Positions 1-64,000 of a stretch of 64,000 nucleotides of DNA are shown here, piece after piece (the first letter of the stretch is position 1; each line of letters starts with the position of its first letter). The stretch is from an uncultured Verrucomicrobiales bacterium (GTDB taxonomy: Bacteria; Verrucomicrobiota; Verrucomicrobiia; Verrucomicrobiales; Akkermansiaceae), in contig CALGJQ010000007.1 of assembly GCA_937928545.1 (NCBI GenBank), positions 248,001 through 312,000 on the forward strand. The letters run 5' to 3'. The translations under genes and the position numbers were made by a program. Under the pieces are notes generated by a model. The model did no database searches and was not told the DNA's origin. It saw only the letters and a list, made by a program, of their open reading frames with translations.

Positions 1-14
1 GCGGTGATCTTCAT
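1..14 (-). CDS. Start of a RES-domain toxin gene (cut by window edge)
   Basis: Only the first four codons (M-K-I-T) lie in the window. The start codon overlaps the stop of the upstream Xre/ParS-type antitoxin gene as ATGA, a coupling typical of antitoxin-toxin pairs. In the RES-Xre family the gene directly downstream of this antitoxin type encodes an NAD+-degrading RES toxin, and such proteins often begin with a similar short basic/hydrophobic stretch. The identity is therefore inferred from position; the catalytic residues are off the edge. Confidence 0.4.
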
Positions 15-571
15 GAAAAGACCCCGTGCTCAATCCGACCGAGAAGGTTGACGACCTCCGCTGCGCCGGGCTCAGTGTCGCAAAATTCTAAGGGGCTGGC
101 TCCGCCGAGGGCGCGCTTGCCTTTGCTGAACCAGGTGCGCGCTTCGGTGAGGTCCTCGAAGACTTCGAGAGATTTTTGGAAAGCGGCGGCAACGCGGAGG
201 ATCGCTCCGGTTTCTTCGGGTTTGAAAATCTCCCGACGGGCGAGGGTGCGGGTCGGAATGCCGACGACGCTGGCGAGGAAATCTCCTGAAAATCCGGTGA
301 TGGCCTTGAGCTGCTCGAAGGCGGCCTTTGGGAGGCCTTCATGGATCGCACTGCGCACGGCCTCGACAGATGAGGTATCCGGAGCGCAGTAGCGACGGGT
401 CAGATTACTGAGGACGAGAGGGTAGTGGAAGCCGTGCCCACTGAGAGGATTGATGAGCCAAGTCTGCTTTTTCTTGAGAAGCTTAGGGCCATCCTTTGGA
501 ACGAATTCGGTCAGGAGGAAATCTCTTTTCTCAAGACTCTCCGTGTTTGAGGTTACCGTTAGTGTTGCCAT
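11..571 (-). CDS. Xre/MbcA/ParS-type antitoxin
   Basis: About 186 residues if translation starts at the internal ATG at 571; an in-frame ATG at 607 would add 12 residues. I prefer 571 because a palindrome and promoter-like bases lie just upstream of it. The C-terminal half has the features of the toxin-binding domain found in RES-Xre and MbcTA antitoxins (DUF2384): an HTH-like region with GIPTRTLARRE, then a helix ending in a conserved block with A-L-G-G-x-S-P-L-E and a final E-V-x-N-L-L-G-R-I-E-H-G. The N-terminal ~75 residues are less conserved. Such proteins bind and silence the RES toxin and repress their own promoter. The overlapping start of the next gene supports a toxin-antitoxin operon. 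Confidence 0.8.
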   Translation of the reverse strand: MATLTVTSNTESLEKRDFLLTEFVPKDGPKLLKKKQTWLINPLSGHGFHYPLVLSNLTRRYCAPDTSSVEAVRSAIHEGLPKAAFEQLKAITGFSGDFLASVVGIPTRTLARREIFKPEETGAILRVAAAFQKSLEVFEDLTEARTWFSKGKRALGGASPLEFCDTEPGAAEVVNLLGRIEHGVFS

Positions 572-572
572 C

Positions 573-592
573 TGGCGTAATGTGACACGCCA
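573..592. promoter_or_regulatory. Inverted repeat upstream of antitoxin gene, possible autoregulatory operator
   Basis: TGGCGT and ACGCCA form a perfect 6-bp inverted repeat separated by 8 bases, immediately upstream of the preferred start at 571. On the minus strand a TTGCCT box lies about 18 bases before an ACATTA box inside the palindrome, so binding there would block transcription. Antitoxins of this family usually autorepress; the operator role is inferred. Confidence 0.4.
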
Positions 593-613
593 AATGGCAA
601 AAGGCAAGTTTTT

Positions 614-1426
614 TTAGGCGAGGGCTTCCTTGATTGCCTTGATCTCTTGGGCCGCGCAGGCGTCGGCATCAGGCTTCGGGAAGACTTCGGCAGAGAGGTA
701 ACCGGTGTAGCCGACTTGTTTTAGTGCCGCTACGATCGGGGCGGGGTCGGTGTGGCCCATGCCCATCGCGGAGCGATTCGAGTCGGCGTAATGAACGTGG
801 CCAGTGTGCTTTCCGGCATCGATGATTGCTTGGGCGACGTCAGTCTCTTCGATGTTCATGTGGAATAGGTCGGCGAGGAGAACGATGTTATCTAGGCTGT
901 TTTCTTCGATGTATTTGGCGCCTTCCGCGAGGTGGTTGATGAGGTTGGTCTCGTAGCGATTGAGAGGTTCGTAAATAAAGGGAACGTCGTACTTCGCGGC
1001 GGCAGCGCCGGCGGCTTTGAGGGCCTCGGCGAGCCAGGTGAGAGCCTGATCGCGGGAGACGTCGCCGCCCCACTTGCCTTGCATCGATCCGAGGATGGCG
1101 GGCGCGCCGAGTTGGCCACCGAATTCGATCATTTTGATGATGAAATCGATAGCCTTTTCGCGAACGGAGGCATCGGGGTCAGTGAGAGAGAGTCCGTGTT
1201 TGACCATGCCAGCGCCGGTGCCGACGGCGGCAATGCCGAGGTCGTGTTCGGTGGCGAGGGCTTTTACTTCATCGATGGTGATAAAGTCGGGTCCGGGGAA
1301 GAAGAGTTCGACGGAGTCGTAGCCGTGTTTTTTTGCTGCGGCGAAGCCTTCGGCGAGAGGTTGTTGAAAGACGAAGGGGCCAGCGGCGGCTTCGGGGACT
1401 TGAGAGAGAGTGATGGCGGATTTCAT
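614..1426 (-). CDS. Sugar phosphate isomerase/epimerase (xylose-isomerase-like TIM barrel)
   Basis: A 270-residue protein. The start MKSAITL at 1426 is chosen over a longer open frame because the upstream 67 codons are Ser/Pro-rich and non-conserved in look. The sequence reads as an AP-endonuclease-2-like TIM barrel: a Tyr-Asp-Ser-Val-Glu-Leu-Phe strand near residue 30, GSMQGKW in mid-protein, the metal-site strand with EPLNRYETN, a LADLFHMNIEE strand, HVHYADSNR, and a final YLSAEVFPKPD strand. These match metal-dependent ketose 3-epimerases and hydroxypyruvate/inosose-type isomerases; the exact substrate cannot be told. It lies 58 bases downstream of an RbsD/FucU-type mutarotase gene on the same strand, which supports a role in monosaccharide catabolism. 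Confidence 0.85.
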   Translation of the reverse strand: MKSAITLSQVPEAAAGPFVFQQPLAEGFAAAKKHGYDSVELFFPGPDFITIDEVKALATEHDLGIAAVGTGAGMVKHGLSLTDPDASVREKAIDFIIKMIEFGGQLGAPAILGSMQGKWGGDVSRDQALTWLAEALKAAGAAAAKYDVPFIYEPLNRYETNLINHLAEGAKYIEENSLDNIVLLADLFHMNIEETDVAQAIIDAGKHTGHVHYADSNRSAMGMGHTDPAPIVAALKQVGYTGYLSAEVFPKPDADACAAQEIKAIKEALA

Positions 1427-1484
1427 GAAAGTTGGATGGTTTGGTTGAGGGGGACTCGGACTAAAGTCCAAGCTCCGTATGGGC

Positions 1485-1895
1485 TTAGACAGATTCGAGG
1501 ATGAGGTTGCCGTAGGCGGTGGGGTCTCCGGTGCGGATGAGGCCGATGGCGTTTGGAACGAGCTTTTTGAAATCGTTGTGGGGGAGTCGTGTGACTTCGA
1601 CTTCGGGATAGAGGCCTTTGAAGCCATCGAACTTTGTGTCGTAGAGGGAGACGACGTCGGCGGGGTTTGTGGTGAGGAATTCCTCAGCTTGCCAGATTTG
1701 GCCGACTTTAAAGTTGTCTTTTAAGACCTCGAGGAGATCGGTGATGAGAGGGATGCCTTTGGTGAGTGAAAGGTCGATGACTTCGATCTCGTTCCAATAG
1801 GGGAAGGCCCAATCGGCGATGACGAGGGTGTTGGTATGGCGGACTCGGGAGAGGAGATCGTTGACGGCGGGATTCAGAATTCCTTCTTGGATCAT
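1485..1895 (-). CDS. RbsD/FucU family sugar mutarotase (pyranase)
   Basis: 136 residues, close to the family's usual ~139. The N-terminal M-I-Q-E-G-I-L-N-P, RHTNTLVIADW with the conserved His, and the C-terminal block with IRTGDPTAYGNLILE are the marks of RbsD/FucU proteins, which interconvert pyranose and furanose or alpha and beta forms of ribose and fucose and form ring oligomers. The gene sits between pheA (45 bases upstream) and the TIM-barrel isomerase (58 bases downstream) on the minus strand, probably co-transcribed with the latter. Whether ribose, fucose or another sugar is used cannot be decided here. Confidence 0.85.
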   Translation of the reverse strand: MIQEGILNPAVNDLLSRVRHTNTLVIADWAFPYWNEIEVIDLSLTKGIPLITDLLEVLKDNFKVGQIWQAEEFLTTNPADVVSLYDTKFDGFKGLYPEVEVTRLPHNDFKKLVPNAIGLIRTGDPTAYGNLILESV

Positions 1896-1940
1896 GGCTG
1901 AGGAGAATTTGTCAGACTGATTTAAAATGACCAGAACGAA

Positions 1941-3008
1941 TCAACTGAGGTCAGGATAGGAACCGAGAATTTTGACGAGAGAGCAGTGAGTTTCGAGAGT
2001 TTCGAGGGCTTCTTTGACCTCGTCGTCATCGCAGTGGCCGGCGAGATCGACATAGAAAATGTATTCCCAGTCCTTTTGCTTGGAAGGGCGGCTTTCGATC
2101 TTGGACATGTTGATCGAGAAGGAGTCGAAGGCTTGGAGGGCCTTGACGAGAGAGCCGGGGCGATCGTGAACGGAGAAAAGAATGCTCGTGCGGTCCTTGC
2201 CGGTGGAAGGGCAGGTTTCCTCGCCGATGACGAGGAAGCGCGTGGTGTTGGTGGCGCGATCTTGGACGGCTTCGTCGAGCATGGTGAGGCCATAGAGCTG
2301 GGCTGCGAGTGGTCCTCCCATCGCAGCTGCTCCTTCGTGCGCTCGCTCTTTGGCGATCTCAGCGGCTTTGCTGGTGGAGGAGACATTGACGAGGTCGGCA
2401 TCAGGGAAGTTTTGCAAAATCCACTGGCGACATTGACCGAAGACTTGCGGGTGAGAGTAGATCGTTTTGATCTCGTCACGCGGAATGCTGGCCATGAGGC
2501 CGTTCTCAATACGGAGAAGGATTTGGGCGCAAATACGAAGGGGGGATTCCACGAAAAGATCAAGCGCGTGGGAGACAGCTCCTTCGGTCGAGTTTTCAAT
2601 CGGGACGACTCCGTAGGATGCCTTGCGGCGGGTGACTTGGTCGAAGACTTCGGCGAAGTTGGCGAGTGCTTGGTATTCGACTGAGTGGCCGAATTTTTTG
2701 ATGGCCGCTTGGTTGGTCCAAGTTCCCTTTGGTCCAAGGTAGGCGATTTTCAAATCATCTTCCAAGTGCAAAGCACAGGACATGATTTCGCGATAGATTG
2801 CCCGGACCGAATGATCAGGAAGGCGGCCCGCGTTCTTTTTTTCGAGGGCTTTGAGCAGAGCATCTTCGCGCTCGGGAGCGTAAATTTGAAGTCCTTCTTT
2901 TTTCTTAATCTCTCCGACTTCGTGAACGGCTTGGGCGCGTTCCGCGAGGAGGTCAAGAAGTTGGGTGTCGATCCGATCGATCGTTTTGCGAATGTCGTCG
3001 AGTGGCAT
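1941..3008 (-). CDS. pheA: Bifunctional chorismate mutase/prephenate dehydratase
   Basis: 355 residues from the ATG at 3008. Residues ~1-85 are an AroQ-type chorismate mutase domain (DIRKTIDRIDTQLLDLLAERA). Residues ~90-270 are prephenate dehydratase with the opening AYLGPKGTWTNQAA, GVVPIENSTEGAV and the catalytic TTRF motif. Residues ~280-355 are an ACT regulatory domain with RPGSLVKAL and the IESRP motif that bind phenylalanine for feedback inhibition. It catalyses chorismate to prephenate to phenylpyruvate in phenylalanine biosynthesis. The gene begins 4 bases after the scpB stop, so the two are translated from one mRNA. An upstream in-frame start inside scpB is less likely because the mutarotase-like N-terminus of AroQ begins at MPLDDIRK. 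Confidence 0.95.
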   Translation of the reverse strand: MPLDDIRKTIDRIDTQLLDLLAERAQAVHEVGEIKKKEGLQIYAPEREDALLKALEKKNAGRLPDHSVRAIYREIMSCALHLEDDLKIAYLGPKGTWTNQAAIKKFGHSVEYQALANFAEVFDQVTRRKASYGVVPIENSTEGAVSHALDLFVESPLRICAQILLRIENGLMASIPRDEIKTIYSHPQVFGQCRQWILQNFPDADLVNVSSTSKAAEIAKERAHEGAAAMGGPLAAQLYGLTMLDEAVQDRATNTTRFLVIGEETCPSTGKDRTSILFSVHDRPGSLVKALQAFDSFSINMSKIESRPSKQKDWEYIFYVDLAGHCDDDEVKEALETLETHCSLVKILGSYPDLS

Positions 3009-3012
3009 CGGG

Positions 3013-3786
3013 CTATTGAGTGGGTGAAGGCTCGTCTTCAGTGCTTTCAGGTTCGGCAGGTGCTTCTTCGGCAGGTTTTTCGACTGCCGAGAGGGCAAGT
3101 TGAGTTTCGGCGTCTTCTACGGGAGTGGGAATTTTGTCATCCGTGTCTTCTTCTGTTCCATCTGGGAGTTCCACTTTGCGGAGTTCGCCGATGTTAGGGA
3201 GCTCTTCGATGTCGGCGATACCGAAGTGCTCGAGGAAGAGCTCGGTGGTGGCATAGAGAAGAGGGCGGCCGGGGAGATCGGCGCGGCCGGAAATTTTGAC
3301 GAGCTCTCGATCAAGGAGTTTTTGCAGCATGCCATCGCAGGAAACTCCACGAACCGCTTCGAGAGCGGATTTCGTGACGGGCTGTCGATAGGCGATGATG
3401 GCGAGAGTTTCCATCGCAGGTGGGCTGAGGCGCTCAGGCTTTCGGCCCGGGAAGAGAAGTTTTACGAAGCCCGCGTAATCGGCTTTGGTGAAAATTTTCC
3501 AGCCCTTGGAGCCTTGATCGACGACGAAGGAGCGCTGGGTGGATTCGTAGTGCTTGTTTAGCTCGGAGAGGGCGGCCTCGATTTCCTCTTCGTTGATCTG
3601 AGCGAGAGCATCGAGATCGAGTTCTCGCTCTGGACTATCTGGCGCAGGGGCGTTTTCTGGGTTCTCAGTGATGGAATCTTCTGAGAACTCGGCAGCGCGA
3701 GCACGGACTAAGCGGGCCAATTCTGATGAAGGAAGAGGAGATTCTGAGGCGACGAGGAGGGATTCGAGGATGGAGGGCAGATCCAT
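3013..3786 (-). CDS. scpB: Segregation and condensation protein B
   Basis: 257 residues. ScpB is the winged-helix partner of ScpA and SMC in bacterial condensin. Diagnostic are the N-terminal ILESLLVASESPL, the core with LSPPAMETLAIIAYRQPVTKSALEAVRGV, and GRADLPGRPLLYATTELFLEHFGI. An acidic, low-complexity linker (~45-70) and a ~50-residue acidic Pro/Glu-rich tail are longer than in many homologues. It is the first gene of a minus-strand run with pheA 4 bases downstream. scpA is not in the window. Confidence 0.95.
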   Translation of the reverse strand: MDLPSILESLLVASESPLPSSELARLVRARAAEFSEDSITENPENAPAPDSPERELDLDALAQINEEEIEAALSELNKHYESTQRSFVVDQGSKGWKIFTKADYAGFVKLLFPGRKPERLSPPAMETLAIIAYRQPVTKSALEAVRGVSCDGMLQKLLDRELVKISGRADLPGRPLLYATTELFLEHFGIADIEELPNIGELRKVELPDGTEEDTDDKIPTPVEDAETQLALSAVEKPAEEAPAEPESTEDEPSPTQ

Positions 3787-3974
3787 AAAGCGGGCCGAAC
3801 CCTAGGTGGCTGGCGGAAGAATTCAAGAGCATGGTGAGGGGTGAGGGGAGAAAGCTGCGGGAAATTCAGCTTGCGCCCTGATCATAAAAGGCCTAAAGAC
3901 GCCCGCCTTTCCAAAAGATTACGGACTCAACGTCTTTTCTCAATTGGCGAGAAATTTTCCCCATTACTTATTTC

Positions 3975-4787
3975 ATGGCTAAAAAATCAGCTAAAAAGAA
4001 GACTGCTAAAAAGGCTGCCAAGAAGGCACCTGCAAAGAAAGCAGTGAAGAAGGCCGCAAAAAAAGCGGCTCCAAAGAAAAAGGTCGCTAAAAAAGCAGCT
4101 CCAAAGAAAAAGGCTGCGAAGAAAGCGGCTAAAAAAGCCGCTCCGAAGAAAAAGGCCGCGAAGAAAGCCGCTCCGAAGAAAAAGGTGGCTAAAAAGGCAG
4201 CTAAGAAAGCACCCGTTAAAAAGGCCGCTGTGAAAAAAGTGGCGGCCAAAGCCGCTGAGGCACCTTCCAAGGTCGCGAAGAAAGCGACAAAGAAGATTTC
4301 TAAAAAGGCCGCAAAGGTTGAAGAGGAATTGCCACCGGTTGTGGTGAAGCGGAAATATGTTCGGCCTGAGCGTGTTGCGAAATTGACGGTTTTTGAGAAA
4401 AAGCAGCGTCAACGTTTGTTGGATCTTCGAGATCAGATCACCGATTCGATGTATGGCATTCAGAATGATACGATCAAAGGTGGTGCCGAGGGCAGTGATA
4501 CCAGCGGCTCGGGAATGCACCAAGGAGATGCTGGGTCAGATGCCTATGACCGCGACTTTGCTCTGACGATGCTCTCGAAAGAGGCCAACGCGCTTGGTGA
4601 AATCGAGGAAGCTCTCCAACGTTTGGAAATGGGAACTTACGGAATCTGTGAAGAATCTGGAGCTAAGATCCCCAATCCTCGCCTTGAAGCGATGCCCTTC
4701 GCTCGCCTCACCGTTGAGCGTCAGGCTGCGAAGGAGCAGGAAAATTCGACTCGTGATTTCACGAATCGCGATTTCGGATTTAACTAG
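3975..4787 (+). CDS. DksA/TraR-like protein with histone-H1-like Lys/Ala N-terminus, degenerate zinc finger
   Basis: 270 residues in two parts. Residues 1-~115 are almost only Lys, Ala and Pro in AAPKKK/AKKA repeats, like histone-H1-type DNA-binding tails. Residues ~130-250 match DksA/TraR: a coiled coil, an acidic tip (D-A-Y-D-R-D), and the finger region GTYGICEESGAKIPNPRLEA. In zinc-bound DksA the finger has C-x2-C and C-x2-C; here only Cys225 remains, with Ser228, Thr246 and Arg249 at the other positions, although the frame is intact. The family binds the secondary channel of RNA polymerase with ppGpp; a basic tail could tether the protein to DNA. Followed by a strong terminator, so probably monocistronic. 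Confidence 0.85.
   Translation: MAKKSAKKKTAKKAAKKAPAKKAVKKAAKKAAPKKKVAKKAAPKKKAAKKAAKKAAPKKKAAKKAAPKKKVAKKAAKKAPVKKAAVKKVAAKAAEAPSKVAKKATKKISKKAAKVEEELPPVVVKRKYVRPERVAKLTVFEKKQRQRLLDLRDQITDSMYGIQNDTIKGGAEGSDTSGSGMHQGDAGSDAYDRDFALTMLSKEANALGEIEEALQRLEMGTYGICEESGAKIPNPRLEAMPFARLTVERQAAKEQENSTRDFTNRDFGFN
3978..4300 (+). repeat. Degenerate tandem coding repeats for Lys/Ala/Pro tail
   Basis: The first ~105 codons of the DksA-like gene consist of imperfect repeats of an AAA/AAG-rich unit encoding A-A-P-K-K-K-x-A-K-K. The units differ mostly at third codon positions, so the repeat is kept by selection on protein composition as well as by slippage. It is a likely site of length variation between strains. 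Confidence 0.7.
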
Positions 4788-4806
4788 GATTCTAAAATCT
4801 TCTATC

Positions 4807-4846
4807 AAACCCGTGATCGGAAACTTTTCGATTGCGGGTTTGTTTT
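4807..4846 (+). terminator. Rho-independent terminator after the DksA-like gene
   Basis: A 13-bp stem (4807-4819 with 4829-4841, two G-U wobbles) with a 9-base loop, followed by GTTTTA. It starts 19 bases after the stop codon of the DksA-like gene and separates it from the next gene. Confidence 0.8.
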
Positions 4847-4879
4847 ATCCCTTAATCACTCATAACCTACACTCTAATC

Positions 4880-6229
4880 ATGAAGCATCTTTTACCTATC
4901 GCGGCATCGTGCCTCCTCGCAGGGGGGGCGATCGGATATATCGCTGGAAATAACGGAACGAGCGAGGAAGAAGTCGAGACGGAAAGCGTTTCCAGAAAGG
5001 CTGTTTCATCTGGAAGTTCCCGTTCCGTCTCAAAGTCGGGATCGTCGGCAGGATCGGGTTCAAGTGGTCAACAAAAGCCCCAGACTTATGCTGAGGTTTC
5101 CGCAACTCCTGGTCAAACGGCGCGGCTTCAAGCGCTGGTTGAACTATACTCAGGCTTAAGTAGCGAGGAATTCGTGAAAGAGGCGGAGAAGCTCGATGGC
5201 CTTCCCTTCAATGAGCGCATTTTGAGCGCCTACATTCTTTTTGCGTCCTGGGCTGAGACTTCGCCCTACGAGGCCTTCGATCATGCAAATACAAAAATGG
5301 GCCGGACGGGAATGTTTGTGCGACCTACTATTTTGCAAAGTTGGGCATCAACTGACCCGAAAGCGGCTTCCCAGTATTATGAGTCCAATAAATCTGAATT
5401 CGCGATGATGGGAATGATGGGTGGGGGACGTGGCGGCTCTTCCGGAGCAGGCACGGTCGCCGGCGAGTGGGCTAAGCAAGATCCAGAAGGGGCTTTAGCT
5501 TGGGCCAAGACTCTCGAAGGGCGAGATGGTGCAGATGCCTCAATGAAGGTGATTTCACAAATCGCAGCGACTGATCCGGAGCGAGCATCGAGCCTCACTT
5601 CGGGTCTTGCTGGAGATGCCTTAGCGAAGGCCAATAATTCAATTGCTTCTGAGTGGGCCAAGAAAGATTGGTCATCAACGGAATCGTTCATTGAAGGACT
5701 TCCCGCAGATCAGCAGGGAAATGCTTTAGGTGCCGCGGTCGAATCCTTAGCAAGCGAAAATCCCCAGCTCGCAGCGACAAAAGCCCTAGAGATCCCAGAA
5801 GGGAATGCTCGGGACGAAGCGATTGAGAGCGTGGCGGAATCGATGGCTCGGGAGAATCCCGCGGAGGCTGCAGAGTGGATCGTTGAGAACGGGAGCGAAA
5901 AAGCCCAATCAGAGGCAATGCGCGATGTTATGGGAAGTTGGGTCAGTGTCGATGCCTCGGCTGCCAAGGCTTTTGCCGTAGAGCAGCCTGAAGGAGAACT
6001 TCGTGATTCTGCTGTTTCTTCGTTCGTTTTGAGTGACACGAAAGGTAACCCTCAGGAAAATATCCAACTTGCGGAGACGATCACGAATGAGCGTTCTCGT
6101 GGATGGGCGATCGGAGCAACCACGATGCGCTGGATGACTCAGGATCGTGAAGCAGCTACCGAGTATATTCAGAATTCTGAAACCATTAACGAGGGGATGA
6201 AGAATCGGATTTTAAACGGAGGGCGCTAA
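4880..6229 (+). CDS. Membrane-anchored or exported WAxxDP-repeat protein, function unknown
   Basis: 449 residues. A hydrophobic N-terminal segment (~4-24) is a signal anchor or signal peptide and is followed by a Ser/Gly-rich linker. The rest contains about eight degenerate helical repeats of ~30 residues, each with a core like WA-K-x-D-P-x-x-A (WASTDPKAA, WAKQDPEGA, WAKKDWSST, LASENPQLA, MARENPAEA, WMTQDREAA), a style common in Verrucomicrobiota exported proteins. Such solenoids suggest a scaffold in the periplasm; no catalytic motif is visible. It stands alone between a terminator and a 62-base gap. Confidence 0.8.
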   Translation: MKHLLPIAASCLLAGGAIGYIAGNNGTSEEEVETESVSRKAVSSGSSRSVSKSGSSAGSGSSGQQKPQTYAEVSATPGQTARLQALVELYSGLSSEEFVKEAEKLDGLPFNERILSAYILFASWAETSPYEAFDHANTKMGRTGMFVRPTILQSWASTDPKAASQYYESNKSEFAMMGMMGGGRGGSSGAGTVAGEWAKQDPEGALAWAKTLEGRDGADASMKVISQIAATDPERASSLTSGLAGDALAKANNSIASEWAKKDWSSTESFIEGLPADQQGNALGAAVESLASENPQLAATKALEIPEGNARDEAIESVAESMARENPAEAAEWIVENGSEKAQSEAMRDVMGSWVSVDASAAKAFAVEQPEGELRDSAVSSFVLSDTKGNPQENIQLAETITNERSRGWAIGATTMRWMTQDREAATEYIQNSETINEGMKNRILNGGR

Positions 6230-6291
6230 AGATTATTCCTCGTCAAATTTGACAGTCACTCGAATGGTTTCCATCTTGTTGAAGAAGCTCG

Positions 6292-6717
6292 ATGGGTTCT
6301 TCCGATAAAAACTACGCGATAGCCCGAATTGATCTTCCGGGGGCCAGCACCCATGGCTGGCAAGTTCGCTTGCAAAGGCGCGGGGTGAAATTTGCGAAAT
6401 ACTTCGGCGATCGGATCCACGGAGATTCCGATCTCTCTCTGAAAGCGGCACGAGCATGGCGGGATGATCTGTTGTCCCAAGTAAAGGAAACGGAGCAGGC
6501 GAGGATTTGCACTCGCTCCGTGAGGAATCGTTCTGGAGTCGTCGGCGTATCGAAAGTGAAAGTCGTGACCAACGGTTCGAGCTATGAATTTTGGCAAGCC
6601 ACTTGGTCGCCTGAGGTGGGGCGTCGTCGTTGTGTGAAATTTTCAATTCGGAGATATGGGGACCGTGAAGCATTTCGACTCGCGGTCGTGGCGCGCGAGG
6701 AAGGAGTGGGAAGCTAA
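6292..6717 (+). CDS. Small protein with two AP2-like DNA-binding folds
   Basis: 141 residues and basic. The C-terminal half has the pattern of bacterial AP2-like domains, with SGVVGV, then WQATW, a basic strand, F-S-I-R-R-Y-G and a closing helix with EAFRLAVVARE. The N-terminal half resembles a second copy (GWQVRLQRRGVKFAKYFGD followed by a helix AARAWRDDLL). AP2 domains bind DNA through a three-stranded sheet and in bacteria are found in homing-endonuclease and integrase-related proteins or alone as possible regulators. No nuclease motif is present. The assignment rests on pattern recognition. A purine-rich GAAGAAG lies before the ATG. Confidence 0.6.
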   Translation: MGSSDKNYAIARIDLPGASTHGWQVRLQRRGVKFAKYFGDRIHGDSDLSLKAARAWRDDLLSQVKETEQARICTRSVRNRSGVVGVSKVKVVTNGSSYEFWQATWSPEVGRRRCVKFSIRRYGDREAFRLAVVAREEGVGS

Positions 6718-6788
6718 GAAGTTCATCACAGATCTCTGATTCCTAGTCTTGCCAGATCCCTAAGGAATTGCTTTTCTCCAATCCAACA

Positions 6789-7652
6789 ATGTCCGGTCCT
6801 TCTGAAATTATCTGTCGCCCATCTAAGTGGTTCCTCTGGCGTGCCCTGTTGATGCTCGCGATGTTTGGTGGCTTTGCCTTCTACTTCCTTTACGATTGGA
6901 AGATTGGCTATCCTAAGAAGAACTATATTATCGCCAACTACGATGCCTTTAACGACGCCGGACAAGCATGGACGGTTGATGAGAATCGCAATAACTGGAA
7001 GGAATATGTCGCGAAACAAACGCTGCCCTTTCGCGATGAGGAGGGGATTTATCCGCCGGGAACAGATCTCGAAGAAAAATGGCCCGAAATTTTGGCAACC
7101 ATGTCCGGAAACGGCAATGACGAGGAATTGTGGAAAGAATTTAGTGGAGAGAAAGCTTGGCCCCAGCAGCTGGATACCACCGAGGATTTTATGCCGGCCT
7201 ACAAAATCAGGCATCAACTCATTGCTTCGCTCGTTTGTTTCGCTCTGACTGCGATTGCGCTCTTCTTTTTACTCCGCACTAAAAGCCGAGTGATGAAGGT
7301 CGATGATCAAGGTTATTATCCTCCGGGCGGTGATCTTGTGCCCTTTGATAAAATGACGGTGCTGGATAAAAGGAAGTGGGAATCTAAAGGCTTAGCTTCG
7401 CTCACGTATACTGATGGTGGAGGAGAGGAGAAAAAGGCCAAGATTGACGGAATGGTCTACGGGCAATTTAGAGAGGAAGATGGCGCTCCGGCTGAAGCCC
7501 TCTTCCAAAAGGTGCTTGCCAATTTTGAAGGAGAACTCATTGAGCTCGTCGTTGATGATGACGATGACGATTTAGAGGAGGAAGAAGCTGAGAGCACAAC
7601 AAAAGACGAGATTAGCGACTCAGCGGTCAATCTACCCGAAGGCAAAGATTGA
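6789..7652 (+). CDS. Two-pass membrane protein, function unknown
   Basis: 287 residues from the ATG at 6789; an upstream in-frame TTG at 6768 is less likely. Transmembrane segments are seen at ~15-35 and ~143-162. The loop between them is rich in Trp, Lys and Glu, with E-G-I-Y-P-P-G. After the second segment a soluble domain includes the related [17 protein letters not shown], and the C-terminus ends in a run of Asp and Glu ([13 protein letters not shown]). No family is recognised. acpP follows 47 bases later. Confidence 0.75.
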
Positions 7653-7699
7653 ATTTTAAGAGTTGCCAAATACGTACACTCCCATTAATCCAAAAAGCC

Positions 7700-7939
7700 A
7701 TGGCAGATAACATCCAAGAAAAAGTCACCGAAATCATCGTGGAGCAGCTCGGCGTCAGCGCTGATCAAGTGAAGCCCGAATCAAAAATGATCGAAGATCT
7801 CGGCGCCGATTCCCTCGACGCTGTGGAGCTCGTCATGGCTGTTGAAGAGGAGTTCGAAATCGAAGTTCCTGATGAGGAAGCCGAGAAGCTCGTTTCCGTC
7901 AACGACATCGTTTCTCACGTCGAGAAGGCCAAAGCCTAG
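7700..7939 (+). CDS. acpP: Acyl carrier protein
   Basis: 79 residues, the family's usual length. The start at 7700 gives MADNIQEKV; a longer frame from 7649 has no family match. Helix II carries [10 protein letters not shown], in which Ser38 is the 4'-phosphopantetheine attachment site, and the protein is very acidic. It carries acyl intermediates in type II fatty acid synthesis in the cytoplasm. A perfect terminator hairpin follows 37 bases after the stop. accA lies about 1.5 kb downstream, so fatty acid genes are loosely grouped. Confidence 0.95.
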
Positions 7940-7976
7940 GCCTTGCGACTGATTTGCGAAGCAAAACCTTTCAAGT

Positions 7977-8007
7977 GGCAGGTTCCTCTCCGGGAACCTG
8001 CCCTTTT
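7977..8007 (+). terminator. Rho-independent terminator after acpP
   Basis: A perfect 10-bp stem (GGCAGGTTCC with GGAACCTGCC) with a 6-base loop, then CTTTT. It ends acpP transcription ahead of the next operon, whose first start codon is at 8052. Confidence 0.85.
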
Positions 8008-8051
8008 CGTTGGCCACTTTCGCGAAATTAGGCGATACTGATCTCGGCAGG

Positions 8052-8576
8052 ATGCTTACCCCCGACAACTTCCAATACGCGATGGAGACCACCAAGGTCC
8101 TTCATGAGCCGGATCGTCGTATCGAGACTTTTGGAGCCACTCGCTTCGCTTTCGAGATACTTAGCGAGCCGATGGATAGTGTGGGTAAGGTTTGTATTCG
8201 GAGAGGGGAGGTCGAAGCGCAGAAGCCTCAGCTGGTGAAGCCGGATGGCTTCCAAGATATCGAATTGGACGGCTTTGATCCTAAAGTTCTCAAAGTGATC
8301 GAACACCTGCGCGAACAAGGGCTCGATTTGAGTTTTCTCCAATACGGCTTCCAGTTTAAGCGCTCGGACGTTTCCTCAGAAATCATCCACGACCGTATTG
8401 AAAACGTCAGCGACAAGGCTCTCGAGGCTGTTCGTGTCTCCGGTGATCCCTCTCTCGCGATTATTCAGAGTGTAGATGACGCGTGGGAAGTCGGAATTAT
8501 GAAGTTCACGCTCGAGATGATTATGAAATCGAGTGACATCAATCGCTTTGATCTCAAACGCAGAGGTTTAATCTAA
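8052..8576 (+). CDS. Conserved hypothetical protein, first gene of the accA operon
   Basis: 174 residues from the ATG at 8052, preceded by a GGCAGG purine stretch. A longer frame from a TTG at 8010 would run into the terminator of acpP, so it is rejected. The protein is mixed alpha/beta with no signal peptide. It contains ETTKVLHEPDRRIETFGATRFAFEILSEPMDSVG and ends FDLKRRGLI; I do not recognise the family. The next gene starts 5 bases after the stop, so the two are coupled. Confidence 0.8.
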   Translation: MLTPDNFQYAMETTKVLHEPDRRIETFGATRFAFEILSEPMDSVGKVCIRRGEVEAQKPQLVKPDGFQDIELDGFDPKVLKVIEHLREQGLDLSFLQYGFQFKRSDVSSEIIHDRIENVSDKALEAVRVSGDPSLAIIQSVDDAWEVGIMKFTLEMIMKSSDINRFDLKRRGLI

Positions 8577-8581
8577 GGACG

Positions 8582-9475
8582 ATGAATGGTTTTTTAGCGA
8601 TCATCAAAATCTTTGCCGCGATCCTCGTGCTCGTGATCCTCGGTGCTCTTGTCTTCTTCTTGCAAAAATTCCGCGAAGAGTTTGCCGATCCAGCGACCAC
8701 GACTTCAAAGCCTCTTGAGCAAATCATTCAAGACAATGAGCTTGTCGACTTTGAACCTGGTCAGCACGAATTCAATCGGGGCTTGGAATATATCGCGCTG
8801 CAACGTCTCGATGAAGCGCGTGAGAAATTACTCTTCATTCAGAACCTTTATCCGAACTCACGCAATGCTCCTGAGGCTCGTCGGATTTTGGGGGAAATCA
8901 ATCTTGATGAGATTCTCTCGATCGAAAACATGAGCAATAAGACGATTCATGAAGTCGCTCCCGGAGAGGGGTATCTTCGGATCGCCAATAATCATCAGAC
9001 CACCTTGGATTGCATCATGTTTCTTAATGGCCTCACTGAGTTGGGCCGACTCCACGCCGGAGATGAGCTCATTGTGATGCAGCTCGATTTCAAATTGATG
9101 GTCAATTTAACAAAGAAACGCGTCGATCTATTCCATCGTGATGATGAGAAAAAGGAGCATGTCTTTGCGAAAGCCTATCCCATTCAGAGTATCGATCTTG
9201 GGGGGCTAAGGTCACGGACTTACCAGTCCAAAATCACTCGTAAGCTTGGTGAGATCGAAGGGAGAACCTATCCGCCCACTCATTCTAAATTCCGACACGC
9301 CTTGAAGGTTTTGGGCTTTAATTTAAACAACCGCTATGTCCAATTTCGTCCTGTGCCCGCTGCCGATGCGGAAGATCCCGGTCAGGGCATTTTCCTCAAG
9401 AATTCCGATATGGAAGAGCTCTCAATGCTCATCCGAGTCGGGAACGAAGTCGAAGTGAAAGTCACTGAATCGTAA
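8582..9475 (+). CDS. Membrane-anchored TPR/LysM protein with YkuD-like domain lacking the catalytic motif
   Basis: 297 residues. A transmembrane helix (~5-28) anchors the protein; residues ~60-110 look like a TPR pair (GLEYIALQRLDEAREKL). Residues ~120-165 fit a LysM-type motif (VAPGEGYLRIANNH and LHAGDELIV). The rest has the outline of an L,D-transpeptidase (YkuD) domain, with a first strand LMVNLTKKRVDLF and a last helix-strand SDMEELSMLIRVGNEVEV. The usual HG and SHGC-R active-site motif is missing: the stretch just before the final helix is GQGIFLKNS. It may therefore be a catalytically dead envelope protein. Both flanks are close (5 and 21 bases), placing it between the hypothetical gene and accA. 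Confidence 0.75.
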   Translation: MNGFLAIIKIFAAILVLVILGALVFFLQKFREEFADPATTTSKPLEQIIQDNELVDFEPGQHEFNRGLEYIALQRLDEAREKLLFIQNLYPNSRNAPEARRILGEINLDEILSIENMSNKTIHEVAPGEGYLRIANNHQTTLDCIMFLNGLTELGRLHAGDELIVMQLDFKLMVNLTKKRVDLFHRDDEKKEHVFAKAYPIQSIDLGGLRSRTYQSKITRKLGEIEGRTYPPTHSKFRHALKVLGFNLNNRYVQFRPVPAADAEDPGQGIFLKNSDMEELSMLIRVGNEVEVKVTES

Positions 9476-9496
9476 TCTCGTAAAACATTACCAAGT

Positions 9497-10450
9497 ATGG
9501 AACTCCTTGAATTTGAAAAGCCGATCGCTGAACTCCAGAAGGAATTGGAAATGCTCCAGAGCAAATCTAAGTCTCAGGATATCGATCTCAGCTCGGAAAT
9601 TTCCGCCATTGAAGCGAAACTGGTCGAAACTCGTCGCCATATATACGAGAATCTCACTCCTTGGCAGCGAGTTCAGATCGCTCGCCATAACAAGCGGCCC
9701 TTCATGTTGGATTACATAGCGAGAGCATTCACCGATTTTACGGAGCTTCACGGCGACCGGATCATTGGTGATGACGCGGCCATGCCTGGAGGCTTTGCCA
9801 CCATCGATGGCCAACGCTACGTCGTTTTAGGGCATCAGAAAGGCCGTGATCTCAAAGAAAACCTCAAACGCAACTTCGGAAGCGCTCACCCCGAGGGCTA
9901 CCGCAAAGCACTTCGTCTTATGGAATTGGCCAACAAATTCGGCCTTCCAATTGTAGCCCTAATTGACACTCCGGGAGCCTTTCCTGGGATCGGGGCAGAA
10001 GAACGCAACATTGCCGAGGCGATTGCCCGTAACCTGCGCGAGATGATGGTGCTCGATGTCCCCATCGTCGCCGTTGTTCTCGGAGAAGGTGGCTCCGGCG
10101 GAGCGCTCGGAATCGGAGTTGCCGATCGCGTGCTCATGATGGAGAACGCCTACTACTCGGTGATTAGCCCTGAGGGCTGTGCCGCCATTCTCTGGAAGCA
10201 CCGTGATCACGCCCCTGAAGCAGCCGATGCCATGAAGATCGCCGCTCCTGATCTCGTGAAATTGGGCCTCATTGATGGCGTGATCAAAGAAGTCCCCGGA
10301 GGCGCTCACCACGACCCCGATGCTGCGGCAGATGCCTTCAAGCAAAAGATCTCCAGCGAACTCAAGGAGCTCCTCAAACTCTCGCCAAAGGACCTCAAAG
10401 CGAAACGCTACGCGAAGTTCCGTAAATTTGGTGAATGGACCGAAGGTTAG
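9497..10450 (+). CDS. accA: Acetyl-CoA carboxylase carboxyltransferase subunit alpha
   Basis: 317 residues, against 319 in E. coli. The N-terminal ELLEFEKPIAELQKELE, the PWQRVQIARHNKRP segment, DTPGAFPGIGAEERN, GEGGSGGALGIGVADRV and SPEGCAAILWK are all AccA signatures; the last glycine-rich stretches build the oxyanion holes for the carboxyl transfer. With AccD it moves CO2 from carboxybiotin to acetyl-CoA, the first committed step of fatty acid synthesis. accD is not in the window. It is the last gene of a three-gene operon. Confidence 0.97.
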   Translation: MELLEFEKPIAELQKELEMLQSKSKSQDIDLSSEISAIEAKLVETRRHIYENLTPWQRVQIARHNKRPFMLDYIARAFTDFTELHGDRIIGDDAAMPGGFATIDGQRYVVLGHQKGRDLKENLKRNFGSAHPEGYRKALRLMELANKFGLPIVALIDTPGAFPGIGAEERNIAEAIARNLREMMVLDVPIVAVVLGEGGSGGALGIGVADRVLMMENAYYSVISPEGCAAILWKHRDHAPEAADAMKIAAPDLVKLGLIDGVIKEVPGGAHHDPDAAADAFKQKISSELKELLKLSPKDLKAKRYAKFRKFGEWTEG

Positions 10451-10792
10451 ATTGAGGATGAGTTTAAGTATTCGAAGAAGCTGTATGCGTTTTTTTGGCA
10501 CCCAAGATTGAATTGCGCGTAGTCTAGGGCGATTTCAAGAGATCTAGAAGGGAGTCGTAATTCCTTTTTCGGCGGCCGCTAGCATTGACGGTAATGCCTC
10601 ACCCTTCCTAAGTCAGTGATTTTTCGGTGGAAGATTAAGCTGCAAACCGTCTTAATTACCTGCCATTATGCCCTGGATTTTTTTTGGGTGGAAAGTGTTT
10701 TAGCTGTGTTTTTGTTACTTTCAGCTTTCAATTCGATTTTTGAGTCATGTTTATTGTTGACTAAATTATGGTCACTTGTGCATGGTCCCTTT
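10451..10792. other. Intergenic region ahead of the exported-protein block
   Basis: 342 bases without a convincing gene. It is AT-rich from about 10610, with TTGACT at 10757 and T-rich runs, and probably holds the promoter of the exported block. An open frame from 10616 runs through it into the next gene, but the signal peptide starts at 10793. No hairpin with a T tract was found for accA. Confidence 0.5.
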
Positions 10793-12634
10793 ATGCGAAT
10801 TTTTCTGAATATCGTTAAGTTGGGCGTTATCACAAGCATAGGTTTAGTTGTCGTTGAACCTCTCGCTGCAGACCCCAATGTCGTCGGCGATGGTCAAGCG
10901 TATTTGGTTGAGGTGCAAGCCAATGATTCTCTGCAGTTTTTACCTTCTCAGGGTGCAAGTGATCCATATCCCGAGAGTGGCGTCATGGAGGTTTACGAAG
11001 AATGGTTGCCGTTTTATGACGAAAATCACCCTAAGCATGCTTTCAATTACGTGCCTAAACGTTCCCATTTCTACGTCCAAGGTAATCATGACATGCTTAT
11101 TCCACTCGGTGCGTTTACAGCTGGAGAGGTTACAATTTCCTACTCAGGGATTGAAACTAACGGCTTTTTCTCAGGAACAGCAACTGTAGGGCATAGCTAC
11201 CAAAGTCCAGTGACTTTTCCTAGCTCAGTAGATCCAGTCAGGTGTTGGGTAAGAGAACATTCTGGAAGCACCTCATGGAATAAAGAGCATCCAGTTAAGT
11301 TGAGAGTTGGTCACTACGTGAACAATAGTGGAAATAAAAATGGTTGGTATAGACAATATTTTTTGCAGCTGAATCGATTGGGCCAAACCAGTGATTCACT
11401 CTCACACATAAGTATTACTGTAGAAACTCGGAATCTCCGATTCGATACTCATACTCCCTTTTTTAGCGCGGCTACTCTTCTTAGTGCAGAGAATTCTGTT
11501 GTGCCCCAGACTATATTAGAGAACTTTAAATCTCCCTACGATGTTAACACCAAAATGAGCATTTCAGGTTCCCCCATTCTTACCGAAGCCACTGCAGTCG
11601 CAGCTCTTTCCGGTGATTTTCTGAGGACAAATCAGCTAAACGACTCCTTTCGTGCTAATACAGCTTCCTTTGGCACGTCCCCGAGGACAACAGAGTTAAA
11701 CAACGGAATCAATATTTCATCGAGTGGGACGATTGGATTGCAGTCGAATAGAGCCATTCTAAATTCTTTTCTGACTCTCAGTAACCCGGGAAATTCAACA
11801 ACCCGTCAACAACTTATGTTCGATCCTAATCAGATCTATGCAACAGCGGATCTTAATATTGAGGCCAATGCCTGGGTGAAGTTCATTACCCCCGAAGTAA
11901 TTGTTAGTAATGATTTGGAGGTGGCGGGTGAGCTGAATGTCGCGGGTTCCCCAGTCGTAACAAGCGATAACCTCGATTCCCAGGTTTCAGCCTACCTCAA
12001 TGCTGAATCGTATTTGAAAGCAGATAGCAATGGAGCTATTTTTGGACTAGGAAATATAAATATTCAAGACCCATATGGATTTGGATACTATGACAACTCT
12101 TTTGTTCCTGGAGTTCATTCGTCCTTTGTACAAGGGGCTGGGAATTCAGTTGGTGGAATTTATTCTTTTGCGAGTGGGTATGGCAATTGGTCTACATCTG
12201 GATCTCATTCCAGCTTTCTCTTAGGTACATCCAACGGTGCTTTAGTAGGTAACACCCAGTTCGGGGTTGGATCTTATAATCGTTTCCAAGATTCTGCCGA
12301 TCATTCAGTTGCATTTGGAAAGTCAAATGAACTGTTTTCCTCGCTTTCATTTGCCTTTGGCGAAGGGAATGACGTATCTGGGTCTTCCGCGATTGCAATT
12401 GGAAAGGGGCTCGATACCTCGACTGCCGGTGCAATCGTTCTTGGGAAATTTAACCAAACCGTTGGTTCCGAGCCAGATAGTTATACTGATTTAGAACAAC
12501 CCATTTTAGTGGTTGGAAACGGAACGGGCCACTCTGCCGCGGAGCGATCAGACGCCCTCGTCATTAAACGGAATGGCGATGTTATCATCTCGAAACCCCA
12601 AGGCGACGTCTCCATGGGGATCTACGGTAACTAA
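10793..12634 (+). CDS. Exported protein with YadA-head-like repeats
   Basis: 613 residues. The start at 10793 gives a classic signal peptide (MRIFLNIVKLGVITSIGLVV, cleavage near LAA-DPN). Residues ~25-250 form a beta-rich N-terminal region without a known match. From ~430 on come short repeats of the trimeric-autotransporter head type (SSFVQGAGNSV, YSFASGYGNW, SSFLLGTSNGA, HSVAFGKSNEL, LSFAFGEGNDV, SAIAIGKGLD, GAIVLGKFNQ). The C-terminus (ALVIKRNGDVIIS) resembles the end of tail-fibre-like proteins; there is no YadA membrane anchor and no S74 chaperone domain. It is likely a surface or secreted adhesin-type trimer. 42 bases separate it from the next exported gene. Confidence 0.75.
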   Translation: MRIFLNIVKLGVITSIGLVVVEPLAADPNVVGDGQAYLVEVQANDSLQFLPSQGASDPYPESGVMEVYEEWLPFYDENHPKHAFNYVPKRSHFYVQGNHDMLIPLGAFTAGEVTISYSGIETNGFFSGTATVGHSYQSPVTFPSSVDPVRCWVREHSGSTSWNKEHPVKLRVGHYVNNSGNKNGWYRQYFLQLNRLGQTSDSLSHISITVETRNLRFDTHTPFFSAATLLSAENSVVPQTILENFKSPYDVNTKMSISGSPILTEATAVAALSGDFLRTNQLNDSFRANTASFGTSPRTTELNNGINISSSGTIGLQSNRAILNSFLTLSNPGNSTTRQQLMFDPNQIYATADLNIEANAWVKFITPEVIVSNDLEVAGELNVAGSPVVTSDNLDSQVSAYLNAESYLKADSNGAIFGLGNINIQDPYGFGYYDNSFVPGVHSSFVQGAGNSVGGIYSFASGYGNWSTSGSHSSFLLGTSNGALVGNTQFGVGSYNRFQDSADHSVAFGKSNELFSSLSFAFGEGNDVSGSSAIAIGKGLDTSTAGAIVLGKFNQTVGSEPDSYTDLEQPILVVGNGTGHSAAERSDALVIKRNGDVIISKPQGDVSMGIYGN

Positions 12635-12676
12635 GCGCGTAGCATTTTCCTCCACCCAATTCTTCAATATGCGCCC

Positions 12677-15319
12677 ATGAAAGTCCTTTTCTCCATCTTT
12701 GTAGCCCTTTCGATAGGAGGGACTTCTCTCGCCTCGGTGCTACTAGGTGATCTCGGTCCAGCAAATGGTGTCACGGGCCCAGATAGCCGCGGAGGAACTG
12801 GCTACCTCCTTTTTAATCCAAATGGCTTGGGCCCTCATCGCATGAACTACCAGCCGCACGATGCTGACAACTTTGTCGTCGTCGTTTATGAGGCGGGAAC
12901 CTGGTCCTACTATTCAAACGATACGAGCTTCCCCTTCTTACCCGATCAAGCAGACGTCCTCGTCGCAACTTTGAATTTTTCAAACGACACTGCTCAGCTC
13001 TTAGAGGGGCAAAATTCCGTAATCGAAGGGATCTCAGCAGGTTATTCTGCCGGCGATCTCGTCGTGACCCCTGATTTTTGGAATGGACAAGGAAATGATG
13101 GAGAATTTGGCCTCTCAGGAACCGAAATCACTCTCAATGTTGACCCCGCATGGTGGTCGGTGGGGGCAGATCCCGCCATCGTTCCCAATGTTCCCAATGT
13201 TGATCACAAGGCAGCGGCAAACTTGGGGCAAGCCAAATGGATGGCGAAGCTCGCCTACGATACTATTTTAGCGCGTAATCCCACCCTCGCCGCTGCAATT
13301 TTAGGAGAACTCGTCGGAGACCCTGCGACTCACCCCTTTTCAGAGTGGGAACCCGCAATCGCTCCAAATGGTGGAGACCGCGCCGCGCTTCTCCTCGGCC
13401 AGCTCAAGGCGATTTCAGCTCCATTCTATAATCAGATTCACCTCGCGGCACCCGCATGGCTCGAGGCCGAAATGATCAAAAACGGAACCCGCCAGCCCAA
13501 TACCCATCTACCATGGGGGCCGGATGTTGGACCGAGTGAAAATCGAGCCGCGGCAAACCTTGGCCAGCTCAAGGCTCTCTTCTCACTCCCTCTAGGCACG
13601 ATTAACGACAACAACCTAGATGCAGACCAAGATGGCCTCTCAGATTCCTTCGAGCAACAGATCATCGCCTCCAGTGGAGGAGCCTACACCAGCCTGTCTG
13701 ACCTGAATCCTGATGACGACCTCGATGGAGACTACCTTTCAAACTACCATGAGCTTCTCAATGGAAGTGACCCTCTTAGCCCAACTTATGGCCAGACCTA
13801 TACTCCAACTCAATGGCGGGACTTTTATCACGCAGAACCCTCCACTTCTAACTATGGAACAAGTCTCACCAAGCAAGGGAGCACCTCGTGGAGTTGGAAT
13901 TCAGGCGCAAAAAGCACGCGATTGATGGAAGGAGATGGCGGAATCACCTTCCGTCTCCCGGTCCAAGAGGACCCAAAGCACTACGCAATATGTGGTCTCT
14001 CAGTCTATGATTCAGGGCCAAGCTATTTCAGTCTAGACTACGCTTTCTATCGCTACGGACTGATTGTCGCCATCCTTGAAAATGGTGTGAGAAAACGGAC
14101 TTTTGGTGCGGCATCAATCGATGCCGTCTTCACGATCCGGCGGATCGGATCGACCATCACCTACTATATTGATGAAAAGGTCGTTTACACCTCTTCTACT
14201 TCATCCGGGCGACCGCTCTTCATGGACTCGTCCCTCTTGCAGGTTGGATCACAAATCACTCATGCAGGATCATACGGCTTTAGTAACGGAGATAGTGATC
14301 GAGACGGCCTTCCTGATTCTTGGGAACTCGCAAATGCTCCCGACCTCAACACTCTCTCACCTGAGTCCGATCATGACCTAGATTTCTTTTCCACTTCATT
14401 AGAGTATCGCACTCAGAGCGACCCCTTTGAGCCGAACGATACTATGCCCCGCGCCCTCCCGATCGTTTGGGAAAGCTCGACCACCGTGCAAGACAGCTTC
14501 AATGAAGAGACCTTCACGAGCTCGATCATTCGGACCCGTCCATACAACTCATGGAATGCTGGAATTCATTCAGCGGGCTACATTCATGGCGATGGCTCTG
14601 TCCTCTTCCGTGTAGCAGACGGTCAGGCTGCACGCATGGTTGCCTTGAGCGCCAACAGTGCGGATGATGGATATACCGAGCTCAATCACGCGATCTACAT
14701 CAGTGCCTACCTCGCAAGTTGTTACGAAAATGGCGTTCGAAAAGTCACTCTCGGAGGAGCCGGAGAAGGAGATGTCTTTGAAGTCAAGCGATCGGGTTCT
14801 GAAATCACCTACCTCATTAATGGAGTCGTGAAATACACCTCTGAAGTGACCTACCCCAACCTCAGTAATGACCCCGACGTCGTCACTAGGACGCCCCTCC
14901 TGATCGATACCTCCATCGTTCACTCCGGAAAAGGCATCGAGCACATCGCGTCCATTGGCATGACTTACGATTCAGGAAACGAGGACGCCGACAACGACGG
15001 CGCCCCAGCTTGGCTAGAAACCCTTGCAGGCCTGAGTGACTCCAATCCAGACCAAGACGGCGATGGCTTGCTAGACGGGACGGAGTTCTTCACCTATCGC
15101 TCCAGCCCATTCTCACTGGATACTGACGGCGATGGTCTCCCAGATGGTTGGGAAGGCCCGAATAACCTGAAAGCCTATGATCCCAATGGAGCAAACCTTC
15201 CGGATACGGACAACGATGGGCTCACTGATTTACTTGAGTTCCAGATTGGAACCTTTCCCGATGACAGCGATTCAGATGACGATTTCGTCCCGGATGGAGT
15301 TGAATACTACGGACTTTAA
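12677..15319 (+). CDS. Exported protein with GQLK repeats, duplicated beta domain and TSP3-type repeats
   Basis: 880 residues with a signal peptide (MKVLFSIFVALSIGGTSLAS). Residues ~170-315 carry three copies of an A-A-x-x-L-G-Q-x-K motif (AAANLGQAKWMAKLAY, AALLLGQLKAISAPFY, AAANLGQLKALFS). TSP3-like calcium-binding segments (DADQDGLSDSFE, DSDRDGLPDSWE, DTDGDGLPDGWE, DTDNDGLTDLLE) alternate with two related ~160-residue beta domains at ~375-540 and ~600-760, each ending in an ENGVRK strand, an ITY strand and a YTS strand. Such proteins are surface-located in Verrucomicrobiota. The next gene starts 13 bases after the stop, so they form an operon. Function unknown; adhesion or substrate binding is possible. 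Confidence 0.75.
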   Translation: MKVLFSIFVALSIGGTSLASVLLGDLGPANGVTGPDSRGGTGYLLFNPNGLGPHRMNYQPHDADNFVVVVYEAGTWSYYSNDTSFPFLPDQADVLVATLNFSNDTAQLLEGQNSVIEGISAGYSAGDLVVTPDFWNGQGNDGEFGLSGTEITLNVDPAWWSVGADPAIVPNVPNVDHKAAANLGQAKWMAKLAYDTILARNPTLAAAILGELVGDPATHPFSEWEPAIAPNGGDRAALLLGQLKAISAPFYNQIHLAAPAWLEAEMIKNGTRQPNTHLPWGPDVGPSENRAAANLGQLKALFSLPLGTINDNNLDADQDGLSDSFEQQIIASSGGAYTSLSDLNPDDDLDGDYLSNYHELLNGSDPLSPTYGQTYTPTQWRDFYHAEPSTSNYGTSLTKQGSTSWSWNSGAKSTRLMEGDGGITFRLPVQEDPKHYAICGLSVYDSGPSYFSLDYAFYRYGLIVAILENGVRKRTFGAASIDAVFTIRRIGSTITYYIDEKVVYTSSTSSGRPLFMDSSLLQVGSQITHAGSYGFSNGDSDRDGLPDSWELANAPDLNTLSPESDHDLDFFSTSLEYRTQSDPFEPNDTMPRALPIVWESSTTVQDSFNEETFTSSIIRTRPYNSWNAGIHSAGYIHGDGSVLFRVADGQAARMVALSANSADDGYTELNHAIYISAYLASCYENGVRKVTLGGAGEGDVFEVKRSGSEITYLINGVVKYTSEVTYPNLSNDPDVVTRTPLLIDTSIVHSGKGIEHIASIGMTYDSGNEDADNDGAPAWLETLAGLSDSNPDQDGDGLLDGTEFFTYRSSPFSLDTDGDGLPDGWEGPNNLKAYDPNGANLPDTDNDGLTDLLEFQIGTFPDDSDSDDDFVPDGVEYYGL

Positions 15320-15332
15320 AAAATAAAATCTA

Positions 15333-18197
15333 ATGATGAAAATCTCCGTGAAAATTTTCCCAATTCTGTGTGTCGGTCTCTTGCAGGGGCAGGATAATGA
15401 TGAAAATCGGCCGCTCGATGGGAATACCAATCCGTATGTCGATTTTCTTTCGGCCGAAATAGTGGCATCTCCCACTCCTGGTGAAACAGCCCTTGGGTTG
15501 ACCTTTAGTGAGGAAATGGTCTTACCTCCAGACTGTGATATTCATGGCTTTGGGGTCAAAAAAATCCCTATAACTACACGGGCTTGGACCAATCCACTCC
15601 TCGAAGACCTAAATGGAGACGGAAAGCTTGATCTTATCGTTGCTGATGGGGAAAAGATCCTTGTCTATGAAAATATCGGCATCGCAGATGAACTTCAACT
15701 AAAAGCCAATGGGTATTGCATTGCAATTCGATCTTCAGGTCTTAGGTATCATCTTTCTTTATCTGATCTTACCGGAGATGATTTACCGGACTTGATCTGT
15801 AGTGATTCTTCTTCAGGTGAAATTTCCATGTTCCAAGGTTTGTCAACAGTCTCAGAAAATGGATTTCCAGATTTTGCAGAAGAGTTGCCTCTCACGACGG
15901 TAGATGCTGGCGGAAGTATCATTAATATTTCGGGCCCAAATCAGACAACTCATCCGGAAGCAATACGGCCTTTTGTAAATTTCACATACCCTCATCCCAC
16001 TTTTGCGGTTGCTTGTAAAATCGATTACAGCGCCCCTGGCGATAGAGACCTGCTGGTCGTTGGTTCACAAAGACATTGGGATCCCTTCGAAAACGATGTG
16101 GTGATAAAATTGAATTTCCATATTTATCCCGCCGGTTCGAGCTCTCATCACTTTGATGAATCAGTTCCACTATTGATTGACGGACAGGATACCCTTCTAG
16201 ATTTTCGGTCCCTTAACCCCGTCGTTTCTTACAGAGACTATGACGGGATCAATGGGCCTGATCTCATTGTGACAGGTTCTAGTTCTGCCTCAAATGATCC
16301 AACTAGAACTAAGGTCTATGTTGCTCTTAACACTGGTGCGAGAAACGAGAGTGGTAAGCTCGTTTTTGGAGCCTTTGAAGATAAGACGCCTGATGTTCTT
16401 CCAGAGGACTTTGGCCACTACTCAGCCATGCTTTTTGCTCATGTGAATAATGATGCCCTTCTGGATCTCGTCGTTTCATCTCAAACGACAATAGGACCTG
16501 CTCAGCGCCTCCTGAGATCTTACAAGGGGCAAAATACGGGTTCCCTCATGCACAACCTCCCAGATTCTGGATTTGTGATTGGCTCGAGTGAGTCAGCTCA
16601 GAGACTAGCTGGAGGCTTTGGAGATAGATCTCCGTTTTATGGAGCAGATTTTAACAATGATGGAAGAGTCGATTTAGTCAAAGGGAGCCCCTCAGGGCAA
16701 ATTTCCGTCTTTTACTGCACTGCTGCCAACACTTTTGAACCAACTTTTGCCTCTCCCATTTTATGCCGAAAATCTGACGGATCTATCTTCGTAGCAGAGT
16801 CAATCATCAATAATCCTTATGAGTTAGATTATCGAGCGATTCCTTATGACAGTGATTTGGATGGAGTGGTAGAAGGTCTTGTTATTGCATACGCCAATAA
16901 GCTGCTCTACGCCGAACTCCTGAGCCTTGATGAGTTTGGGTGCCTTGTTCTTGCTGATCCTGTCGAAATCGCTTTACCGGCCGATCTTCAAAGCGCAGAA
17001 GCGAAGGCAATCACGATTGCCATGGGCGACTTTAGCTCTCAAGCCGGAGGAGGGCAATATGATGGTGCAATCGTCATGGTTGATCGCTATCTTCCTGGGA
17101 GCGAACCGTCGTCGTTCTACTCTACCTATTTCGTCGAGCTTTCTGGGACCAATCCACCAGTGATTCAGAATCCAGTTCTGCTTGAAGAGTTTGGTTCCAT
17201 ACACGTGCATCCCCACTATCCTCTTTGCCCGCTTTTGCGAGATTTTGATGGCGATGAAAAACTTGATTTAGCAATCTGTCCCGAGATGGGTACTGGCTTC
17301 GATATCACCCATCGGTTTAGATGGTATCAAAACGTTTCCCAGTCTTCAGGCCCAATCACACAATCGGGAAGTTTTAGCCTAGACGGAGCGGGGGTGTTTA
17401 CCGACGGGACTTCAGTCCTCAATGCGCATTTTAGTTCTTCAAGATCATTAATGATTTTTGATCACCCCAACCAAGACGAAACCCGTCCTCTCGTGCTCAT
17501 GGACGCCGTATCAGATAATGGAGGATATGAGTATTTTATGCTGGATGGGCTCCATGAGATTAATCCTGAAGATCCTGAAGAAGATCCTGTGGCGGGGGTT
17601 TATCAGTTGGAAGATGGAGATTTAATTTTAGAGCGGGTGACTGATCGGAATGGCGGGAGCCTAATGATGGTAGTCAACCAAGTGATGGCCTCTTCAGTTG
17701 ATGGAGTTGTTGAAGTTGTTGAAGGCGATGAACAGAAAATCCGGAAAATCCGGATCACCGTCCCCGTCGGTCTGACTGAGGGGGACAGAGTCTCCGTGAA
17801 TCAGATTACGACCAAAATTCAAAACGCCTCCACGGAGATGGACGAGACTCATAAAGTCGCCTTCAGCAACTTTCCAATCTTAGGATACAATGATGACTTT
17901 GACACTGATGGCCTCGCCGATTGGTGGGAGGTCGTCTTTGGGATCGACTCTGCTTCCAGCGACTCTGACGACGATGGGCTTCTTGATGGGGAAGACGATC
18001 ATGATCTCGATGGCCTTTCGAACAAAGAGGAATCTGAATGGTATTTCCCTGAATTAGGATGGGTTCTTTCGCCGATCGATGAAGATAGTGATGACGATGG
18101 GGTCCTGGATAAGGACGATCAAAACCTTTCAGATGACGATAGCCTAGCGGCTCCGCCCGTTACCGAAGTGAAGGTGCTCACGCCTCTCGTCAATTAA
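15333..18197 (+). CDS. Exported FG-GAP/VCBS-type repeat protein with TSP3 tail
   Basis: 954 residues with a signal peptide (MKISVKIFPILCVGLLQGQ, start at 15333 or 15336). It contains many beta-propeller FG-GAP/VCBS blades with calcium-binding Asp clusters (DLNGDGKLDLIVADG, DLTGDDLPDLICSD, DFNNDGRVDLVKG, DFDGDEKLDLAIC), as in integrin-alpha-like and SpvB/TcB-type proteins. The C-terminal ~90 residues have TSP3 repeats (DTDGLADWWE, DSDDDGLLDGEDD, DSDDDGVLDKDD). It lies 32 bases before the RHS gene. FG-GAP plus RHS genes side by side recall the TcB/TcC cocoon of Tc toxins, but no SpvB domain could be confirmed by eye. Confidence 0.8.
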   Translation: MMKISVKIFPILCVGLLQGQDNDENRPLDGNTNPYVDFLSAEIVASPTPGETALGLTFSEEMVLPPDCDIHGFGVKKIPITTRAWTNPLLEDLNGDGKLDLIVADGEKILVYENIGIADELQLKANGYCIAIRSSGLRYHLSLSDLTGDDLPDLICSDSSSGEISMFQGLSTVSENGFPDFAEELPLTTVDAGGSIINISGPNQTTHPEAIRPFVNFTYPHPTFAVACKIDYSAPGDRDLLVVGSQRHWDPFENDVVIKLNFHIYPAGSSSHHFDESVPLLIDGQDTLLDFRSLNPVVSYRDYDGINGPDLIVTGSSSASNDPTRTKVYVALNTGARNESGKLVFGAFEDKTPDVLPEDFGHYSAMLFAHVNNDALLDLVVSSQTTIGPAQRLLRSYKGQNTGSLMHNLPDSGFVIGSSESAQRLAGGFGDRSPFYGADFNNDGRVDLVKGSPSGQISVFYCTAANTFEPTFASPILCRKSDGSIFVAESIINNPYELDYRAIPYDSDLDGVVEGLVIAYANKLLYAELLSLDEFGCLVLADPVEIALPADLQSAEAKAITIAMGDFSSQAGGGQYDGAIVMVDRYLPGSEPSSFYSTYFVELSGTNPPVIQNPVLLEEFGSIHVHPHYPLCPLLRDFDGDEKLDLAICPEMGTGFDITHRFRWYQNVSQSSGPITQSGSFSLDGAGVFTDGTSVLNAHFSSSRSLMIFDHPNQDETRPLVLMDAVSDNGGYEYFMLDGLHEINPEDPEEDPVAGVYQLEDGDLILERVTDRNGGSLMMVVNQVMASSVDGVVEVVEGDEQKIRKIRITVPVGLTEGDRVSVNQITTKIQNASTEMDETHKVAFSNFPILGYNDDFDTDGLADWWEVVFGIDSASSDSDDDGLLDGEDDHDLDGLSNKEESEWYFPELGWVLSPIDEDSDDDGVLDKDDQNLSDDDSLAAPPVTEVKVLTPLVN

Positions 18198-18229
18198 AGA
18201 ACTCAAGCACCTTACATCTAATTTTATTC

Positions 18230-21200
18230 ATGATTAAGAGAACATTCTTCTTGGTAAATCTTGCCTTACTTTCCCTTTGCTCGGCACAGGACGAGAACAT
18301 TAATTTTTGTGTCGTCTCGGGGGAGGAGCCACTTCTTTATAGTGAGGCAAATGCCTATCTTGAAATTGAGAATGGGACAGGTTCGACTAAGGACTATCAG
18401 CCCAACGAGGCCTGTCATCTGTTTAAGAATCTCCCTAAGGAAGCTTCTTTTGAGATGACCGTTAAGGAGACTCCTGCTGCCGCAGCCTCTGGGGCTGCAG
18501 AATGTTTTAGTTTGATTAATGTCCCAAGTAACGTCGACTCAATCACCATTGAGGCAGAGGATGGGAAAAAGAATCAATACAAGAAAGTTAATGGTTTCTT
18601 CTTTTGTAACGAACAGATTGAACCTGCTGGGATGGTTTCTTTGCTGACTCGGAATGGGAAAACTCAGTTGAAGGTCAAAGGAGATGGGACCGAGGATGGT
18701 GTGACTACGAAGGCTAAAGTTTCGACTTCTGAATCATGTGGTAATGATAGTGGGAGCGAGATCAAAGTTGAACTGGGTAGTCCTGAAGCCGAAACTCAAG
18801 ATCCGGTTACTGGAGATGGGAGCCCTGTGACTCTGCCAGGCGGAGGCGCCTCGACTCCGGAAGGTGCTCCGGGCGGTGATGCTCCGAGTTGTTGTGCCAG
18901 TAGACCGGTTTCGCCAGATCAAGCTGGAATTGCCGATGGTCCTTTTCGAGCGACATATCGCCCGGGAGCAGAACTGAGGAACTCCCTTGAAAGATTTGCG
19001 GGCTTCTGGGGATCACCTCTTGCAGATCCTGATAACCCAGCCGTGTACAAATATGACGGTGACTTTAGTGATCCCTATGCTGCCAGTCGTATCCAAAATT
19101 TGTGGCTTAAAACCTGCGAAGACGTAAGGAAAACAGGGCAGCGCGAAATTTTCGACTCTCAGTGTGGTATCAAGGCGTGGTCTTACGACTCAGTAGATTC
19201 ACGTATCTATATTCTCCAACTTCGTGAAGGGGATCACTTGACGCAGATGCGTTATGAAAAATTAAGTGAGGACGTCGGCAATGAAGGCATTCCCAATGTT
19301 TACCACCGAGTGTCCGTGACATATTACTTGCTGGATAAGGTTCCAAAGACTCCGGTTTGGCATCAGTATGAAGATCCTGATAATAAAGGGAAGTTTCTAA
19401 TAGGCCAAAAAACGTTCGATGAGTCTCCGGAAGCCTATCCTACCGAACTCGATGCAAGTTTCTTGGCCACTTATGAAGGTCTTTACCTCACCGAAGGGAG
19501 TCACGTGAAGAAGGACCTCAGCGTCAGGCCGATTTTCTACGAGGAACGTGTCCTCCCTGACGGGCGAGTCAGAGTTGAAATCAGTCGTGACCCCTTCACT
19601 GACAATAATCCTGAAATCGTCACTCGAATTACTCAGCAAATAACGATCGGGGGAGAAGTAAACTGGGAAAGCGAAACAACATTAGATCGTTTGGTCGAGG
19701 GTGAGGTTGTGGAGCGGGAGATCGTCATTCATCAAAAGAAAGTTCTCCTTAATGCAGAACCACCGGAGGACGGTGAACTGGAAGAAACTGTCATAATGCG
19801 AGAATTCCGTGGTGCTTCAGAAGCTGAATTGGAACTAGTTTCAGAGTCTACCAAGGTCTATTTGAGTTTTACTCGCGATATTAGCGATACTCGCGAGGAT
19901 CCCATTCGTGAGCCTCTACTTCTCAGTTCATCTGACGGGGGTCCTCACGCAACTATCTATCACTATCGTTATGATGAGGAGCAGTCGGCCCTCAGTGGAT
20001 ACATTGCTGGGATTGAGTATCCTGATGGCACCTGGGTCCATTACGGCTACCAGAACCTAGCCTTCGATGATTCTTTCGATATTGAGGTTCGTCCATTCGG
20101 GGATGAAGCCTTTCCTGTTCTCGACGATTTTGATGCCTCCACCGCTACTTTAGCTGAGCTGGAGCCCTACCACGTCACGGTGGATTCACACGTCGATTCC
20201 TCCGAATACCTTACCACAGAATACATCGGGGGACAGCAGGTCTCAAAGACGGGGCTTCGCTATGATCTCTGCGACGATCATGATGATGAAAATGAGCTCT
20301 ACGATTACGGGTGTACGACCACAAAACGTTACTTCGCAGATGGAGAAGATGATTATCTTAGGTCGATCGTGGAGCATTTCGTCATTGAAGGGAGTGAAGA
20401 GCAAGATCCAACCTTGGATGGGAAGCTCCGGAGAATCATTCATTCAGACGGAACTATGGAGACCTACGATTATGCCTACGGCTTCTTCCATGGGAGAGAA
20501 GAGGGCTGGCTTGCTGCTGGTAATCGAAGTTTTAAAGAATATTTGGCATACACAGATGAATACGTTTGGGACTATATCGACGATGATGGTAACGTAGTCG
20601 AGATCCCAACAGATCTACGCACTCTTGTGATTCAAGGAACAGCTGGCTCGCCATCGGGGCTTACGGAGCAGACGACGATCAGGATCACTTATGAAGGCTT
20701 AGATGGAAAAGAAACGACTAGCCGAACTCGCCTCTATCAGGACGGGGGAGGGGTACAGGTAGTGGGGGAGGGCACTGCAATGTCCGTGACTGACACTGGT
20801 CTCCAAGATCTCCCTCTTTTATCCTCAAGTCATTTCGTTGAATATGAGGACGATGACGAGAATCAAATTTCCGAACAGAGATCCAATGGTCGCTTAGTCT
20901 CGAAAAATATTCGATCGGCCAATCGCAGTGAGTCGATCTCTCTTGGCGGCGGAAGAACGGTCACCGAGTATGATGAGCAGGGCTCTTTCGAGAGTTCGAC
21001 GGTGTATCATCCTGCGCCCGGTGTTCCCGCAACTCGGGTCGAGTACGCATACAATGGGCGAACGACGACCACGACTCGGACCTGGGTTCAGAATTCTGGA
21101 AATGAGCAAGAAGACTTAGCTTCGGTTTCCACGGTGACGACCAGCGACCTGATCGGTCGCTTGGAAAGTCAGGTTTCAGGAACGGGGCTTGTCACTTCCT

Positions 21201-24200
21201 ACGCTTACCCAACTCGTTTTGAAACCGAGGTCTCGGTAGCGGGGGAATTGGTGCGTAGGGAGGAAAGTTCGCCAAGCGCTTACCACAGGCTTGTCTATTC
21301 AGCCGGAGATCAGGGGGATGGCGTCTTTGCGATGGGGGATGATCCCGTAAGTTCGAGCAGTCGGGAGCAAGATGACAACGGCGATATTGTTCAAACGACC
21401 TGGCAACTCGGTGGGCCAGAAAGAAGTGTGACCTTCGATCAATTGGGGAATATTCTCACTTCCACAGCTTTAGGGCTTACGACCACTTATAGCTATGACG
21501 CCTTTAGAAGGGTGGAGAAGGTGCAGACCGTGGAGGAGGACGTGGGGGAGGAGGAGCAGACTGCCGTTCTACCTCCCACCTTGACGGTTTACGATGCTCT
21601 GGGCAGGGTCTGGAAACACGGAACTGATCGCGATGGAGATGGTGCTTTAACCGCTGGTTCCGATTATTTTACGGAGACTCTCTCCTCGTATCAGGAAATC
21701 GATGGTGCTTGGTGGCGCCAACAAGTGGTAAATTTGTTTCATTCGAGTGATGGCGTTCCGATTGTCACGACCAGTCGGAGTCGTGAATCTTTTCCTCCAA
21801 ACTCGGGGATCGTTTCGCAGAGTTTTGTCCAACGTGGAGACGGAAGCTCTGTCTTGACCACGCGGGAGATCGATCCCGACACTGGGGTTGAAGTGCTGAC
21901 GATCAATGACAGCAATTTCACTCGCGCGGTGAAATCGGTTTCGATCGGTGCTTATCCGATCTCTCAGCAAGATCCCCAATCTGGGAAGACCATCTTTTGG
22001 CAGTATGGGATCGAAGGCGGAAATCTCGTGACAAGCCAGACCGATTTACGTGGCGGTCTTTCAAAGACAGCGACCAATATTTTGGGCCAGACGACCTACA
22101 CTCAAAATCAACTGGGAGAAAAGACGAACTATTCCTATTACACAGGAAACATCCGAGGATCAGGACAGCTTTCCTCCACCACAAATGCGGAGAACGAAGT
22201 TGTGTCCTACACCTACAGTCCACTCGGGCAGGTTCTCACGACAGAAGGAAGTGGGGCCTATCCCATGCAGTATGGCTATGATGCTGCGGGCCGGATGACC
22301 CATCTGACGACCCAGAGAGAAGAAGGAGAGGAATCTATCACCCGTTGGTTTTATCACCCGGATAACGGGAAATTAGCCCACAAAATTTACAACTATGATC
22401 CCACAAAGGCCCCAAATGAGGCTTTTGAAATCTCTCCAGGCGTCGGGACCTCCTACCTATATGATTCTTATGGCCGCTTAACCGACAAGATGCTGGCGCG
22501 TCGAAACGACTACAATCCAGACTCGGCCGCAGAAAGGCTCACGATCTCATACGATTATGATGAGTTTGGGAATTTGACTCTGATTTCTGATAATGAGGCT
22601 GCGGGTGCTGACCGGACTTCCAATGTTGATTTTAGGAATTTCGATCTGTCAGGACGTCCTCGTGAAGTTCATATGAAGGGACAGGGCCAGCTTGATCTTG
22701 CCTATGATCCTCTGGGTCGTTTTACAAGTTCGGAATCCTACCAGAACTCTCCCGACTTTGGAGATAGCGTTTTAGATGGTCTAAAGCTCACTCGAGAGGA
22801 AGTCGCCAATGCTGCCGGCTTCGCATCCCGAACCATGAGCACGAAGGTCTGGAATAATGCGAGCGTTTTAAGCACCAACCAACGAAATTCCTTAAACGGG
22901 CGCCTCACCAGTCAAAACATCACCATGACTTTGGGGGCCGCGAATGTATCGGCCAGTAATACCATCGAGAGCTACTATGAAGGAACGGGAGTTCCTCGTT
23001 CGAGAACCGTCACTTTGAATGGTCATGGTGTCACTCATCACCAGCTGCTTAATCTAGGAGGTCGCTTGAAGGGGATTTCGACCAAGGCGCTGGGTGGCCA
23101 ACAAGAAACCCTTTCGTGGGTTTCCTACTCCCATGATCGGGTCGGTCGCAGGCTCTCGGCCACCCGCGAAGACCGCACAAAATGGTCCTATAGCTACAAT
23201 GACCGAGGCGAGGTCACTGGGGCTTCTAAAGCACTGGCTGACGCGACCCTTTTGCCCGGGCATCAATTCACCTACCAATATGATGACATTGGGAATCGTG
23301 AAATTGCAACTTACGGAGGGGGGATTGATGGAGCAAATCCACGCACAATTTCTTACAGTCCAAATGCCCTGAATCAGTATACCGAATCTGACGGGGGGGG
23401 ATCTCTCCCCATCATTGGACTGGCTCCAGAAGATACCAACATTCTTGTCGCCCACGAAATTGGCGGGACTCCGAAGACCACCGATCGAGAAGGACCCTAT
23501 TTCTTTGCGGAACTCATTGCTGAGGATGATGATGGCCAGTGGAGAGAGATCTACATATCAGATGATGCCGCCATTACTGCCGATGATCAGCGTGGAGCTC
23601 AGTGGATCGAGCCTTTCAACCCATTTTATAGATATGATGCTGACGGAAATCTGGTGGCGGATAGCCGGTGGGAATACCGTTGGGATGCCAATAACCGCTT
23701 AGTTTGGATGCGCACGGCGGAATATGCGCGGGTCAATCGAGGGCATCCTGATCTCGAACTGAGATTTACCTATGATCACCAAGGAAGGCGGATCCGAAAA
23801 GAAGTGACCAATCGTACAAATCCTCAAGATTCCTATGACCGGAGATTCCTATACGACGCTTGGAATTTGGTTGCGGAGTTCAATTGGGTAGCTAACGGGT
23901 CTTCTGGAACTGTGAATCAAGTGGCATCTCATCAATGGGGGAATGACCTCAGTGGTTCCTCGCAAAGAGCGGGGGGTGTTGGCGGACTCCTGTTTTCTTG
24001 CACCAAAGATTCGGAGACCGGTCAATGGGCGAAGCTGATCCCCAGTTTCGATGGGAATGGAAATATAATTGCATGGTCCAAAGATGGCAATCTGGTCCAA
24101 AAAAATGATTATGACGCTTTCGGCAATACCTTGACTACTTATTCGGCCGGAGCAGATTTAGCAGAAAATCCATTTGGTTTCTCAACGAAATACGAGGATG

Positions 24201-25114
24201 TCGAGACGGGGCTGCTTTACTACGGCTACAGGTATTACGATCCGGTGACGGGAAGATGGCCAAGCAAAGACCCCATCGGGGAACGGGGCGGGATGAATCT
24301 CTACGGGATGGTTGGGAATGATGCCGTCAACAGAGTGGATTTGTTAGGTATGACAGGCCTCGGAAATGCACATTCTGCGTTTCAAGCTTCATTGTGGAAG
24401 GGGTATACGGAGGCAAAGGATATGCCCTCAACCAAACATGGGCATGGGAAAATAGACATCGCTATGTTGTGGTTGATATTACATACTAAGGGAGTCGAGA
24501 CTGTGTATGATCCTTCGTTTGCGACAGGGGAAGGGAGTTTTTCGAATCCGAATCCTCACTACGGTATTGGGGGGGACCCAAAGATTTCGGTCCGAAATGC
24601 TGCAGACTTAAGTGATCCGTTAACGGTTGCTATTCACGAAGCAACTCATGTTTTTCATGGTGACAGAACAGGAAGTAAATATGCTTGGAACGGTCGACGA
24701 AATGAAGGACGAGCGTATGCAATGGAAGCGATTTTTTCAATTCACCGTGAATTTGCAAAGATGTGGGAAAGGATTGAAGTCGCAAACGCTCGATTAGGTG
24801 ATAATTGCCCGGAGTTTGCGAGAGTGGTTCAGGACCAATGGCGCGAGTTTAGTGAGTATCTCAGCTATGATAGGTATCCTGTGGGCTCGGGGCATACTGG
24901 GAGTATAGACTCGAGGGATGTCGGTAATATTGAAGATGGGGCGCTAGGTGCAAGTTTTAGTTGTAATCAAGTTCAGCAAATAATGAACAATAAATTTCCG
25001 GGGTTATCTGGGTGTTGCATATCGGTGAGTTGTATAAAGGGTCCGAAAAAAAACATTGATGATAATGATTTTAATTTCAACGCCTTTACTTCTCAAGATG
25101 AAATGTTTAAGTAA
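18230..25114 (+). CDS. Exported RHS-repeat protein with C-terminal HExxH metallopeptidase-like toxin domain
   Basis: 2294 residues with a Sec signal peptide (MIKRTFFLVNLALLSLCSAQ). A Gly/Pro-rich linker (~190-220) leads into a long YD-repeat region (YSYDAFRRVEKV, YGYDAAGRMTHL, YSYNDRGEVTG, YRYDADGNLVADS, NDYDAFGNTLTTY). It closes with the RHS core signature near residues 1985-2040: YYGYRYYDPVTGRWPSKDP, G-G-M-N-L-Y, NDAVNRVDLLGM. The core usually forms a shell around the C-terminal toxin and cuts itself near such sites. The last ~251 residues (from ~2044) are AT-richer in DNA and unlike the rest. They contain H2136-E-A-T-H2140 and then N2158-E2159, the pattern of gluzincin zinc proteases. The gene overlaps the following lipoprotein gene by 17 bases. 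Confidence 0.9.
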   Translation: MIKRTFFLVNLALLSLCSAQDENINFCVVSGEEPLLYSEANAYLEIENGTGSTKDYQPNEACHLFKNLPKEASFEMTVKETPAAAASGAAECFSLINVPSNVDSITIEAEDGKKNQYKKVNGFFFCNEQIEPAGMVSLLTRNGKTQLKVKGDGTEDGVTTKAKVSTSESCGNDSGSEIKVELGSPEAETQDPVTGDGSPVTLPGGGASTPEGAPGGDAPSCCASRPVSPDQAGIADGPFRATYRPGAELRNSLERFAGFWGSPLADPDNPAVYKYDGDFSDPYAASRIQNLWLKTCEDVRKTGQREIFDSQCGIKAWSYDSVDSRIYILQLREGDHLTQMRYEKLSEDVGNEGIPNVYHRVSVTYYLLDKVPKTPVWHQYEDPDNKGKFLIGQKTFDESPEAYPTELDASFLATYEGLYLTEGSHVKKDLSVRPIFYEERVLPDGRVRVEISRDPFTDNNPEIVTRITQQITIGGEVNWESETTLDRLVEGEVVEREIVIHQKKVLLNAEPPEDGELEETVIMREFRGASEAELELVSESTKVYLSFTRDISDTREDPIREPLLLSSSDGGPHATIYHYRYDEEQSALSGYIAGIEYPDGTWVHYGYQNLAFDDSFDIEVRPFGDEAFPVLDDFDASTATLAELEPYHVTVDSHVDSSEYLTTEYIGGQQVSKTGLRYDLCDDHDDENELYDYGCTTTKRYFADGEDDYLRSIVEHFVIEGSEEQDPTLDGKLRRIIHSDGTMETYDYAYGFFHGREEGWLAAGNRSFKEYLAYTDEYVWDYIDDDGNVVEIPTDLRTLVIQGTAGSPSGLTEQTTIRITYEGLDGKETTSRTRLYQDGGGVQVVGEGTAMSVTDTGLQDLPLLSSSHFVEYEDDDENQISEQRSNGRLVSKNIRSANRSESISLGGGRTVTEYDEQGSFESSTVYHPAPGVPATRVEYAYNGRTTTTTRTWVQNSGNEQEDLASVSTVTTSDLIGRLESQVSGTGLVTSYAYPTRFETEVSVAGELVRREESSPSAYHRLVYSAGDQGDGVFAMGDDPVSSSSREQDDNGDIVQTTWQLGGPERSVTFDQLGNILTSTALGLTTTYSYDAFRRVEKVQTVEEDVGEEEQTAVLPPTLTVYDALGRVWKHGTDRDGDGALTAGSDYFTETLSSYQEIDGAWWRQQVVNLFHSSDGVPIVTTSRSRESFPPNSGIVSQSFVQRGDGSSVLTTREIDPDTGVEVLTINDSNFTRAVKSVSIGAYPISQQDPQSGKTIFWQYGIEGGNLVTSQTDLRGGLSKTATNILGQTTYTQNQLGEKTNYSYYTGNIRGSGQLSSTTNAENEVVSYTYSPLGQVLTTEGSGAYPMQYGYDAAGRMTHLTTQREEGEESITRWFYHPDNGKLAHKIYNYDPTKAPNEAFEISPGVGTSYLYDSYGRLTDKMLARRNDYNPDSAAERLTISYDYDEFGNLTLISDNEAAGADRTSNVDFRNFDLSGRPREVHMKGQGQLDLAYDPLGRFTSSESYQNSPDFGDSVLDGLKLTREEVANAAGFASRTMSTKVWNNASVLSTNQRNSLNGRLTSQNITMTLGAANVSASNTIESYYEGTGVPRSRTVTLNGHGVTHHQLLNLGGRLKGISTKALGGQQETLSWVSYSHDRVGRRLSATREDRTKWSYSYNDRGEVTGASKALADATLLPGHQFTYQYDDIGNREIATYGGGIDGANPRTISYSPNALNQYTESDGGGSLPIIGLAPEDTNILVAHEIGGTPKTTDREGPYFFAELIAEDDDGQWREIYISDDAAITADDQRGAQWIEPFNPFYRYDADGNLVADSRWEYRWDANNRLVWMRTAEYARVNRGHPDLELRFTYDHQGRRIRKEVTNRTNPQDSYDRRFLYDAWNLVAEFNWVANGSSGTVNQVASHQWGNDLSGSSQRAGGVGGLLFSCTKDSETGQWAKLIPSFDGNGNIIAWSKDGNLVQKNDYDAFGNTLTTYSAGADLAENPFGFSTKYEDVETGLLYYGYRYYDPVTGRWPSKDPIGERGGMNLYGMVGNDAVNRVDLLGMTGLGNAHSAFQASLWKGYTEAKDMPSTKHGHGKIDIAMLWLILHTKGVETVYDPSFATGEGSFSNPNPHYGIGGDPKISVRNAADLSDPLTVAIHEATHVFHGDRTGSKYAWNGRRNEGRAYAMEAIFSIHREFAKMWERIEVANARLGDNCPEFARVVQDQWREFSEYLSYDRYPVGSGHTGSIDSRDVGNIEDGALGASFSCNQVQQIMNNKFPGLSGCCISVSCIKGPKKNIDDNDFNFNAFTSQDEMFK
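24360..25114 (+). other. RHS C-terminal (CT) toxin module
   Basis: This is the part of the RHS gene after the core motif. Base composition falls clearly below that of the core, as is usual for exchanged CT modules. HEATH is encoded at 24635-24649 and the NE pair at 24701-24706; the 19-residue spacing from the second His to the Glu is close to that of thermolysin-like proteases. Several Cys residues cluster at the end (SCNQ, GCCISVSC). Confidence 0.7.
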
Positions 25115-25484
25115 TTATTTTTGGATAAGCCTTTTGTCCTGTCCTGTTCTCGTTTCTTGTAAGGTCCAAGACAACGATAGAGGTGTCCCGCTCACCAATC
25201 GAGCTATAATGAATCTTCGAGTCGCTGTAAGATTATTTATTAGAAATGAAGGTGATGCGGGGATATTAGAGCGAATGGATCCAAAGAGTCTTTATCTTTT
25301 CATAGAGGGGAATGATCTTCCAAAGTCTGGCATTTGGGAAGAGAAGAAAGAGGTTCTCGATGTGTGGGGACATCCTTTTCTTATTAAGGTTACGGAAAAG
25401 AAGTTTTCGATACGTAGCTTCGGCGAAGATGGGGTTGAGTTTAATGACGATGATATTGATCTCCATTTTGACATAAATCCATAG
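25098..25484 (+). CDS. Lipoprotein with GspG-like tail, candidate immunity protein of the RHS toxin
   Basis: 128 residues from the ATG at 25098, overlapping the RHS stop by 17 bases. The N-terminus is a lipoprotein signal (MKCLSNYFWISLLSC then PVLVSC, lipobox L-V-S-C with Cys21). The C-terminal half has a pattern like the end of type II secretion pseudopilin GspG: VLDVWGHPFLIKV, FSIRSFGEDGVEF and DDDID, but without the pilin helix. Sited directly after a polymorphic toxin and anchored outside the cytoplasm, it fits an immunity protein against an exported toxin; that is inference from position. It shares the low GC of the CT module. A start at 25056 is possible but spoils the signal peptide. 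Confidence 0.75.
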   Translation: MKCLSNYFWISLLSCPVLVSCKVQDNDRGVPLTNRAIMNLRVAVRLFIRNEGDAGILERMDPKSLYLFIEGNDLPKSGIWEEKKEVLDVWGHPFLIKVTEKKFSIRSFGEDGVEFNDDDIDLHFDINP

Positions 25485-25515
25485 TGAGCGACCGCAACAA
25501 ACTAATAACTAATAA

Positions 25516-25560
25516 ACTAAGGTGCCAGACAACCAGGGACTAAGGTGCCAGACAAGCAGT
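25516..25560 (+). repeat. Tandem 23-bp repeat, two copies
   Basis: ACTAAGGTGCCAGACAACCA begins at 25516 and recurs at 25539 with one changed base. A third degenerate copy lies at 25687-25708, next to the RAYT start. The core TGCCAGAC is shared with the other repeat family in this island, so these are probably transposase-recognised REP-like sequences. Confidence 0.6.
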
Positions 25561-25567
25561 GAGTGAG

Positions 25568-25647
25568 CATTTTAATTGCCAGACGATTTGCATTTTAATT
25601 GCCCATTTTCATTTTAATTGCCCATTTTAATTGCCAGACGATTTGCA
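25568..25647 (+). repeat. REP-like repeat cluster upstream of the first RAYT
   Basis: Two full copies of a 25-bp unit (CATTTTAATTGCCAGACGAT then TTGCA) lie at 25568-25592 and 25623-25647, with two truncated CATTTTAATTGCC copies between them. The same unit recurs at 29618-29642, with variants at 29742-29766 and 29339-29362, always close to RAYT sequences. Confidence 0.7.
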
Positions 25648-25752
25648 CAGAATCCCCTTGCCACGGTCCGATCGACGCCTAAGGAGACTAAGTTGACAGG
25701 CAACCAGTTCTTGACCCACACCAAATCATCTTGTAGAAAGAGCCCGTAGCCT

Positions 25753-26907
25753 ATGAAGAAACAGGGAAAACGAGAGTTGAGCGACTTGGAGAAAGCGGAT
25801 TGTTTAACGGGGAAGATGATGGGGGGGATTGCCCTCAAAGCACCTGGTCGAGGGACTGGCAAAAGGCGTCGCTTTGTGTTCGATGATCGAACCTGCTGCT
25901 ACCACGTGATGTCCCGGGTGGCAGGGGGCGATTTACTCTTTGGGGATGTTGAGAAAGAGGCTTTTCGGAAGTTAATGCGGCGAATGGAACGCTTTTCCGG
26001 GGTTGAAGTGCTTACTTATGCGTTGATGGGAAATCATTTTCACCTTTTGCTGCGAGTTCCGGAGAGGCAGCAGTTTTTAAAGAAGTTCAATAAGGGGTCG
26101 AGGGAAGCACGAGAGGAGCGACTCTTTGAGCATTTGAAATTACTTTATTCGCGCGCGTATTTGCACCAGTTGAAAGCGGAGTTGGAAGTGATGAAGGAGA
26201 AGAAGCTCGATGAGCTTTATGAAAAGACGATTTCGAGTTTTTTAGCGCGGCTCTGTAGTTTGAAGCATTTTATGAAGGAGTTGAAGGAGCGCTTTAGTCG
26301 CTGGTTTAACAAACGACACGGTCGGCGAGGGACGCTGTGGCAGGAGCGGTATCGAAGTATTTTGGTGGAGGATGGAGAAGCCTTGCAAACCATGGCGGCT
26401 TACATCGATTTGAATCCTTTGAGAGCGGGTTTGGTGGCAGATCCAAAGGATTATCGTTGGTGTGGATATGCGGAGGCGATGGGGGGGAGTAAAAGAGGAC
26501 GAAAAGGGCTTTGCCGAGTGGTGGGGATGGCAATGGATTCTTGGGTGACTGGAGGGGGAGCCGCTTACCGAAGGTTGCTTCTAGGGGAGGGAATTGAGGT
26601 AGGGGCAAATGAGAAGAAGATTTTGAGAGGCCAAGGAAAAACGTTTTTCCGACGAGGGTTTGATCGTGAGAAGGCTTTGGAAGAGATTAGAAACGGAGGA
26701 AGCTTGACCAAGGGGGAGTTATTGAGATGTCGGGTGAGGTATTTTAGTAGTGGTATGGTCTTAGGAAGCCGAGCGTTTGTGGAGGAGGTTTTCGAGGCAA
26801 AGCGGGAGTGGTTTGGGCAAAATCGAAAAACAGGAGCGCGCGCACTACCGGTGAAAGAAGCTGGGCTGTTTTCGATACGCGATCTCAAGATTGAAGTGCT
26901 GGAATGA
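25753..26907 (+). mobile_element. REP-associated tyrosine transposase (RAYT, Y1/HUH family)
   Basis: 384 residues. It has the HUH motif in ALMGNHFHLLL (His95 and His97) and the catalytic-tyrosine region AAYIDLNPLRAGLV (Tyr217), as in TnpA-REP single-strand transposases. A ~110-residue helical, Lys/Glu-rich insertion separates them, as often seen in Verrucomicrobiota and Planctomycetes members, and WFNKRHGRRGTLWQERYRSI precedes the tyrosine. Such enzymes cut and rejoin REP hairpins at single-stranded DNA. REP-like repeats lie just upstream. It shares strong similarity with the second RAYT around the tyrosine, but the N-termini differ, so the two are not a recent duplication. Confidence 0.9.
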
Positions 26908-26937
26908 CTGATCGAACAGGTTGGCTAGGAATCAGTC
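26906..26937. terminator. Possible bidirectional terminator between RAYT and CotH genes
   Basis: GACTGAT and ATCAGTC form a 7-bp stem with an 18-base loop across the convergent gene ends, with a CCGTTTCTTTT stretch after it on the plus strand. The long loop makes it weak. Confidence 0.3.
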
Positions 26938-29232
26938 CGTTTCTTTTGGCGGAGCTGCTCTCTGAATTGGGATGCGCGATGATAGGATGAGTTTCTGCAA
27001 GCCATTTTTCATTTCAATGAGTTCCCCAGAGTTGTTCAGGCGGGAAGGAGAGAAAGAGCCTGCGAGGCGCTTGCTCTTTTCTGCTCCGTGACGTTTTAGA
27101 AAGGCTTCTTCGTGATACGCAAGATAGAGAACCTCACCTGGAGCGAGTTTTTGAATCGGGGATTGATCAAAGGAGAATCGAATGCCGTTGGTGAATTCCG
27201 CTCCGGTAAGATCAATTGTTTGATCAGATGACGGATTTTTGATTGCAAGATATTCAAACTCGTGAGGTTGAAATTTGTCCTCATTCTCCGCGAGGATTGG
27301 GTTGATATCGCTTTCTAGGATTAGCAGCTTGGGCGGATCACTGGAATCGTTCTGGAGGTGGACGTGGCGGAGGGGAGCGCTCCACGAGTTTGCGCCCAGG
27401 CCGAGTCGGCATCTGGCTTTTAGGACGAGCGAATGCGATAGCTCGATTGGTTTGCCTGAGTGGTAGACTAGACTTGTTTTTGAATAGAGGGGGTCACTAC
27501 CGTCTAAAGTGTAGTGAATGCTTGCGCCTTTAGGCGCAAGCAAGCTTGCTGTGCTCGTTTTTCCATCTTGCTCACCGACAATCTCGGTTCTCTGAAGTCG
27601 GGGAGCTTGAATAAATTGGGAGTCGATCCACTGGAGTCTTAATTTTAGCCAGTCTTTGAGGATTTGAATTTCCGCCTGGTGGCTTCCGCCCCGTGGCTGA
27701 GTTTCTGGCCATTTACTGAAGTTTCGCTGTGCTGGGGAGCTTCCATTTTGCTTTTCTTTCTGACCGCCGCCTTGCAATTCTAAAGCCATTCCATCGATCA
27801 TGGCGTTCAGTTGATTCCAGTTCAGGACGCGACTTCTCATTTCGTGCCAAAGATCAATGTGCGCTTGCCTCGCTTCTTTGTGAGAAAGTAGCCAGCCCCA
27901 CCAAGGAGCGAGTTGATTGCTAAAGATCGAGCTTTCATCTTGTGGTGGACCCCAGCCGAATGGGCTGTCATCGCGGGGATCAGATGAATTCATGCTTCGG
28001 TCAAAATCCCAGAGTGGTCCAGCTTCGATCCGCCCGCCATTCCGAGATTGGTGATGTTTGTAGAAGTAGGCGCTTGCTTTATAGGTGTCTAAGTTTCCTG
28101 AAAATGTGTTCAACCAATGCCACACAAGCCACGATCTTTGATCGATATATTCGGTGTAATGTTTTTTGTAGACTGGGTGAAATCCTGAAGGAGATCTTAC
28201 GGCCATTGTAAAACTATTGAGGTAGTGGCTTAAGTAGCTTAACTGCTTTGGATGGATTTCCTTTTCTTTGGGATCTACTAAGTAATATTTTCCAATGTGT
28301 CGAATTGTGAGGCCATGGTCGCCAGGGTCTGGACGATCATCTTTAAAGAGGTATCCTCCACTTATCTCAGGCTCTTTTATTTTGTCATGTTTGAGGCGAT
28401 GAATTCGGACCCGAGACTTTCCTCGCTTAATTTTTTCGGTGAGGGTGTAGATTCCAAGATAATCTTCCGGATAACTTAGCCCATCATCGTCGTGGTCATG
28501 AAAAAGCTCCACAAAGCGGGTGCGCGGAGCGTAGTGGCCCAGTTTTCTGCTAATTTTGAAGATGAGGGCATCGCGAATGAGAGAACGATCAATGTCGTAG
28601 CTGGCTCTGAGAATCCAATCTGAATTTTCTGGCATTCCAAGAAGTGGCGCGCTGTGGTCTTCTCCTGATGCATTTCGCAATTCAAGATTGAGCGATGGTT
28701 TGGGGTTTTTAGCGGTGGAAGTACCCCTTGTCCTTATCCCGGCGTGGTGGCTTTGCTTCAAAGGTGAGGCAAGATCTGTGATTCCGTCTTCCTTAGCTTG
28801 CAGAAGCGTAAAGAGGGTGTCCTGATAGGCGTTTTGACTGGGTTTCTGATGATTGAAGGATTTGAGCGCAATGACAGGAAGGTTTGACTGAAAGGGCTGC
28901 GATTGATCGCTGAGTGCTAGAAACACTGCGGAGCTAACAGGGCTGCTTTGTGTCGGTCCTTTCGATACGGCAATGGCTTTGAGATGAGTGGTCTTAGAGA
29001 GCAGAAGTGATCCTTCGAAGCGCTCGGACTTTCGGTTTGGGGTGGAACCGTCTTGGGTCACGTAAATGATAGCGTCTCTTTGGGAATGAGTGATTTTAAT
29101 CTCAATTTTTCCGCTAAAACTAGTGCTCTTGGTTGAGAATACAGGGGGGGCTAAGACTTCAGCTAGGGTGCTGGTTAGATGTGCCAAGAAAGAGGTTGCT
29201 GTAAGCAGAATTACTCTACGGTTCAGAGTCAT
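26932..29232 (-). CDS. Exported CotH-kinase family protein with chitobiase-like and lamin-tail-like domains
   Basis: 766 residues with a signal peptide (RRVILLTATSFLAHLTSTLAE). Residues ~30-105 are a chitobiase-C-terminal-like beta domain (IYVTQDGSTPN). Residues ~115-530 are a CotH kinase domain, with RTRGTSTAKNPKPSLNLEL, DRSLIRDALIFKI, YLGIYTLTEKIKRG and the metal-binding AGPLWDFDRSM. Residues ~545-630 are a second chitobiase-like domain (IHYTLDGSDPLYS), and ~640-745 resemble a lamin-tail domain (YLAIKNPSSDQTIDLTGAEF). CotH enzymes phosphorylate proteins of spore coats or surfaces; here the target is probably extracellular. The gene is bracketed by RAYT genes and repeats. Confidence 0.85.
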   Translation of the reverse strand: MTLNRRVILLTATSFLAHLTSTLAEVLAPPVFSTKSTSFSGKIEIKITHSQRDAIIYVTQDGSTPNRKSERFEGSLLLSKTTHLKAIAVSKGPTQSSPVSSAVFLALSDQSQPFQSNLPVIALKSFNHQKPSQNAYQDTLFTLLQAKEDGITDLASPLKQSHHAGIRTRGTSTAKNPKPSLNLELRNASGEDHSAPLLGMPENSDWILRASYDIDRSLIRDALIFKISRKLGHYAPRTRFVELFHDHDDDGLSYPEDYLGIYTLTEKIKRGKSRVRIHRLKHDKIKEPEISGGYLFKDDRPDPGDHGLTIRHIGKYYLVDPKEKEIHPKQLSYLSHYLNSFTMAVRSPSGFHPVYKKHYTEYIDQRSWLVWHWLNTFSGNLDTYKASAYFYKHHQSRNGGRIEAGPLWDFDRSMNSSDPRDDSPFGWGPPQDESSIFSNQLAPWWGWLLSHKEARQAHIDLWHEMRSRVLNWNQLNAMIDGMALELQGGGQKEKQNGSSPAQRNFSKWPETQPRGGSHQAEIQILKDWLKLRLQWIDSQFIQAPRLQRTEIVGEQDGKTSTASLLAPKGASIHYTLDGSDPLYSKTSLVYHSGKPIELSHSLVLKARCRLGLGANSWSAPLRHVHLQNDSSDPPKLLILESDINPILAENEDKFQPHEFEYLAIKNPSSDQTIDLTGAEFTNGIRFSFDQSPIQKLAPGEVLYLAYHEEAFLKRHGAEKSKRLAGSFSPSRLNNSGELIEMKNGLQKLILSSRIPIQRAAPPKETD

Positions 29233-29338
29233 GAAGGATGGTATAATAGGGCTGTTGAAACGCAGATAATGCTTCGCTCAACACGACTCGAAAGCATAAA
29301 AGGAAGTTGTTTGAATCATTCAATCTGTTGGATGGGAG

Positions 29339-29362
29339 ATTTGAATTGCCGGATGATCTGCA
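29339..29362 (+). repeat. Degenerate copy of the REP-like unit
   Basis: ATTTGAATTGCCGGATGATC followed by TGCA differs from the consensus unit at a few positions. It lies in the 5' flank of the CotH gene, just before the decayed RAYT. Confidence 0.5.
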
Positions 29363-29395
29363 TGCGAAGAAAGATCAAGCAAGAATTGGTGTGTA

Positions 29396-29617
29396 AGGTT
29401 TATTCGTTTGGTAGCCGGATGGTGAAGGCGCGGACCTGGTCGGAGGAAGGGTTTTGATCTCAGCTGGAATGGAGCAAGGTGGGGAAAGGGGGAATGTGAA
29501 GACTAAGCAGCGGGTGGTTGTGAAAAAGGGTTTTCCGAAAGAGTCGGGAGCGCTTTGGGCCGAAACGGGTGGATGGCGCGCGTAAGCCGCGAGGAGCACT
29601 TGGAGAGATGAAGGGGG
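29396..29617 (+). pseudogene. Decayed C-terminal fragment of a third RAYT
   Basis: The DNA reads like the region 30577-30970 of the downstream RAYT, with several substitutions and at least two deletions. Shared stretches include TTTGGTAGCCG, GATCTCAGCTGG, AAGCAGCGGGTGG and GAGATGAAGGG. Stops and frame changes destroy the frame. A REP-like unit begins at the next base (29618), so the remnant ends exactly where a repeat starts, as if a RAYT-repeat unit had been inserted or deleted there. Confidence 0.75.
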
Positions 29618-29642
29618 CATTTTAATTGCCAGACGATTTGCA
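29618..29642 (+). repeat. REP-like unit, full copy
   Basis: Identical over 25 bases to the copies at 25568 and 25623, four kilobases away on the other side of the CotH gene. Confidence 0.7.
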
Positions 29643-29741
29643 CAGGAAGTTGGAGCTACGCCAAAAACCTCTCGCCAAGCCTTCTCTGGGCTTCGTTGGT
29701 CAAAGCCTGTCGGCGAAACACAAACACCCTGGCTGTCCTGT

Positions 29742-29766
29742 AGTTTAATTGCCAGACGATATGCAA
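29742..29766 (+). repeat. REP-like unit, variant copy
   Basis: AGTTTAATTGCCAGACGATA followed by TGCA, the same unit with small changes, 43 bases before the start of the second RAYT. Confidence 0.6.
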
Positions 29767-29809
29767 AGATTCCTCTTGCTTCGATGCTCAAGCTCATTAA
29801 GGTGGCGGG

Positions 29810-31003
29810 GTGTTGAAGAAACCACGGCGATTTTTGGTTCCGAAGGACTCCGGTGGGGCGAGTCCTCCGGTGGCGATTTATCATGTGGTGACGCGAGTGG
29901 TGGATCGGCGCTTTGTGCTGGAGGCTGATGAGAAGGAGCAGTTGCGGATCTTACTCCGGATGTATGAGCGGTTTACGGGCTGTCAAATTTTGTCCTATTG
30001 CCTGATGAGCAATCATTTGCACGTTCTCTTGGAAGTTCCGCCAGGGTGTGAGAAGGGGGAGTCGTTGGGACTCTCCGATGAGGAGCTTTTGCGGAGATTA
30101 GGGGGGCTTTATTCGCGGAGTTATACGGCATCGGTAGCTCGCGAAATCGAGGAGGCGAAGCGGATGATTTCAGGTGAGAGTTTGGAAGAGGAGGAAGGTG
30201 AAGAAGGGAGAGCTTTGACTCAGGAGGAGCGGGCTAGGAATGTTCGCTTAGGAAAAGAGATGTTGGAAGCGATTCACCTGCGTTATTCTTACCGAATGCA
30301 TTCCCTTAGTGAGTTTTTTAAGGGGATGCTGCAGCGCTTTACCTGTTGGTTTAATCGGGAGCATGGGCGTCGAGGGACCTTGTGGGAGTCACGCTTTCGG
30401 AGTGTGATCGTGGAGGATGGTTTGGCGGCTCGGACAATGGCAGCTTATATCGATCTGAATCCAGTGCGGGCTGGGATGGTGGATGATCCGGCGGATTACC
30501 GTTGGAGTTCTTATGGCGAAGCGGTTGGTGGAGGTCGTGGTGCGAAGAAGGCGCAGGCGGGTTTGGTGCGGGCGCTTTATTCTTTTGGTAGCCGAGAGGT
30601 GACGGCGCGGAGTTGGTCGCAGGGAGGAGTGGGGAAAGAGTATCGGAAGATTTTGATCTCAGCTGGGATAGAACAGGGAGAGGAACGTGGGAATGCGGCT
30701 ACAAAGCAGCGGGTGGTGGTGAGGAAGGGGATGGGTCGTGAGAAAGCAGCGAAGGAAATGGAGCGTCTATCGAAGGATGAGGAGCGAGATTTGAAGATTT
30801 CGAAAGTGGTGAGATGCCGAGTGAGGTATTTTACGGACGGGGCAGTGATTGGGTCGAAGTCTTTCGTGGATGGAGTTTTCCGGAAGAGTCGAGAACGCTT
30901 TGGACCGAAGCGGAAGGATGGGGCTCGAAAGCCGAGGGGAGCACTGGGAGAGATGAAGGGAGAGATTTGGTCGTTAAGAGATTTGAAGTTGGAGGAGCCC
31001 TAG
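29810..31003 (+). mobile_element. REP-associated tyrosine transposase (RAYT), second copy
   Basis: 397 residues from a GTG at 29810 (TTG at 29813 is an alternative). The HUH motif is in CLMSNHLHVLLEV, and the tyrosine is in AAYIDLNPVRAGMV after HGRRGTLWESRFRSVIVEDG. A long Glu-rich insertion separates the two, with EEEEGEEGRALTQEERARN. The C-terminal ~130 residues are basic. REP-like repeats precede it, and a terminator lies ~150 bases downstream. Intact length and motifs suggest an active or recently active enzyme. Confidence 0.9.
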
Positions 31004-31149
31004 TTTTTTGAAGCTGGCCTGCTGCTAAGAAGAATTGGGCGAGGATTCGAGTAATTTTCAAAAAAAAGTTTGGGGCCAATTTCTTTGTTGGATCTCTCCC
31101 CAATTGGAAATTTCTCTTTGAGCTTTTTAGCTAGCATGGGGGATTCATC

Positions 31150-31196
31150 GGATCTTGTTAAGAAGCCTTAATAATCAGGCCTTTAGATCCTTTTTT
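31150..31196 (+). terminator. Rho-independent terminator downstream of the second RAYT
   Basis: GGATCT (31150-31155) pairs with AGATCC (31185-31190), an inner GCCT pairs with AGGC, and six T residues follow. The rest of the 265-base gap between the RAYT and the next gene is AT-rich and holds nothing else recognised, apart from the presumed promoter of the lipoprotein gene after 31197. Confidence 0.6.
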
Positions 31197-31268
31197 GTAG
31201 GTTGAAATAACATTGAACGGAATACTCGGGGAGGGGTCTATGTCACCAGTTCCTGAATTTCTGATCTT

Positions 31269-32048
31269 ATGAAATGTTTCATCTCTTCCCTTCAAACGCT
31301 CGCTTTCTTGCTCATCATTCTATGTCTCCCGAGTTGTCAGGTCAGTCCTAAGTGGGCTTTGGAATCGACTGGGAGCGGTTACGACTCTCGTTTCCAGGGT
31401 GCAATTTCAAACTCTCAAAAGGTGAGACCAACAGGGGCTTATGCCGTAAATTCCCCAACGCAAGGGCCGGGCTTTGGGGCTCCCTATGGTCAAGGGACCT
31501 ACCAAACGGCAAGTGCGGTTGCGCAGCCGACTCCGATGATGGTACCGCGTCACAAAGTATTCGTCGCCCAACCGTTGCCCAAAACTGTGGTAGCGCCGAA
31601 TCCAAAGCCGCAGACCTCTCAAAAATCACCGATGCCTCGTGGGAAAGTTCACTTAGTAAATGGCCGTGCGCTTGCTCCGGCAGATGCTCCACCAGTGGTT
31701 CGTCGTGCGGTGGAGGCGGGGAATCGGATGCAAAAATTCCCTTATAAATGGGGCGGGGGTCATGCCGTGTTGAATGATACGGGTTACGATTGCTCTGGGA
31801 CAGTGAGTTACGTTCTGCGTGAAGCTGGGATCATGCCTGATCAAATGACTTCGAGGGGCTTTCTCAACTTTGGCGAGCCGGGTGAGGGGGATTGGATCAC
31901 GGTTTGGGCTAAGGATGGGCATGTCTTCATGATCATTGGCGGCTTACGCTTGGATACGGGTGGCTCGACCACGCGAACCGGTCCACGTTGGAAAAGCAAA
32001 AGCAGGAACTACAAGGGCTTTGTTGCCCGCCACCCGAGGGGGCTTTAA
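31269..32048 (+). CDS. NlpC/P60-family lipoprotein, putative peptidoglycan hydrolase
   Basis: 259 residues. The lipoprotein signal ends with CLPSC (Cys23). A ~100-residue Pro/Gln/Thr-rich linker follows, then a C-terminal NlpC/P60-like papain fold: FPYKWGGGH, then GYDCSGTVSYVL with the catalytic Cys, and DGHVFMIIGG with the catalytic His. Related enzymes cleave peptide stems of peptidoglycan. It is preceded by a terminator and stands alone. Confidence 0.8.
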   Translation: MKCFISSLQTLAFLLIILCLPSCQVSPKWALESTGSGYDSRFQGAISNSQKVRPTGAYAVNSPTQGPGFGAPYGQGTYQTASAVAQPTPMMVPRHKVFVAQPLPKTVVAPNPKPQTSQKSPMPRGKVHLVNGRALAPADAPPVVRRAVEAGNRMQKFPYKWGGGHAVLNDTGYDCSGTVSYVLREAGIMPDQMTSRGFLNFGEPGEGDWITVWAKDGHVFMIIGGLRLDTGGSTTRTGPRWKSKSRNYKGFVARHPRGL

Positions 32049-32140
32049 AATTGGGCTTAAGTGCTTGATCGGATCTTAGTCCTCTTCGAATTCAGTTGCC
32101 GCTTGCTGGTTTTGGCGGAAAGCTTCCGGGCATTCCCCTT

Positions 32141-32389
32141 ATGAACTTTCCTGATTTAGCCAAGCTCCTTGAAACTCGCCTTGCGGTGATTGCTGATCAT
32201 GAATTCCGTGATCGGGATCCCGATGCGCACCTTGAAGCGCTAAAGAAGGTGAGTGAGGAAATCGTGTCATGGCACGAAGCGCACCGGAGTGAGATTGATG
32301 GGAATCTGGATCACTTTTTGAGCGGATCCAGTTATCAAAAAGCGCTTCTCTACCTTGAGACCGGGACGCGTCGGCCGTGTGGGGAATGA
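32141..32389 (+). CDS. Small hypothetical helical protein
   Basis: 82 residues from the ATG at 32141 (MNFPDLAKLL); an upstream TTG at 32096 is not preferred. The protein is acidic and helical, with ALKKVSEEIVSWHEAHR and SSYQKALLYLETG. It has no signal peptide or transmembrane segment, and no family is recognised. It is 92 bases downstream of the NlpC/P60 gene and 148 bases before the AST operon. Confidence 0.6.
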   Translation: MNFPDLAKLLETRLAVIADHEFRDRDPDAHLEALKKVSEEIVSWHEAHRSEIDGNLDHFLSGSSYQKALLYLETGTRRPCGE

Positions 32390-32537
32390 AATGGGGTCGC
32401 CGGTGGTTGCGAACGCCGCTTGGTCCTTTCAGTGCGCAGCTGATGAAAAGCTGAGAATGTGACGATATTCTGATTCTCACCGACGAATCAGCTGAGCTGG
32501 CCCGCTTCCTCAGAGTAACTCCTCATTCCAATTCACA

Positions 32538-33803
32538 ATGGATTCCAAGACACTTTGTTCAGATATCAGCTTCATCGAAGGGCACTGCCCTGAGGCTGAT
32601 GCTGTGGTGAAAATTTTAAGGGATTGGTGTGACTGTAATTCTGGAAGTTCAAACCTAAGGGGCCTCAGCGAGATGGCTGAAATCCTGAGAACACACATTC
32701 TGTCTCTTAGCGACCATGTTGAGTTGATTGAGACTCCACAGTCTTACGATGTCGATCCTATCGGGGGGAAGGCGATTCCCCTTCGCCTTGGTAAAACTCT
32801 CCGCGCAAGAAAGCGCCCCGAGGCCCCCATTCAAATTCTCTTGAATGGCCACATGGACACCGTTTACGCCGAGTCGTCCGAATTCCAAAAGACCTATCTC
32901 TCGGACGATGGGGAGAGGCTTCATGGCCCTGGGGTGGCTGATATGAAAGGGGGGCTCCTTGTCATGCTGGAAGCCTTAGCAATCTTTGAGAAGCATCCGG
33001 AAGCTTCTCGGATTGGTTGGGAAATTCTCATCGGACCTGACGAAGAAATTGGCTCGCCGGGAACTGACCTTCTCTTAAAGGAATCTGCGGAACGGAATGA
33101 TCTAGGGCTCATCTACGAATCGAGCCCACCTGGAGGGAGCCTGGTGCGCGAGCGGATGGGAGGGGGGAATTTCCTTCTTCGTGCCCACGGTCGCAGCGTT
33201 CATGTCGGGAAAAATTTCCAAGATGGCAGGAATGCGATCGTCGCGATTTCTGAGGCCATTCTCGAAATCCAAGCCGCGCACGAAATCTTCCCTCATGCCC
33301 GCTTTAACGTCGGACACATCGCCGGAGGAGAGGTCTTAAATGCGGTCGCAGAAAATGCGCATGCCCGTTTTAACATCCGCTACCAACGACAGGAGGATGC
33401 GGCTGCGATTCTAGACCATCTCGAAGAACTTCGTGCCCGTCTAGAAAAGAAGCATGACTTGAGCTTGGTTTGGCATGGTTCCTTTAGCCGTCCTGCCCGG
33501 GAAGCCACTGAGCCAACAGAAGCGCTTTATCGTTTTATTAAGGAAACAGGTGCCGAGCTTGAACAATCGCTGCCCTTTCACGACACCGGCGGCGGCTCTG
33601 ATGGCTCAAACCTCCTCGCTTACGGCTTAGTAAATATCGATAACCTCGGTGTCATCGGTGCGGAGCTTCACTCAGCTCAGGAATACATGGAGATCGCAAG
33701 TTTGCCTGAGCGAATCAGACTCAGCGCTCTTTTACTGATCCGCATTGCGAGAGGGCAAGCTCCAGATCTTCTTTTTCAAAACACACACACCTCAAAGTCA
33801 TGA
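32538..33803 (+). CDS. M20 metallohydrolase, carboxypeptidase-G2-like; candidate N-succinylglutamate desuccinylase
   Basis: 421 residues. The two-zinc site of the M20 family is complete: NGHMDTVY (His105, Asp107), GVADMKGG (Asp135), PDEEIGS (general base Glu169, then Glu170), YESSP (Glu194) and ELHSAQEY (His378). TGGGSDGSN before the last His is as in carboxypeptidase G2, which splits N-acyl glutamates. The gene is first in an operon whose other four genes supply AstC-, AstA-, AstD- and AstB-type steps of arginine catabolism, while no astE is present. Release of succinate from N-succinylglutamate is therefore the obvious job. This is inference; peptide or acetylornithine hydrolysis are alternatives. 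It overlaps the next gene by ATGA. Confidence 0.85.
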   Translation: MDSKTLCSDISFIEGHCPEADAVVKILRDWCDCNSGSSNLRGLSEMAEILRTHILSLSDHVELIETPQSYDVDPIGGKAIPLRLGKTLRARKRPEAPIQILLNGHMDTVYAESSEFQKTYLSDDGERLHGPGVADMKGGLLVMLEALAIFEKHPEASRIGWEILIGPDEEIGSPGTDLLLKESAERNDLGLIYESSPPGGSLVRERMGGGNFLLRAHGRSVHVGKNFQDGRNAIVAISEAILEIQAAHEIFPHARFNVGHIAGGEVLNAVAENAHARFNIRYQRQEDAAAILDHLEELRARLEKKHDLSLVWHGSFSRPAREATEPTEALYRFIKETGAELEQSLPFHDTGGGSDGSNLLAYGLVNIDNLGVIGAELHSAQEYMEIASLPERIRLSALLLIRIARGQAPDLLFQNTHTSKS

Positions 33804-35182
33804 CTACGGCACAGCAACTTCAATCAGATCCCGACATCGAAAGTGGGATTCAAGGACTCCTCGATAATCTTGCGAAACACCAAGAACAGATTCAGGGAAT
33901 CCGCCCGGCAGACCCAGCTCTCACGGAAGATTACGAAAAAACTCTCGCGGAGTTTTCCACCCTCCGTGGCGGAAAGTTGTTTTTCCCTTACCTTGCCTCA
34001 GGCTTGGGAAAGGGGCCTTTCGTGGAGCTTGCAGATGGTAGTGTGAAGTATGACTACACCTGCGGGATCGGCGTGCACTTGATGGGACACTCACACCCGC
34101 GGATCGTCGAGGCCTCCCTCAAGGCTTCCCTCGAGGACGTGGTCATGCAGGGCAATATTCAGCAAAACCAAGCGAGCTTTGATCTCACGAAGCGCTTAAT
34201 CTCGCTGGCTCAGAGACAGGGTTCGGCCCTCAATCATTGCTTCCTTTCCTCTTCTGGAGTCATGTCTGGTGAGAATGCCCTGAAGATGGCTCTCCAGAAA
34301 AACAGCCCCGCTTCGAGAGTCCTAGCCTTCGAGCGCTGCTTCGCGGGTCGCTCGATTGCCTTCTCTCAGATCAACGATAAACCCGCCTTCCGCCAAGGGC
34401 TCCCAACCGTTCTTCATGTCGATTATGTTCCCTTCTTTGATGAGAGTGATCCCGAGGGAAGTACGAGACGTTCCGTAGAAGTTCTCTCAGGTCACCTTAA
34501 GCGCTACCCCGGAGAACATGCGGCGATGATTTTTGAACTCATTCAGGGGGAGGGCGGATTCTACCCCGGCAGTGCTGACTACCACCGTGCCCTGATGGAA
34601 ATGTGTCGTGAGCATAAAGTCGCCGTCCTTGCGGATGAAGTGCAAACCTTTGCGCGGACCCTTCAGCCTTTCGCCTTTCAACACTTCGGGCTCGATGATC
34701 TGATCGATATCGTCTGGATCGGTAAAGCCGCACAAGTCTGCGCGACCCTTTTCACCGATCACTATGCTCCTAAACCCGGTCTCATTGCGCAAACCTACAC
34801 CTCATCGACCTCGGCCATCGCCGCCTCTCTTGCGACTTTAGATGAACTAGAAAATGGCAGTTACTTTGGGGACGATGGGAAGACAAATAGACTTCACACC
34901 TTCTTCCGTGAGGGACTCATCGCCATCTCAGAGCGCCACCCCCAGCTTCTCACCGGCCCTTGGGGACTCGGAGCGATGACCGGCTGCACGCCCCTTCAGG
35001 GTGAGTCGAGTAAGGTGCTCGCGCTCCTCCATGAACTCTATGCAAAAGGCATCATTTGTTTTGTTGCGGGTGCCAATCCCATGCGGATGCGTTTCCTCAT
35101 GCCCATTGGTGCGCTCGAAGAAGTCCACATCACCGAGACTTTAGAAATCTTCGAAGCAACTCTGATTGAAATGAGTGTTTAG
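33800..35182 (+). CDS. Class III aminotransferase, probable succinylornithine transaminase step
   Basis: 460 residues, longer than AstC/ArgD (~400). Class III PLP features are present: YDYTCGIGVHLMGHSHPRIVEA, the SSSGVMSGENALKMA phosphate-binding segment, FELIQGEGGFYPGS, VAVLADEVQTFART with the conserved Asp, and the candidate Schiff-base Lys in VWIGKAAQ. The usual GG-P after the Lys is absent, so it is a divergent branch, not a close AstC orthologue. Its place in the AST operon points to transamination of N2-succinylornithine to succinylglutamate semialdehyde with 2-oxoglutarate. It overlaps the M20 gene by ATGA and is followed after 12 bases by astA. Confidence 0.8.
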   Translation: MTTAQQLQSDPDIESGIQGLLDNLAKHQEQIQGIRPADPALTEDYEKTLAEFSTLRGGKLFFPYLASGLGKGPFVELADGSVKYDYTCGIGVHLMGHSHPRIVEASLKASLEDVVMQGNIQQNQASFDLTKRLISLAQRQGSALNHCFLSSSGVMSGENALKMALQKNSPASRVLAFERCFAGRSIAFSQINDKPAFRQGLPTVLHVDYVPFFDESDPEGSTRRSVEVLSGHLKRYPGEHAAMIFELIQGEGGFYPGSADYHRALMEMCREHKVAVLADEVQTFARTLQPFAFQHFGLDDLIDIVWIGKAAQVCATLFTDHYAPKPGLIAQTYTSSTSAIAASLATLDELENGSYFGDDGKTNRLHTFFREGLIAISERHPQLLTGPWGLGAMTGCTPLQGESSKVLALLHELYAKGIICFVAGANPMRMRFLMPIGALEEVHITETLEIFEATLIEMSV

Positions 35183-35194
35183 AAGCCAACTCAG

Positions 35195-36235
35195 ATGACA
35201 TCTCTCAATGAACAAAGCTTCATTTTCCGCCCGGTGCGGGAAGATGATCTTGATGAAATTTTCAAAATTGCAGACGAGGCAAAGGATCCGATTACGACGC
35301 TGCCTAATGATCGAGACTACTTAAGAGGGCGCATTCACGAATCTCTTAAGTCATTCTATCCCGTCATCGAGAGCCCCGGGAGTGAGTCATATTTTTTCGT
35401 TCTCGAATCCTATCCTGCCGGAGAAATTCTTGGCTGCAGTGCTATCTTTGCCCGAGTCGGAGGGTACGAGCCCTTTTACGCTTACGAAATTAGGGAAAGT
35501 CATTTTAATCATAAGCCACTCAATATCACCAAGACCATCTCCGAGCTTCACCTCAAGCTCGATCACGATGGTCCTACCGAAATTGGAAGTCTCTATCTTA
35601 AGGAGTCCGCTCGCGGTAAGGGCCTAGGTCCACTCCTTTCACTTGCCCGCTTTCTCTTCATCGCACAATTTTCTGAACGCTTTAGCGAAGAGATCATCGC
35701 CGAGCTGAGAGGGGTCTCAGATCAGGATTCTGAATCACCATTTTGGAATGCGGTGGGCCGACATTTTTTCGATTGTGACTACCTCACGGCCGATCTCCAC
35801 ACCGCAAAAAATAACAAGTCATTCCTCCGTGATCTCATGGGCAGGCACCCCATCTATCTCCCCATGCTTCCTCAGGAAGCGCAAGACTGCGTTGGAGAAG
35901 TTCACCCAAATACTCGTCCCGCTTTAAAGATGCTTGTTGAGCAAGGCTTCGAATTTTCAAACGAAGTCGATATCTTTGATGCGGGTCCAGCCTATCGCGC
36001 TAAAACATCGCAAATTTCCTCCATCGCTCAGACCCAGAAGACTCATGTCTCTGAGACTCAGCTCTCTCCGAGCCGAAACTCAACCCGCGCTCTCCTTTCA
36101 CGGACTGACCTTGATTTCCGCTGCCTTTCTTCCGAAATCCAGATCCTAGATGATGGGTCCGTTTCCGTCTCCCAAGCCACTCTCGAAGCTCTCGCACTGA
36201 GCATCGGTGACCCCGTTGCCTATCTGTCATTATGA
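35195..36235 (+). CDS. astA: Arginine N-succinyltransferase
   Basis: 346 residues, the family's usual length. FRPVREDDLDEIFKIA, LGCSAIFARVGGYEPFYAYEI, PTEIGSLYLKESARGKGLGPLLSLARFLFIA, the FWNAVGRHFFDCDYLTAD segment, and GRHPIYLPMLPQEAQDCVGEVHPNT are all AstA features. It joins succinyl-CoA to the alpha-amino group of arginine, the first AST step. The C-terminal ~50 residues are variable. Its stop overlaps the astD start (ATGA at 36232). Confidence 0.93.
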   Translation: MTSLNEQSFIFRPVREDDLDEIFKIADEAKDPITTLPNDRDYLRGRIHESLKSFYPVIESPGSESYFFVLESYPAGEILGCSAIFARVGGYEPFYAYEIRESHFNHKPLNITKTISELHLKLDHDGPTEIGSLYLKESARGKGLGPLLSLARFLFIAQFSERFSEEIIAELRGVSDQDSESPFWNAVGRHFFDCDYLTADLHTAKNNKSFLRDLMGRHPIYLPMLPQEAQDCVGEVHPNTRPALKMLVEQGFEFSNEVDIFDAGPAYRAKTSQISSIAQTQKTHVSETQLSPSRNSTRALLSRTDLDFRCLSSEIQILDDGSVSVSQATLEALALSIGDPVAYLSL

Positions 36236-37692
36236 ATCAATATCTCAATCAAAACTGGACCTCAGGTGAAGGGACTTCGATCCCATTAACAAATCCCTGC
36301 ACGGGCGAGGTCGGGGCTCAACTTCATGCCGCTAGCCTAGACCAGGCCGATCTTGCCATCCAAAGCGCTCGCGCCAGCTCTGCAAGCTGGGCTGCTGTTT
36401 CTCTTGATGAGAAAATCATCATTCTTCGTCGCTACGCCGAGCTCCTCGAAGCGAATCAAGACAAGATCGCGCAGAGTATTTCCGCAGACACCGGTAAGCC
36501 CATCTGGGAAGCCAAGACTGAAGCCGGAGCGATGAAAGGAAAAATCGAAATCTCGATCAAAGCTCAAGAAACACGCTGCGCGGAATTCGGCACTGGTGCC
36601 TCCACCACTCGCTTCCGCCCACATGGGGTGGTCGTTGTTCTCGGTCCCTTTAATTTCCCCGGCCATTTGCCCAATGGTCACATTGTTCCCGCGCTCCTTG
36701 CTGGAAATATCATCGTCTTTAAGCCCAGTGAACTGACCCCTCGGACTGGAACCCTCATTGTAGAATTCCTCCTCGAAGCGGGCCTCCCGCCGAGTGTGAT
36801 CCAACTCATTCACGGGGATGGGAATGTGGGAGCACATCTTAGTGGTCATGAAGGCATCGATGCCATCTTCTTCACCGGCAGCTCTTCCACTGGAAAACGC
36901 ATCGCAGCCGCGAATATTCATCGACCGGGAATGATGATCGCTCTCGAAATGGGAGGGAACAATCCTCTCGTCATTTCACAGATCGACCAGATCGAAGCTG
37001 CTTGCCTCACCATCGTTCAATCCGCTTTCATTACCGCTGGACAACGATGCACCTGCGCTCGTCGCCTCGTCGTGATCGAAAATGAAAATAGCGACGTCCT
37101 CATTTCTCGACTGATAGAAATGACACGCTCGATTCAAGTGGGATCTCCGAGCGATGACCCCGCTCCATTTATGGGCCCCGTCATCTCTCCTGCGGCGGCA
37201 AAAGAGATCCTGGCCGCTCAGCAAAAACTCCTCGCCCGAGGCGCCGAGCCGCTGCTGGAGTCACGTCTTCTTAAAGAAGACACCGCTTTTATCTCACCCG
37301 GCATTCTCGATGTCAGCAATGTCTCAGGATGCCGTGATGAAGAAATCTTCGGGCCACTCCTGCAGCTCATCCGCGTTCCAGATTTCGATGCGGCGATCTC
37401 AGAGGCGAACCACACTAGCTACGGCCTCGCGGCGGGCCTGCTCTCATCTGATGCACAAGAATACACACGCTTCCAAAATGAAGTCCACGCCGGGCTCATT
37501 AACTGGAATCAACAACTCACCGGAGCAAGCAGCGCCGCCCCATTTGGAGGAATCGGTGACAGCGGAAATCACCGCCCTAGTGCTTACTTTGCCGCCGATT
37601 ATTGCAGCCATCCCGTCGCCTCGATGGAAAGCTCTGAGCTCAATCTTCCAGCCGCTACTCCTCCGGGAATCAGCATAAAAAGCGAAGGCTAA
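36232..37692 (+). CDS. astD: N-succinylglutamate 5-semialdehyde dehydrogenase
   Basis: 486 residues of the aldehyde dehydrogenase superfamily. VVVLGPFNFPGHLPNGH and FKPSELTP bind NAD+, FFTGSSSTGKRIA follows, ALEMGGNNPLVI holds the general-base Glu, and AFITAGQRCTCARRL holds the catalytic Cys; the last wording is AstD-specific. It oxidises succinylglutamate semialdehyde to N-succinylglutamate. It is fourth in the operon, overlapping astA by 4 bases, with astB 14 bases downstream. Confidence 0.95.
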   Translation: MNQYLNQNWTSGEGTSIPLTNPCTGEVGAQLHAASLDQADLAIQSARASSASWAAVSLDEKIIILRRYAELLEANQDKIAQSISADTGKPIWEAKTEAGAMKGKIEISIKAQETRCAEFGTGASTTRFRPHGVVVVLGPFNFPGHLPNGHIVPALLAGNIIVFKPSELTPRTGTLIVEFLLEAGLPPSVIQLIHGDGNVGAHLSGHEGIDAIFFTGSSSTGKRIAAANIHRPGMMIALEMGGNNPLVISQIDQIEAACLTIVQSAFITAGQRCTCARRLVVIENENSDVLISRLIEMTRSIQVGSPSDDPAPFMGPVISPAAAKEILAAQQKLLARGAEPLLESRLLKEDTAFISPGILDVSNVSGCRDEEIFGPLLQLIRVPDFDAAISEANHTSYGLAAGLLSSDAQEYTRFQNEVHAGLINWNQQLTGASSAAPFGGIGDSGNHRPSAYFAADYCSHPVASMESSELNLPAATPPGISIKSEG

Positions 37693-37706
37693 AACAGGAT
37701 CTTAAG

Positions 37707-39044
37707 ATGAAGGAAACTCGTGAAATTAACTTCGATGGCCTGGTCGGACCACTGCATAACTACGCAGGACTCTCGCTTGGAAACGTCGCTTCACAGAGCC
37801 ATGCGGAAGCCGTTTCTAATCCACACCTTGCCGCGATGCAGGGGCTTGAGAAGATGCTAGAACTTAGCGAGCAAGGACTGGGGCAAGGCTTCATCCCTCC
37901 TCAGCGCCGCCCAGCGTGGCAGACTCTCCGACAAATTGGCTTTGCCGGAAGTGATCAGGAAATTTTAGATCAAGCTGCCCAGACTGCTCCTCATCTCCTC
38001 GCTTCCTGCTGTTCATCCTCCGCGATGTGGACTGCTAATGCGGCCACGATTGCGGCATCAGCTGATACCCTTGATGGGAGACTCCAATTCGTCCCGGCCA
38101 ATCTCGCCAGCAACCTGCACCGCTCGCTCGAAGCTCCGCAAACAGCTCAGATCTTAAAAGAGATTTTCAAAAGCCCCGATCATTTCGAACACCACGCGCC
38201 TTTGCCAAGCACTCCTCTTCTTTTTGATGAAGGAGCGGCCAACCACATTCGGCTTTGCTCTAAGCACGGGACTCCCGGGCTCCACCTCTTTGTCCATGGC
38301 ATAGATCACCAGAATCCTGATAGCCCTCGACCAAGTCGCTATCCAGCGCGTCAAAGTCTCGAAGCCAACCTCGCCCTGTCTCGACTTCTCAAACTTCCTG
38401 AAGATCGTTGCCTCTTCTTACACCAATCGCCCGAAGCAATTGACGCGGGAGTTTTTCATAATGACGTCATCAGCACGGGAAATGAAAATGTCTTTCTCTA
38501 TCACGAAAAATCCTTCGTGGGAGGAATTGAAGCCATTGACCAGATCTCGGCTCGATTCAGCAGAGTCTGCTCAGAAGAACTCTGCACCTTAGAAGTCTCG
38601 GAAGATCGCGTTCCACTCAAAGACGCCGTAGCAAGTTACCTTTTTAACAGCCAACTCGTGACCATGCCTAGTGGTCAAATGGTCCTCCTTGCTCCTCAGG
38701 AATGTCAGACGACTCCCAGTGTCGAACGCTACATCCAAAACGATCTGATTCCCGGAGAGAATCCCGTGTCCGGTGTCATCTTCATGGACCTTCGTCAAAG
38801 TATGCACAATGGTGGGGGACCAGCCTGCCTGAGACTACGTGTCGTTATGACCGAAGAGCAGCGTGCGCAAGTGCCACCTCAATTTTGGATGAATCCGGAA
38901 AACCACGCACTCCTCGTTAGCTGGGTGGATCAATATTACCCGAGATCTCTCCGTGCCTCAGACTTAGCGGATCTAAAAATTCACGAGCAGGCGAATCAAG
39001 CGTTCGACGCGCTTGAAGGTCTTTTAGGAATAAGCCTTCCATAA
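37707..39044 (+). CDS. astB: N-succinylarginine dihydrolase
   Basis: 445 residues, as in E. coli AstB (447). The N-terminus INFDGLVGPLHNYAGLSLGN, PPQRRPAWQTLRQIGF, SSSAMWTANAATIA, NDVISTGNENVFLYHE and QSMHNGGGPACLRLRVV, with the catalytic Cys, are AstB hallmarks. It converts N2-succinylarginine to N2-succinylornithine, two NH3 and CO2 in the second AST step. Last gene of the operon; no clear terminator is seen in the 41 bases before the convergent methyltransferase gene. Confidence 0.95.
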   Translation: MKETREINFDGLVGPLHNYAGLSLGNVASQSHAEAVSNPHLAAMQGLEKMLELSEQGLGQGFIPPQRRPAWQTLRQIGFAGSDQEILDQAAQTAPHLLASCCSSSAMWTANAATIAASADTLDGRLQFVPANLASNLHRSLEAPQTAQILKEIFKSPDHFEHHAPLPSTPLLFDEGAANHIRLCSKHGTPGLHLFVHGIDHQNPDSPRPSRYPARQSLEANLALSRLLKLPEDRCLFLHQSPEAIDAGVFHNDVISTGNENVFLYHEKSFVGGIEAIDQISARFSRVCSEELCTLEVSEDRVPLKDAVASYLFNSQLVTMPSGQMVLLAPQECQTTPSVERYIQNDLIPGENPVSGVIFMDLRQSMHNGGGPACLRLRVVMTEEQRAQVPPQFWMNPENHALLVSWVDQYYPRSLRASDLADLKIHEQANQAFDALEGLLGISLP

Positions 39045-39085
39045 AGGAGTCGCGCGAACAGGAAGTAGAAGGTCGGGGGCTTGAC

Positions 39086-40054
39086 TTAAGAGGGCTGGGA
39101 AAAATCACCAGTCAACAAGGTCGTGTCTTCCGACTGGAAGCGATAGTCCTCGATCTCAACGGTCCACCTCGCATTGGAGTGCCCCTTTCCGTAAGGTTCA
39201 TGGACAAAGTGAACTTTGATGCGCGTGCCTTTATCAACGAAGATCGTTTTTCCGATGGGGAAGACGGTCCGCCCCCAATGGGTATCTGGGCAGCTAGGAG
39301 CATTGGAGAGCTCCACCGTTTTGGCGGACTTCGTTTCAAACCAAGCGGCGAGGCAATTGATCTCACCATCGCAATCAGAGATGAACTCTAGTTCTGTCTC
39401 AAAGGTTCCTCCGGCTTGGTCCGCAGTGCAGCTATGGCTATCGACCGTCCACATGAGCTGCGCCTTGCAGGCCAGATCATCTGGGGTGACGTGATGACAG
39501 CTGGCTTCGGTGCGTCGCTGGACATCATCGCCCACTAAGGAAAGATCCACGCCGTAAGGTCGGCTATACCAGAATTCGACTTCTTCTTGGAGATAGCGAT
39601 CGTAGGCCGGAACCATCCAAGAGGTCGTCGTGCCCGGAATCATGACCCCGCCAGGCTTGAGCCAGCGGTCGCGGGCCTGAATGACAATGGGGAGGAGGTT
39701 TTCGTCGACCCCATAGCCGCCCAGCCATTCTGAGACGATGACATCGACCTTTTCAGGGAGTTCTAGTGCTTCCATTTCACCTTGAATCACGGTGATCTGA
39801 TCACTGAGGCCATTTTCTGCAATGATCTGCTTGGCAGATTGAGCGACTGGCGAGCGCTCTACCGCATAGACTTTCTTTGCTCCAGCTTGGGCTGCAAAGA
39901 TGCTCAGGATTCCTGTCCCAGCGCCGATGTCTAAGACGACCGAGTCTGGTGTCACGACCTCAAACAAGGCATCGCGAAAAGCCTTACAGCGGACTTCATC
40001 CTGTAACATCGATCCATGATTCGAGAGGTTCCGGTAGCTGATTTCAATGCCCAT
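39086..40054 (-). CDS. Protein arginine methyltransferase (PRMT)-like SAM methyltransferase
   Basis: 322 residues. SAM motif I is VVLDIGAGTGILSIFAAQAG (39-58), followed by VYAVE. The PRMT features are all there: an N-terminal YRNLSNHGSMLQDEVRCKAF similar to the PRMT alpha-Y/Z region, a double-E loop SEWLGGYGVDEN with Glu109 and Glu118 spaced as in eukaryotic PRMT1, and a THW loop (PDTHWGRTVF, 257-265) in a C-terminal beta barrel. Type I and II PRMTs methylate arginines in proteins. Bacterial members are uncommon and their substrates unknown. It ends convergently with astB, 41 bases apart. A methyltransferase acting on another nucleophile is possible. Confidence 0.8.
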   Translation of the reverse strand: MGIEISYRNLSNHGSMLQDEVRCKAFRDALFEVVTPDSVVLDIGAGTGILSIFAAQAGAKKVYAVERSPVAQSAKQIIAENGLSDQITVIQGEMEALELPEKVDVIVSEWLGGYGVDENLLPIVIQARDRWLKPGGVMIPGTTTSWMVPAYDRYLQEEVEFWYSRPYGVDLSLVGDDVQRRTEASCHHVTPDDLACKAQLMWTVDSHSCTADQAGGTFETELEFISDCDGEINCLAAWFETKSAKTVELSNAPSCPDTHWGRTVFPIGKTIFVDKGTRIKVHFVHEPYGKGHSNARWTVEIEDYRFQSEDTTLLTGDFSQPS

Positions 40055-40227
40055 AGGTGACTGCTACTGCCCAGAGTTTGCTTTTACAAACTTTTCGTAC
40101 AAGAGGGGGCGGGTTTGAGCTCTTTTTTCGTTCCATCCATGTGACGCCGGAGGGAAATGCTCGCAAAGCAGTTCATTCCTCGATTACGAGATTGCATCAA
40201 TTTGGTCTGTGAAATGTCTCTACGCGA

Positions 40228-40560
40228 ATGACTTGGGCCTTTGCTACTCATCTTTTGGTTCTTTCTTACGCCTCGCTGAATCAAGAAAAGGTGGCGAATT
40301 GTTCTCACTTGAGAAAAGCGTGGTTTTGGTTAATCGCTCTCTTTTTGATTCAAGGAGTTCTTGCTTCTGGCGAGTTTGTGAGCGCGCTCAAATATTTTCT
40401 CTTTGGTAAGCCGGATTCAGCTCCAATGACTTCTGGGTTTCAAGATCAGATGGCGGATTCGCCGCCTGGCATTCTGCCAAGTCTTCTCGTAATTCTCCCT
40501 CATTTTTTCTTTGTGATGAGTCTCTACCGATTCTCCAAAGCGCTGATTCCAGCTAAGTGA
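40228..40560 (+). CDS. Small membrane protein, function unknown
   Basis: 110 residues with three likely transmembrane helices (~2-18, ~30-48, ~82-100) and basic/polar loops. A purine-rich start context is weak. It is divergent from the methyltransferase gene, with 173 bases between that hold the promoters of both. No family recognised. Confidence 0.6.
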   Translation: MTWAFATHLLVLSYASLNQEKVANCSHLRKAWFWLIALFLIQGVLASGEFVSALKYFLFGKPDSAPMTSGFQDQMADSPPGILPSLLVILPHFFFVMSLYRFSKALIPAK

Positions 40561-40669
40561 TCAAAAAATGTAAGAGGGCGTTATCGGTGCTTTACGGAGC
40601 TTTGGCTTTAGCCCGAGTCGAGAGTGGGCAGTCTGGAGACAGCCGTTCCGTGGGGAGGGGGCGGGAGGC

Positions 40670-41449
40670 CTACTTTTTGAAGTGGGGGGCGAAGAGTTTG
40701 ATGACGGGGAGGTGGAGGGCGGTGATGCCTAGGATGATGAGGGCGAGGAGGAAGGGGGCGTTGTTTCCGCTGATGTGTTGGAGGGAGCGCCAGACGGTTT
40801 CGTAGAAGGTTCCGGAGAAAGGTTGATCGCGGAAGAGGGCGACTTCGATCGTGGGGGTGCCAAAGAAGGGACGCATGATCCATGAAAGTTGGGCTCCGAC
40901 GAAGGCGTTGCCGGCGAGCCAGGCGACGAGGGTGGTGGCGGCGGTGCGGGCATTTGGAGTGACGGCGAGGAGGAGTCGGGCGAGGTGGAGGTTGGCAATG
41001 ATCCCTGCCATGGCGATGAGGAGGGTGTGAGCGATGAGGTAGTTGGAGTGAGAGGTGGCGGCGTTCGGGGCTTCGGGTGAGGGGGCATTGAAGGCCATGA
41101 AGAAGGTGACCGGGGCGAGAGCGCCGAGGACCATGGCGGCGATGGCGAAGCTGACGAGTTGGGCGATGAGGGATTGTCGGAAGCCTAGACCGCTTCCGAG
41201 GAGAAGTCCGAGCATGCCATTGAGGAGGCCATTACAGGCGAGGGTGAAGAAGATGAGGGCGGGCATCTTGAAGGCGACAAAGAGCCCCATTTGAGGAGCG
41301 CGCCAGAGACCGACGGTGAGTCCGTAGGCTCCAAATCCCATGATGATGGTGAGGATGCAGAGTCGGATGTTTTTTGAGCTAGGGTCGATGATCCAAGCGC
41401 GCAGGTCTTGAGGTGCGCCGCGAAGGAGGATGGAGAGTTCTCTGAGCAT
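40670..41449 (-). CDS. Integral membrane protein downstream of creBC
   Basis: 259 residues with about six transmembrane segments and a short cytoplasmic N-terminus (MLRELSILLRGAPQDLRAWI). It does not look like CreD, which is longer. Its start overlaps the stop of the preceding small lipoprotein gene (TGATG), so translation is coupled, and both follow creC. No family is recognised. The 109 bases to the convergent small membrane gene hold nothing clear. Confidence 0.75.
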   Translation of the reverse strand: MLRELSILLRGAPQDLRAWIIDPSSKNIRLCILTIIMGFGAYGLTVGLWRAPQMGLFVAFKMPALIFFTLACNGLLNGMLGLLLGSGLGFRQSLIAQLVSFAIAAMVLGALAPVTFFMAFNAPSPEAPNAATSHSNYLIAHTLLIAMAGIIANLHLARLLLAVTPNARTAATTLVAWLAGNAFVGAQLSWIMRPFFGTPTIEVALFRDQPFSGTFYETVWRSLQHISGNNAPFLLALIILGITALHLPVIKLFAPHFKK

Positions 41450-41601
41450 CAGAAACGAGGGCTCAGTGGGGTGAGAGGGAGAGAAGGGTATTCGGCGTCT
41501 GGAGGGTGAATGCGGATGACCTTGATGGTGTTTTTAGGGACAGGATCACCGCAGGAGGAGAGGGTGAGCAGGGTGCAGATCCAAAAGGTGGCCTTCGTCA
41601 T
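41449..41601 (-). CDS. Small lipoprotein (50 residues)
   Basis: A short gene read directly from the sequence. It begins MTKATFWICTLLTLSSCGDP, a compact lipoprotein signal with lipobox L-S-S-C (Cys17), followed by a ~33-residue Pro-rich mature part ending LTPLSPRF. Its TGA shares a base with the ATG of the following membrane protein gene. It lies 63 bases after creC on the same strand. The signal and coupled stop make it convincing despite its size. Function unknown. Confidence 0.65.
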   Translation of the reverse strand: MTKATFWICTLLTLSSCGDPVPKNTIKVIRIHPPDAEYPSLPLTPLSPRF

Positions 41602-41664
41602 GCTCGAAAGGTGCCGAGCTTGTGTGAAGACTTGATGATCTGAATGTGAAGATTTGAGGGGAGC

Positions 41665-43083
41665 TTAGTTCTTCAGAGAGGCAAGAGGCAGAGTGATGCT
41701 CGCTTGCGTTCCGCTGTTTTCCGGTGAGGAAATCGAGACCGAGCCTTGGTGGAGTTCGGCGACTTCTTTGACGAAGGCGAGTCCGAGGCCGTTTCCTTTG
41801 GCGGAGTTTTCTTTGCGAAAGGAGTAAAAGCGCTCGAAGGCTCTTTCGGCAGCGAAGGCTTCGATTCCAGGGCCCTCGTCGCTGACTTCGAGGGTGATTT
41901 TGTCATCCTTTGCGGTGGCGGAGAGGGTGACGGTGCCGCCCTTTGGGGAAAATTGGATGGCGTTTTGAAGGAGGTGATTGAGGGCGGATTTGAGGAGGGG
42001 CTCATTTCCGAAAAATGGTAAGGGCTCGGGGAGTTCGCTCGCGAGCGTGACCTCAGAGGCCTCGGCGAGGGCTTTCATTTCGTTGAGGCTTTTTTGGCAG
42101 CAGGCGGTGAGGTCGAAGGGATGAGAATCTTCGAGGTGGGTTTGTGCTTCGAGGGCCGAGAGTTCGAGGAGGCGGTGGATGAGATCTTCGCAGCGTTTGG
42201 TTTGGGAGCGGATGTTGCCGACGAAGCGGGCTCGATCAGCCTGGGGCATGTCTTCGTTGAGGAGTTCGGCGGCTCCTTGGATCGCGGCAAGTGGGGACTT
42301 CAGTTCGTGGGTGAGGGTCTGAATGTAGCGCTCGGCGTATTGGCGACCTTCGAGCGATTCGCGCATGTCGTGAAGGGCGTTGGCGAGGGTGTTGACCTCG
42401 CGGCCAATGCCGACTTCGGGTTTGGAGCGCCGTTCGCCTCGGGTGATGGCGCGGGCGTAGTTGGTGAGTTTTCCGACGGGTCGGAAGAGCCAGATGAAAA
42501 CTGCGCCGATGAGCGCGAGAATACCGAGACCAATTAGGGCGACGGCCCAGATGATGGTTTGACGACGGTCTTGGACGAAGGGGAGGACATCGCGTTGGGC
42601 CTTCGACACTGAGACGCAGCCAATGATTTGGCCATCACGACGAATCGGAGCGCCGACGTACATGACGGAAGAGCTAGGGTCTTCTTCGATCAGTCGAGAA
42701 GAGCGGGCTCCGTATTCTCCTTTTAAGGTTTTGAAGACATCACTCCATTCAGAGAAGTCTTGGCCGACCGTATCGGGATTTAGGCTATCGAAGATGACGA
42801 TGCCTTTTTTGTCAGTGAGGTAGGCATTGATGCCCACTTTGTTTTTAAGCACGGAAAAAACACGAGCTTCAAATTCGCGGTCTTCGAGGCCTTTGAAAAT
42901 CTTGCTGAGGTCTTGCTCGTTCTCGACATAATTGGCGAGGAGTTGAGCGGAATCGATCATCGATTCTTCAGTCGCTTGGAGAGTTTGGGATTCGAGGTCT
43001 TCGAGGAGGTAGTCGGTGAGACGATAGAAGCCGAGCCCCATGATGAGGGTGATGAGGAAGAGGGTGACTCGGGTGAGACGCAT
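41665..43083 (-). CDS. creC: CreC-like sensor histidine kinase
   Basis: 472 residues (E. coli CreC 474) from the ATG at 43083. The upstream extension of the frame is Pro/Arg-rich and rejected. TM1 is at ~5-25 and TM2 at ~175-200, with a sensor domain between (LNPDTVGQDFSEW, MYVGAPIRRDGQIIGCVSVSK). It is followed by HAMP, the H-box TLTHELKSPLAAIQG, the N-box HLLQNAIQFSP, and G-boxes DEGPGIEAF and GNGLGLAFVKEV. CreC responds to growth medium or envelope state in enterobacteria. It is 65 bases downstream of the CreB-like regulator. The name is by similarity; the signal here is unknown. Confidence 0.85.
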   Translation of the reverse strand: MRLTRVTLFLITLIMGLGFYRLTDYLLEDLESQTLQATEESMIDSAQLLANYVENEQDLSKIFKGLEDREFEARVFSVLKNKVGINAYLTDKKGIVIFDSLNPDTVGQDFSEWSDVFKTLKGEYGARSSRLIEEDPSSSVMYVGAPIRRDGQIIGCVSVSKAQRDVLPFVQDRRQTIIWAVALIGLGILALIGAVFIWLFRPVGKLTNYARAITRGERRSKPEVGIGREVNTLANALHDMRESLEGRQYAERYIQTLTHELKSPLAAIQGAAELLNEDMPQADRARFVGNIRSQTKRCEDLIHRLLELSALEAQTHLEDSHPFDLTACCQKSLNEMKALAEASEVTLASELPEPLPFFGNEPLLKSALNHLLQNAIQFSPKGGTVTLSATAKDDKITLEVSDEGPGIEAFAAERAFERFYSFRKENSAKGNGLGLAFVKEVAELHQGSVSISSPENSGTQASITLPLASLKN

Positions 43084-43148
43084 TGGAATGGACGAATGAA
43101 CGATTGCAGAATGAACAAATGGCTTGCTTGGGGGCGGGGAAGGAAGGA

Positions 43149-43820
43149 CTAGAAAACTAGGGTGTAGCCTAGTCCGCGGCGGGTTTGGATGGTTTCGGCG
43201 GCGTCTTCGGAGTGGGTGCGGAGTTTGGCGCGGAGAGTTTTGATGTGGGCGTCGATGGTGCGGTCCATCGCGGAACCGGGATCGTCCCAAGCTTGTTCGA
43301 GGAGTTGTTCGCGGGTGAAGACGCGGCCGGGTTGGGCAAGGAGGATGGCGAGGAGTTTGTATTCGTGCGCGGTGAGATCGAGGGGATGGCCGCAGCAGGT
43401 GATGCTCATGGTATCGGCCTGATGATGGAGGAGGTCGGAGGAAACCTCTGAAGGAGCGGAGCCGCCGCGGCGAAGGATGGCGCGGATGCGAGCCACGACG
43501 GTGCGGGGCGAAAAGGGCTTGGTGACGTAGTCATCGGCACCGAGTTCGAGGCCTAGGACTTGGTCGATCTCGGAATCACGGGCGGTGAGGAAGAGGATGG
43601 GGACTTGCGAGAAGTCGCGAATTTTACGGCAAAGATCGAAGCCGGTGAAGTCGGGGAGGCCGATGTCTAAGACGGCGAAGTCAGGGGCGTGTGAATCGAA
43701 GTGGTCTAATCCCTCTTGTGCCGTGCTGACGTGAGTGACGGAGAAGTTTTCAGTTTCGAGCGCGTAGATGAGGGTATCCGCGATGGCGGCTTCGTCTTCA
43801 ACAATTAGGACGGCGGGCAT
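43149..43820 (-). CDS. creB: CreB-like OmpR/PhoB-family response regulator
   Basis: 223 residues. The receiver domain has IVEDEAAIADTLIYALE, the phospho-acceptor Asp in DFAVLDIGLPDFTGFDL, and YVTKPFSPRTVVARIRAIL. The C-terminal winged helix has LTAHEYKLLAILLAQPGRVFTREQLLEQAW and DAHIKTLRAKLR. PDFTGFDLCR and the total length match CreB. It is the first gene of an apparent operon with creC, a small lipoprotein and a membrane protein. Confidence 0.9.
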   Translation of the reverse strand: MPAVLIVEDEAAIADTLIYALETENFSVTHVSTAQEGLDHFDSHAPDFAVLDIGLPDFTGFDLCRKIRDFSQVPILFLTARDSEIDQVLGLELGADDYVTKPFSPRTVVARIRAILRRGGSAPSEVSSDLLHHQADTMSITCCGHPLDLTAHEYKLLAILLAQPGRVFTREQLLEQAWDDPGSAMDRTIDAHIKTLRAKLRTHSEDAAETIQTRRGLGYTLVF

Positions 43821-43882
43821 AGGGGAACTTTATCGGAGAATGATGGAGAAGAAAGAGCCCATTTTCCCATCTGCGTGCTCCT

Positions 43883-44404
43883 TTAAAGTGAGAGCCAATA
43901 TCGCCGTGTCGGTTTTTGATCAAAGGGGTCGAGTATTTCGTCTTGATAGTCCCCGCCAGCATCTTCGATCATTTTTCGTGAGGCGATGTTGTCAGTGGCA
44001 CATGTGATGAAAGCGCGCTTGGTTCCCAGTTGCTTCAAATGAGCGCGCCCCGCTTGGAAGAGCTGCGTTCCAAATCCTCTTTTTCGAAATGGTGGAGCGA
44101 CTCCGTAGCCGAGGTGTCCTCCGAAATTGCGGAGGAAGTCATTGAGTTCATGACGGATGCTGCAGCGCCCGACGATCACGCCATTGAGAAATCCATAGAG
44201 CATGGTGTTGGGGACTTTACCGGGTTCGAGATTCCGTCCGTGAAAGTCATCAAGGAGCCGCTGAAGGTGAGCGGTGTGAGTCATGCCTTCACTCCAGACG
44301 AAAGTGTGCCAGTCTGGTTCTTCTCCCTTCCATGATTCACCGCCAGCGAGAAAGGCTTCTTCGTCGTCAGGGCCGAGTTGGCGGATGTTTAACTGCTGCT
44401 TCAT
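43883..44404 (-). CDS. GNAT-family N-acetyltransferase
   Basis: 173 residues. The acetyl-CoA-binding motif A is in GYGVAPPFRKRGFGTQLFQAG, followed by AFITCATDNIASRKMIEDAGG, typical of GNAT motif B, and a C-terminal RRYWLSL as in the YjgM/AAC-type branch. The substrate is unknown. It starts 6 bases after the end of the large TPM-domain gene on the same strand and is probably in its transcript. Confidence 0.85.
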   Translation of the reverse strand: MKQQLNIRQLGPDDEEAFLAGGESWKGEEPDWHTFVWSEGMTHTAHLQRLLDDFHGRNLEPGKVPNTMLYGFLNGVIVGRCSIRHELNDFLRNFGGHLGYGVAPPFRKRGFGTQLFQAGRAHLKQLGTKRAFITCATDNIASRKMIEDAGGDYQDEILDPFDQKPTRRYWLSL

Positions 44405-44410
44405 CTGAAA

Positions 44411-47400
44411 TTACCAACCAGAACGTCCGGCACCGGAGCCTGAGCTGAAGGAGCTGCGGCCTGAACTCATGCTACGAGATGATGAGCTGAAGGAGCTGCG
44501 TGTGGAGATGCCTCCTCTTCGGGAATTGTGAAAGGCTGCGCGGCTGGCGGCTTGTTGTTGGCGGCGACGGGCGGCCGCTGCGGCGCGGCGTTTGGCCGCT
44601 TCGCGGGCTTCGGCTTGGGCGATGGCGGAGCGGGCGCGGGCTTTGGCTTGGCCAGCCATTTGCAGAGCTTCGTGGTAGCGGCCATGCTGCATGACGTCGT
44701 TGGCGGTGGCGAGGGAACGACCGCCATAGCTCCCGGTGATGCGCACGCCGTATGAACCAGACCAGCGGGCGGCCTTACGAACTTCGCGCGTGGCGGATTC
44801 GAGGGCGCGGACGGTTTGGCGAGCCAGCTCGAGTTCTCTTTGAAGGTCGATGACTGCTTCGCTGAGAGTGAGGTGAATGGCTCGGAGTTCATTCTGAATT
44901 TCGCGCCAGTCGGCATGATTCACTTGAAGAGCGGCATGAGCGTCTTGGAGTTTGCCATGGCAGAGTTCGATCCGGTCCATCGATTCATTGGTTTTTGGAC
45001 TATTGGGGATTTGGTCGTTTTCGGCGGTTTCCCAAAGTATTCCTGCTTCTTTCTGGTTGCGTTTGACGGTATCGAAAAGTTGCAAGGCGCGTTTATTTTG
45101 CTCGATGTCTTCGGTGATTGCTTTGCGAAGAATGGGAATGCGTTCTCCGAGATCATCGAGAATTTCTTCAACAAGATAAGGATCGCGGAGTCCATCTCCG
45201 GCTTCGATTTCTCGGGCTCCTTCGCTCAGTTTCTGACTGATTAGTTCGTGAAGTTTGATCGTTTCCATGGTGACGCGGCGGTCGCGCACAGGTTCGTCTA
45301 GGTCAGCTTCAGCACGGACCTGACTGAGATGTCTTTCGATGTTTTTCTTTTCCATCGCGGTGAGGGTTTTGAAGCGGGAGGTGACATCGGAGCAGAGGAA
45401 TTCGCCATCTTCGGCGCTTGCTTGACCGTCGAGAAGGTAGTCCCAGCTCTGAAGGAGTCCGCCGGAGTGGAAGCGTGTTTTTGCGGTGTCGAGGAGGGCG
45501 CCGATGGCGTGGTAGCTTTTGTCGAGGTGGGTTGGGGAATCTGCTAAGGTGCCAAGTTCGGGGGAATTTGGATCTAAAAAGAGAGCGCGTGGAGCATAGC
45601 GTTGTCGCATCGCGGTGACTTCGTTTTTGAGTTGCTGGCCACTTTCTTCGAGGCGTTCGCGTCTTTGGGTGAGGGCTTCGCTCGTCGCTTGGTAGTGGGA
45701 AAGGCAGTGGCGGGTGCGGTCGACTAAGTCGCAGGCATGAGCGGTGAGGGCATCGGTTTCATTGAGAGAGCCTTCGGCGCTTTTGGTTTCGCCGAGATCG
45801 AGTGCGGCGAGTGAGGCTTCGTGTTGTTGGCTTGCTTTGGCGAGGAAGTGGCTGGGATTGTGGTCTTCCTCGGTGAGGATGTCGTCGGGATCGAGTCGAA
45901 GGCTTGAAGCGATTTCGCGACGAGCCTTGCTGACTAATTGCGTGGTTTCATTGATTTCGGGGAGGGCGATTTCGTCTGCTCGGACGATGAGCTGGGCAGC
46001 GTGATCAACTTGCTGAGTGAGGGCGATGAGATCTGAGCCTAGTCCGTCGATGGAAGTGGACACGTCGCCCTTTGGGCTATGGGTGGCGATGTCATCGGCT
46101 TTCTGACTGAGCTCGGCGAGGCCTTGATCAATCCAACGGGTCGCCCGCTTGCGCTGATCGAGAATCTCTTCGTCCTTCGCTAGTTTCAGCCAATGGTCTT
46201 TGCGGAATTGCGAGATGAGATCGAGTTGGGTTTTCGCTTCTTCGGCCATGCGGTCAGCTTTGGCCATGTCTCCATCGAGAGCGTGAACGGGGTCGGACTT
46301 TCCAATCTTGGAGGCGCGGGATTCGAGCTCGCTCATGGCGGGGATCCATTCATCGAAGAGCAGCTCGCAGCGGAGCCATTGATCGACTTGAGTTTCATCT
46401 TGGCGGGCGATGAGGGTATCGATGTTTGCGCTTAGGGTCTCGCGACGCTCGATGATGGTGGACCAAGCGTTTTCGACTCGGTCGAGGCATTTCTCAGCTT
46501 CGTCGAGGGCCTTTGTGGTGCGGGCTCCCCATTCGTCGATGGGGACGGAGAAGGTCTCATCGGCTTCTTCGCCAGGACGGGCTCGTTTCTTGAGATCGGG
46601 AACATTTTGGAGGCCAACATTGAGCTCGGCGTCGAGGAGGTCGACCGCACTTTCGTAGCGACCGCCGCTGACGATGTTTCGTGAGCGGGAGAGGGGGCTG
46701 CTTGGTTCGATGAGTTCTTCGCCTTCTTCGATGATTTTTTGGACGTTGGACGAGAGGACAAAAGCTTCATCGATGTTCTTGAGCGCTTCCTTTGAGAGGT
46801 CGAGGGTGTTGCCGGTGTAGCCTCGGGAATCCAGTTCATTGATGGGGCCGACGATGATGGCGGCGCGGTCCATGAGTTCAAAGAGTCGGTCTTCGGTCTC
46901 TTTCATCTCTTGTTTTCGGGACGCGAGGAGCTTCTCGGCTTCGGCTTTGATGCGTCTCCGGCGGCGATTGCCGATGACTCCGATGAGACAAAGTCCTCCG
47001 GCGGTGGTTGCTCCTCCGACTTTGAGACTGTCACTTCTTCGCTTGGCGGCACGTCGGGCCGCGCGGTCGGCCGAATCGATTGAGTTGTTCAAGGTTTGAC
47101 CTTTGATAAGTTGGTTTTTGTAAATCAGGTGACCTTCGTCGTAGTTTTTACGGGCTTCTTGGATCTGGGTTTTCGCTCTTTTAAGAAGGGCTTTGCCTTC
47201 TTTGCTTTTGGGTTTGGATTGGCTTAGGGCCTTTTCGATTTTCTCGAACTCGTCTTTGTCCTTTCGGTAGTCTTCAAATCGTTGGTCCCATTGATCGAGG
47301 TCTCGGTGAATGCGAGCGGTGCTATGAATTCCGGGATTGCTTTCTAAGGCTTTGAGTTGTTCTCGATATTTCGCGCCGGGGAAGCGGGTGAAGTCTCCAC

Positions 47401-48109
47401 CGCCCTCTGGGATTTCGGCGACGATTGTCGCTTGTTTTTCGGAGGTTGTGTTGAGCTTTGCCTTCAGGGAGCTGAGATCATCTTTGGCGGCTTGGGCGAG
47501 TTTTTCGCGTTTGCGTTCGCGTTGGGCGATGGTGTCGACGACTCGGCCGTCGATACTGGCAATGGTCCGTGTGACCGCCTGGATGATTTTTCCGCCGTCG
47601 CGCATGGCCTTACGGGCTTCGGCATCGAGATTGTTTTTGAAGCGGGAGGGATCGGCGCCATTTCGTGAGTAGTAAGTGGCGCCGTAGTACGAGAATTGCC
47701 TTTCTTTGAGGTAGATGATGAAGAGGGCACCGTTGGCGAGGCCGCTCTTTTGATCTTTGAGTTGCCCGAAGGCGGTCTTGGCGCGGAGTCCTCGGGTGAG
47801 GGCAGTCTCGACGGCATCGACTCCGGTGAGTCGGTCGCCAAAGGGGCCCTTGTAGCGTTCCTTGGAGGAGGATTGGGTGAGGAGAATGGTCCAATTCTTG
47901 CCGTTCTGATCGAGCCATTTTTCGAGGCCATTGAGCTCTCTTTCCGAAAGGCTGAGGTCGCCGACGGTATAAAGGTGTTGATCTGGCTGCCATTTATCCA
48001 AGAGGGCGACACCGGACGCTAGCTTTTTGGCTTGGTCCGAAGCGTGCACGACTGGTGCCCAAAGAAGGAGGAGGACAATACTGAGTCTTTGCCAGAATGA
48101 GCGGATCAT
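44411..48109 (-). CDS. TPM-domain protein with very long coiled-coil region and Ser/Gly/Arg tail
   Basis: 1232 residues. A signal peptide (SFWQRLSIVLLLLWAPVVHA) precedes a TPM-type domain (~25-190: LYTVGDLSLSERELNGLEKW, NGALFIIYLKERQFSYYGATY). A helical region follows, then one transmembrane segment (~370-390, VGGATTAGGLCLIGVIG) with an RRRRR stop. Some 800 residues of Glu/Leu/Lys-rich coiled coil come next, and the end is low-complexity Ser/Gly/Arg (SSFSSSSRSMSSGRSSFSSG, ending GRSGW) like the Gly-rich end of other TPM proteins. TPM proteins are mostly membrane-anchored and linked to photosystem repair or envelope stress; this size is unusual. The topology puts the coiled coil in the cytoplasm. 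Confidence 0.75.
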   Translation of the reverse strand: MIRSFWQRLSIVLLLLWAPVVHASDQAKKLASGVALLDKWQPDQHLYTVGDLSLSERELNGLEKWLDQNGKNWTILLTQSSSKERYKGPFGDRLTGVDAVETALTRGLRAKTAFGQLKDQKSGLANGALFIIYLKERQFSYYGATYYSRNGADPSRFKNNLDAEARKAMRDGGKIIQAVTRTIASIDGRVVDTIAQRERKREKLAQAAKDDLSSLKAKLNTTSEKQATIVAEIPEGGGDFTRFPGAKYREQLKALESNPGIHSTARIHRDLDQWDQRFEDYRKDKDEFEKIEKALSQSKPKSKEGKALLKRAKTQIQEARKNYDEGHLIYKNQLIKGQTLNNSIDSADRAARRAAKRRSDSLKVGGATTAGGLCLIGVIGNRRRRRIKAEAEKLLASRKQEMKETEDRLFELMDRAAIIVGPINELDSRGYTGNTLDLSKEALKNIDEAFVLSSNVQKIIEEGEELIEPSSPLSRSRNIVSGGRYESAVDLLDAELNVGLQNVPDLKKRARPGEEADETFSVPIDEWGARTTKALDEAEKCLDRVENAWSTIIERRETLSANIDTLIARQDETQVDQWLRCELLFDEWIPAMSELESRASKIGKSDPVHALDGDMAKADRMAEEAKTQLDLISQFRKDHWLKLAKDEEILDQRKRATRWIDQGLAELSQKADDIATHSPKGDVSTSIDGLGSDLIALTQQVDHAAQLIVRADEIALPEINETTQLVSKARREIASSLRLDPDDILTEEDHNPSHFLAKASQQHEASLAALDLGETKSAEGSLNETDALTAHACDLVDRTRHCLSHYQATSEALTQRRERLEESGQQLKNEVTAMRQRYAPRALFLDPNSPELGTLADSPTHLDKSYHAIGALLDTAKTRFHSGGLLQSWDYLLDGQASAEDGEFLCSDVTSRFKTLTAMEKKNIERHLSQVRAEADLDEPVRDRRVTMETIKLHELISQKLSEGAREIEAGDGLRDPYLVEEILDDLGERIPILRKAITEDIEQNKRALQLFDTVKRNQKEAGILWETAENDQIPNSPKTNESMDRIELCHGKLQDAHAALQVNHADWREIQNELRAIHLTLSEAVIDLQRELELARQTVRALESATREVRKAARWSGSYGVRITGSYGGRSLATANDVMQHGRYHEALQMAGQAKARARSAIAQAEAREAAKRRAAAAARRRQQQAASRAAFHNSRRGGISTRSSFSSSSRSMSSGRSSFSSGSGAGRSGW

Positions 48110-48206
48110 TGGTTAAATAGTAGAGACTTAGAGAAATCGGGCAAGCTCGCGGAATGCCAGAGGCATTTTCATGGACTTCTTTCGGTTGCTTCTTTTAGCT
48201 GCCTCC

Positions 48207-48749
48207 ATGCACGAAGATATTGAGAAGGTCCTGATTGCGGAGGAGGTGATTGAGAAGCGGCTAGATGTGATTGCGGAGAGAGTTCATGCCGATTTTGCTT
48301 CGGAAGAGGCTCTGCAGGTGGTGGCAATTTTGAAAGGGGCCTTGGTCTTCATGGCGGATTTATTGCGTCGGGTGCCTTTGCGGCTAGAAATCGAGTGTCT
48401 CAATGTCGCGAGTTATCATGGCGGGACGGAAAGTTCGGGGCAGGTCGATTTCCTTGATCAAAAGCTTCCCGATGTGAAGGGGCGTTGCGTGCTTCTGATT
48501 GATGATATTCTCGATACGGGCCGCACGCTCGAGGCAGTTTCGGCGAAGCTTCTGCAGATGGGGGCTCGCGAGGTGAAGACCTGCGTCCTCCTGACGAAAG
48601 ATAAGGTGCGCGCGGCTGAAGTGGAAGCGGACTACTCGGCCTTTGAAATCGCGGATGAATTCGTGGTGGGCTACGGTTTGGACTACGATGGCAAATATCG
48701 AAATCTCCCTTATGTTGGAGTGCTTAACCCTGCTGTTATTAAATCATGA
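48207..48749 (+). CDS. hpt: Hypoxanthine phosphoribosyltransferase
   Basis: 180 residues from the ATG at 48207 (MHEDIEKVL); a start at 48171 adds 12 hydrophobic residues that do not fit this cytoplasmic family. The PRPP-binding loop is CVLLIDDILDTGRTLEAV, ILKGALVFMADLLRR precedes it, and DEFVVGYGLDYDGKYRNLPYVGVL closes the active site. It salvages hypoxanthine and guanine to IMP and GMP. The stop overlaps the next start by ATGA. Confidence 0.93.
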   Translation: MHEDIEKVLIAEEVIEKRLDVIAERVHADFASEEALQVVAILKGALVFMADLLRRVPLRLEIECLNVASYHGGTESSGQVDFLDQKLPDVKGRCVLLIDDILDTGRTLEAVSAKLLQMGAREVKTCVLLTKDKVRAAEVEADYSAFEIADEFVVGYGLDYDGKYRNLPYVGVLNPAVIKS

Positions 48750-49894
48750 AATGCTCAATTGTCCGCGAAGTTGATTCGCTCGACCGTCTCGTTCGTCAGG
48801 GAACAAATCTGAACTGCACCGTGATTCAGGGCTTGGATCTTAGGGAGACGGATTTGGAGTGGAAGAAAATCGAATGTGGTGGTGCTGTCTTTTTGGGCTG
48901 CAAATTTCCCTCGTCAGTTTCGGTCTGCGATCTCATTGAAAAAGGCGCACTCATCTTCCCTGAGTTTAGTGATCTTCCGTATAATCCTTATCGTCCTGAA
49001 CTCTACACGCGTGAGGAATTGATGGAGGGATGGAGTGAGGAAGAAGATCTTAGCTTGGATAAGAAGATCTACGATCACTTCGTGGCGCACGGTAAAAAGG
49101 ATCCCGATATCGTGGAGGCCTTGGCGGAGCGACTGCACGATCATGCCATTGACGATGGTCTCACCGACCTCTTGGAAGGCCGCATTGAAAAAGACGGTCA
49201 GAAAAAAGTGGTGGCGATCATGGGCGGGCATAGCACGGGCCGCGATGATCCTTCGTTCCGGAAAGTGGCTCACCTTGCTCGCGCGCTGACGGCGGAAGGC
49301 TTCTTCATCGCAAGTGGGGGAGGGCCGGGAATCATGGAGGCCACGAATCTCGGTGCATATCTCGCGGATTTGAGCGAAGGGGAATTGGATGCGGTTTTAG
49401 ATGATCTCGCAAGCGCTCCAAAATATAGCGACGAGGGATACATCGAGGCTGCGAATCGCGTGATTGAGAAATACCCGACCGGTCATTCGAGTTTGGCGAT
49501 TCCGACTTGGTTCTACGGCCACGAGCCTACCAATATGTTTTCGGCTCATGTCGCAAAGTATTTTTCCAACAGCATTCGTGAAGATGGACTGCTCGCGATT
49601 GCGCGATACGGGATCGTCTTCGCTCCTGGCCGAGCAGGGACGACGCAGGAGATCTTCCAAGATGCCTGTCAAAATCACTACGCCAGTCTTGGTGAAGTCA
49701 GCCCGATGGTCTTCTTAGACTCCGAGCGATACACCAAAGAGACTCCGCTTTGGGAGACCGTGCAAACGCTTTCGAAGGGGAGGCATTATCACGATTACCT
49801 TTGCCTGAGCGATGAAGTTGAGGAGATTGTGAGCTTCATTAAATCGCACCCGCCAGTGGCGAGCGATGGGGTGAAGGAACTGGGACTGGTTTAA
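48746..49894 (+). CDS. LOG-family (lysine-decarboxylase-like) Rossmann protein with altered PGGxGT motif
   Basis: 382 residues. The N-terminal ~140 residues are unique. The rest is a Rossmann fold of the LOG family: VVAIMGGHSTGRDD, FFIASGGGPGIMEATNLGAYLA, and VFAPGRAGTTQEIFQDA where LOG phosphoribohydrolases have PGGxGTxxE. The second Gly is replaced by Arg, but GT and the catalytic Glu are kept. LOG enzymes release cytokinin-like bases from nucleoside monophosphates; together with hpt (overlap ATGA) a role in nucleotide turnover is plausible. It overlaps the convergent TAXI gene by 4 bases. Confidence 0.8.
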   Translation: MKCSIVREVDSLDRLVRQGTNLNCTVIQGLDLRETDLEWKKIECGGAVFLGCKFPSSVSVCDLIEKGALIFPEFSDLPYNPYRPELYTREELMEGWSEEEDLSLDKKIYDHFVAHGKKDPDIVEALAERLHDHAIDDGLTDLLEGRIEKDGQKKVVAIMGGHSTGRDDPSFRKVAHLARALTAEGFFIASGGGPGIMEATNLGAYLADLSEGELDAVLDDLASAPKYSDEGYIEAANRVIEKYPTGHSSLAIPTWFYGHEPTNMFSAHVAKYFSNSIREDGLLAIARYGIVFAPGRAGTTQEIFQDACQNHYASLGEVSPMVFLDSERYTKETPLWETVQTLSKGRHYHDYLCLSDEVEEIVSFIKSHPPVASDGVKELGLV

Positions 49895-51183
49895 GAACCT
49901 TGATTTAAATCTTCCTCACGCCGGCGGACATCATTCAAGCAGAGTGCGAGCTGATCTTGAAAAATTGCGAAAGAATCGTCGGCCTTCAGTCGCTCCTTTG
50001 CGAGGTCTTGAAAAGCGCGACTGCGGAGGTTTTGTAGTCGTGATTTTTCCTCGTGGAGACTCTTTGCGGAGAGGTCTTCCTCGAGTCTGAGAAAGGTTGC
50101 GGCAACCTCTAAATAGTATTCATCAATGCGGTTCTTTTTCTTACGCGAAGACCAGCGCGAGACCACGCCCCAAGTCGCCCAAGAGGCCGCTCCTAATGAT
50201 ATGAGTAAGGCCATGACATCCGAGTATCTTTCTAGGAAGCTGGGCTCGCGGCGCCGGAAATATTGTTGAGCACCCTCGTGTATCGACCATGGAAGGATTT
50301 CCGCTGTGGTGAGTTCAGAGATTTGGTAGGCTTCTGGGCTGAGGTCCGCGAGCTTGTTTCGGCTCTCAAAGAGCTCCTTTGTCACCTCGTAGACGAGTCC
50401 TGCGGGAAGGTCACTTCGACAAACCAGAAGTGAAGGAACCCCGATTGAGTTTACACTTACGCGAGGCATTGCTCCGTTCGTCTGAGAGGGGCATTGATAG
50501 GTCATTGCGGGAACAGCCAATGCCTTTAAAAATGGGAAACGGGCTTCCAATCCCGGTGCAGCATTCCCTACGTCGAGAAAGCGGAGGTCACCCTCGCGCA
50601 CTCCGTTTCGGATCACCTCTGATTGCAATGCGGTGACCAAAAAGACGGCATCCAGTGCACCTTCCTTCAGTTCTGCGATGGCTTCGCTGGGGGACCGCTG
50701 AACCTCATTGCTGGTATCAATTCCAAAGTGTTCTAAGAGAGGGAGACTGACCACGCGGCTCCCGCTCCCGATCTCTCCGAAACAAAGTCGTAAGCCACTG
50801 AGTTGTGAAATTGATCGAAGCGGGCTTTCGCGGCGGACCAAGATATGAAGAACTTCAGAGTAGAGTCTAGCCACCACCCTCACATCATCTGAACTGGCTT
50901 GGCCGCTTTGGACGATTGCAAAGTCGGCCTCTTGTGATTTTAAAAGCTGGAGATTCTCGGGGGTGCCTTTTGAAGGGATGGTTTTCACTCGAAAGCGCGC
51001 GTTACTCTTCTCGGCAAAATCCGAGAGGCCATCGCCAAGAACGGTATATGTCCCGCCCGTTTGCCCTGTCGCCAAGACGACGGTCCCGAAACCACGGAGA
51101 AAGAAAAGCCACCAAAAACAGACCCCTAAAAGCCCCGCGCCGAGAAGAAGCCCCGTCAATTTTTTCCAATCCCAAATGATCAC
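49891..51183 (-). CDS. TAXI-type TRAP solute-binding protein, membrane-anchored
   Basis: 430 residues. An N-terminal transmembrane helix (~7-32) precedes a TAXI solute-binding domain (~33-320): TVVLATGQTGGTYTVLGDGLSDF, DFAIVQSGQASSDDVRVVARL, LCFGEIGSGSRVVSLPLLEHF, EGALDAVFLVTALQ. A second helix (~345-362) is followed by a Lys/Arg-rich stop and a helical cytoplasmic tail. Usual TAXI proteins are free or tethered and have a 4TM-12TM permease gene beside them; none is seen here. The fold with two membrane segments and a cytosolic tail suggests sensing rather than transport. Confidence 0.8.
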   Translation of the reverse strand: MIIWDWKKLTGLLLGAGLLGVCFWWLFFLRGFGTVVLATGQTGGTYTVLGDGLSDFAEKSNARFRVKTIPSKGTPENLQLLKSQEADFAIVQSGQASSDDVRVVARLYSEVLHILVRRESPLRSISQLSGLRLCFGEIGSGSRVVSLPLLEHFGIDTSNEVQRSPSEAIAELKEGALDAVFLVTALQSEVIRNGVREGDLRFLDVGNAAPGLEARFPFLKALAVPAMTYQCPSQTNGAMPRVSVNSIGVPSLLVCRSDLPAGLVYEVTKELFESRNKLADLSPEAYQISELTTAEILPWSIHEGAQQYFRRREPSFLERYSDVMALLISLGAASWATWGVVSRWSSRKKKNRIDEYYLEVAATFLRLEEDLSAKSLHEEKSRLQNLRSRAFQDLAKERLKADDSFAIFQDQLALCLNDVRRREEDLNQGS

Positions 51184-51252
51184 GCGATAAGACTCTCAGT
51201 TCTCTCGAAAGTGGCAATTGCAATCATCTCTCCAAATTCTACCAGGGCATTG

Positions 51253-52479
51253 TTAGTTAGTTTGATCCTTTGTGAGCTGGAGTATGCGTTGTTCGTAGGC
51301 TTTTCCGTAACGGGTGTGTTGGTTCTGAATCCAGAAGGTGCGCTTCTCTTCATCGTTCTGATTTTGGTAGCTGTGGACCAGAGCGTTTTCGAAACGGGGG
51401 CGTAGGACCTCACTTCGCCCTACGAGGACTCGGACCGTTTCTTCGGGAGCTGGACTGACCTTGAGGGGGAGCAGTTCATCGGTCTTTTTTGAAGGAACGA
51501 TCCAGAAGACGCGGAGGCCGGGCTGGGTAAAGTAGCTGTGCCACCAAGTCTGCACCATTCCGTGTGCTTCTTCTGGGCTGAGACCACTTTCCAGGAGCCC
51601 CTCCGTCATGCTTTCATAGACGACACGTTCCCATTGTTCATCTCCAGTGGTGAAGTCCGCTTCTGCAACAAGTTGGCTGCTTCCTTTTTCAAGGCCTTCT
51701 TTAATGAGGTAGAAGCGTGCCTTTCGCTCAGGGGTGATCTCGTGAACGAAGAGGAAGGGGATGTTATCGTCGCCCGTATTTTCGAGATGTAGGGTCTCGC
51801 TTTTGTCGATGCGGAAGGTCACGGGGAGTTCAAAATTCCCGACTCCGCGGTAGAAAAGGTAGTCCTCATATTGCTCTCCCACTTTGAGGATGTTCGCTTT
51901 TGGGTTGCGGGGACGAAGCCAGTTTAAGGTCTCACCGTTCTTAAAGCTAAGACCTCGTGAGGCCTCTGGCGCTAGGACGTCGACCTCCCACTCAATGCTT
52001 CCTTTACGATGCTTCGCGAAGTCAATCCCGCCACGATGAAGGAATTGTTTTTCGAGGTCAGCTTGAGTCGGACTAGCTGGTATCTCGAGTGGTTTTGTTG
52101 AAATGGGAGGAGCGGTCTCCCCTCCGGAGCGGCTTGGAAACCATTGGTTGATCGCCCCTCCTTGAAAGTCCACCTGCACTTTTGCGTTGAATGCTTTGTC
52201 CGAATAAAAATAGATCACGGGAGTCTCCATCTTAATGGTGACATTTCGGAGAGGGCGCTGAAGAAAGTAACCTTTTGCGCCATAGCCCATGGGTCCGACG
52301 TTTCGCATGCCATCGAGCGCTTCCACAAAGTAAGGAAGCCGTTCCTCTTCGCGCTCCAGTCCGGCAAGGAGTTTGCCATCCGACCCGGAGACTGAGGTAA
52401 AGGTTCCCCATTCGTGGAGGGTGTAGGCAGAGCTTGAGCTGATGAGCGCGAGAGTGGTTGTGAGGATTTTGAATTTCAT
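51253..52479 (-). CDS. Exported protein of unknown function (HEWGTFTSV type)
   Basis: 408 residues with a signal peptide (MKFKILTTTLALISSSSAY). The mature protein begins TLHEWGTFTSVSGSDG, a start I associate with exported proteins of Planctomycetes and Verrucomicrobiota. It continues with PVIYFYSDK, a WFPSRSGGETAPP stretch, LFYRGVGNFELPV and FLFVHEIT, a beta-rich fold. No catalytic motif is recognised. It is divergent from the phosphodiester glycosidase-like gene, with 120 bases between that contain a GGGT...ACCC palindrome around 52515-52541. Confidence 0.75.
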   Translation of the reverse strand: MKFKILTTTLALISSSSAYTLHEWGTFTSVSGSDGKLLAGLEREEERLPYFVEALDGMRNVGPMGYGAKGYFLQRPLRNVTIKMETPVIYFYSDKAFNAKVQVDFQGGAINQWFPSRSGGETAPPISTKPLEIPASPTQADLEKQFLHRGGIDFAKHRKGSIEWEVDVLAPEASRGLSFKNGETLNWLRPRNPKANILKVGEQYEDYLFYRGVGNFELPVTFRIDKSETLHLENTGDDNIPFLFVHEITPERKARFYLIKEGLEKGSSQLVAEADFTTGDEQWERVVYESMTEGLLESGLSPEEAHGMVQTWWHSYFTQPGLRVFWIVPSKKTDELLPLKVSPAPEETVRVLVGRSEVLRPRFENALVHSYQNQNDEEKRTFWIQNQHTRYGKAYEQRILQLTKDQTN

Positions 52480-52599
52480 AGCGGGAGAGACCCTATCATG
52501 GAAAATACGAGTTGAGGGTTTACCGGGCGGTATTTTACCCGCTCTTTACAATCATTTTTTCCTCTCCTCCTTTGTTCGTTCTCACTCTAGAGTTCCAAA

Positions 52600-53343
52600 A
52601 TGATCTCTAAAACCACCGTCTTATTTCTCTTCTTGATTGGAGTTGGTCCATCTCTTGCGGAACCACAAAAGAAGGTGGTGGACGGAGTGACTTATCACAT
52701 CGTCGAGACCGAGGCGGAAGCGGTGAAGATTGTATGGAAAGACGAGAAAGGAAAACAGCTCAGTTCATTCCCTGAAGTGGCCAAGTTTCTTTCTGGGCAG
52801 GGCCTTGAAGTGAAGATGCTGATGAATGGAGGAATCTTTGAGCCTGGTCGGATTCCGAGTGGTCTTTTGATTCAAGATGGAAAGGAGCTAACTCCGGTGA
52901 ATCGAAAGAAAGGGAAGGGGAACTTTTTCCTTCAGCCGAATGGGATCTTTATGATTGGCCCGAAGGGGGCGAAGGTTGTTGCCACCTCAGAGTATCCGCT
53001 GAAGGGCTTTCAGGTCGATCAGGCGGTGCAATCGGGGCCGCTCTTACTTCGGAAAGGAAAAACGCATCCCGTTTTTCGCAAGGAGTCGAAGTCACGGCTT
53101 CATCGGAATGGCGTGGGTGTTCGTAAAGATGGGAAAATCATCTTAGCAATGAGCGATTTTGAATCGGACAAATTTCCAAACCTCTTCGAGTTCGCCGATC
53201 TCTTCCGAAAGCTCGGATGCGATGACGCCTTGTTCCTTGATGGTGATATTTCCGATATGGTGAGCGGGAAAGAGATTCTGAAGCCGAGTAACAACTATGG
53301 CTCAATCATTGCGGTGGTTTCCAAGCCTAAGGTGGAGAAGTAG
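52600..53343 (+). CDS. Exported phosphodiester glycosidase-family (NAGPA/YigE-like) protein
   Basis: 247 residues with a signal peptide (MISKTTVLFLFLIGVGPSLA). Family features include EVKMLMNGGIFEPGRIPSGLLI, FFLQPNGIFMI, VDQAVQSGPLLL, RNGVGVRKDGKIILAMSD and DDALFLDGDISDMV, with NYGSIIAV at the end. Such domains (DUF2233) hydrolyse phosphodiester-linked N-acetylglucosamine in animals; bacterial members act on unknown envelope or exopolymer substrates. Probably periplasmic. Confidence 0.85.
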   Translation: MISKTTVLFLFLIGVGPSLAEPQKKVVDGVTYHIVETEAEAVKIVWKDEKGKQLSSFPEVAKFLSGQGLEVKMLMNGGIFEPGRIPSGLLIQDGKELTPVNRKKGKGNFFLQPNGIFMIGPKGAKVVATSEYPLKGFQVDQAVQSGPLLLRKGKTHPVFRKESKSRLHRNGVGVRKDGKIILAMSDFESDKFPNLFEFADLFRKLGCDDALFLDGDISDMVSGKEILKPSNNYGSIIAVVSKPKVEK

Positions 53344-53362
53344 ACTCTGCTTCGTCTTTGCT

Positions 53363-54310
53363 CTACTCCTCTCCTGAAACCGCTCGAAGTCTGAAGAATT
53401 CAGCGACGGGTTGATCGGCCAAGATTGGAAAGCGGAGCCAGTTCAGAGCGGTGTTTGTCACGGGAGGCGAGGGGTCGGCGCTGACCGAGCTTTGACTAGG
53501 GGTCCATGGGCCATCGATTTCCGTCGCGCTTTGAAGTTGAAATTGATTGAGTCCGATTCCAGCTGAAACTGAGACACGAAACCAAGCGAGGCCTTCTGAG
53601 TCGACGACGATGCTGGTGGGTGAAAGGTCGTTCGCGGAGGCTGGATTCCCACCGGTGGCGTATTCTAGGAAGTTTGAACGTCCATCATTATCGGGATCTG
53701 CATTCAGGGCGCGAAGCGTGGAGTCGGTAATACTTGCGTATTGATTGATCCACGTCGTGAAAGACGGTCGCTCGCTTGCACGAGAAGTATTGAAAGAAAA
53801 CTCTCCTAGGTTTTGGCCAAGGACGAGCGAAGCGTCACCCAAATGGAGCGAGAGGAGAGATTCTAAACCAGTTGGAGAATCGATGCTGAATTGCTCATTG
53901 GGGAACTGGGCCACCAAAAATTCACTGCTGTCAGGTGAAGTGATGAGAAGTGAAATCACCTCTCCATTCCAAGAAACGGCGGAGTCAGTGGTAGTTTCGC
54001 GAACTACAATTTCAAAGACCCCTGCGCTTGCTTCGGCTCCGGTTCCAATCGTTAAGGTTTCTCCAAACTGCACGAAATGGGCTTCAATTTGTGTCAGCCC
54101 TCCTGCCGCAGCGGCATCGATGAGGTTTGCAGAAGTGAGACCTGGAAAGGCTCCCACGCGAACTTCAGATTCAAGGGGGAGAGCAGTTCCGTTCGCCGAA
54201 TTAAGTGACTCCATGGGACGGTTGTTGTCTGGGAGCGAGCTAATGACGACCGTGTGTGCGGTCAGGAGCTGGCATAGAAAAACCGTCGATAGAAAAGAGA
54301 GAGTTTTCAT
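53363..54310 (-). CDS. Exported protein with DPDNDG linker, function unknown
   Basis: 315 residues with a signal peptide (MKTLSFLSTVFLCQLLTAHT). Beta-rich, with a mid-protein DADPDNDGRSNFLEYATGG-like linker (ALNADPDNDGRSNFLEYATG), which in Verrucomicrobiota exported proteins precedes a C-terminal beta sandwich (FQLQSATEIDGPWTP, FFRLRAV). It lies 7 bases after the next gene on the same strand, so both form an operon. Confidence 0.75.
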   Translation of the reverse strand: MKTLSFLSTVFLCQLLTAHTVVISSLPDNNRPMESLNSANGTALPLESEVRVGAFPGLTSANLIDAAAAGGLTQIEAHFVQFGETLTIGTGAEASAGVFEIVVRETTTDSAVSWNGEVISLLITSPDSSEFLVAQFPNEQFSIDSPTGLESLLSLHLGDASLVLGQNLGEFSFNTSRASERPSFTTWINQYASITDSTLRALNADPDNDGRSNFLEYATGGNPASANDLSPTSIVVDSEGLAWFRVSVSAGIGLNQFQLQSATEIDGPWTPSQSSVSADPSPPVTNTALNWLRFPILADQPVAEFFRLRAVSGEE

Positions 54311-54317
54311 GGGTGAT

Positions 54318-55622
54318 TTATTCGAGTAGAATGAAACGATAAAAGATACGGTTTTGACCGGTGGGATAACGAACGCTATAAATCATAGTGTCACCAGGCA
54401 CGTGAATATCGTCACTAAGTTCTAACCAAAATTGAGTGCCGCTGTTGGACTGTAAGGAGTATGAGTTCCACGGACTGAAGAAAAATGGGTCGGGGCGATA
54501 GGTCAGAGTGTAGTATGACTCAGTTTCGCCGGGTTGAGGGTCCGCATCGAGGGTGAAAAAGGGCGAGGCGCCGTAGTATTCATGGGCATTTAGTTTAAGG
54601 AAACCTGGGGCTCCTTTTCTGTGAATACGGAGGGTGGAAAGTGGATCGACTGGAGTGGTCGGCTCAGTGCTATTACTGTCTCCGACCTTGAGCCATTTAG
54701 GATCGTTGGAGGCAGAGGAATAGTAGAATGGTCCGCGCGGTGTGACGGTGGAGGATTCGTGGATCATGAAGAGGTCGGAAGTTGCGGCATTGGGACCACT
54801 TTGAGCGGGAAAGGGGCCTGAGGTTGTCACGAGGTTACTAATGGTCGTCGCGTTCCAGGCGGGGATGGAGAAAAGGTTAAGGCCAGTTTTGATTGGAAGG
54901 AGGATTGGGATTTCACTGACTTGGCCCCTGATGAACATTTTGATCAAGCCCGGAGTTCGTCTGATGACAGAGTAGGCATAAGGGTAGCGGAGCGTTTGAT
55001 GGGTGGCATCTTCGGCGACGCCTTCCTTTTCCCAGCGGGAACGGATCGAGTTAAAGTAGAAAAGTTCCTCCACTTGCGTGTCAGGATTGAAGATGGCGAC
55101 GTTGTCACTTAGTGCGGCACTTTCACCAGCACCGAAGCCCAGGGAGTTGTCAGCAGTGAAGACTTCGGAGAGTCGGCGGTGGCGGGTAATGGTGAAATAT
55201 TGGCCGGGTTGAACAAAGGATGGGAGGTCGTCTTCGCAATGGATTTCATTGCCAGTGATTGACGTGATGTTGGCGATATATCCCTCAGCTGAATCACTCA
55301 TGAAATGAAGGTAGTATTTTTCCGCAGGCACCAAATTCTGCGGGACAAAGTCTTCTACCGTTTCATTATTAAATAATTGATCGCTAAGATTTAGGATTTT
55401 TCCAGATACCTGGTGAACAGGCCCACTAAAAATAGGTTCAGGAGTTAAGTGCGTTCCCAAGTGAGTTGTCCGCAATGGATGTTCGGTAGAAGATCCATGA
55501 ACATGCACTGAGAATACAGCGATAGGTTTGCTGACAGATTGTGCTTTTACTATAAGGCTTCCAGCCAGCGTGTAGAACAAGCTGAGAGTGAAAAAGGTGA
55601 GGCAGGAGAGGGAGTGGGACAT
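54318..55622 (-). CDS. Exported TIGR02597-like protein
   Basis: 434 residues with a signal peptide (LTFFTLSLFYTLAGSLIVKA). The pattern of a beta-rich body with FSGPVHQVSG, YYLHFMSDSAEGYIANI, EELFYFNSIRSRWEKEG, YPYAYSVIRRTPG and LIKMFIRGQVSEIPILLPIKTGLNLF fits the uncharacterised Verrucomicrobiota family TIGR02597; the name is from memory of the family's features. Upstream in an operon with the DPDNDG protein. Confidence 0.65.
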   Translation of the reverse strand: MSHSLSCLTFFTLSLFYTLAGSLIVKAQSVSKPIAVFSVHVHGSSTEHPLRTTHLGTHLTPEPIFSGPVHQVSGKILNLSDQLFNNETVEDFVPQNLVPAEKYYLHFMSDSAEGYIANITSITGNEIHCEDDLPSFVQPGQYFTITRHRRLSEVFTADNSLGFGAGESAALSDNVAIFNPDTQVEELFYFNSIRSRWEKEGVAEDATHQTLRYPYAYSVIRRTPGLIKMFIRGQVSEIPILLPIKTGLNLFSIPAWNATTISNLVTTSGPFPAQSGPNAATSDLFMIHESSTVTPRGPFYYSSASNDPKWLKVGDSNSTEPTTPVDPLSTLRIHRKGAPGFLKLNAHEYYGASPFFTLDADPQPGETESYYTLTYRPDPFFFSPWNSYSLQSNSGTQFWLELSDDIHVPGDTMIYSVRYPTGQNRIFYRFILLE

Positions 55623-56095
55623 TGTGAGAGGGCTATTTCTACGCTCCTATTTGATAGCGATAAAGAAGCGTTTTCCGAGGTCGAGGTCTTTGAGTAAGAC
55701 GCGATTGATGAAGTGGCCAGAAGAACCTGTTTTCACGAGCAAAGGACGGTCGATGCGAATTTAGATTTTAGGGAACGGGGAGGGGGAGTCAAGTTTGCGA
55801 GTCAGGGTGATCAAGTTAGGGAAAGATGAACCACTGATCGCACGAATTTTCACGAATACCCAAGGGGCACACCGTCTTGGTTGAGGAGACGAGGTTCGGG
55901 TTTGGAAAACCCTCAAGAATTCCCCCCAATCTTCATAAATCTGTGTTGAAAATCTAAGGAGAATTACCGGTGATTTATGAAAAAAAATCAGGAAATAGAA
56001 GGGAGTTTTTAACACAGATTCATGAGGATTGTTCCAAATTTTTGAAGATTGCGAGAGGGGCTTTAGTGCTTATGGCAGAGTGGGCGGAGTCTTCG
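55623..56095. other. Non-coding region with repetitive sequences
   Basis: 473 bases with no credible gene. Besides the inverted repeat described separately, TGATCGCACGAATTTTCACG (from ~55836) looks like a fragment of a common intergenic repeat. The start may hold the promoter of the minus-strand exported operon. Confidence 0.6.
55914..56044. repeat. Imperfect ~39-bp inverted repeat with 53-bp spacer
   Basis: The left arm (55914-55952) and the right arm (56006-56044) are reverse complements over CAATCYTCATRAATCTGTGT and the flanking A/T bases, with a weaker match outside. TTTTTAACACAGATT in the right arm recurs as TTTTTAACGCAGATT at 58456. This suggests a small non-autonomous palindromic element. 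Confidence 0.55.
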
Positions 56096-56461
56096 TTACT
56101 TCACCTCAACGCGGTAGAGGTGCATCGGGGTTTTGTCGATGTTCTCAATGCTGTAGTGGGGGCCGTTTGCTTCGGCCCAGACGGCGCACTTTGGTGGGGT
56201 GCTTTTGCTGACGATCTTTCCGGCTGCGTTTCGGATGATGTTTTTGGCGGGGCGATGGACGATGATGACTCCGGGGAGGTCGTGGTTGTGAAGGGGGATT
56301 TTATCGCCAGGTGCCGCGATGATCTCCATGACACGGACGCGCTCGTTTTCGAAGATGGGCTTGTGACCCTCGGGGGCAGGTTTTAGCGTTTGCGGCGAGA
56401 GGGAGGTGCACGCTGAAAGGAGCAAGCTGGTGAGGCTTGCGAGTGTGAGAAGAGCTTTCAT
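56096..56461 (-). CDS. Small cupin-fold lipoprotein
   Basis: 121 residues. Lipoprotein signal SLLLSACTS (Cys18). The mature part is a cupin barrel: FENERVRVMEI, APGDKIPLHNHDLPGVIIV with two His in the usual metal-binding spacing, and APPKCAVW-like strands ending YRVEVK. The substrate is unknown. It is 10 bases downstream of a tiny lipoprotein gene, in the same direction. Confidence 0.75.
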   Translation of the reverse strand: MKALLTLASLTSLLLSACTSLSPQTLKPAPEGHKPIFENERVRVMEIIAAPGDKIPLHNHDLPGVIIVHRPAKNIIRNAAGKIVSKSTPPKCAVWAEANGPHYSIENIDKTPMHLYRVEVK

Positions 56462-56471
56462 GAGAGAACTC

Positions 56472-56582
56472 TTAGCAGACGACCATGGGAGGAGCCGGAG
56501 GTGGAGTGGGCTCGGTCGATGCGCAGGAGGAGAGGGCGAAGAGGCTGAGGGCGAGAGCGGCGAGTTTGATTTTGGTTTTCAT
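56472..56582 (-). CDS. Tiny lipoprotein (36 residues)
   Basis: Read directly from the sequence. It starts MKTKIKLAALALSLFALSSC, a clean lipoprotein signal with lipobox L-S-S-C at Cys20, and the mature part of 17 residues (ASTEPTPPPAPPMVVC after the Cys) is Pro-rich and ends in a second Cys. 10 bases upstream of the cupin lipoprotein. Similar minimal lipoproteins occur in many bacteria; function unknown. Confidence 0.6.
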   Translation of the reverse strand: MKTKIKLAALALSLFALSSCASTEPTPPPAPPMVVC

Positions 56583-56682
56583 GGTGATTTTGAAAAGGAA
56601 TGACGAGAGCTTGATCTCCATCGAAGAAACTGTCGATTATGTTTCTCAAATTCGCCAGATTCACTAAGACTAATCTCCCAAA

Positions 56683-57045
56683 ATGAAGCGATTCGTTCCC
56701 CTGCTTTTCGTAGTCCTAGGGGCTATGTTGTTCGCCTTGCTATCTCTGGTTTTGTTTCCCTATCTCATTGTAGGAGGACTATGTAGGGCTATTCCGTCGA
56801 TAGCTCGAAGGCGGTGGCTTGTGAATGGCATTGCGATAAGCTTACCCCTTCTGATGCGATATGGATCAGGTTTATGGGCGGTTAGATTTGGAGAGGATTC
56901 TTCGGATCGTTTCTGGTTTGAATTAGTAGGATCGGTTGTGAATATGGCCTACTCTCATATTTTTGTTTGGGCAGGATTCCTGAGTTTAAATGGATTTCTT
57001 GGTGAAATCAGGAAGGGTTCTACTCCGGCGGACCAAGCTTGCTGA
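56683..57045 (+). CDS. Small membrane protein, function unknown
   Basis: 120 residues with an N-terminal long hydrophobic pair (~5-35, PLLFVVLGAMLFALLSLVLF), a basic loop RRRWLV, and two further possible membrane helices (~48-60, ~82-100). No family recognised. It lies 87 bases upstream of the Sel1-repeat gene. Confidence 0.6.
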   Translation: MKRFVPLLFVVLGAMLFALLSLVLFPYLIVGGLCRAIPSIARRRWLVNGIAISLPLLMRYGSGLWAVRFGEDSSDRFWFELVGSVVNMAYSHIFVWAGFLSLNGFLGEIRKGSTPADQAC

Positions 57046-57132
57046 GCAGCAAATCATCTTCAATTGAGTTTGTTGGGTTAGGAGTTTTTTTCATTCGCTC
57101 AGTCGCACTACAACTTTTACGATCCCCTCAAA

Positions 57133-57906
57133 ATGAAGCACCTTTCTTTCTTCCTGCTTTCAATCGCAATGAACGCTTACGCTGACCTCGAGTCTGGCAT
57201 CACAGCCTACAACGAGGGAGATTACGAAACGGCGCGGGAGGAATTTAGTGCTGCAGCTGATATCAAGGATCCGATGGGGCTACATCTTTTGGCGTCGCTT
57301 TATTACCAGGGGCACGGCGTCGAGAAGAATTTGGATCGCGCTGTCGAGCTGTTCACAGCCGCCGCTGAGAAGGGTTACCGAGCTTCCCGCGCCAATCTCG
57401 GTCTCATGTATCACAAAGGCGATGGAGTGAAGAAAGACATCGAGAAGGCGATCTCCTATTACACCGCCGCAGGAAAGCAAGGCGACCTTCAATCTACTCT
57501 TAATCTTGGTCAGATCTATCGGAAGGGAGATGGAGTCGAGCCCAATTTGACGAAGGCTGCGGCGTATTACAAGTTTGCGGCTGAGCGTGGCTACGTTCCT
57601 GCGGTTAACGAATATGGGTTGCTATTCGCACAGGGGCAGGGTGTGGATCTGGATTACGTTGAAGCGTTCGGATGGATGTCATTTGCAGCGAAGATTGGAG
57701 ACGGACAAGCGATCAAGAATCTTGCAAAGCTGAAGCAAATTCTAGGTGATAAGGTTGAGGAAGGGACAAAGAGGGCGAAAGAGATCGAGGCCGTAATCAA
57801 AAAACACGGAGAGCAAGGTGGCGCTGACAACCCCGCTACCGACGCGAAGTCAAAGCCGGAAGGTGAAGGGGAATTAAAAAATGAATCGGGGGGATGCCCT
57901 CAGTAA
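57133..57906 (+). CDS. Exported Sel1-like repeat protein
   Basis: 257 residues. Signal peptide MKHLSFFLLSIAMNAYA. Residues ~20-195 are five Sel1/TPR-type repeats with the typical A-x-x-x-L-G-x-x-Y/F-x-x-G-x-G-V (ASLYYQGHGVEKNLDRAVEL, LMYHKGDGVKKDIEKAISYY, QIYRKGDGVEPNLTKAAAYY, LLFAQGQGVDLDYVEAFGWM). A Lys/Glu-rich C-terminal tail ends in GGCPQ. Such solenoids mediate protein contacts in the periplasm. The next gene starts 33 bases downstream. Confidence 0.85.
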   Translation: MKHLSFFLLSIAMNAYADLESGITAYNEGDYETAREEFSAAADIKDPMGLHLLASLYYQGHGVEKNLDRAVELFTAAAEKGYRASRANLGLMYHKGDGVKKDIEKAISYYTAAGKQGDLQSTLNLGQIYRKGDGVEPNLTKAAAYYKFAAERGYVPAVNEYGLLFAQGQGVDLDYVEAFGWMSFAAKIGDGQAIKNLAKLKQILGDKVEEGTKRAKEIEAVIKKHGEQGGADNPATDAKSKPEGEGELKNESGGCPQ

Positions 57907-57939
57907 CGTGCTTTAGGTCTTGGACGTTCGCCCCAGAAA

Positions 57940-58419
57940 ATGAATCATCCACAGGAGCTATTGGACTACTGGGCGGATGCCGAGGATTGGTCGAGGTCCC
58001 ATGATCCAGACGACTGGCCTGTTTCTGAGGAGATTGCCAAAATGTTCGAAGGGCACATTGATCGTCTTAGACCGAATGCGGATGCTGGGAATGACTTCGC
58101 CCGATATGCGATTGCTTCAATTTATCATCTCGAGTTGATCTATCCTGATGATAAGACACGTCAGGAACGGTTTTCGGAAGATCGCGTGACAATGACGAAA
58201 CTTCTTTGTCAGTGTGCGGAGAATGGCCTTGGAGTTGCCTTCGACAATCTTGTGGTCTCTGGTGTTGGGGAGATCGGGGATTTCGCCCGAGCGGCGGCTA
58301 GGGACTATGAGCGAGAGCAGAAGCCGGAATGGGATGAGTCTACCAATGTGCCAGTTTACAGCCCCGAGTGGATGGAAGGGGCAATGAATCTTTGGAGAGC
58401 GCGACGAGGTGAATCCTAA
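57940..58419 (+). CDS. Hypothetical protein following the Sel1 gene
   Basis: 159 residues, acidic, without signal peptide. Helical, with LLDYWADAEDWSRSHDPDDW, FARYAIASIYHLELIYPDDK and LLCQCAENGLGVAFDNLVV, the latter resembling a single degenerate Sel1/TPR repeat. A cytoplasmic partner of the upstream gene is possible. No family recognised. Confidence 0.65.
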   Translation: MNHPQELLDYWADAEDWSRSHDPDDWPVSEEIAKMFEGHIDRLRPNADAGNDFARYAIASIYHLELIYPDDKTRQERFSEDRVTMTKLLCQCAENGLGVAFDNLVVSGVGEIGDFARAAARDYEREQKPEWDESTNVPVYSPEWMEGAMNLWRARRGES

Positions 58420-58455
58420 AGATAGCCCCGCTGGGGGTAGGCCCCAAGGCGGAGA

Positions 58456-58504
58456 TTTTTTAACGCAGATTGAAAAGGATTTGCGCAGATTGACGCAGAT
58501 TTTT
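58456..58504. repeat. ACGCAGATT-type intergenic repeat
   Basis: Three near-identical units, TAACGCAGATTGA, TTGCGCAGATTGA and ACGCAGATT, occur in 49 bases between the hypothetical gene and the convergent oxidoreductase gene. The opening TTTTTAACGCAGATT matches the inverted repeat at 56006 except for one base. Confidence 0.55.
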
Positions 58505-58548
58505 CTTAGGCTGTGGGGAGCTTCCAGCTACGGGAACGGTGGGGTCTT

Positions 58549-59592
58549 TTAAAGGAAGATTTTTTTGCCGTCGTTCTTGGCGCTTTCGTAGATGGCGGTG
58601 ATGACTTCGACTGACTTGCGGGCCTCGCTGGCGCAGGTGGAGGGCTCGCGGCCTTCGGCGATCGCGGTGACGACTTCCTCGAAGTTGCGCTGGTGTTGAT
58701 AGAAATTGATAGCGGTGGGATCGTTGGCTCCGAGTCCGGCTTCTTGGCCTTTCATGAGGGTGGATTGAATTTCGCTGTCCTCGGGCTTCTCTTCGCGGAA
58801 GTCCCAGATTTCGAAAGATTCATCAGCTAAGAAGACGGAGCCATCGGTTCCAGAAAGTTGGACGCGGGCGGGGTGGCCATCTTTTGACCAAGTGCAGGTG
58901 GAGGCTTCAATGACGCCGCGGGCGCCGCTTTCGAATTCCACGATCGCAACGCAGTGGTCCTCGACCTCGATGCGCTCGTGGGCGAGGAGAGCGGTGTTGG
59001 CTTGCACGCTTTTGACGGGGCCAGCGAGGTAGATGAGAGCATCGACCGTGTGGACGGATTGGTTCATGAGCGAGCCACCGCCATCGAGGGCCCAGGTTCC
59101 GCGCCAGCCGGCGGAGTCATAGTAGGCTTGATCGCGATACCACTTAATGTAAGCGGAGGCGGAAGCGAGGGTGCCGAAGCGGCCTTCGTCGGAGGCTTTT
59201 TTGAAGGCGTCCATCCCGGGGTGGAAGCGGCGGTTGAGCACGGCGGCGAGAGTTTTACCATTGTCCTTTGCGGCGGCCATGAGTTGGTCGATGCGCTCGG
59301 TGGTGATTTCGAGAGGCTTTTCGACGATCGCGTGCTTGCCGGCATTGAGAGCGGCGAGAGTGGGGTCGAGGTGTGCGCCGCTGGGCGTGCCGACGGTGAC
59401 GATTTCTAATTCCTCGTCTGCCAAGAACTCGGCCATGTCTGAGTAAGCGGTGCCGCCATATTCTTCGGCGAGTTTGTCGGCGGCTTCCTGACGGAGGTCG
59501 AAGACTGAGTGAAGAGTGCCGCCAGTCATGGCGGTGATGGCTTTGGCGTGGAAGTGGCCGATCATTCCGGCTCCGATGATTCCGAATTTCAT
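58549..59592 (-). CDS. Gfo/Idh/MocA-family oxidoreductase
   Basis: 347 residues. The N-terminal Rossmann domain has FGIIGAGMIGHFHAKAI, IVTVGTPSGAHLDPTLAALNAGKHAIVEKPLEI with the conserved EKP lysine, and VLNRRFHPGM. The C-terminal domain has GGGSLMNQSVHTVDALIYLAG with a catalytic-type His, and GVIEASTCTW. NAD(P)-dependent sugar or inositol dehydrogenases of this kind are abundant in Verrucomicrobiota. Monocistronic and divergent from the following two-component system, with 236 bases between. Substrate unknown. Confidence 0.9.
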   Translation of the reverse strand: MKFGIIGAGMIGHFHAKAITAMTGGTLHSVFDLRQEAADKLAEEYGGTAYSDMAEFLADEELEIVTVGTPSGAHLDPTLAALNAGKHAIVEKPLEITTERIDQLMAAAKDNGKTLAAVLNRRFHPGMDAFKKASDEGRFGTLASASAYIKWYRDQAYYDSAGWRGTWALDGGGSLMNQSVHTVDALIYLAGPVKSVQANTALLAHERIEVEDHCVAIVEFESGARGVIEASTCTWSKDGHPARVQLSGTDGSVFLADESFEIWDFREEKPEDSEIQSTLMKGQEAGLGANDPTAINFYQHQRNFEEVVTAIAEGREPSTCASEARKSVEVITAIYESAKNDGKKIFL

Positions 59593-59828
59593 AATGTTGT
59601 GGGGGAAGTTGAAACCATCGCTGCAGTTCTGGCAAGGAAGGCTTTACACTCCATTTACACTTGGCGGAAAATTTCTCGCTTAATCTCTCCCCATGACCCG
59701 AGGAAATTCCACGAAACGAGCCCTGCTTAGCTGCCACGGCGGAGGGATAATGCCTCAATGGCGCGCGGACAAAAACAGTGCGCGACCAAGCGGCTAAAAA
59801 AGGTTACCAGTTCAGTAAATAAAACCTT

Positions 59829-60518
59829 ATGCCTGCTCCTACCATTTTAGTTGTTGAAGACGATGCGGCCGTTCGTCGCGGAGTTGTCGATGCTCTCACT
59901 TTCGCGGGTTATGAGGTGCTCTCGGCAGCCGATGGTCGGGAGGGTAAGGAGGCTGCTTTGACGGCACGATATGACCTTTTGTTGTTAGACCTGATCTTGC
60001 CGCACTTTACGGGCTTCGAAATTCTGGAAGCTCTTCAGAAAGAGCGAGCAGGACAGGCCGTCATTATCCTCTCGGCGAAGGGGGAGGAAAATGACCGAGT
60101 CAAAGGTCTGAAGATGGGGGCTGATGATTATGTGGTGAAACCTTTTAGTGCGCGCGAGCTTTTGGCCCGTGTTGATGCGGTCTTGCGTCGGACAACCGAG
60201 CGACAGGGACTTGGAGAAAAGCATGAGGTGGCAGGGCGGACGATTGATCTGACAGGGGCGGAAATCGTTTATGAGGGAGTGCGGCAGGAGTTGTCGGAAC
60301 GCGAGGTGGGAGTTTTACGCTATTTGATTGCCAATCCAAAACGCCCGATACCTCGGGAGGAATTGTTGCGGCATGTGTGGGGGATTGATCCCAATCGGAT
60401 TGAGACTCGCACGGTTGATATGCACATTGCGCACATTCGTAAAAAGCTGGGAGATCAAGACCAGGGAATCCTCGAAACCGTCCGCGGCCGCGGTTATCGG
60501 CTGGCGTCGAAATCATGA
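59829..60518 (+). CDS. OmpR/PhoB-family response regulator
   Basis: 229 residues. Receiver: ILVVEDDAAVRRGVVDAL, phospho-acceptor Asp54 in LLLLDLILPHFTGFE, Lys104 in YVVKPFSARELLARVDAVLRR. Winged-helix domain: LSEREVGVLRYLIANPKRPI, REELLRHVWG, TVDMHIAHIRKKLG, RGRGYRLAS. It overlaps the next gene by ATGA, so the pair is a two-component system. Confidence 0.93.
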   Translation: MPAPTILVVEDDAAVRRGVVDALTFAGYEVLSAADGREGKEAALTARYDLLLLDLILPHFTGFEILEALQKERAGQAVIILSAKGEENDRVKGLKMGADDYVVKPFSARELLARVDAVLRRTTERQGLGEKHEVAGRTIDLTGAEIVYEGVRQELSEREVGVLRYLIANPKRPIPREELLRHVWGIDPNRIETRTVDMHIAHIRKKLGDQDQGILETVRGRGYRLASKS

Positions 60519-62335
60519 ATCGGTCGTGGTTGGTGTGGGCCGTCCTCTTGGGATGTGCGGTGCTTATTCTTGGGATGTTTGCGTGGATCACGCAGAAAAC
60601 CTTGAAGGCTGAGAAGGAGCGCGCCGAGGCCGAGGCGGCTTCGCTTTTAGGAGAAAGGGTGAGGCTTTCGTTGACGAGGATGGATGGCATTGGAAGTGAT
60701 CTCTTGGTTGCCGAAAACTTACGGGCGCCCATGTTTTACCGCTCTTTCTTTTCGCCTTCAGACATTGTTACGAACCAGTTTCAAGATGTTGAAAAAGGGG
60801 TGGTGTTACAGCCCTCGCCCTTACTTTTGGAGGAAGTAGAGTTTGTTGATCTGCACTTTGAAATGGGCGCGGATGGTAGGTTGATTTCGCCACAAGTTCC
60901 GCAGGGTAATCAGCGGGATCGAGCTTCCGAGTCCGGGCTGACGGAGGAACGAATTGAGGTGATGGAAGGTCGTCTTAAGAAACTTGCAGGATTGATCCCA
61001 GAGGTGTCAGTGGTGGCGAAGCTCTTTGGGGAAGTAGAATGGCAAAGGGATACGGATTCCCCTTTAGATCTGGCGGTGGCGAACGCTTGGTTGAATAAGA
61101 ATGCTCAGAATATTGCGCCGTCGAAACCGCAAGTTAAGGGCGAGTATCAGAATCAACTCACGAAGCAGGAAGCGGGTTCTCGATCGAAGAACTACACTCA
61201 ACGAGTGCAGAAAGCGGCGAAGAAATCGGCAGATTGGGGGAACGTTAATCGAGCGGAATCAGCTCCCAAGGTGAACTCGAATGGGATTCTGAGCGTATCG
61301 CCTTTTCTCTCCCTGTGGCATGGCGAGGAGCTGTTTTTTGTGCGAGAGATTCGCCGCATTCGCAGTGTGAGTTACCAAGGGCTTTGGGTGTCGCAAGCAG
61401 AGTTGAAGAAGAGCTTGATGGCTGAGGTTCCTCTTGATTTGGGTGAAGCTGTTTTAGTGAAGACTGATGAGGCTTCGCAAGATGCGGCGCATTTGGTGTC
61501 ACTTCCTTGGGCTTTGCTGCCGGGAGCGATTTCGGAGCAAGAAATCCCAGCCTTAACGCCGCTTCGCAAGACTTTGATCGCGGGATGGGTTGCGGCTCTT
61601 TTTGCTCTCGTGGCCCTTTCCCTTTTGTTGGCTGGAGTGATGAAGTTAAGCGAACGTCGGGCGGCTTTTGTCTCGTCGGTCACTCATGAATTGCGAACGC
61701 CTTTGACGACTTTTCGACTCTACTCCGAGATGCTGGCGGATGGGATGGTGACGGATGAGGATCAGAAGCAAGAGTATCTCAGAACGATGTTGGGTGAGTC
61801 GGAGCGCTTGAATCACTTGGTGGAAAACGTGCTGTCTTATGCGCGGATCGAGCGCGGGAATGCGAGGTCGAAGTTTGAGAAGCTCGCGGTGGAAGATTTG
61901 GTGGAGCGGATGAGGCCGGTTCTGCAGCGAAGGGTGGATCAGGAAGATGCCGCGCTTTCGATCGAACTCTCTGATGATTTGGACTCGGTCGAAACCGATG
62001 TCACCGCAGTGGAGCAGATTCTTTTTAACCTAGTGGATAATGCCTGCAAGTATGGCTTGCCGGAAGGTGAGAGAGGGCGTGTGACATTAACGGTGAGTAA
62101 GAAAGGGAGCGGGATTGCTTTTGAAGTTCGCGATGAAGGGCGGGGGATTGCGCGTAAAGAGAAGAAGAGGCTTTTTCGAGCCTTCCATAAAAGTGCTCAT
62201 GAAGCGGCGCACGATAAGCCAGGCGTTGGTTTAGGTCTCGCACTTTGCCGGAGACTGGCGAGGGCGCTGGGAGGTGACTTGAAAATTGGCTCGCCACAAG
62301 GTGCGGGGGCGAGCTTTGTGCTGGTTCTGCGATAG
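60515..62335 (+). CDS. Sensor histidine kinase, partner of the upstream regulator
   Basis: 606 residues. TM1 at ~7-27, a large periplasmic domain (~28-350) with no family match and a Lys/Asn-rich stretch near 210-250, then TM2 (~352-372, LIAGWVAALFALVALSLLLAG). The kinase core: H-box SVTHELRTPLTTFRLYSEML, N-box LFNLVDNACKYGLPEGE, G1 VRDEGRGIA, G2 KPGVGLGLALCRRLA. The signal is unknown; the large sensor region is typical for this phylum. Confidence 0.92.
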   Translation: MNRSWLVWAVLLGCAVLILGMFAWITQKTLKAEKERAEAEAASLLGERVRLSLTRMDGIGSDLLVAENLRAPMFYRSFFSPSDIVTNQFQDVEKGVVLQPSPLLLEEVEFVDLHFEMGADGRLISPQVPQGNQRDRASESGLTEERIEVMEGRLKKLAGLIPEVSVVAKLFGEVEWQRDTDSPLDLAVANAWLNKNAQNIAPSKPQVKGEYQNQLTKQEAGSRSKNYTQRVQKAAKKSADWGNVNRAESAPKVNSNGILSVSPFLSLWHGEELFFVREIRRIRSVSYQGLWVSQAELKKSLMAEVPLDLGEAVLVKTDEASQDAAHLVSLPWALLPGAISEQEIPALTPLRKTLIAGWVAALFALVALSLLLAGVMKLSERRAAFVSSVTHELRTPLTTFRLYSEMLADGMVTDEDQKQEYLRTMLGESERLNHLVENVLSYARIERGNARSKFEKLAVEDLVERMRPVLQRRVDQEDAALSIELSDDLDSVETDVTAVEQILFNLVDNACKYGLPEGERGRVTLTVSKKGSGIAFEVRDEGRGIARKEKKRLFRAFHKSAHEAAHDKPGVGLGLALCRRLARALGGDLKIGSPQGAGASFVLVLR

Positions 62336-62657
62336 GACTACTGGGGAGTGATCGAACCTTTGGCTGCTAATTATTTTCTGTTCTCTCGTGCTTTTTGAGC
62401 AGCTATTTGGGCTTTTTCAGCTTCTCTGACTTGTTGAAAGTGTAATCGTTAGAGCTTCGCTCTGCTTTGAAGGATTTGGTTCAGTGGTGTTCTCGTTGGA
62501 CGCGAACGTAGGCGGTTGCGGAGTCGAGTCGGGATTCGCTGAGGGAGAAGGCACCTTAGCGGCCTCGCTATGAGAATTTGGCTAGGTCGGGGGATTACTC
62601 CAAATGTTCAGTCGCTGAGAAAAGAATACGGCGTTGATAGAAAGAGAACCGTTTAGG
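62336..62657. other. Intergenic region with traces of a decayed minus-strand gene
   Basis: 322 bases without a gene that has a start codon. On the minus strand two open stretches overlap in different frames: one at 62417-62581 is Pro/Ser/Thr-rich and one at 62371-62448 reads QQVREAEKAQIAAQKAREN, helical. They could be the broken end of one gene. No hairpin terminator after the kinase was found. Confidence 0.35.
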
Positions 62658-63605
62658 CTAACGTGAACGTCGCGCCACTAGGCAGAGACCTGTGAGAGCA
62701 AGAAGCATTGATGAAGATGGTTCGGGAACGGTGGTTTCGATTCTGAGATTGTCGTAGACGCCAAAATTTAGAGCAGGATCACTCGCTACGGAGGTAAAAA
62801 CATCTGCATATAAGAAGGCAAAGTTCTCATCCATATCGACAGGTGTTCCTCCGTCACTATTATCGAAGGTTCCAATGAGCACGGTGTTGCCGCTAGCTGC
62901 GCTGGTAAGGGTAAAGCTGGCAACACCTGGAGTGGTTGTTGTGCCGACGCCGATCATAGTGGGGTCGACGTCGATCTGCATCGTCATCCACTGAAATCCA
63001 GAATCCCCCGAATCATTACTTCCGATTTGGCTTTGCGCAGCGGGAGGTGCAACCGCAGGAAATGCCGAGCTCAGTGTTGCATCGCTGTTGTTGTTGCTCG
63101 TGAGGGCTGGGTTATACTGACCGGAATGAACAAACTGCTCAGAACTGTCTTTGTAGAGTCGATAATCTCGACTGGAGCCACCATCACCGGTCATGATCAT
63201 GCTCGCGCCATTGAGTCCAACCGTCGCGGCATCATGACCAATTCCACCACCTGCGAACTCGGTGGATCCCCCGCCATTTATAGCGAAGTTAGACCAGACG
63301 TCGAAAGTCACCCGATAGGAGGTTGATCCTGCCGGAAGATTTAAACTGGTCACGACTGCGGCTGAGGCGGCCTGAGCAGGTGCCTCAAGATTTGCTTCCA
63401 TCTTCAAGCCGGTAGTTCCTGAGCCATTGGGTGCGGAAGGAATGCCGTCGGCACTATAATCATAGCCAAAAGTGACCTTCGTGTCAGTGTCTCCTAAAAC
63501 GGTGAAGCCAGCCGAACTGGAAAGGTCATTCATGACGCTCACCGTAGCCTGCGCTGGGTGAGATAAAACGAGAACTAAAAATGAGGGTAAGACTTTGCTC
63601 ATCAT
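62658..63605 (-). CDS. PEP-CTERM exported protein
   Basis: 315 residues. Signal peptide (SKVLPSFLVLVLSHPAQA). The mature part is beta-rich, Gly/Ser/Asn-rich, with SSAGFTVLGDTDTKVTFGYDYSADG and a lectin-like FAFLYADVF strand. The C-terminus is VPEPSSSMLLALTGLCLVARRSR cut as P-E-P, a hydrophobic helix and RRSR, a complete PEP-CTERM signal for exosortase processing and cell-surface attachment. Exosortase is not in this window. Confidence 0.85.
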   Translation of the reverse strand: MMSKVLPSFLVLVLSHPAQATVSVMNDLSSSAGFTVLGDTDTKVTFGYDYSADGIPSAPNGSGTTGLKMEANLEAPAQAASAAVVTSLNLPAGSTSYRVTFDVWSNFAINGGGSTEFAGGGIGHDAATVGLNGASMIMTGDGGSSRDYRLYKDSSEQFVHSGQYNPALTSNNNSDATLSSAFPAVAPPAAQSQIGSNDSGDSGFQWMTMQIDVDPTMIGVGTTTTPGVASFTLTSAASGNTVLIGTFDNSDGGTPVDMDENFAFLYADVFTSVASDPALNFGVYDNLRIETTVPEPSSSMLLALTGLCLVARRSR

Positions 63606-63689
63606 TAGATGTTGATATGCAGTGACTTACATCGTCAAGTGTTTAAATCCCCCCCCGTTTTTTTCACGCGATTAGAGAGAGGAAGATCG

Positions 63690-64000
63690 CTACTTTTTCT
63701 GAGTCGTCTTTCCCAGAGTGGCTTGACGGTAGAAGAAAATGGCATCGCCGACGGCGTTGGCGAGAGTCTTTTGGTAGCTGGCGGAGTTGATGAGATACTT
63801 TTCCTTCGGGTGGCTCAAAAAGCCGCCTTCTAGAAGGATAGCAGGATGACGGACTCCGGTGAGGACGCTGAAGCGAGCTCGGCGGATGCCTCGGTCTTGG
63901 ATGCCCATTTTCAGCTTTGGATCATTGAGGCGTTTGAGGCTGGTCCAGTGAATGGCGGTGGCGAGAGCGATGTTGGCGGAATCCTGAGCGTTGCCGGGCT
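63690..64000 (-). CDS. N-acetylmuramoyl-L-alanine amidase, C-terminal part (cut by window edge)
   Basis: About 103 codons are present; the frame is open to the right edge. SANIALATAIHWTSLKRLND, then QDRGIRRARFSVLTGVRHPA and ILLEGGFLSHPKEKYLINS are the last conserved parts of the Amidase_3 fold, with the catalytic Glu in LLEGGF. It cleaves the amide between MurNAc and the peptide stem. The first zinc ligands lie beyond the edge. Confidence 0.88.
   Translation of the reverse strand, partial: PGNAQDSANIALATAIHWTSLKRLNDPKLKMGIQDRGIRRARFSVLTGVRHPAILLEGGFLSHPKEKYLINSASYQKTLANAVGDAIFFYRQATLGKTTQKK

Follow-up and report, generated by a model that had tools for sequence, protein, structure and literature searches.

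We propose that the RHS gene of the window (the whole 64 kb stretch of DNA analysed here) and the small gene overlapping its 3' end encode an envelope-acting, Sec-exported toxin of the gluzincin type and a lipoprotein that is its cognate immunity protein, a reading to which we assign a probability of roughly 0.58. The RHS polymorphic toxin would leave the cell via Sec, and its exchangeable C-terminal tip, likely a gluzincin-type zinc metallopeptidase, would attack competing cells in their periplasm or at their envelope. In the producer, the envelope-anchored lipoprotein would inhibit the tip by binding to it. What we infer for the pair is that the toxin is delivered and where it acts, that it binds zinc, cleaves proteins and is toxic, and that the lipoprotein binds the tip.

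The RHS protein comprises 2294 aa (ORF at 18230-25114, forward strand, as for all coordinates below), with a Sec-type signal peptide recognised by eye at its N-terminus. It combines the RHS repeats (Pfam RHS_repeat, PF05593, E 2e-12) with the RHS-associated core (NCBIfam Rhs_assc_core, TIGR03696, E 5e-24) of an RHS polymorphic toxin; the core occupies residues 1961-2041 (24110-24352; G000:C7:272110-272352, with the window starting at 248001) and marks the boundary before the variable tip. What follows the core differs among related RHS proteins: 70 tips surveyed in related genomes fall into 66 similarity clusters, and the second RHS protein of this genome carries a different tip and has its own signal-peptide-like neighbour. 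The gene lies 32 nt downstream of that of an exported FG-GAP protein, before which stands a TSP3 protein gene. Promoter and terminator scans gave sites no commoner than in shuffled sequence (16 versus 18.1 and 15 versus 19.0). The FG-GAP and TSP3 genes would suit a surface adhesin or a scavenging peptidase that is no weapon, with the lipoprotein as a surface accessory, as would the sulfatase-like genes, assigned by eye, around the lipoprotein's relative described below. We consider this highly improbable, as the tip directly follows the RHS core, the surveyed tips are nearly all different, which is the pattern of exchanged toxin tips, and several of them match toxin-type families such as M91, LHH, Ntox50, Tlde1 and DUF4329.

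The tip is a putative zinc metallopeptidase toxin domain of 251 aa (24359-25111). As the initial annotation had pointed out, it contains an HExxH motif, HEATH (residues 2136-2140, including Glu2137; 24635-24649), followed by an N-E pair (24701-24706) whose Glu2159, 19 residues past the last His, is the candidate third zinc ligand; HExxH with a downstream Glu is the sequence signature of gluzincins, MA(E). Shuffling the tip 20,000 times produced HExxH in 1.9% of cases, and HExxH with ExxA 8-40 residues downstream in 0.28%. The former figure would allow the tip to be toxic through another activity, with the HEATH..E arrangement arising by chance or being non-catalytic, in line with the absence of family matches up to E 1 in Pfam and NCBIfam and with the surveyed tip of L218, which has an HExxH string and no peptidase match. 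The rarity of the combined motif speaks against this, as do a low-confidence model that tentatively places both motifs in helices (tip residues 87-100 and 113-146) and a weak match (E 0.27) to phrog_1365, whose members share HEAxH-x18-ExxAY. These phage proteins were among at least 120 stretches found in viral contigs with a looser motif pattern, and their likeness, being partly built in by the search pattern, is no more than a lead; in the genome contigs, the motif pattern gave four stretches, with a best tip-to-ORF score of E 3.6. Altogether, we judge a chance or non-catalytic motif to be distinctly unlikely, and favour the peptidase reading. The earlier assignment of the tip as a zinc protease is supported by its metallopeptidase-type motif, while the zinc fold is putative: single-sequence AlphaFold2 gave an unusable model (pLDDT 47), with which Foldseek found no match at E 0.001.

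Comparison with peptidase families, which the initial annotation had put forward as a check, came out negative, as scans of the tip against Pfam (Peptidase_M91, Tox-MPTase and DUF4157 included) and NCBIfam gave no family match up to E 1. Protein searches detected no credible relative of the tip in 144 related genomes or in 387 genomes of the phylum, two overlapping sets. One weak match from the phylum search (G396, E 0.00995) was set aside, having two internal stops and no RHS-like ORF seen there. No relative was found by a single-protein search of the genome and viral contigs, which detects close relatives only, by tblastn against plasmids and phages, or by a sequence search of the PDB, and PADLOC matched neither the RHS protein nor the lipoprotein. 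By sequence, the tip thus appears as an orphan in Pfam, the PDB and the genomes, viral contigs, plasmids and phages searched, which, like the unusable model, weighs against our reading.

The candidate immunity protein is a lipoprotein of 128 aa (25098-25484). Its ATG at 25098 precedes the RHS stop codon (25112-25114), so that the genes overlap by 17 nt, as claimed earlier. Bacterial lipoproteins are recognised by a signal peptide with a lipobox ending in Cys. Such an arrangement is present here, MKCLSNYFWISLLSCPVLVSC, with the lipobox L-V-S-C identified by eye at residues 18-21 (25149-25160), and the survey script also calls the protein LIPO. The GspG pseudopilin-like C-terminal tail (residues 82-118; 25341-25451) was below threshold in one-sequence searches (Pfam T2SSG, E 0.048; NCBIfam gspG, E 0.049; PDB 2kep, E 0.13). 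A two-sequence profile, A2, in turn picks up true pseudopilins, namely L340 at E 9e-9 and L322 at E 2e-8 (E-values per one genome), with the matches inside profile positions 78-123, which bears out the GspG-like tail noted at the outset. The tail is thus homologous to that of the major pseudopilin GspG, whereas the N-terminus is not: the alignment is confined to residues 82-118, and a lipobox takes the place of the GFTLVE-type prepilin N-terminus and helix. Single-sequence AlphaFold2 failed for the lipoprotein too (pLDDT 54), and Foldseek with that model returned nothing at E 0.001, pseudopilins included. The lipoprotein matched no Pfam immunity family and nothing in PHROGs, and profile A2 found no family member in viral contigs. 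Its gene is followed by a transposase gene of the RAYT type and by direct repeats.

Base composition sets both the tip and the lipoprotein gene apart from the RHS body, as had been stated earlier, with GC contents of 43.7% and 39.3% compared to 49.9%. The RHS body ranges from 46.1 to 54.7% in the 753-nt segments tested. Across the 64 kb, 4.1% of 753-nt segments are as AT-rich as the tip, and 0.3% of 387-nt segments as AT-rich as the lipoprotein gene.

Alternatively, the protein may be an unrelated, pseudopilin-derived envelope lipoprotein placed here by rearrangement. In that case, the toxin would lack an immunity protein of its own or target distant cells. The protein search of 144 related genomes and a scan with profile A2 of 387 genomes of the phylum and 27 of the genus (overlapping sets) yielded one other full-length relative, from another species of the genus (36% identity in the alignment, E 1.3e-19). 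The gene it overlaps is, by eye, sulfatase-like and not RHS, and it stands among further sulfatase-like genes. Co-occurrence is therefore no proof of immunity. The tail is moreover a module common across the order and phylum, both on true pseudopilins and on membrane-anchored proteins, and none of 50 other tail-bearing loci (two of which are the same place) has an RHS signature within about 1.5 kb; the downstream transposase gene and repeats would also fit a rearrangement. Set against this are the 17-nt overlap, the AT-richness shared with the tip, and the fact that in related genomes the gene right after an RHS tip often encodes a small exported protein. We therefore regard an unrelated lipoprotein as unlikely. 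The original proposal of an immunity gene accordingly retains the overlap and shared composition in its favour, while the genomic context of the relative and of the tail loci counts against it.

The tendency of RHS tips to be followed by exported proteins was assessed in 91 loci, namely 29 fetched automatically, the RHS of the window, the genome's second RHS and 60 hand-picked regions; the latter were a non-random choice from at least about 150 matches, taken in listed order and skipping some near contig ends or beside a region already chosen. The genome's third core match (L035), which was below threshold, was excluded. Seven loci were unresolved, and from the other 84 we removed eight with tips below 100 aa and six without a downstream ORF, leaving 70. 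Export was called by a home-made score of hydropathy and lipobox with errors in both directions: L208, L234, L235 and L244 were called none but seem exported on inspection by eye, and L232 may have a plain signal peptide. Controls were unannotated ORFs of at least 200 codons with 1 kb of room from 20 chosen stretches, the room rule not being applied to the RHS loci. With these definitions, an exported-looking neighbour follows 46 of the 70 tips and 33 of 136 control genes. For neighbours of 60-300 aa the counts are 44/68 and 14/86 (p 7e-10), and a stricter start rule shrinks the excess to 36/63 versus 10/34 (p 0.011). The 66 tip clusters divide into 43 with exported neighbours, 22 without and one mixed. 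A cruder, superseded pass had resolved 64 of 92 loci, with five HExxH tips, ten lipoboxes and one GspG tail.

HExxH tips make up six of the 84 (short tips included), and on that basis the neighbour was called a lipoprotein for four of six HExxH tips versus 8/72 others (p 0.004), a count in which L232 is ambiguous and L218 lacks a peptidase match. Exported neighbours in general are not enriched (5/6 versus 42/72, p 0.39). The tip of L226 is a Peptidase_M91 domain above the Pfam cut-off (E 3e-9), and a lipoprotein gene overlaps it by 4 nt. The few Pfam-matching tips with exported neighbours belong to peptidase, JAB, phospholipase and esterase families, and the few without include LHH nuclease and Ntox50. 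Among these Pfam matches, one tip may count in more than one family, and we dismissed as spurious the single tips matching Pinin_SDK_memA and Barttin; when ten tips of the set were scanned one by one, a match came from L064 alone. We rejected the simple expectation that RHS proteins with a signal peptide have exported partners, as there are exceptions in both directions: L038, L051, L061, L211, L231 and L247 have signal-like RHS N-termini and neighbours called not exported, whereas L217, L242 and L248 have exported-looking neighbours although no signal is visible by eye in their RHS proteins. Signal-like N-termini were seen by eye in 8/19 proteins of one set and 16/26 of another, many others being cut or unclear. 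The survey provides indirect support for exported immunity after RHS tips, in agreement with the layout given in the initial annotation, an RHS core and then a tip with an overlapping exported neighbour.

Published examples already exist both of RHS proteins with peptidase tips, including one from a verrucomicrobium, and of lipoprotein immunity. The closest parallel in mechanism is the VgrG2b-PA0261 (Tpe1-Tpi1) pair, for which passages of PMC6899460 describe an HExxH thermolysin-like gluzincin effector acting in the periplasm and a small downstream immunity gene; Tpi-type proteins need export, and their homologues in Enterobacteriaceae are predicted lipoproteins. Together with the survey, this precedent supports the initial reasoning that a toxin acting on the envelope calls for an exported immunity protein. 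Both pairs have an HExxH tip at the C-terminus of a large carrier and a small downstream partner, but the carrier is a T6SS spike in VgrG2b and a signal-peptide RHS protein here. VgrG2b is annotated in the same source as DUF4157, while our tip has no Pfam family at E 1, and the immunity sequences are likened by description only. In our best reading, the pair would, by analogy, work like Tpe-Tpi with sequences outside the peptidase families scanned.

Within the phylum, the PVC-metallopeptidase, e.g. of Pedosphaera parvula, is likewise a metallopeptidase tip after RHS repeats according to a passage in PMC3482391, but its HExxHxxQ-E signature differs from HEATHVFH, in which His replaces Gln. The Tox-MPTase1-5 and HopH1-type (M91) toxins outlined there also place a small zincin-like tip after RHS repeats; our tip matches none of them in Pfam, and the table passage of PMC3482391 gives no immunity family for them. 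In PMC3482391, Tox-JAB-1 is another RHS toxin whose immunity protein, Imm65, is a lipoprotein, described as the sole one of that collection, though with another toxin fold and in Bacteroidetes only. The term immunity lipoprotein also appears in PMC10730906, for the partner of a lipase toxin secreted by a Gram-positive T7SS.

A bolder version, which we hold tentatively and with the odds somewhat against it, is that a pseudopilin became a lipoprotein and was co-opted to inhibit, in the periplasm, a new family of zinc-peptidase toxins, within a wider rule of the order that envelope-attacking RHS tips pair with exported, sometimes lipid-anchored immunity proteins. If true, the pair would represent a family of toxins and an immunity fold that are both new. 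It would also suggest that many RHS-linked immunity proteins of the order act outside the cytoplasm, a location that is exceptional according to the 2012 catalogue (PMC3482391), where most are cytoplasmic. The chemistry of a tip, envelope-acting or cytoplasmic, should then predict the location of its immunity protein.

Based on the architecture of the RHS locus, comparisons with known toxins and a survey of related genomes, we propose that this locus most probably encodes a peptidase toxin together with an exported lipoprotein conferring immunity; the C-terminal tip of the RHS protein would be the peptidase and the product of the overlapping gene the protector. The 2294-residue product of the RHS ORF (18230-25114, plus strand) begins with what looks by eye like a Sec-type signal peptide and contains RHS repeats (PF05593, E 2e-12); its RHS-associated core spans residues 1961-2041 (TIGR03696, E 5e-24) and is followed by a 251-residue tip. 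As the initial annotation had described, this tip carries an HExxH motif with a downstream N-E: HEATH occupies residues 2136-2140, and Glu2159 lies 19 residues past the last histidine. HExxH alone appears in 1.9% of shuffled tips, and HExxH with ExxA 8-40 residues downstream in 0.28%. The reported 17-base overlap was confirmed, the ATG of the next gene (25098) lying 17 nt before the RHS gene end, and the 128-residue product is a lipoprotein, as had been called, with the lipobox L-V-S-C. Both parts are also AT-richer than the RHS core, as claimed: the GC content of the tip (43.7%) is below that of every tested 753-nt window in the RHS body (46.1-54.7%), and that of the lipoprotein gene is 39.3%, with equally AT-rich 387-nt windows making up only 0.3% across the 64 kb.

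Upstream, three large genes at 10616-18197 encode products of 672 residues, 880 residues with TSP3 repeats and 954 residues with FG-GAP repeats, with 32 nt between the last gene and the start of the RHS gene; the three may make up one surface-protein operon. Downstream of the lipoprotein gene, in the interval 25510-26907, a RAYT-type (Y1_Tnp) transposase gene is preceded by short direct repeats. RAYT-like ORFs were detected at 3 of 91 RHS loci (319 kb) and in none of the 20 control stretches (300 kb), counts too few for any conclusion on RAYT genes as movers of tip cassettes. The window lies on contig C7 (248001-312000) of a 4.0-Mb genome in 75 contigs, judged by its gene content to be from a verrucomicrobium, perhaps one of the Akkermansiaceae. 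Elsewhere in this source genome, one RHS core above cut-off, on contig C10, precedes a 123-residue tip unlike the one studied here and then a signal-peptide-like protein; one partial core falls below cut-off.

The tip is an orphan at the level of sequence comparison. No credible relatives were found in 144 related genomes or in 387 genomes drawn from the phylum, where one weak match containing stops was set aside, nor were any found in plasmids, phages or PDB sequences, or in genome and viral contigs by single-protein searches, whose reach is limited to close relatives. PADLOC gave no match, and no Pfam or NCBIfam family reached E 1. When genome contigs were scanned for the motif with fixed spacing, four stretches emerged, none related to the tip. 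PHROGs gave two weak matches, phrog_20561 (E 0.014) and phrog_1365 (E 0.27). Among the matches listed from a looser scan of viral contigs were small phage proteins with HEAxH-x18-ExxAY; five of six tested proteins with HEAxH and ExxAY match phrog_1365, possibly a small phage metalloprotein family, with examples at L072, L077, L092, L111 and L115. Their likeness to the tip is a lead only, since the scan pattern selected for it. Single-sequence AlphaFold2 modeling of the tip yielded a pLDDT of 47, and Foldseek with this low-confidence model found no match at E 0.001. The putative zinc-peptidase assignment is based on motif and analogy.

The last third of the lipoprotein weakly matches the tail of the pseudopilin GspG from one sequence. 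The GspG-like tail previously noted became clear with a two-sequence profile, which retrieves true pseudopilins with a GFTLVE-type N-terminus (L340, E 9e-9; L322, E 2e-8). The top match besides the query is a lipoprotein with a GspG tail, L320 (E 4e-9), encoded about 450 nt from L340 in another genome (G290, C1:61996-62571) and similar to it in the tail. This arrangement suggests a way for a pseudopilin tail to reach a lipoprotein, L320 perhaps being a pseudopilin duplicate turned lipoprotein. Many of the loci L005-L031 encode a protein type frequent in the order, with an N-terminal membrane anchor and a GspG-related C-terminal LLDRWGxPYFFH...EIRSAGPD...DD tail. Searches of overlapping sets of 144, 387 and 27 genomes gave a single full-length relative of the lipoprotein, from a different species of the genus (G021); its start codon overlaps the stop of a gene that is sulfatase-like by eye, with more such genes around. 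A pattern check detected no RHS signature within flanks of about 1.5 kb at 50 other tail-bearing loci, L005 and L337 among them being the same place. A lipoprotein family dedicated to RHS immunity is therefore disfavoured, and the protein may have been recruited to RHS immunity at this locus. Its AlphaFold2 model is poor (pLDDT 54) and gave no useful Foldseek match. The weakest points of the toxin-immunity reading are the poorly modelled structure of the tip and the full-length relative of the lipoprotein beside a sulfatase-like gene.

RHS toxins of the Sec pathway were described by Zhang et al. 2012 (PMC3482391), whose catalogue includes five zincin-like tip families, Tox-MPTase1-5, given no immunity family in its table. 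It also records an RHS protein of Pedosphaera parvula, a verrucomicrobium, that has a PVC-type metallopeptidase for a tip. Immunity proteins known to that catalogue are cytoplasmic in all but few cases; secreted and membrane proteins occur among the partners of L,D-peptidase toxins, and Imm65 is described as its sole lipoprotein (PMC3482391). In the VgrG2b-PA0261 pair, a thermolysin-like HExxH effector kills from the periplasm; its immunity protein has to be exported, and in Enterobacteriaceae it is a predicted lipoprotein (PMC6899460). The term immunity lipoprotein also appears in a paper on a T7SS lipase (PMC10730906). The locus would resemble Tpe-Tpi pairs in its proposed manner of working, but its proteins have no detectable relationship to those families. 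Neither an exported-immunity pattern in this order nor a pseudopilin-derived immunity protein was reported among the literature matches listed, from sources including few subscription journals.

RHS core matches occur in 101 of the 144 related genomes, source genome included; 91 RHS ends were taken, of which 84 were readable. HExxH is present in six of these 84 tips. Besides the present one, these are L226 (Peptidase_M91, E 3e-9, above cut-off; lipoprotein neighbour, 4-nt overlap), L232 (DUF922-like, E 0.001, below cut-off; exported neighbour, lipobox doubtful), L218 (no peptidase match; lipoprotein neighbour, 10-nt overlap), L207 (SprT-like, E 0.025; signal-peptide-like neighbour) and L192 (Tox-MPTase5, E 0.1; neighbour called not exported). 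Neighbours called lipoprotein follow 4/6 HExxH tips vs 8/72 others (p 0.004), but for exported neighbours of any kind the difference is not significant (5/6 vs 42/72, p 0.39).

Seventy tips of at least 100 residues had a downstream ORF, and their neighbours were called lipoprotein in 11 cases, signal peptide or membrane helix in 35 and neither in 24. In the 46 tips with exported neighbours, Pfam (E 0.01) detected DUF4329 in five, Prok-JAB in four, perhaps partly the DUF4329 tips, and PLA2G12, Phospholip_A2_3, M91, DUF922, peptidase C97 and a putative esterase in one each; two further matches were taken as spurious. In the other group, the 24 whose neighbours were not called exported, the Pfam matches are an LHH nuclease, Ntox50, a HINT domain (L247) and one Tlde1/YkuD tip (L235), the neighbour of which is signal-peptide-like by eye. 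Many tips have no Pfam match (one match among 10 tips of the exported group that were scanned singly). From these domain assignments, the pattern fits envelope-acting tips paired with exported protectors; the fit is weakened by the JAB tips, since toxin JAB domains may be nucleases according to the 2012 catalogue (PMC3482391). Whether the partner is exported does not follow from export of the RHS protein, as exceptions run both ways: in six cases an RHS protein with a signal-like N-terminus is followed by a neighbour called not exported, and in three an RHS protein without visible signal is followed by an exported-looking one.

Exported-looking neighbours follow 46/70 RHS tips vs 33/136 control genes, drawn from 20 stretches in these genomes. 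Restricting the neighbours to 60-300 residues gives 44/68 vs 14/86 (p 7e-10), and admitting only ATG starts within a narrow range gives 36/63 vs 10/34 (p 0.011). The excess does not stem from copies, as the 70 tips fall into 66 similarity clusters (43 exported, 22 not, 1 mixed); among the neighbours themselves, no pair matches at E 1e-3. This surplus of exported-looking partners behind RHS tips is a more general result than the single locus.
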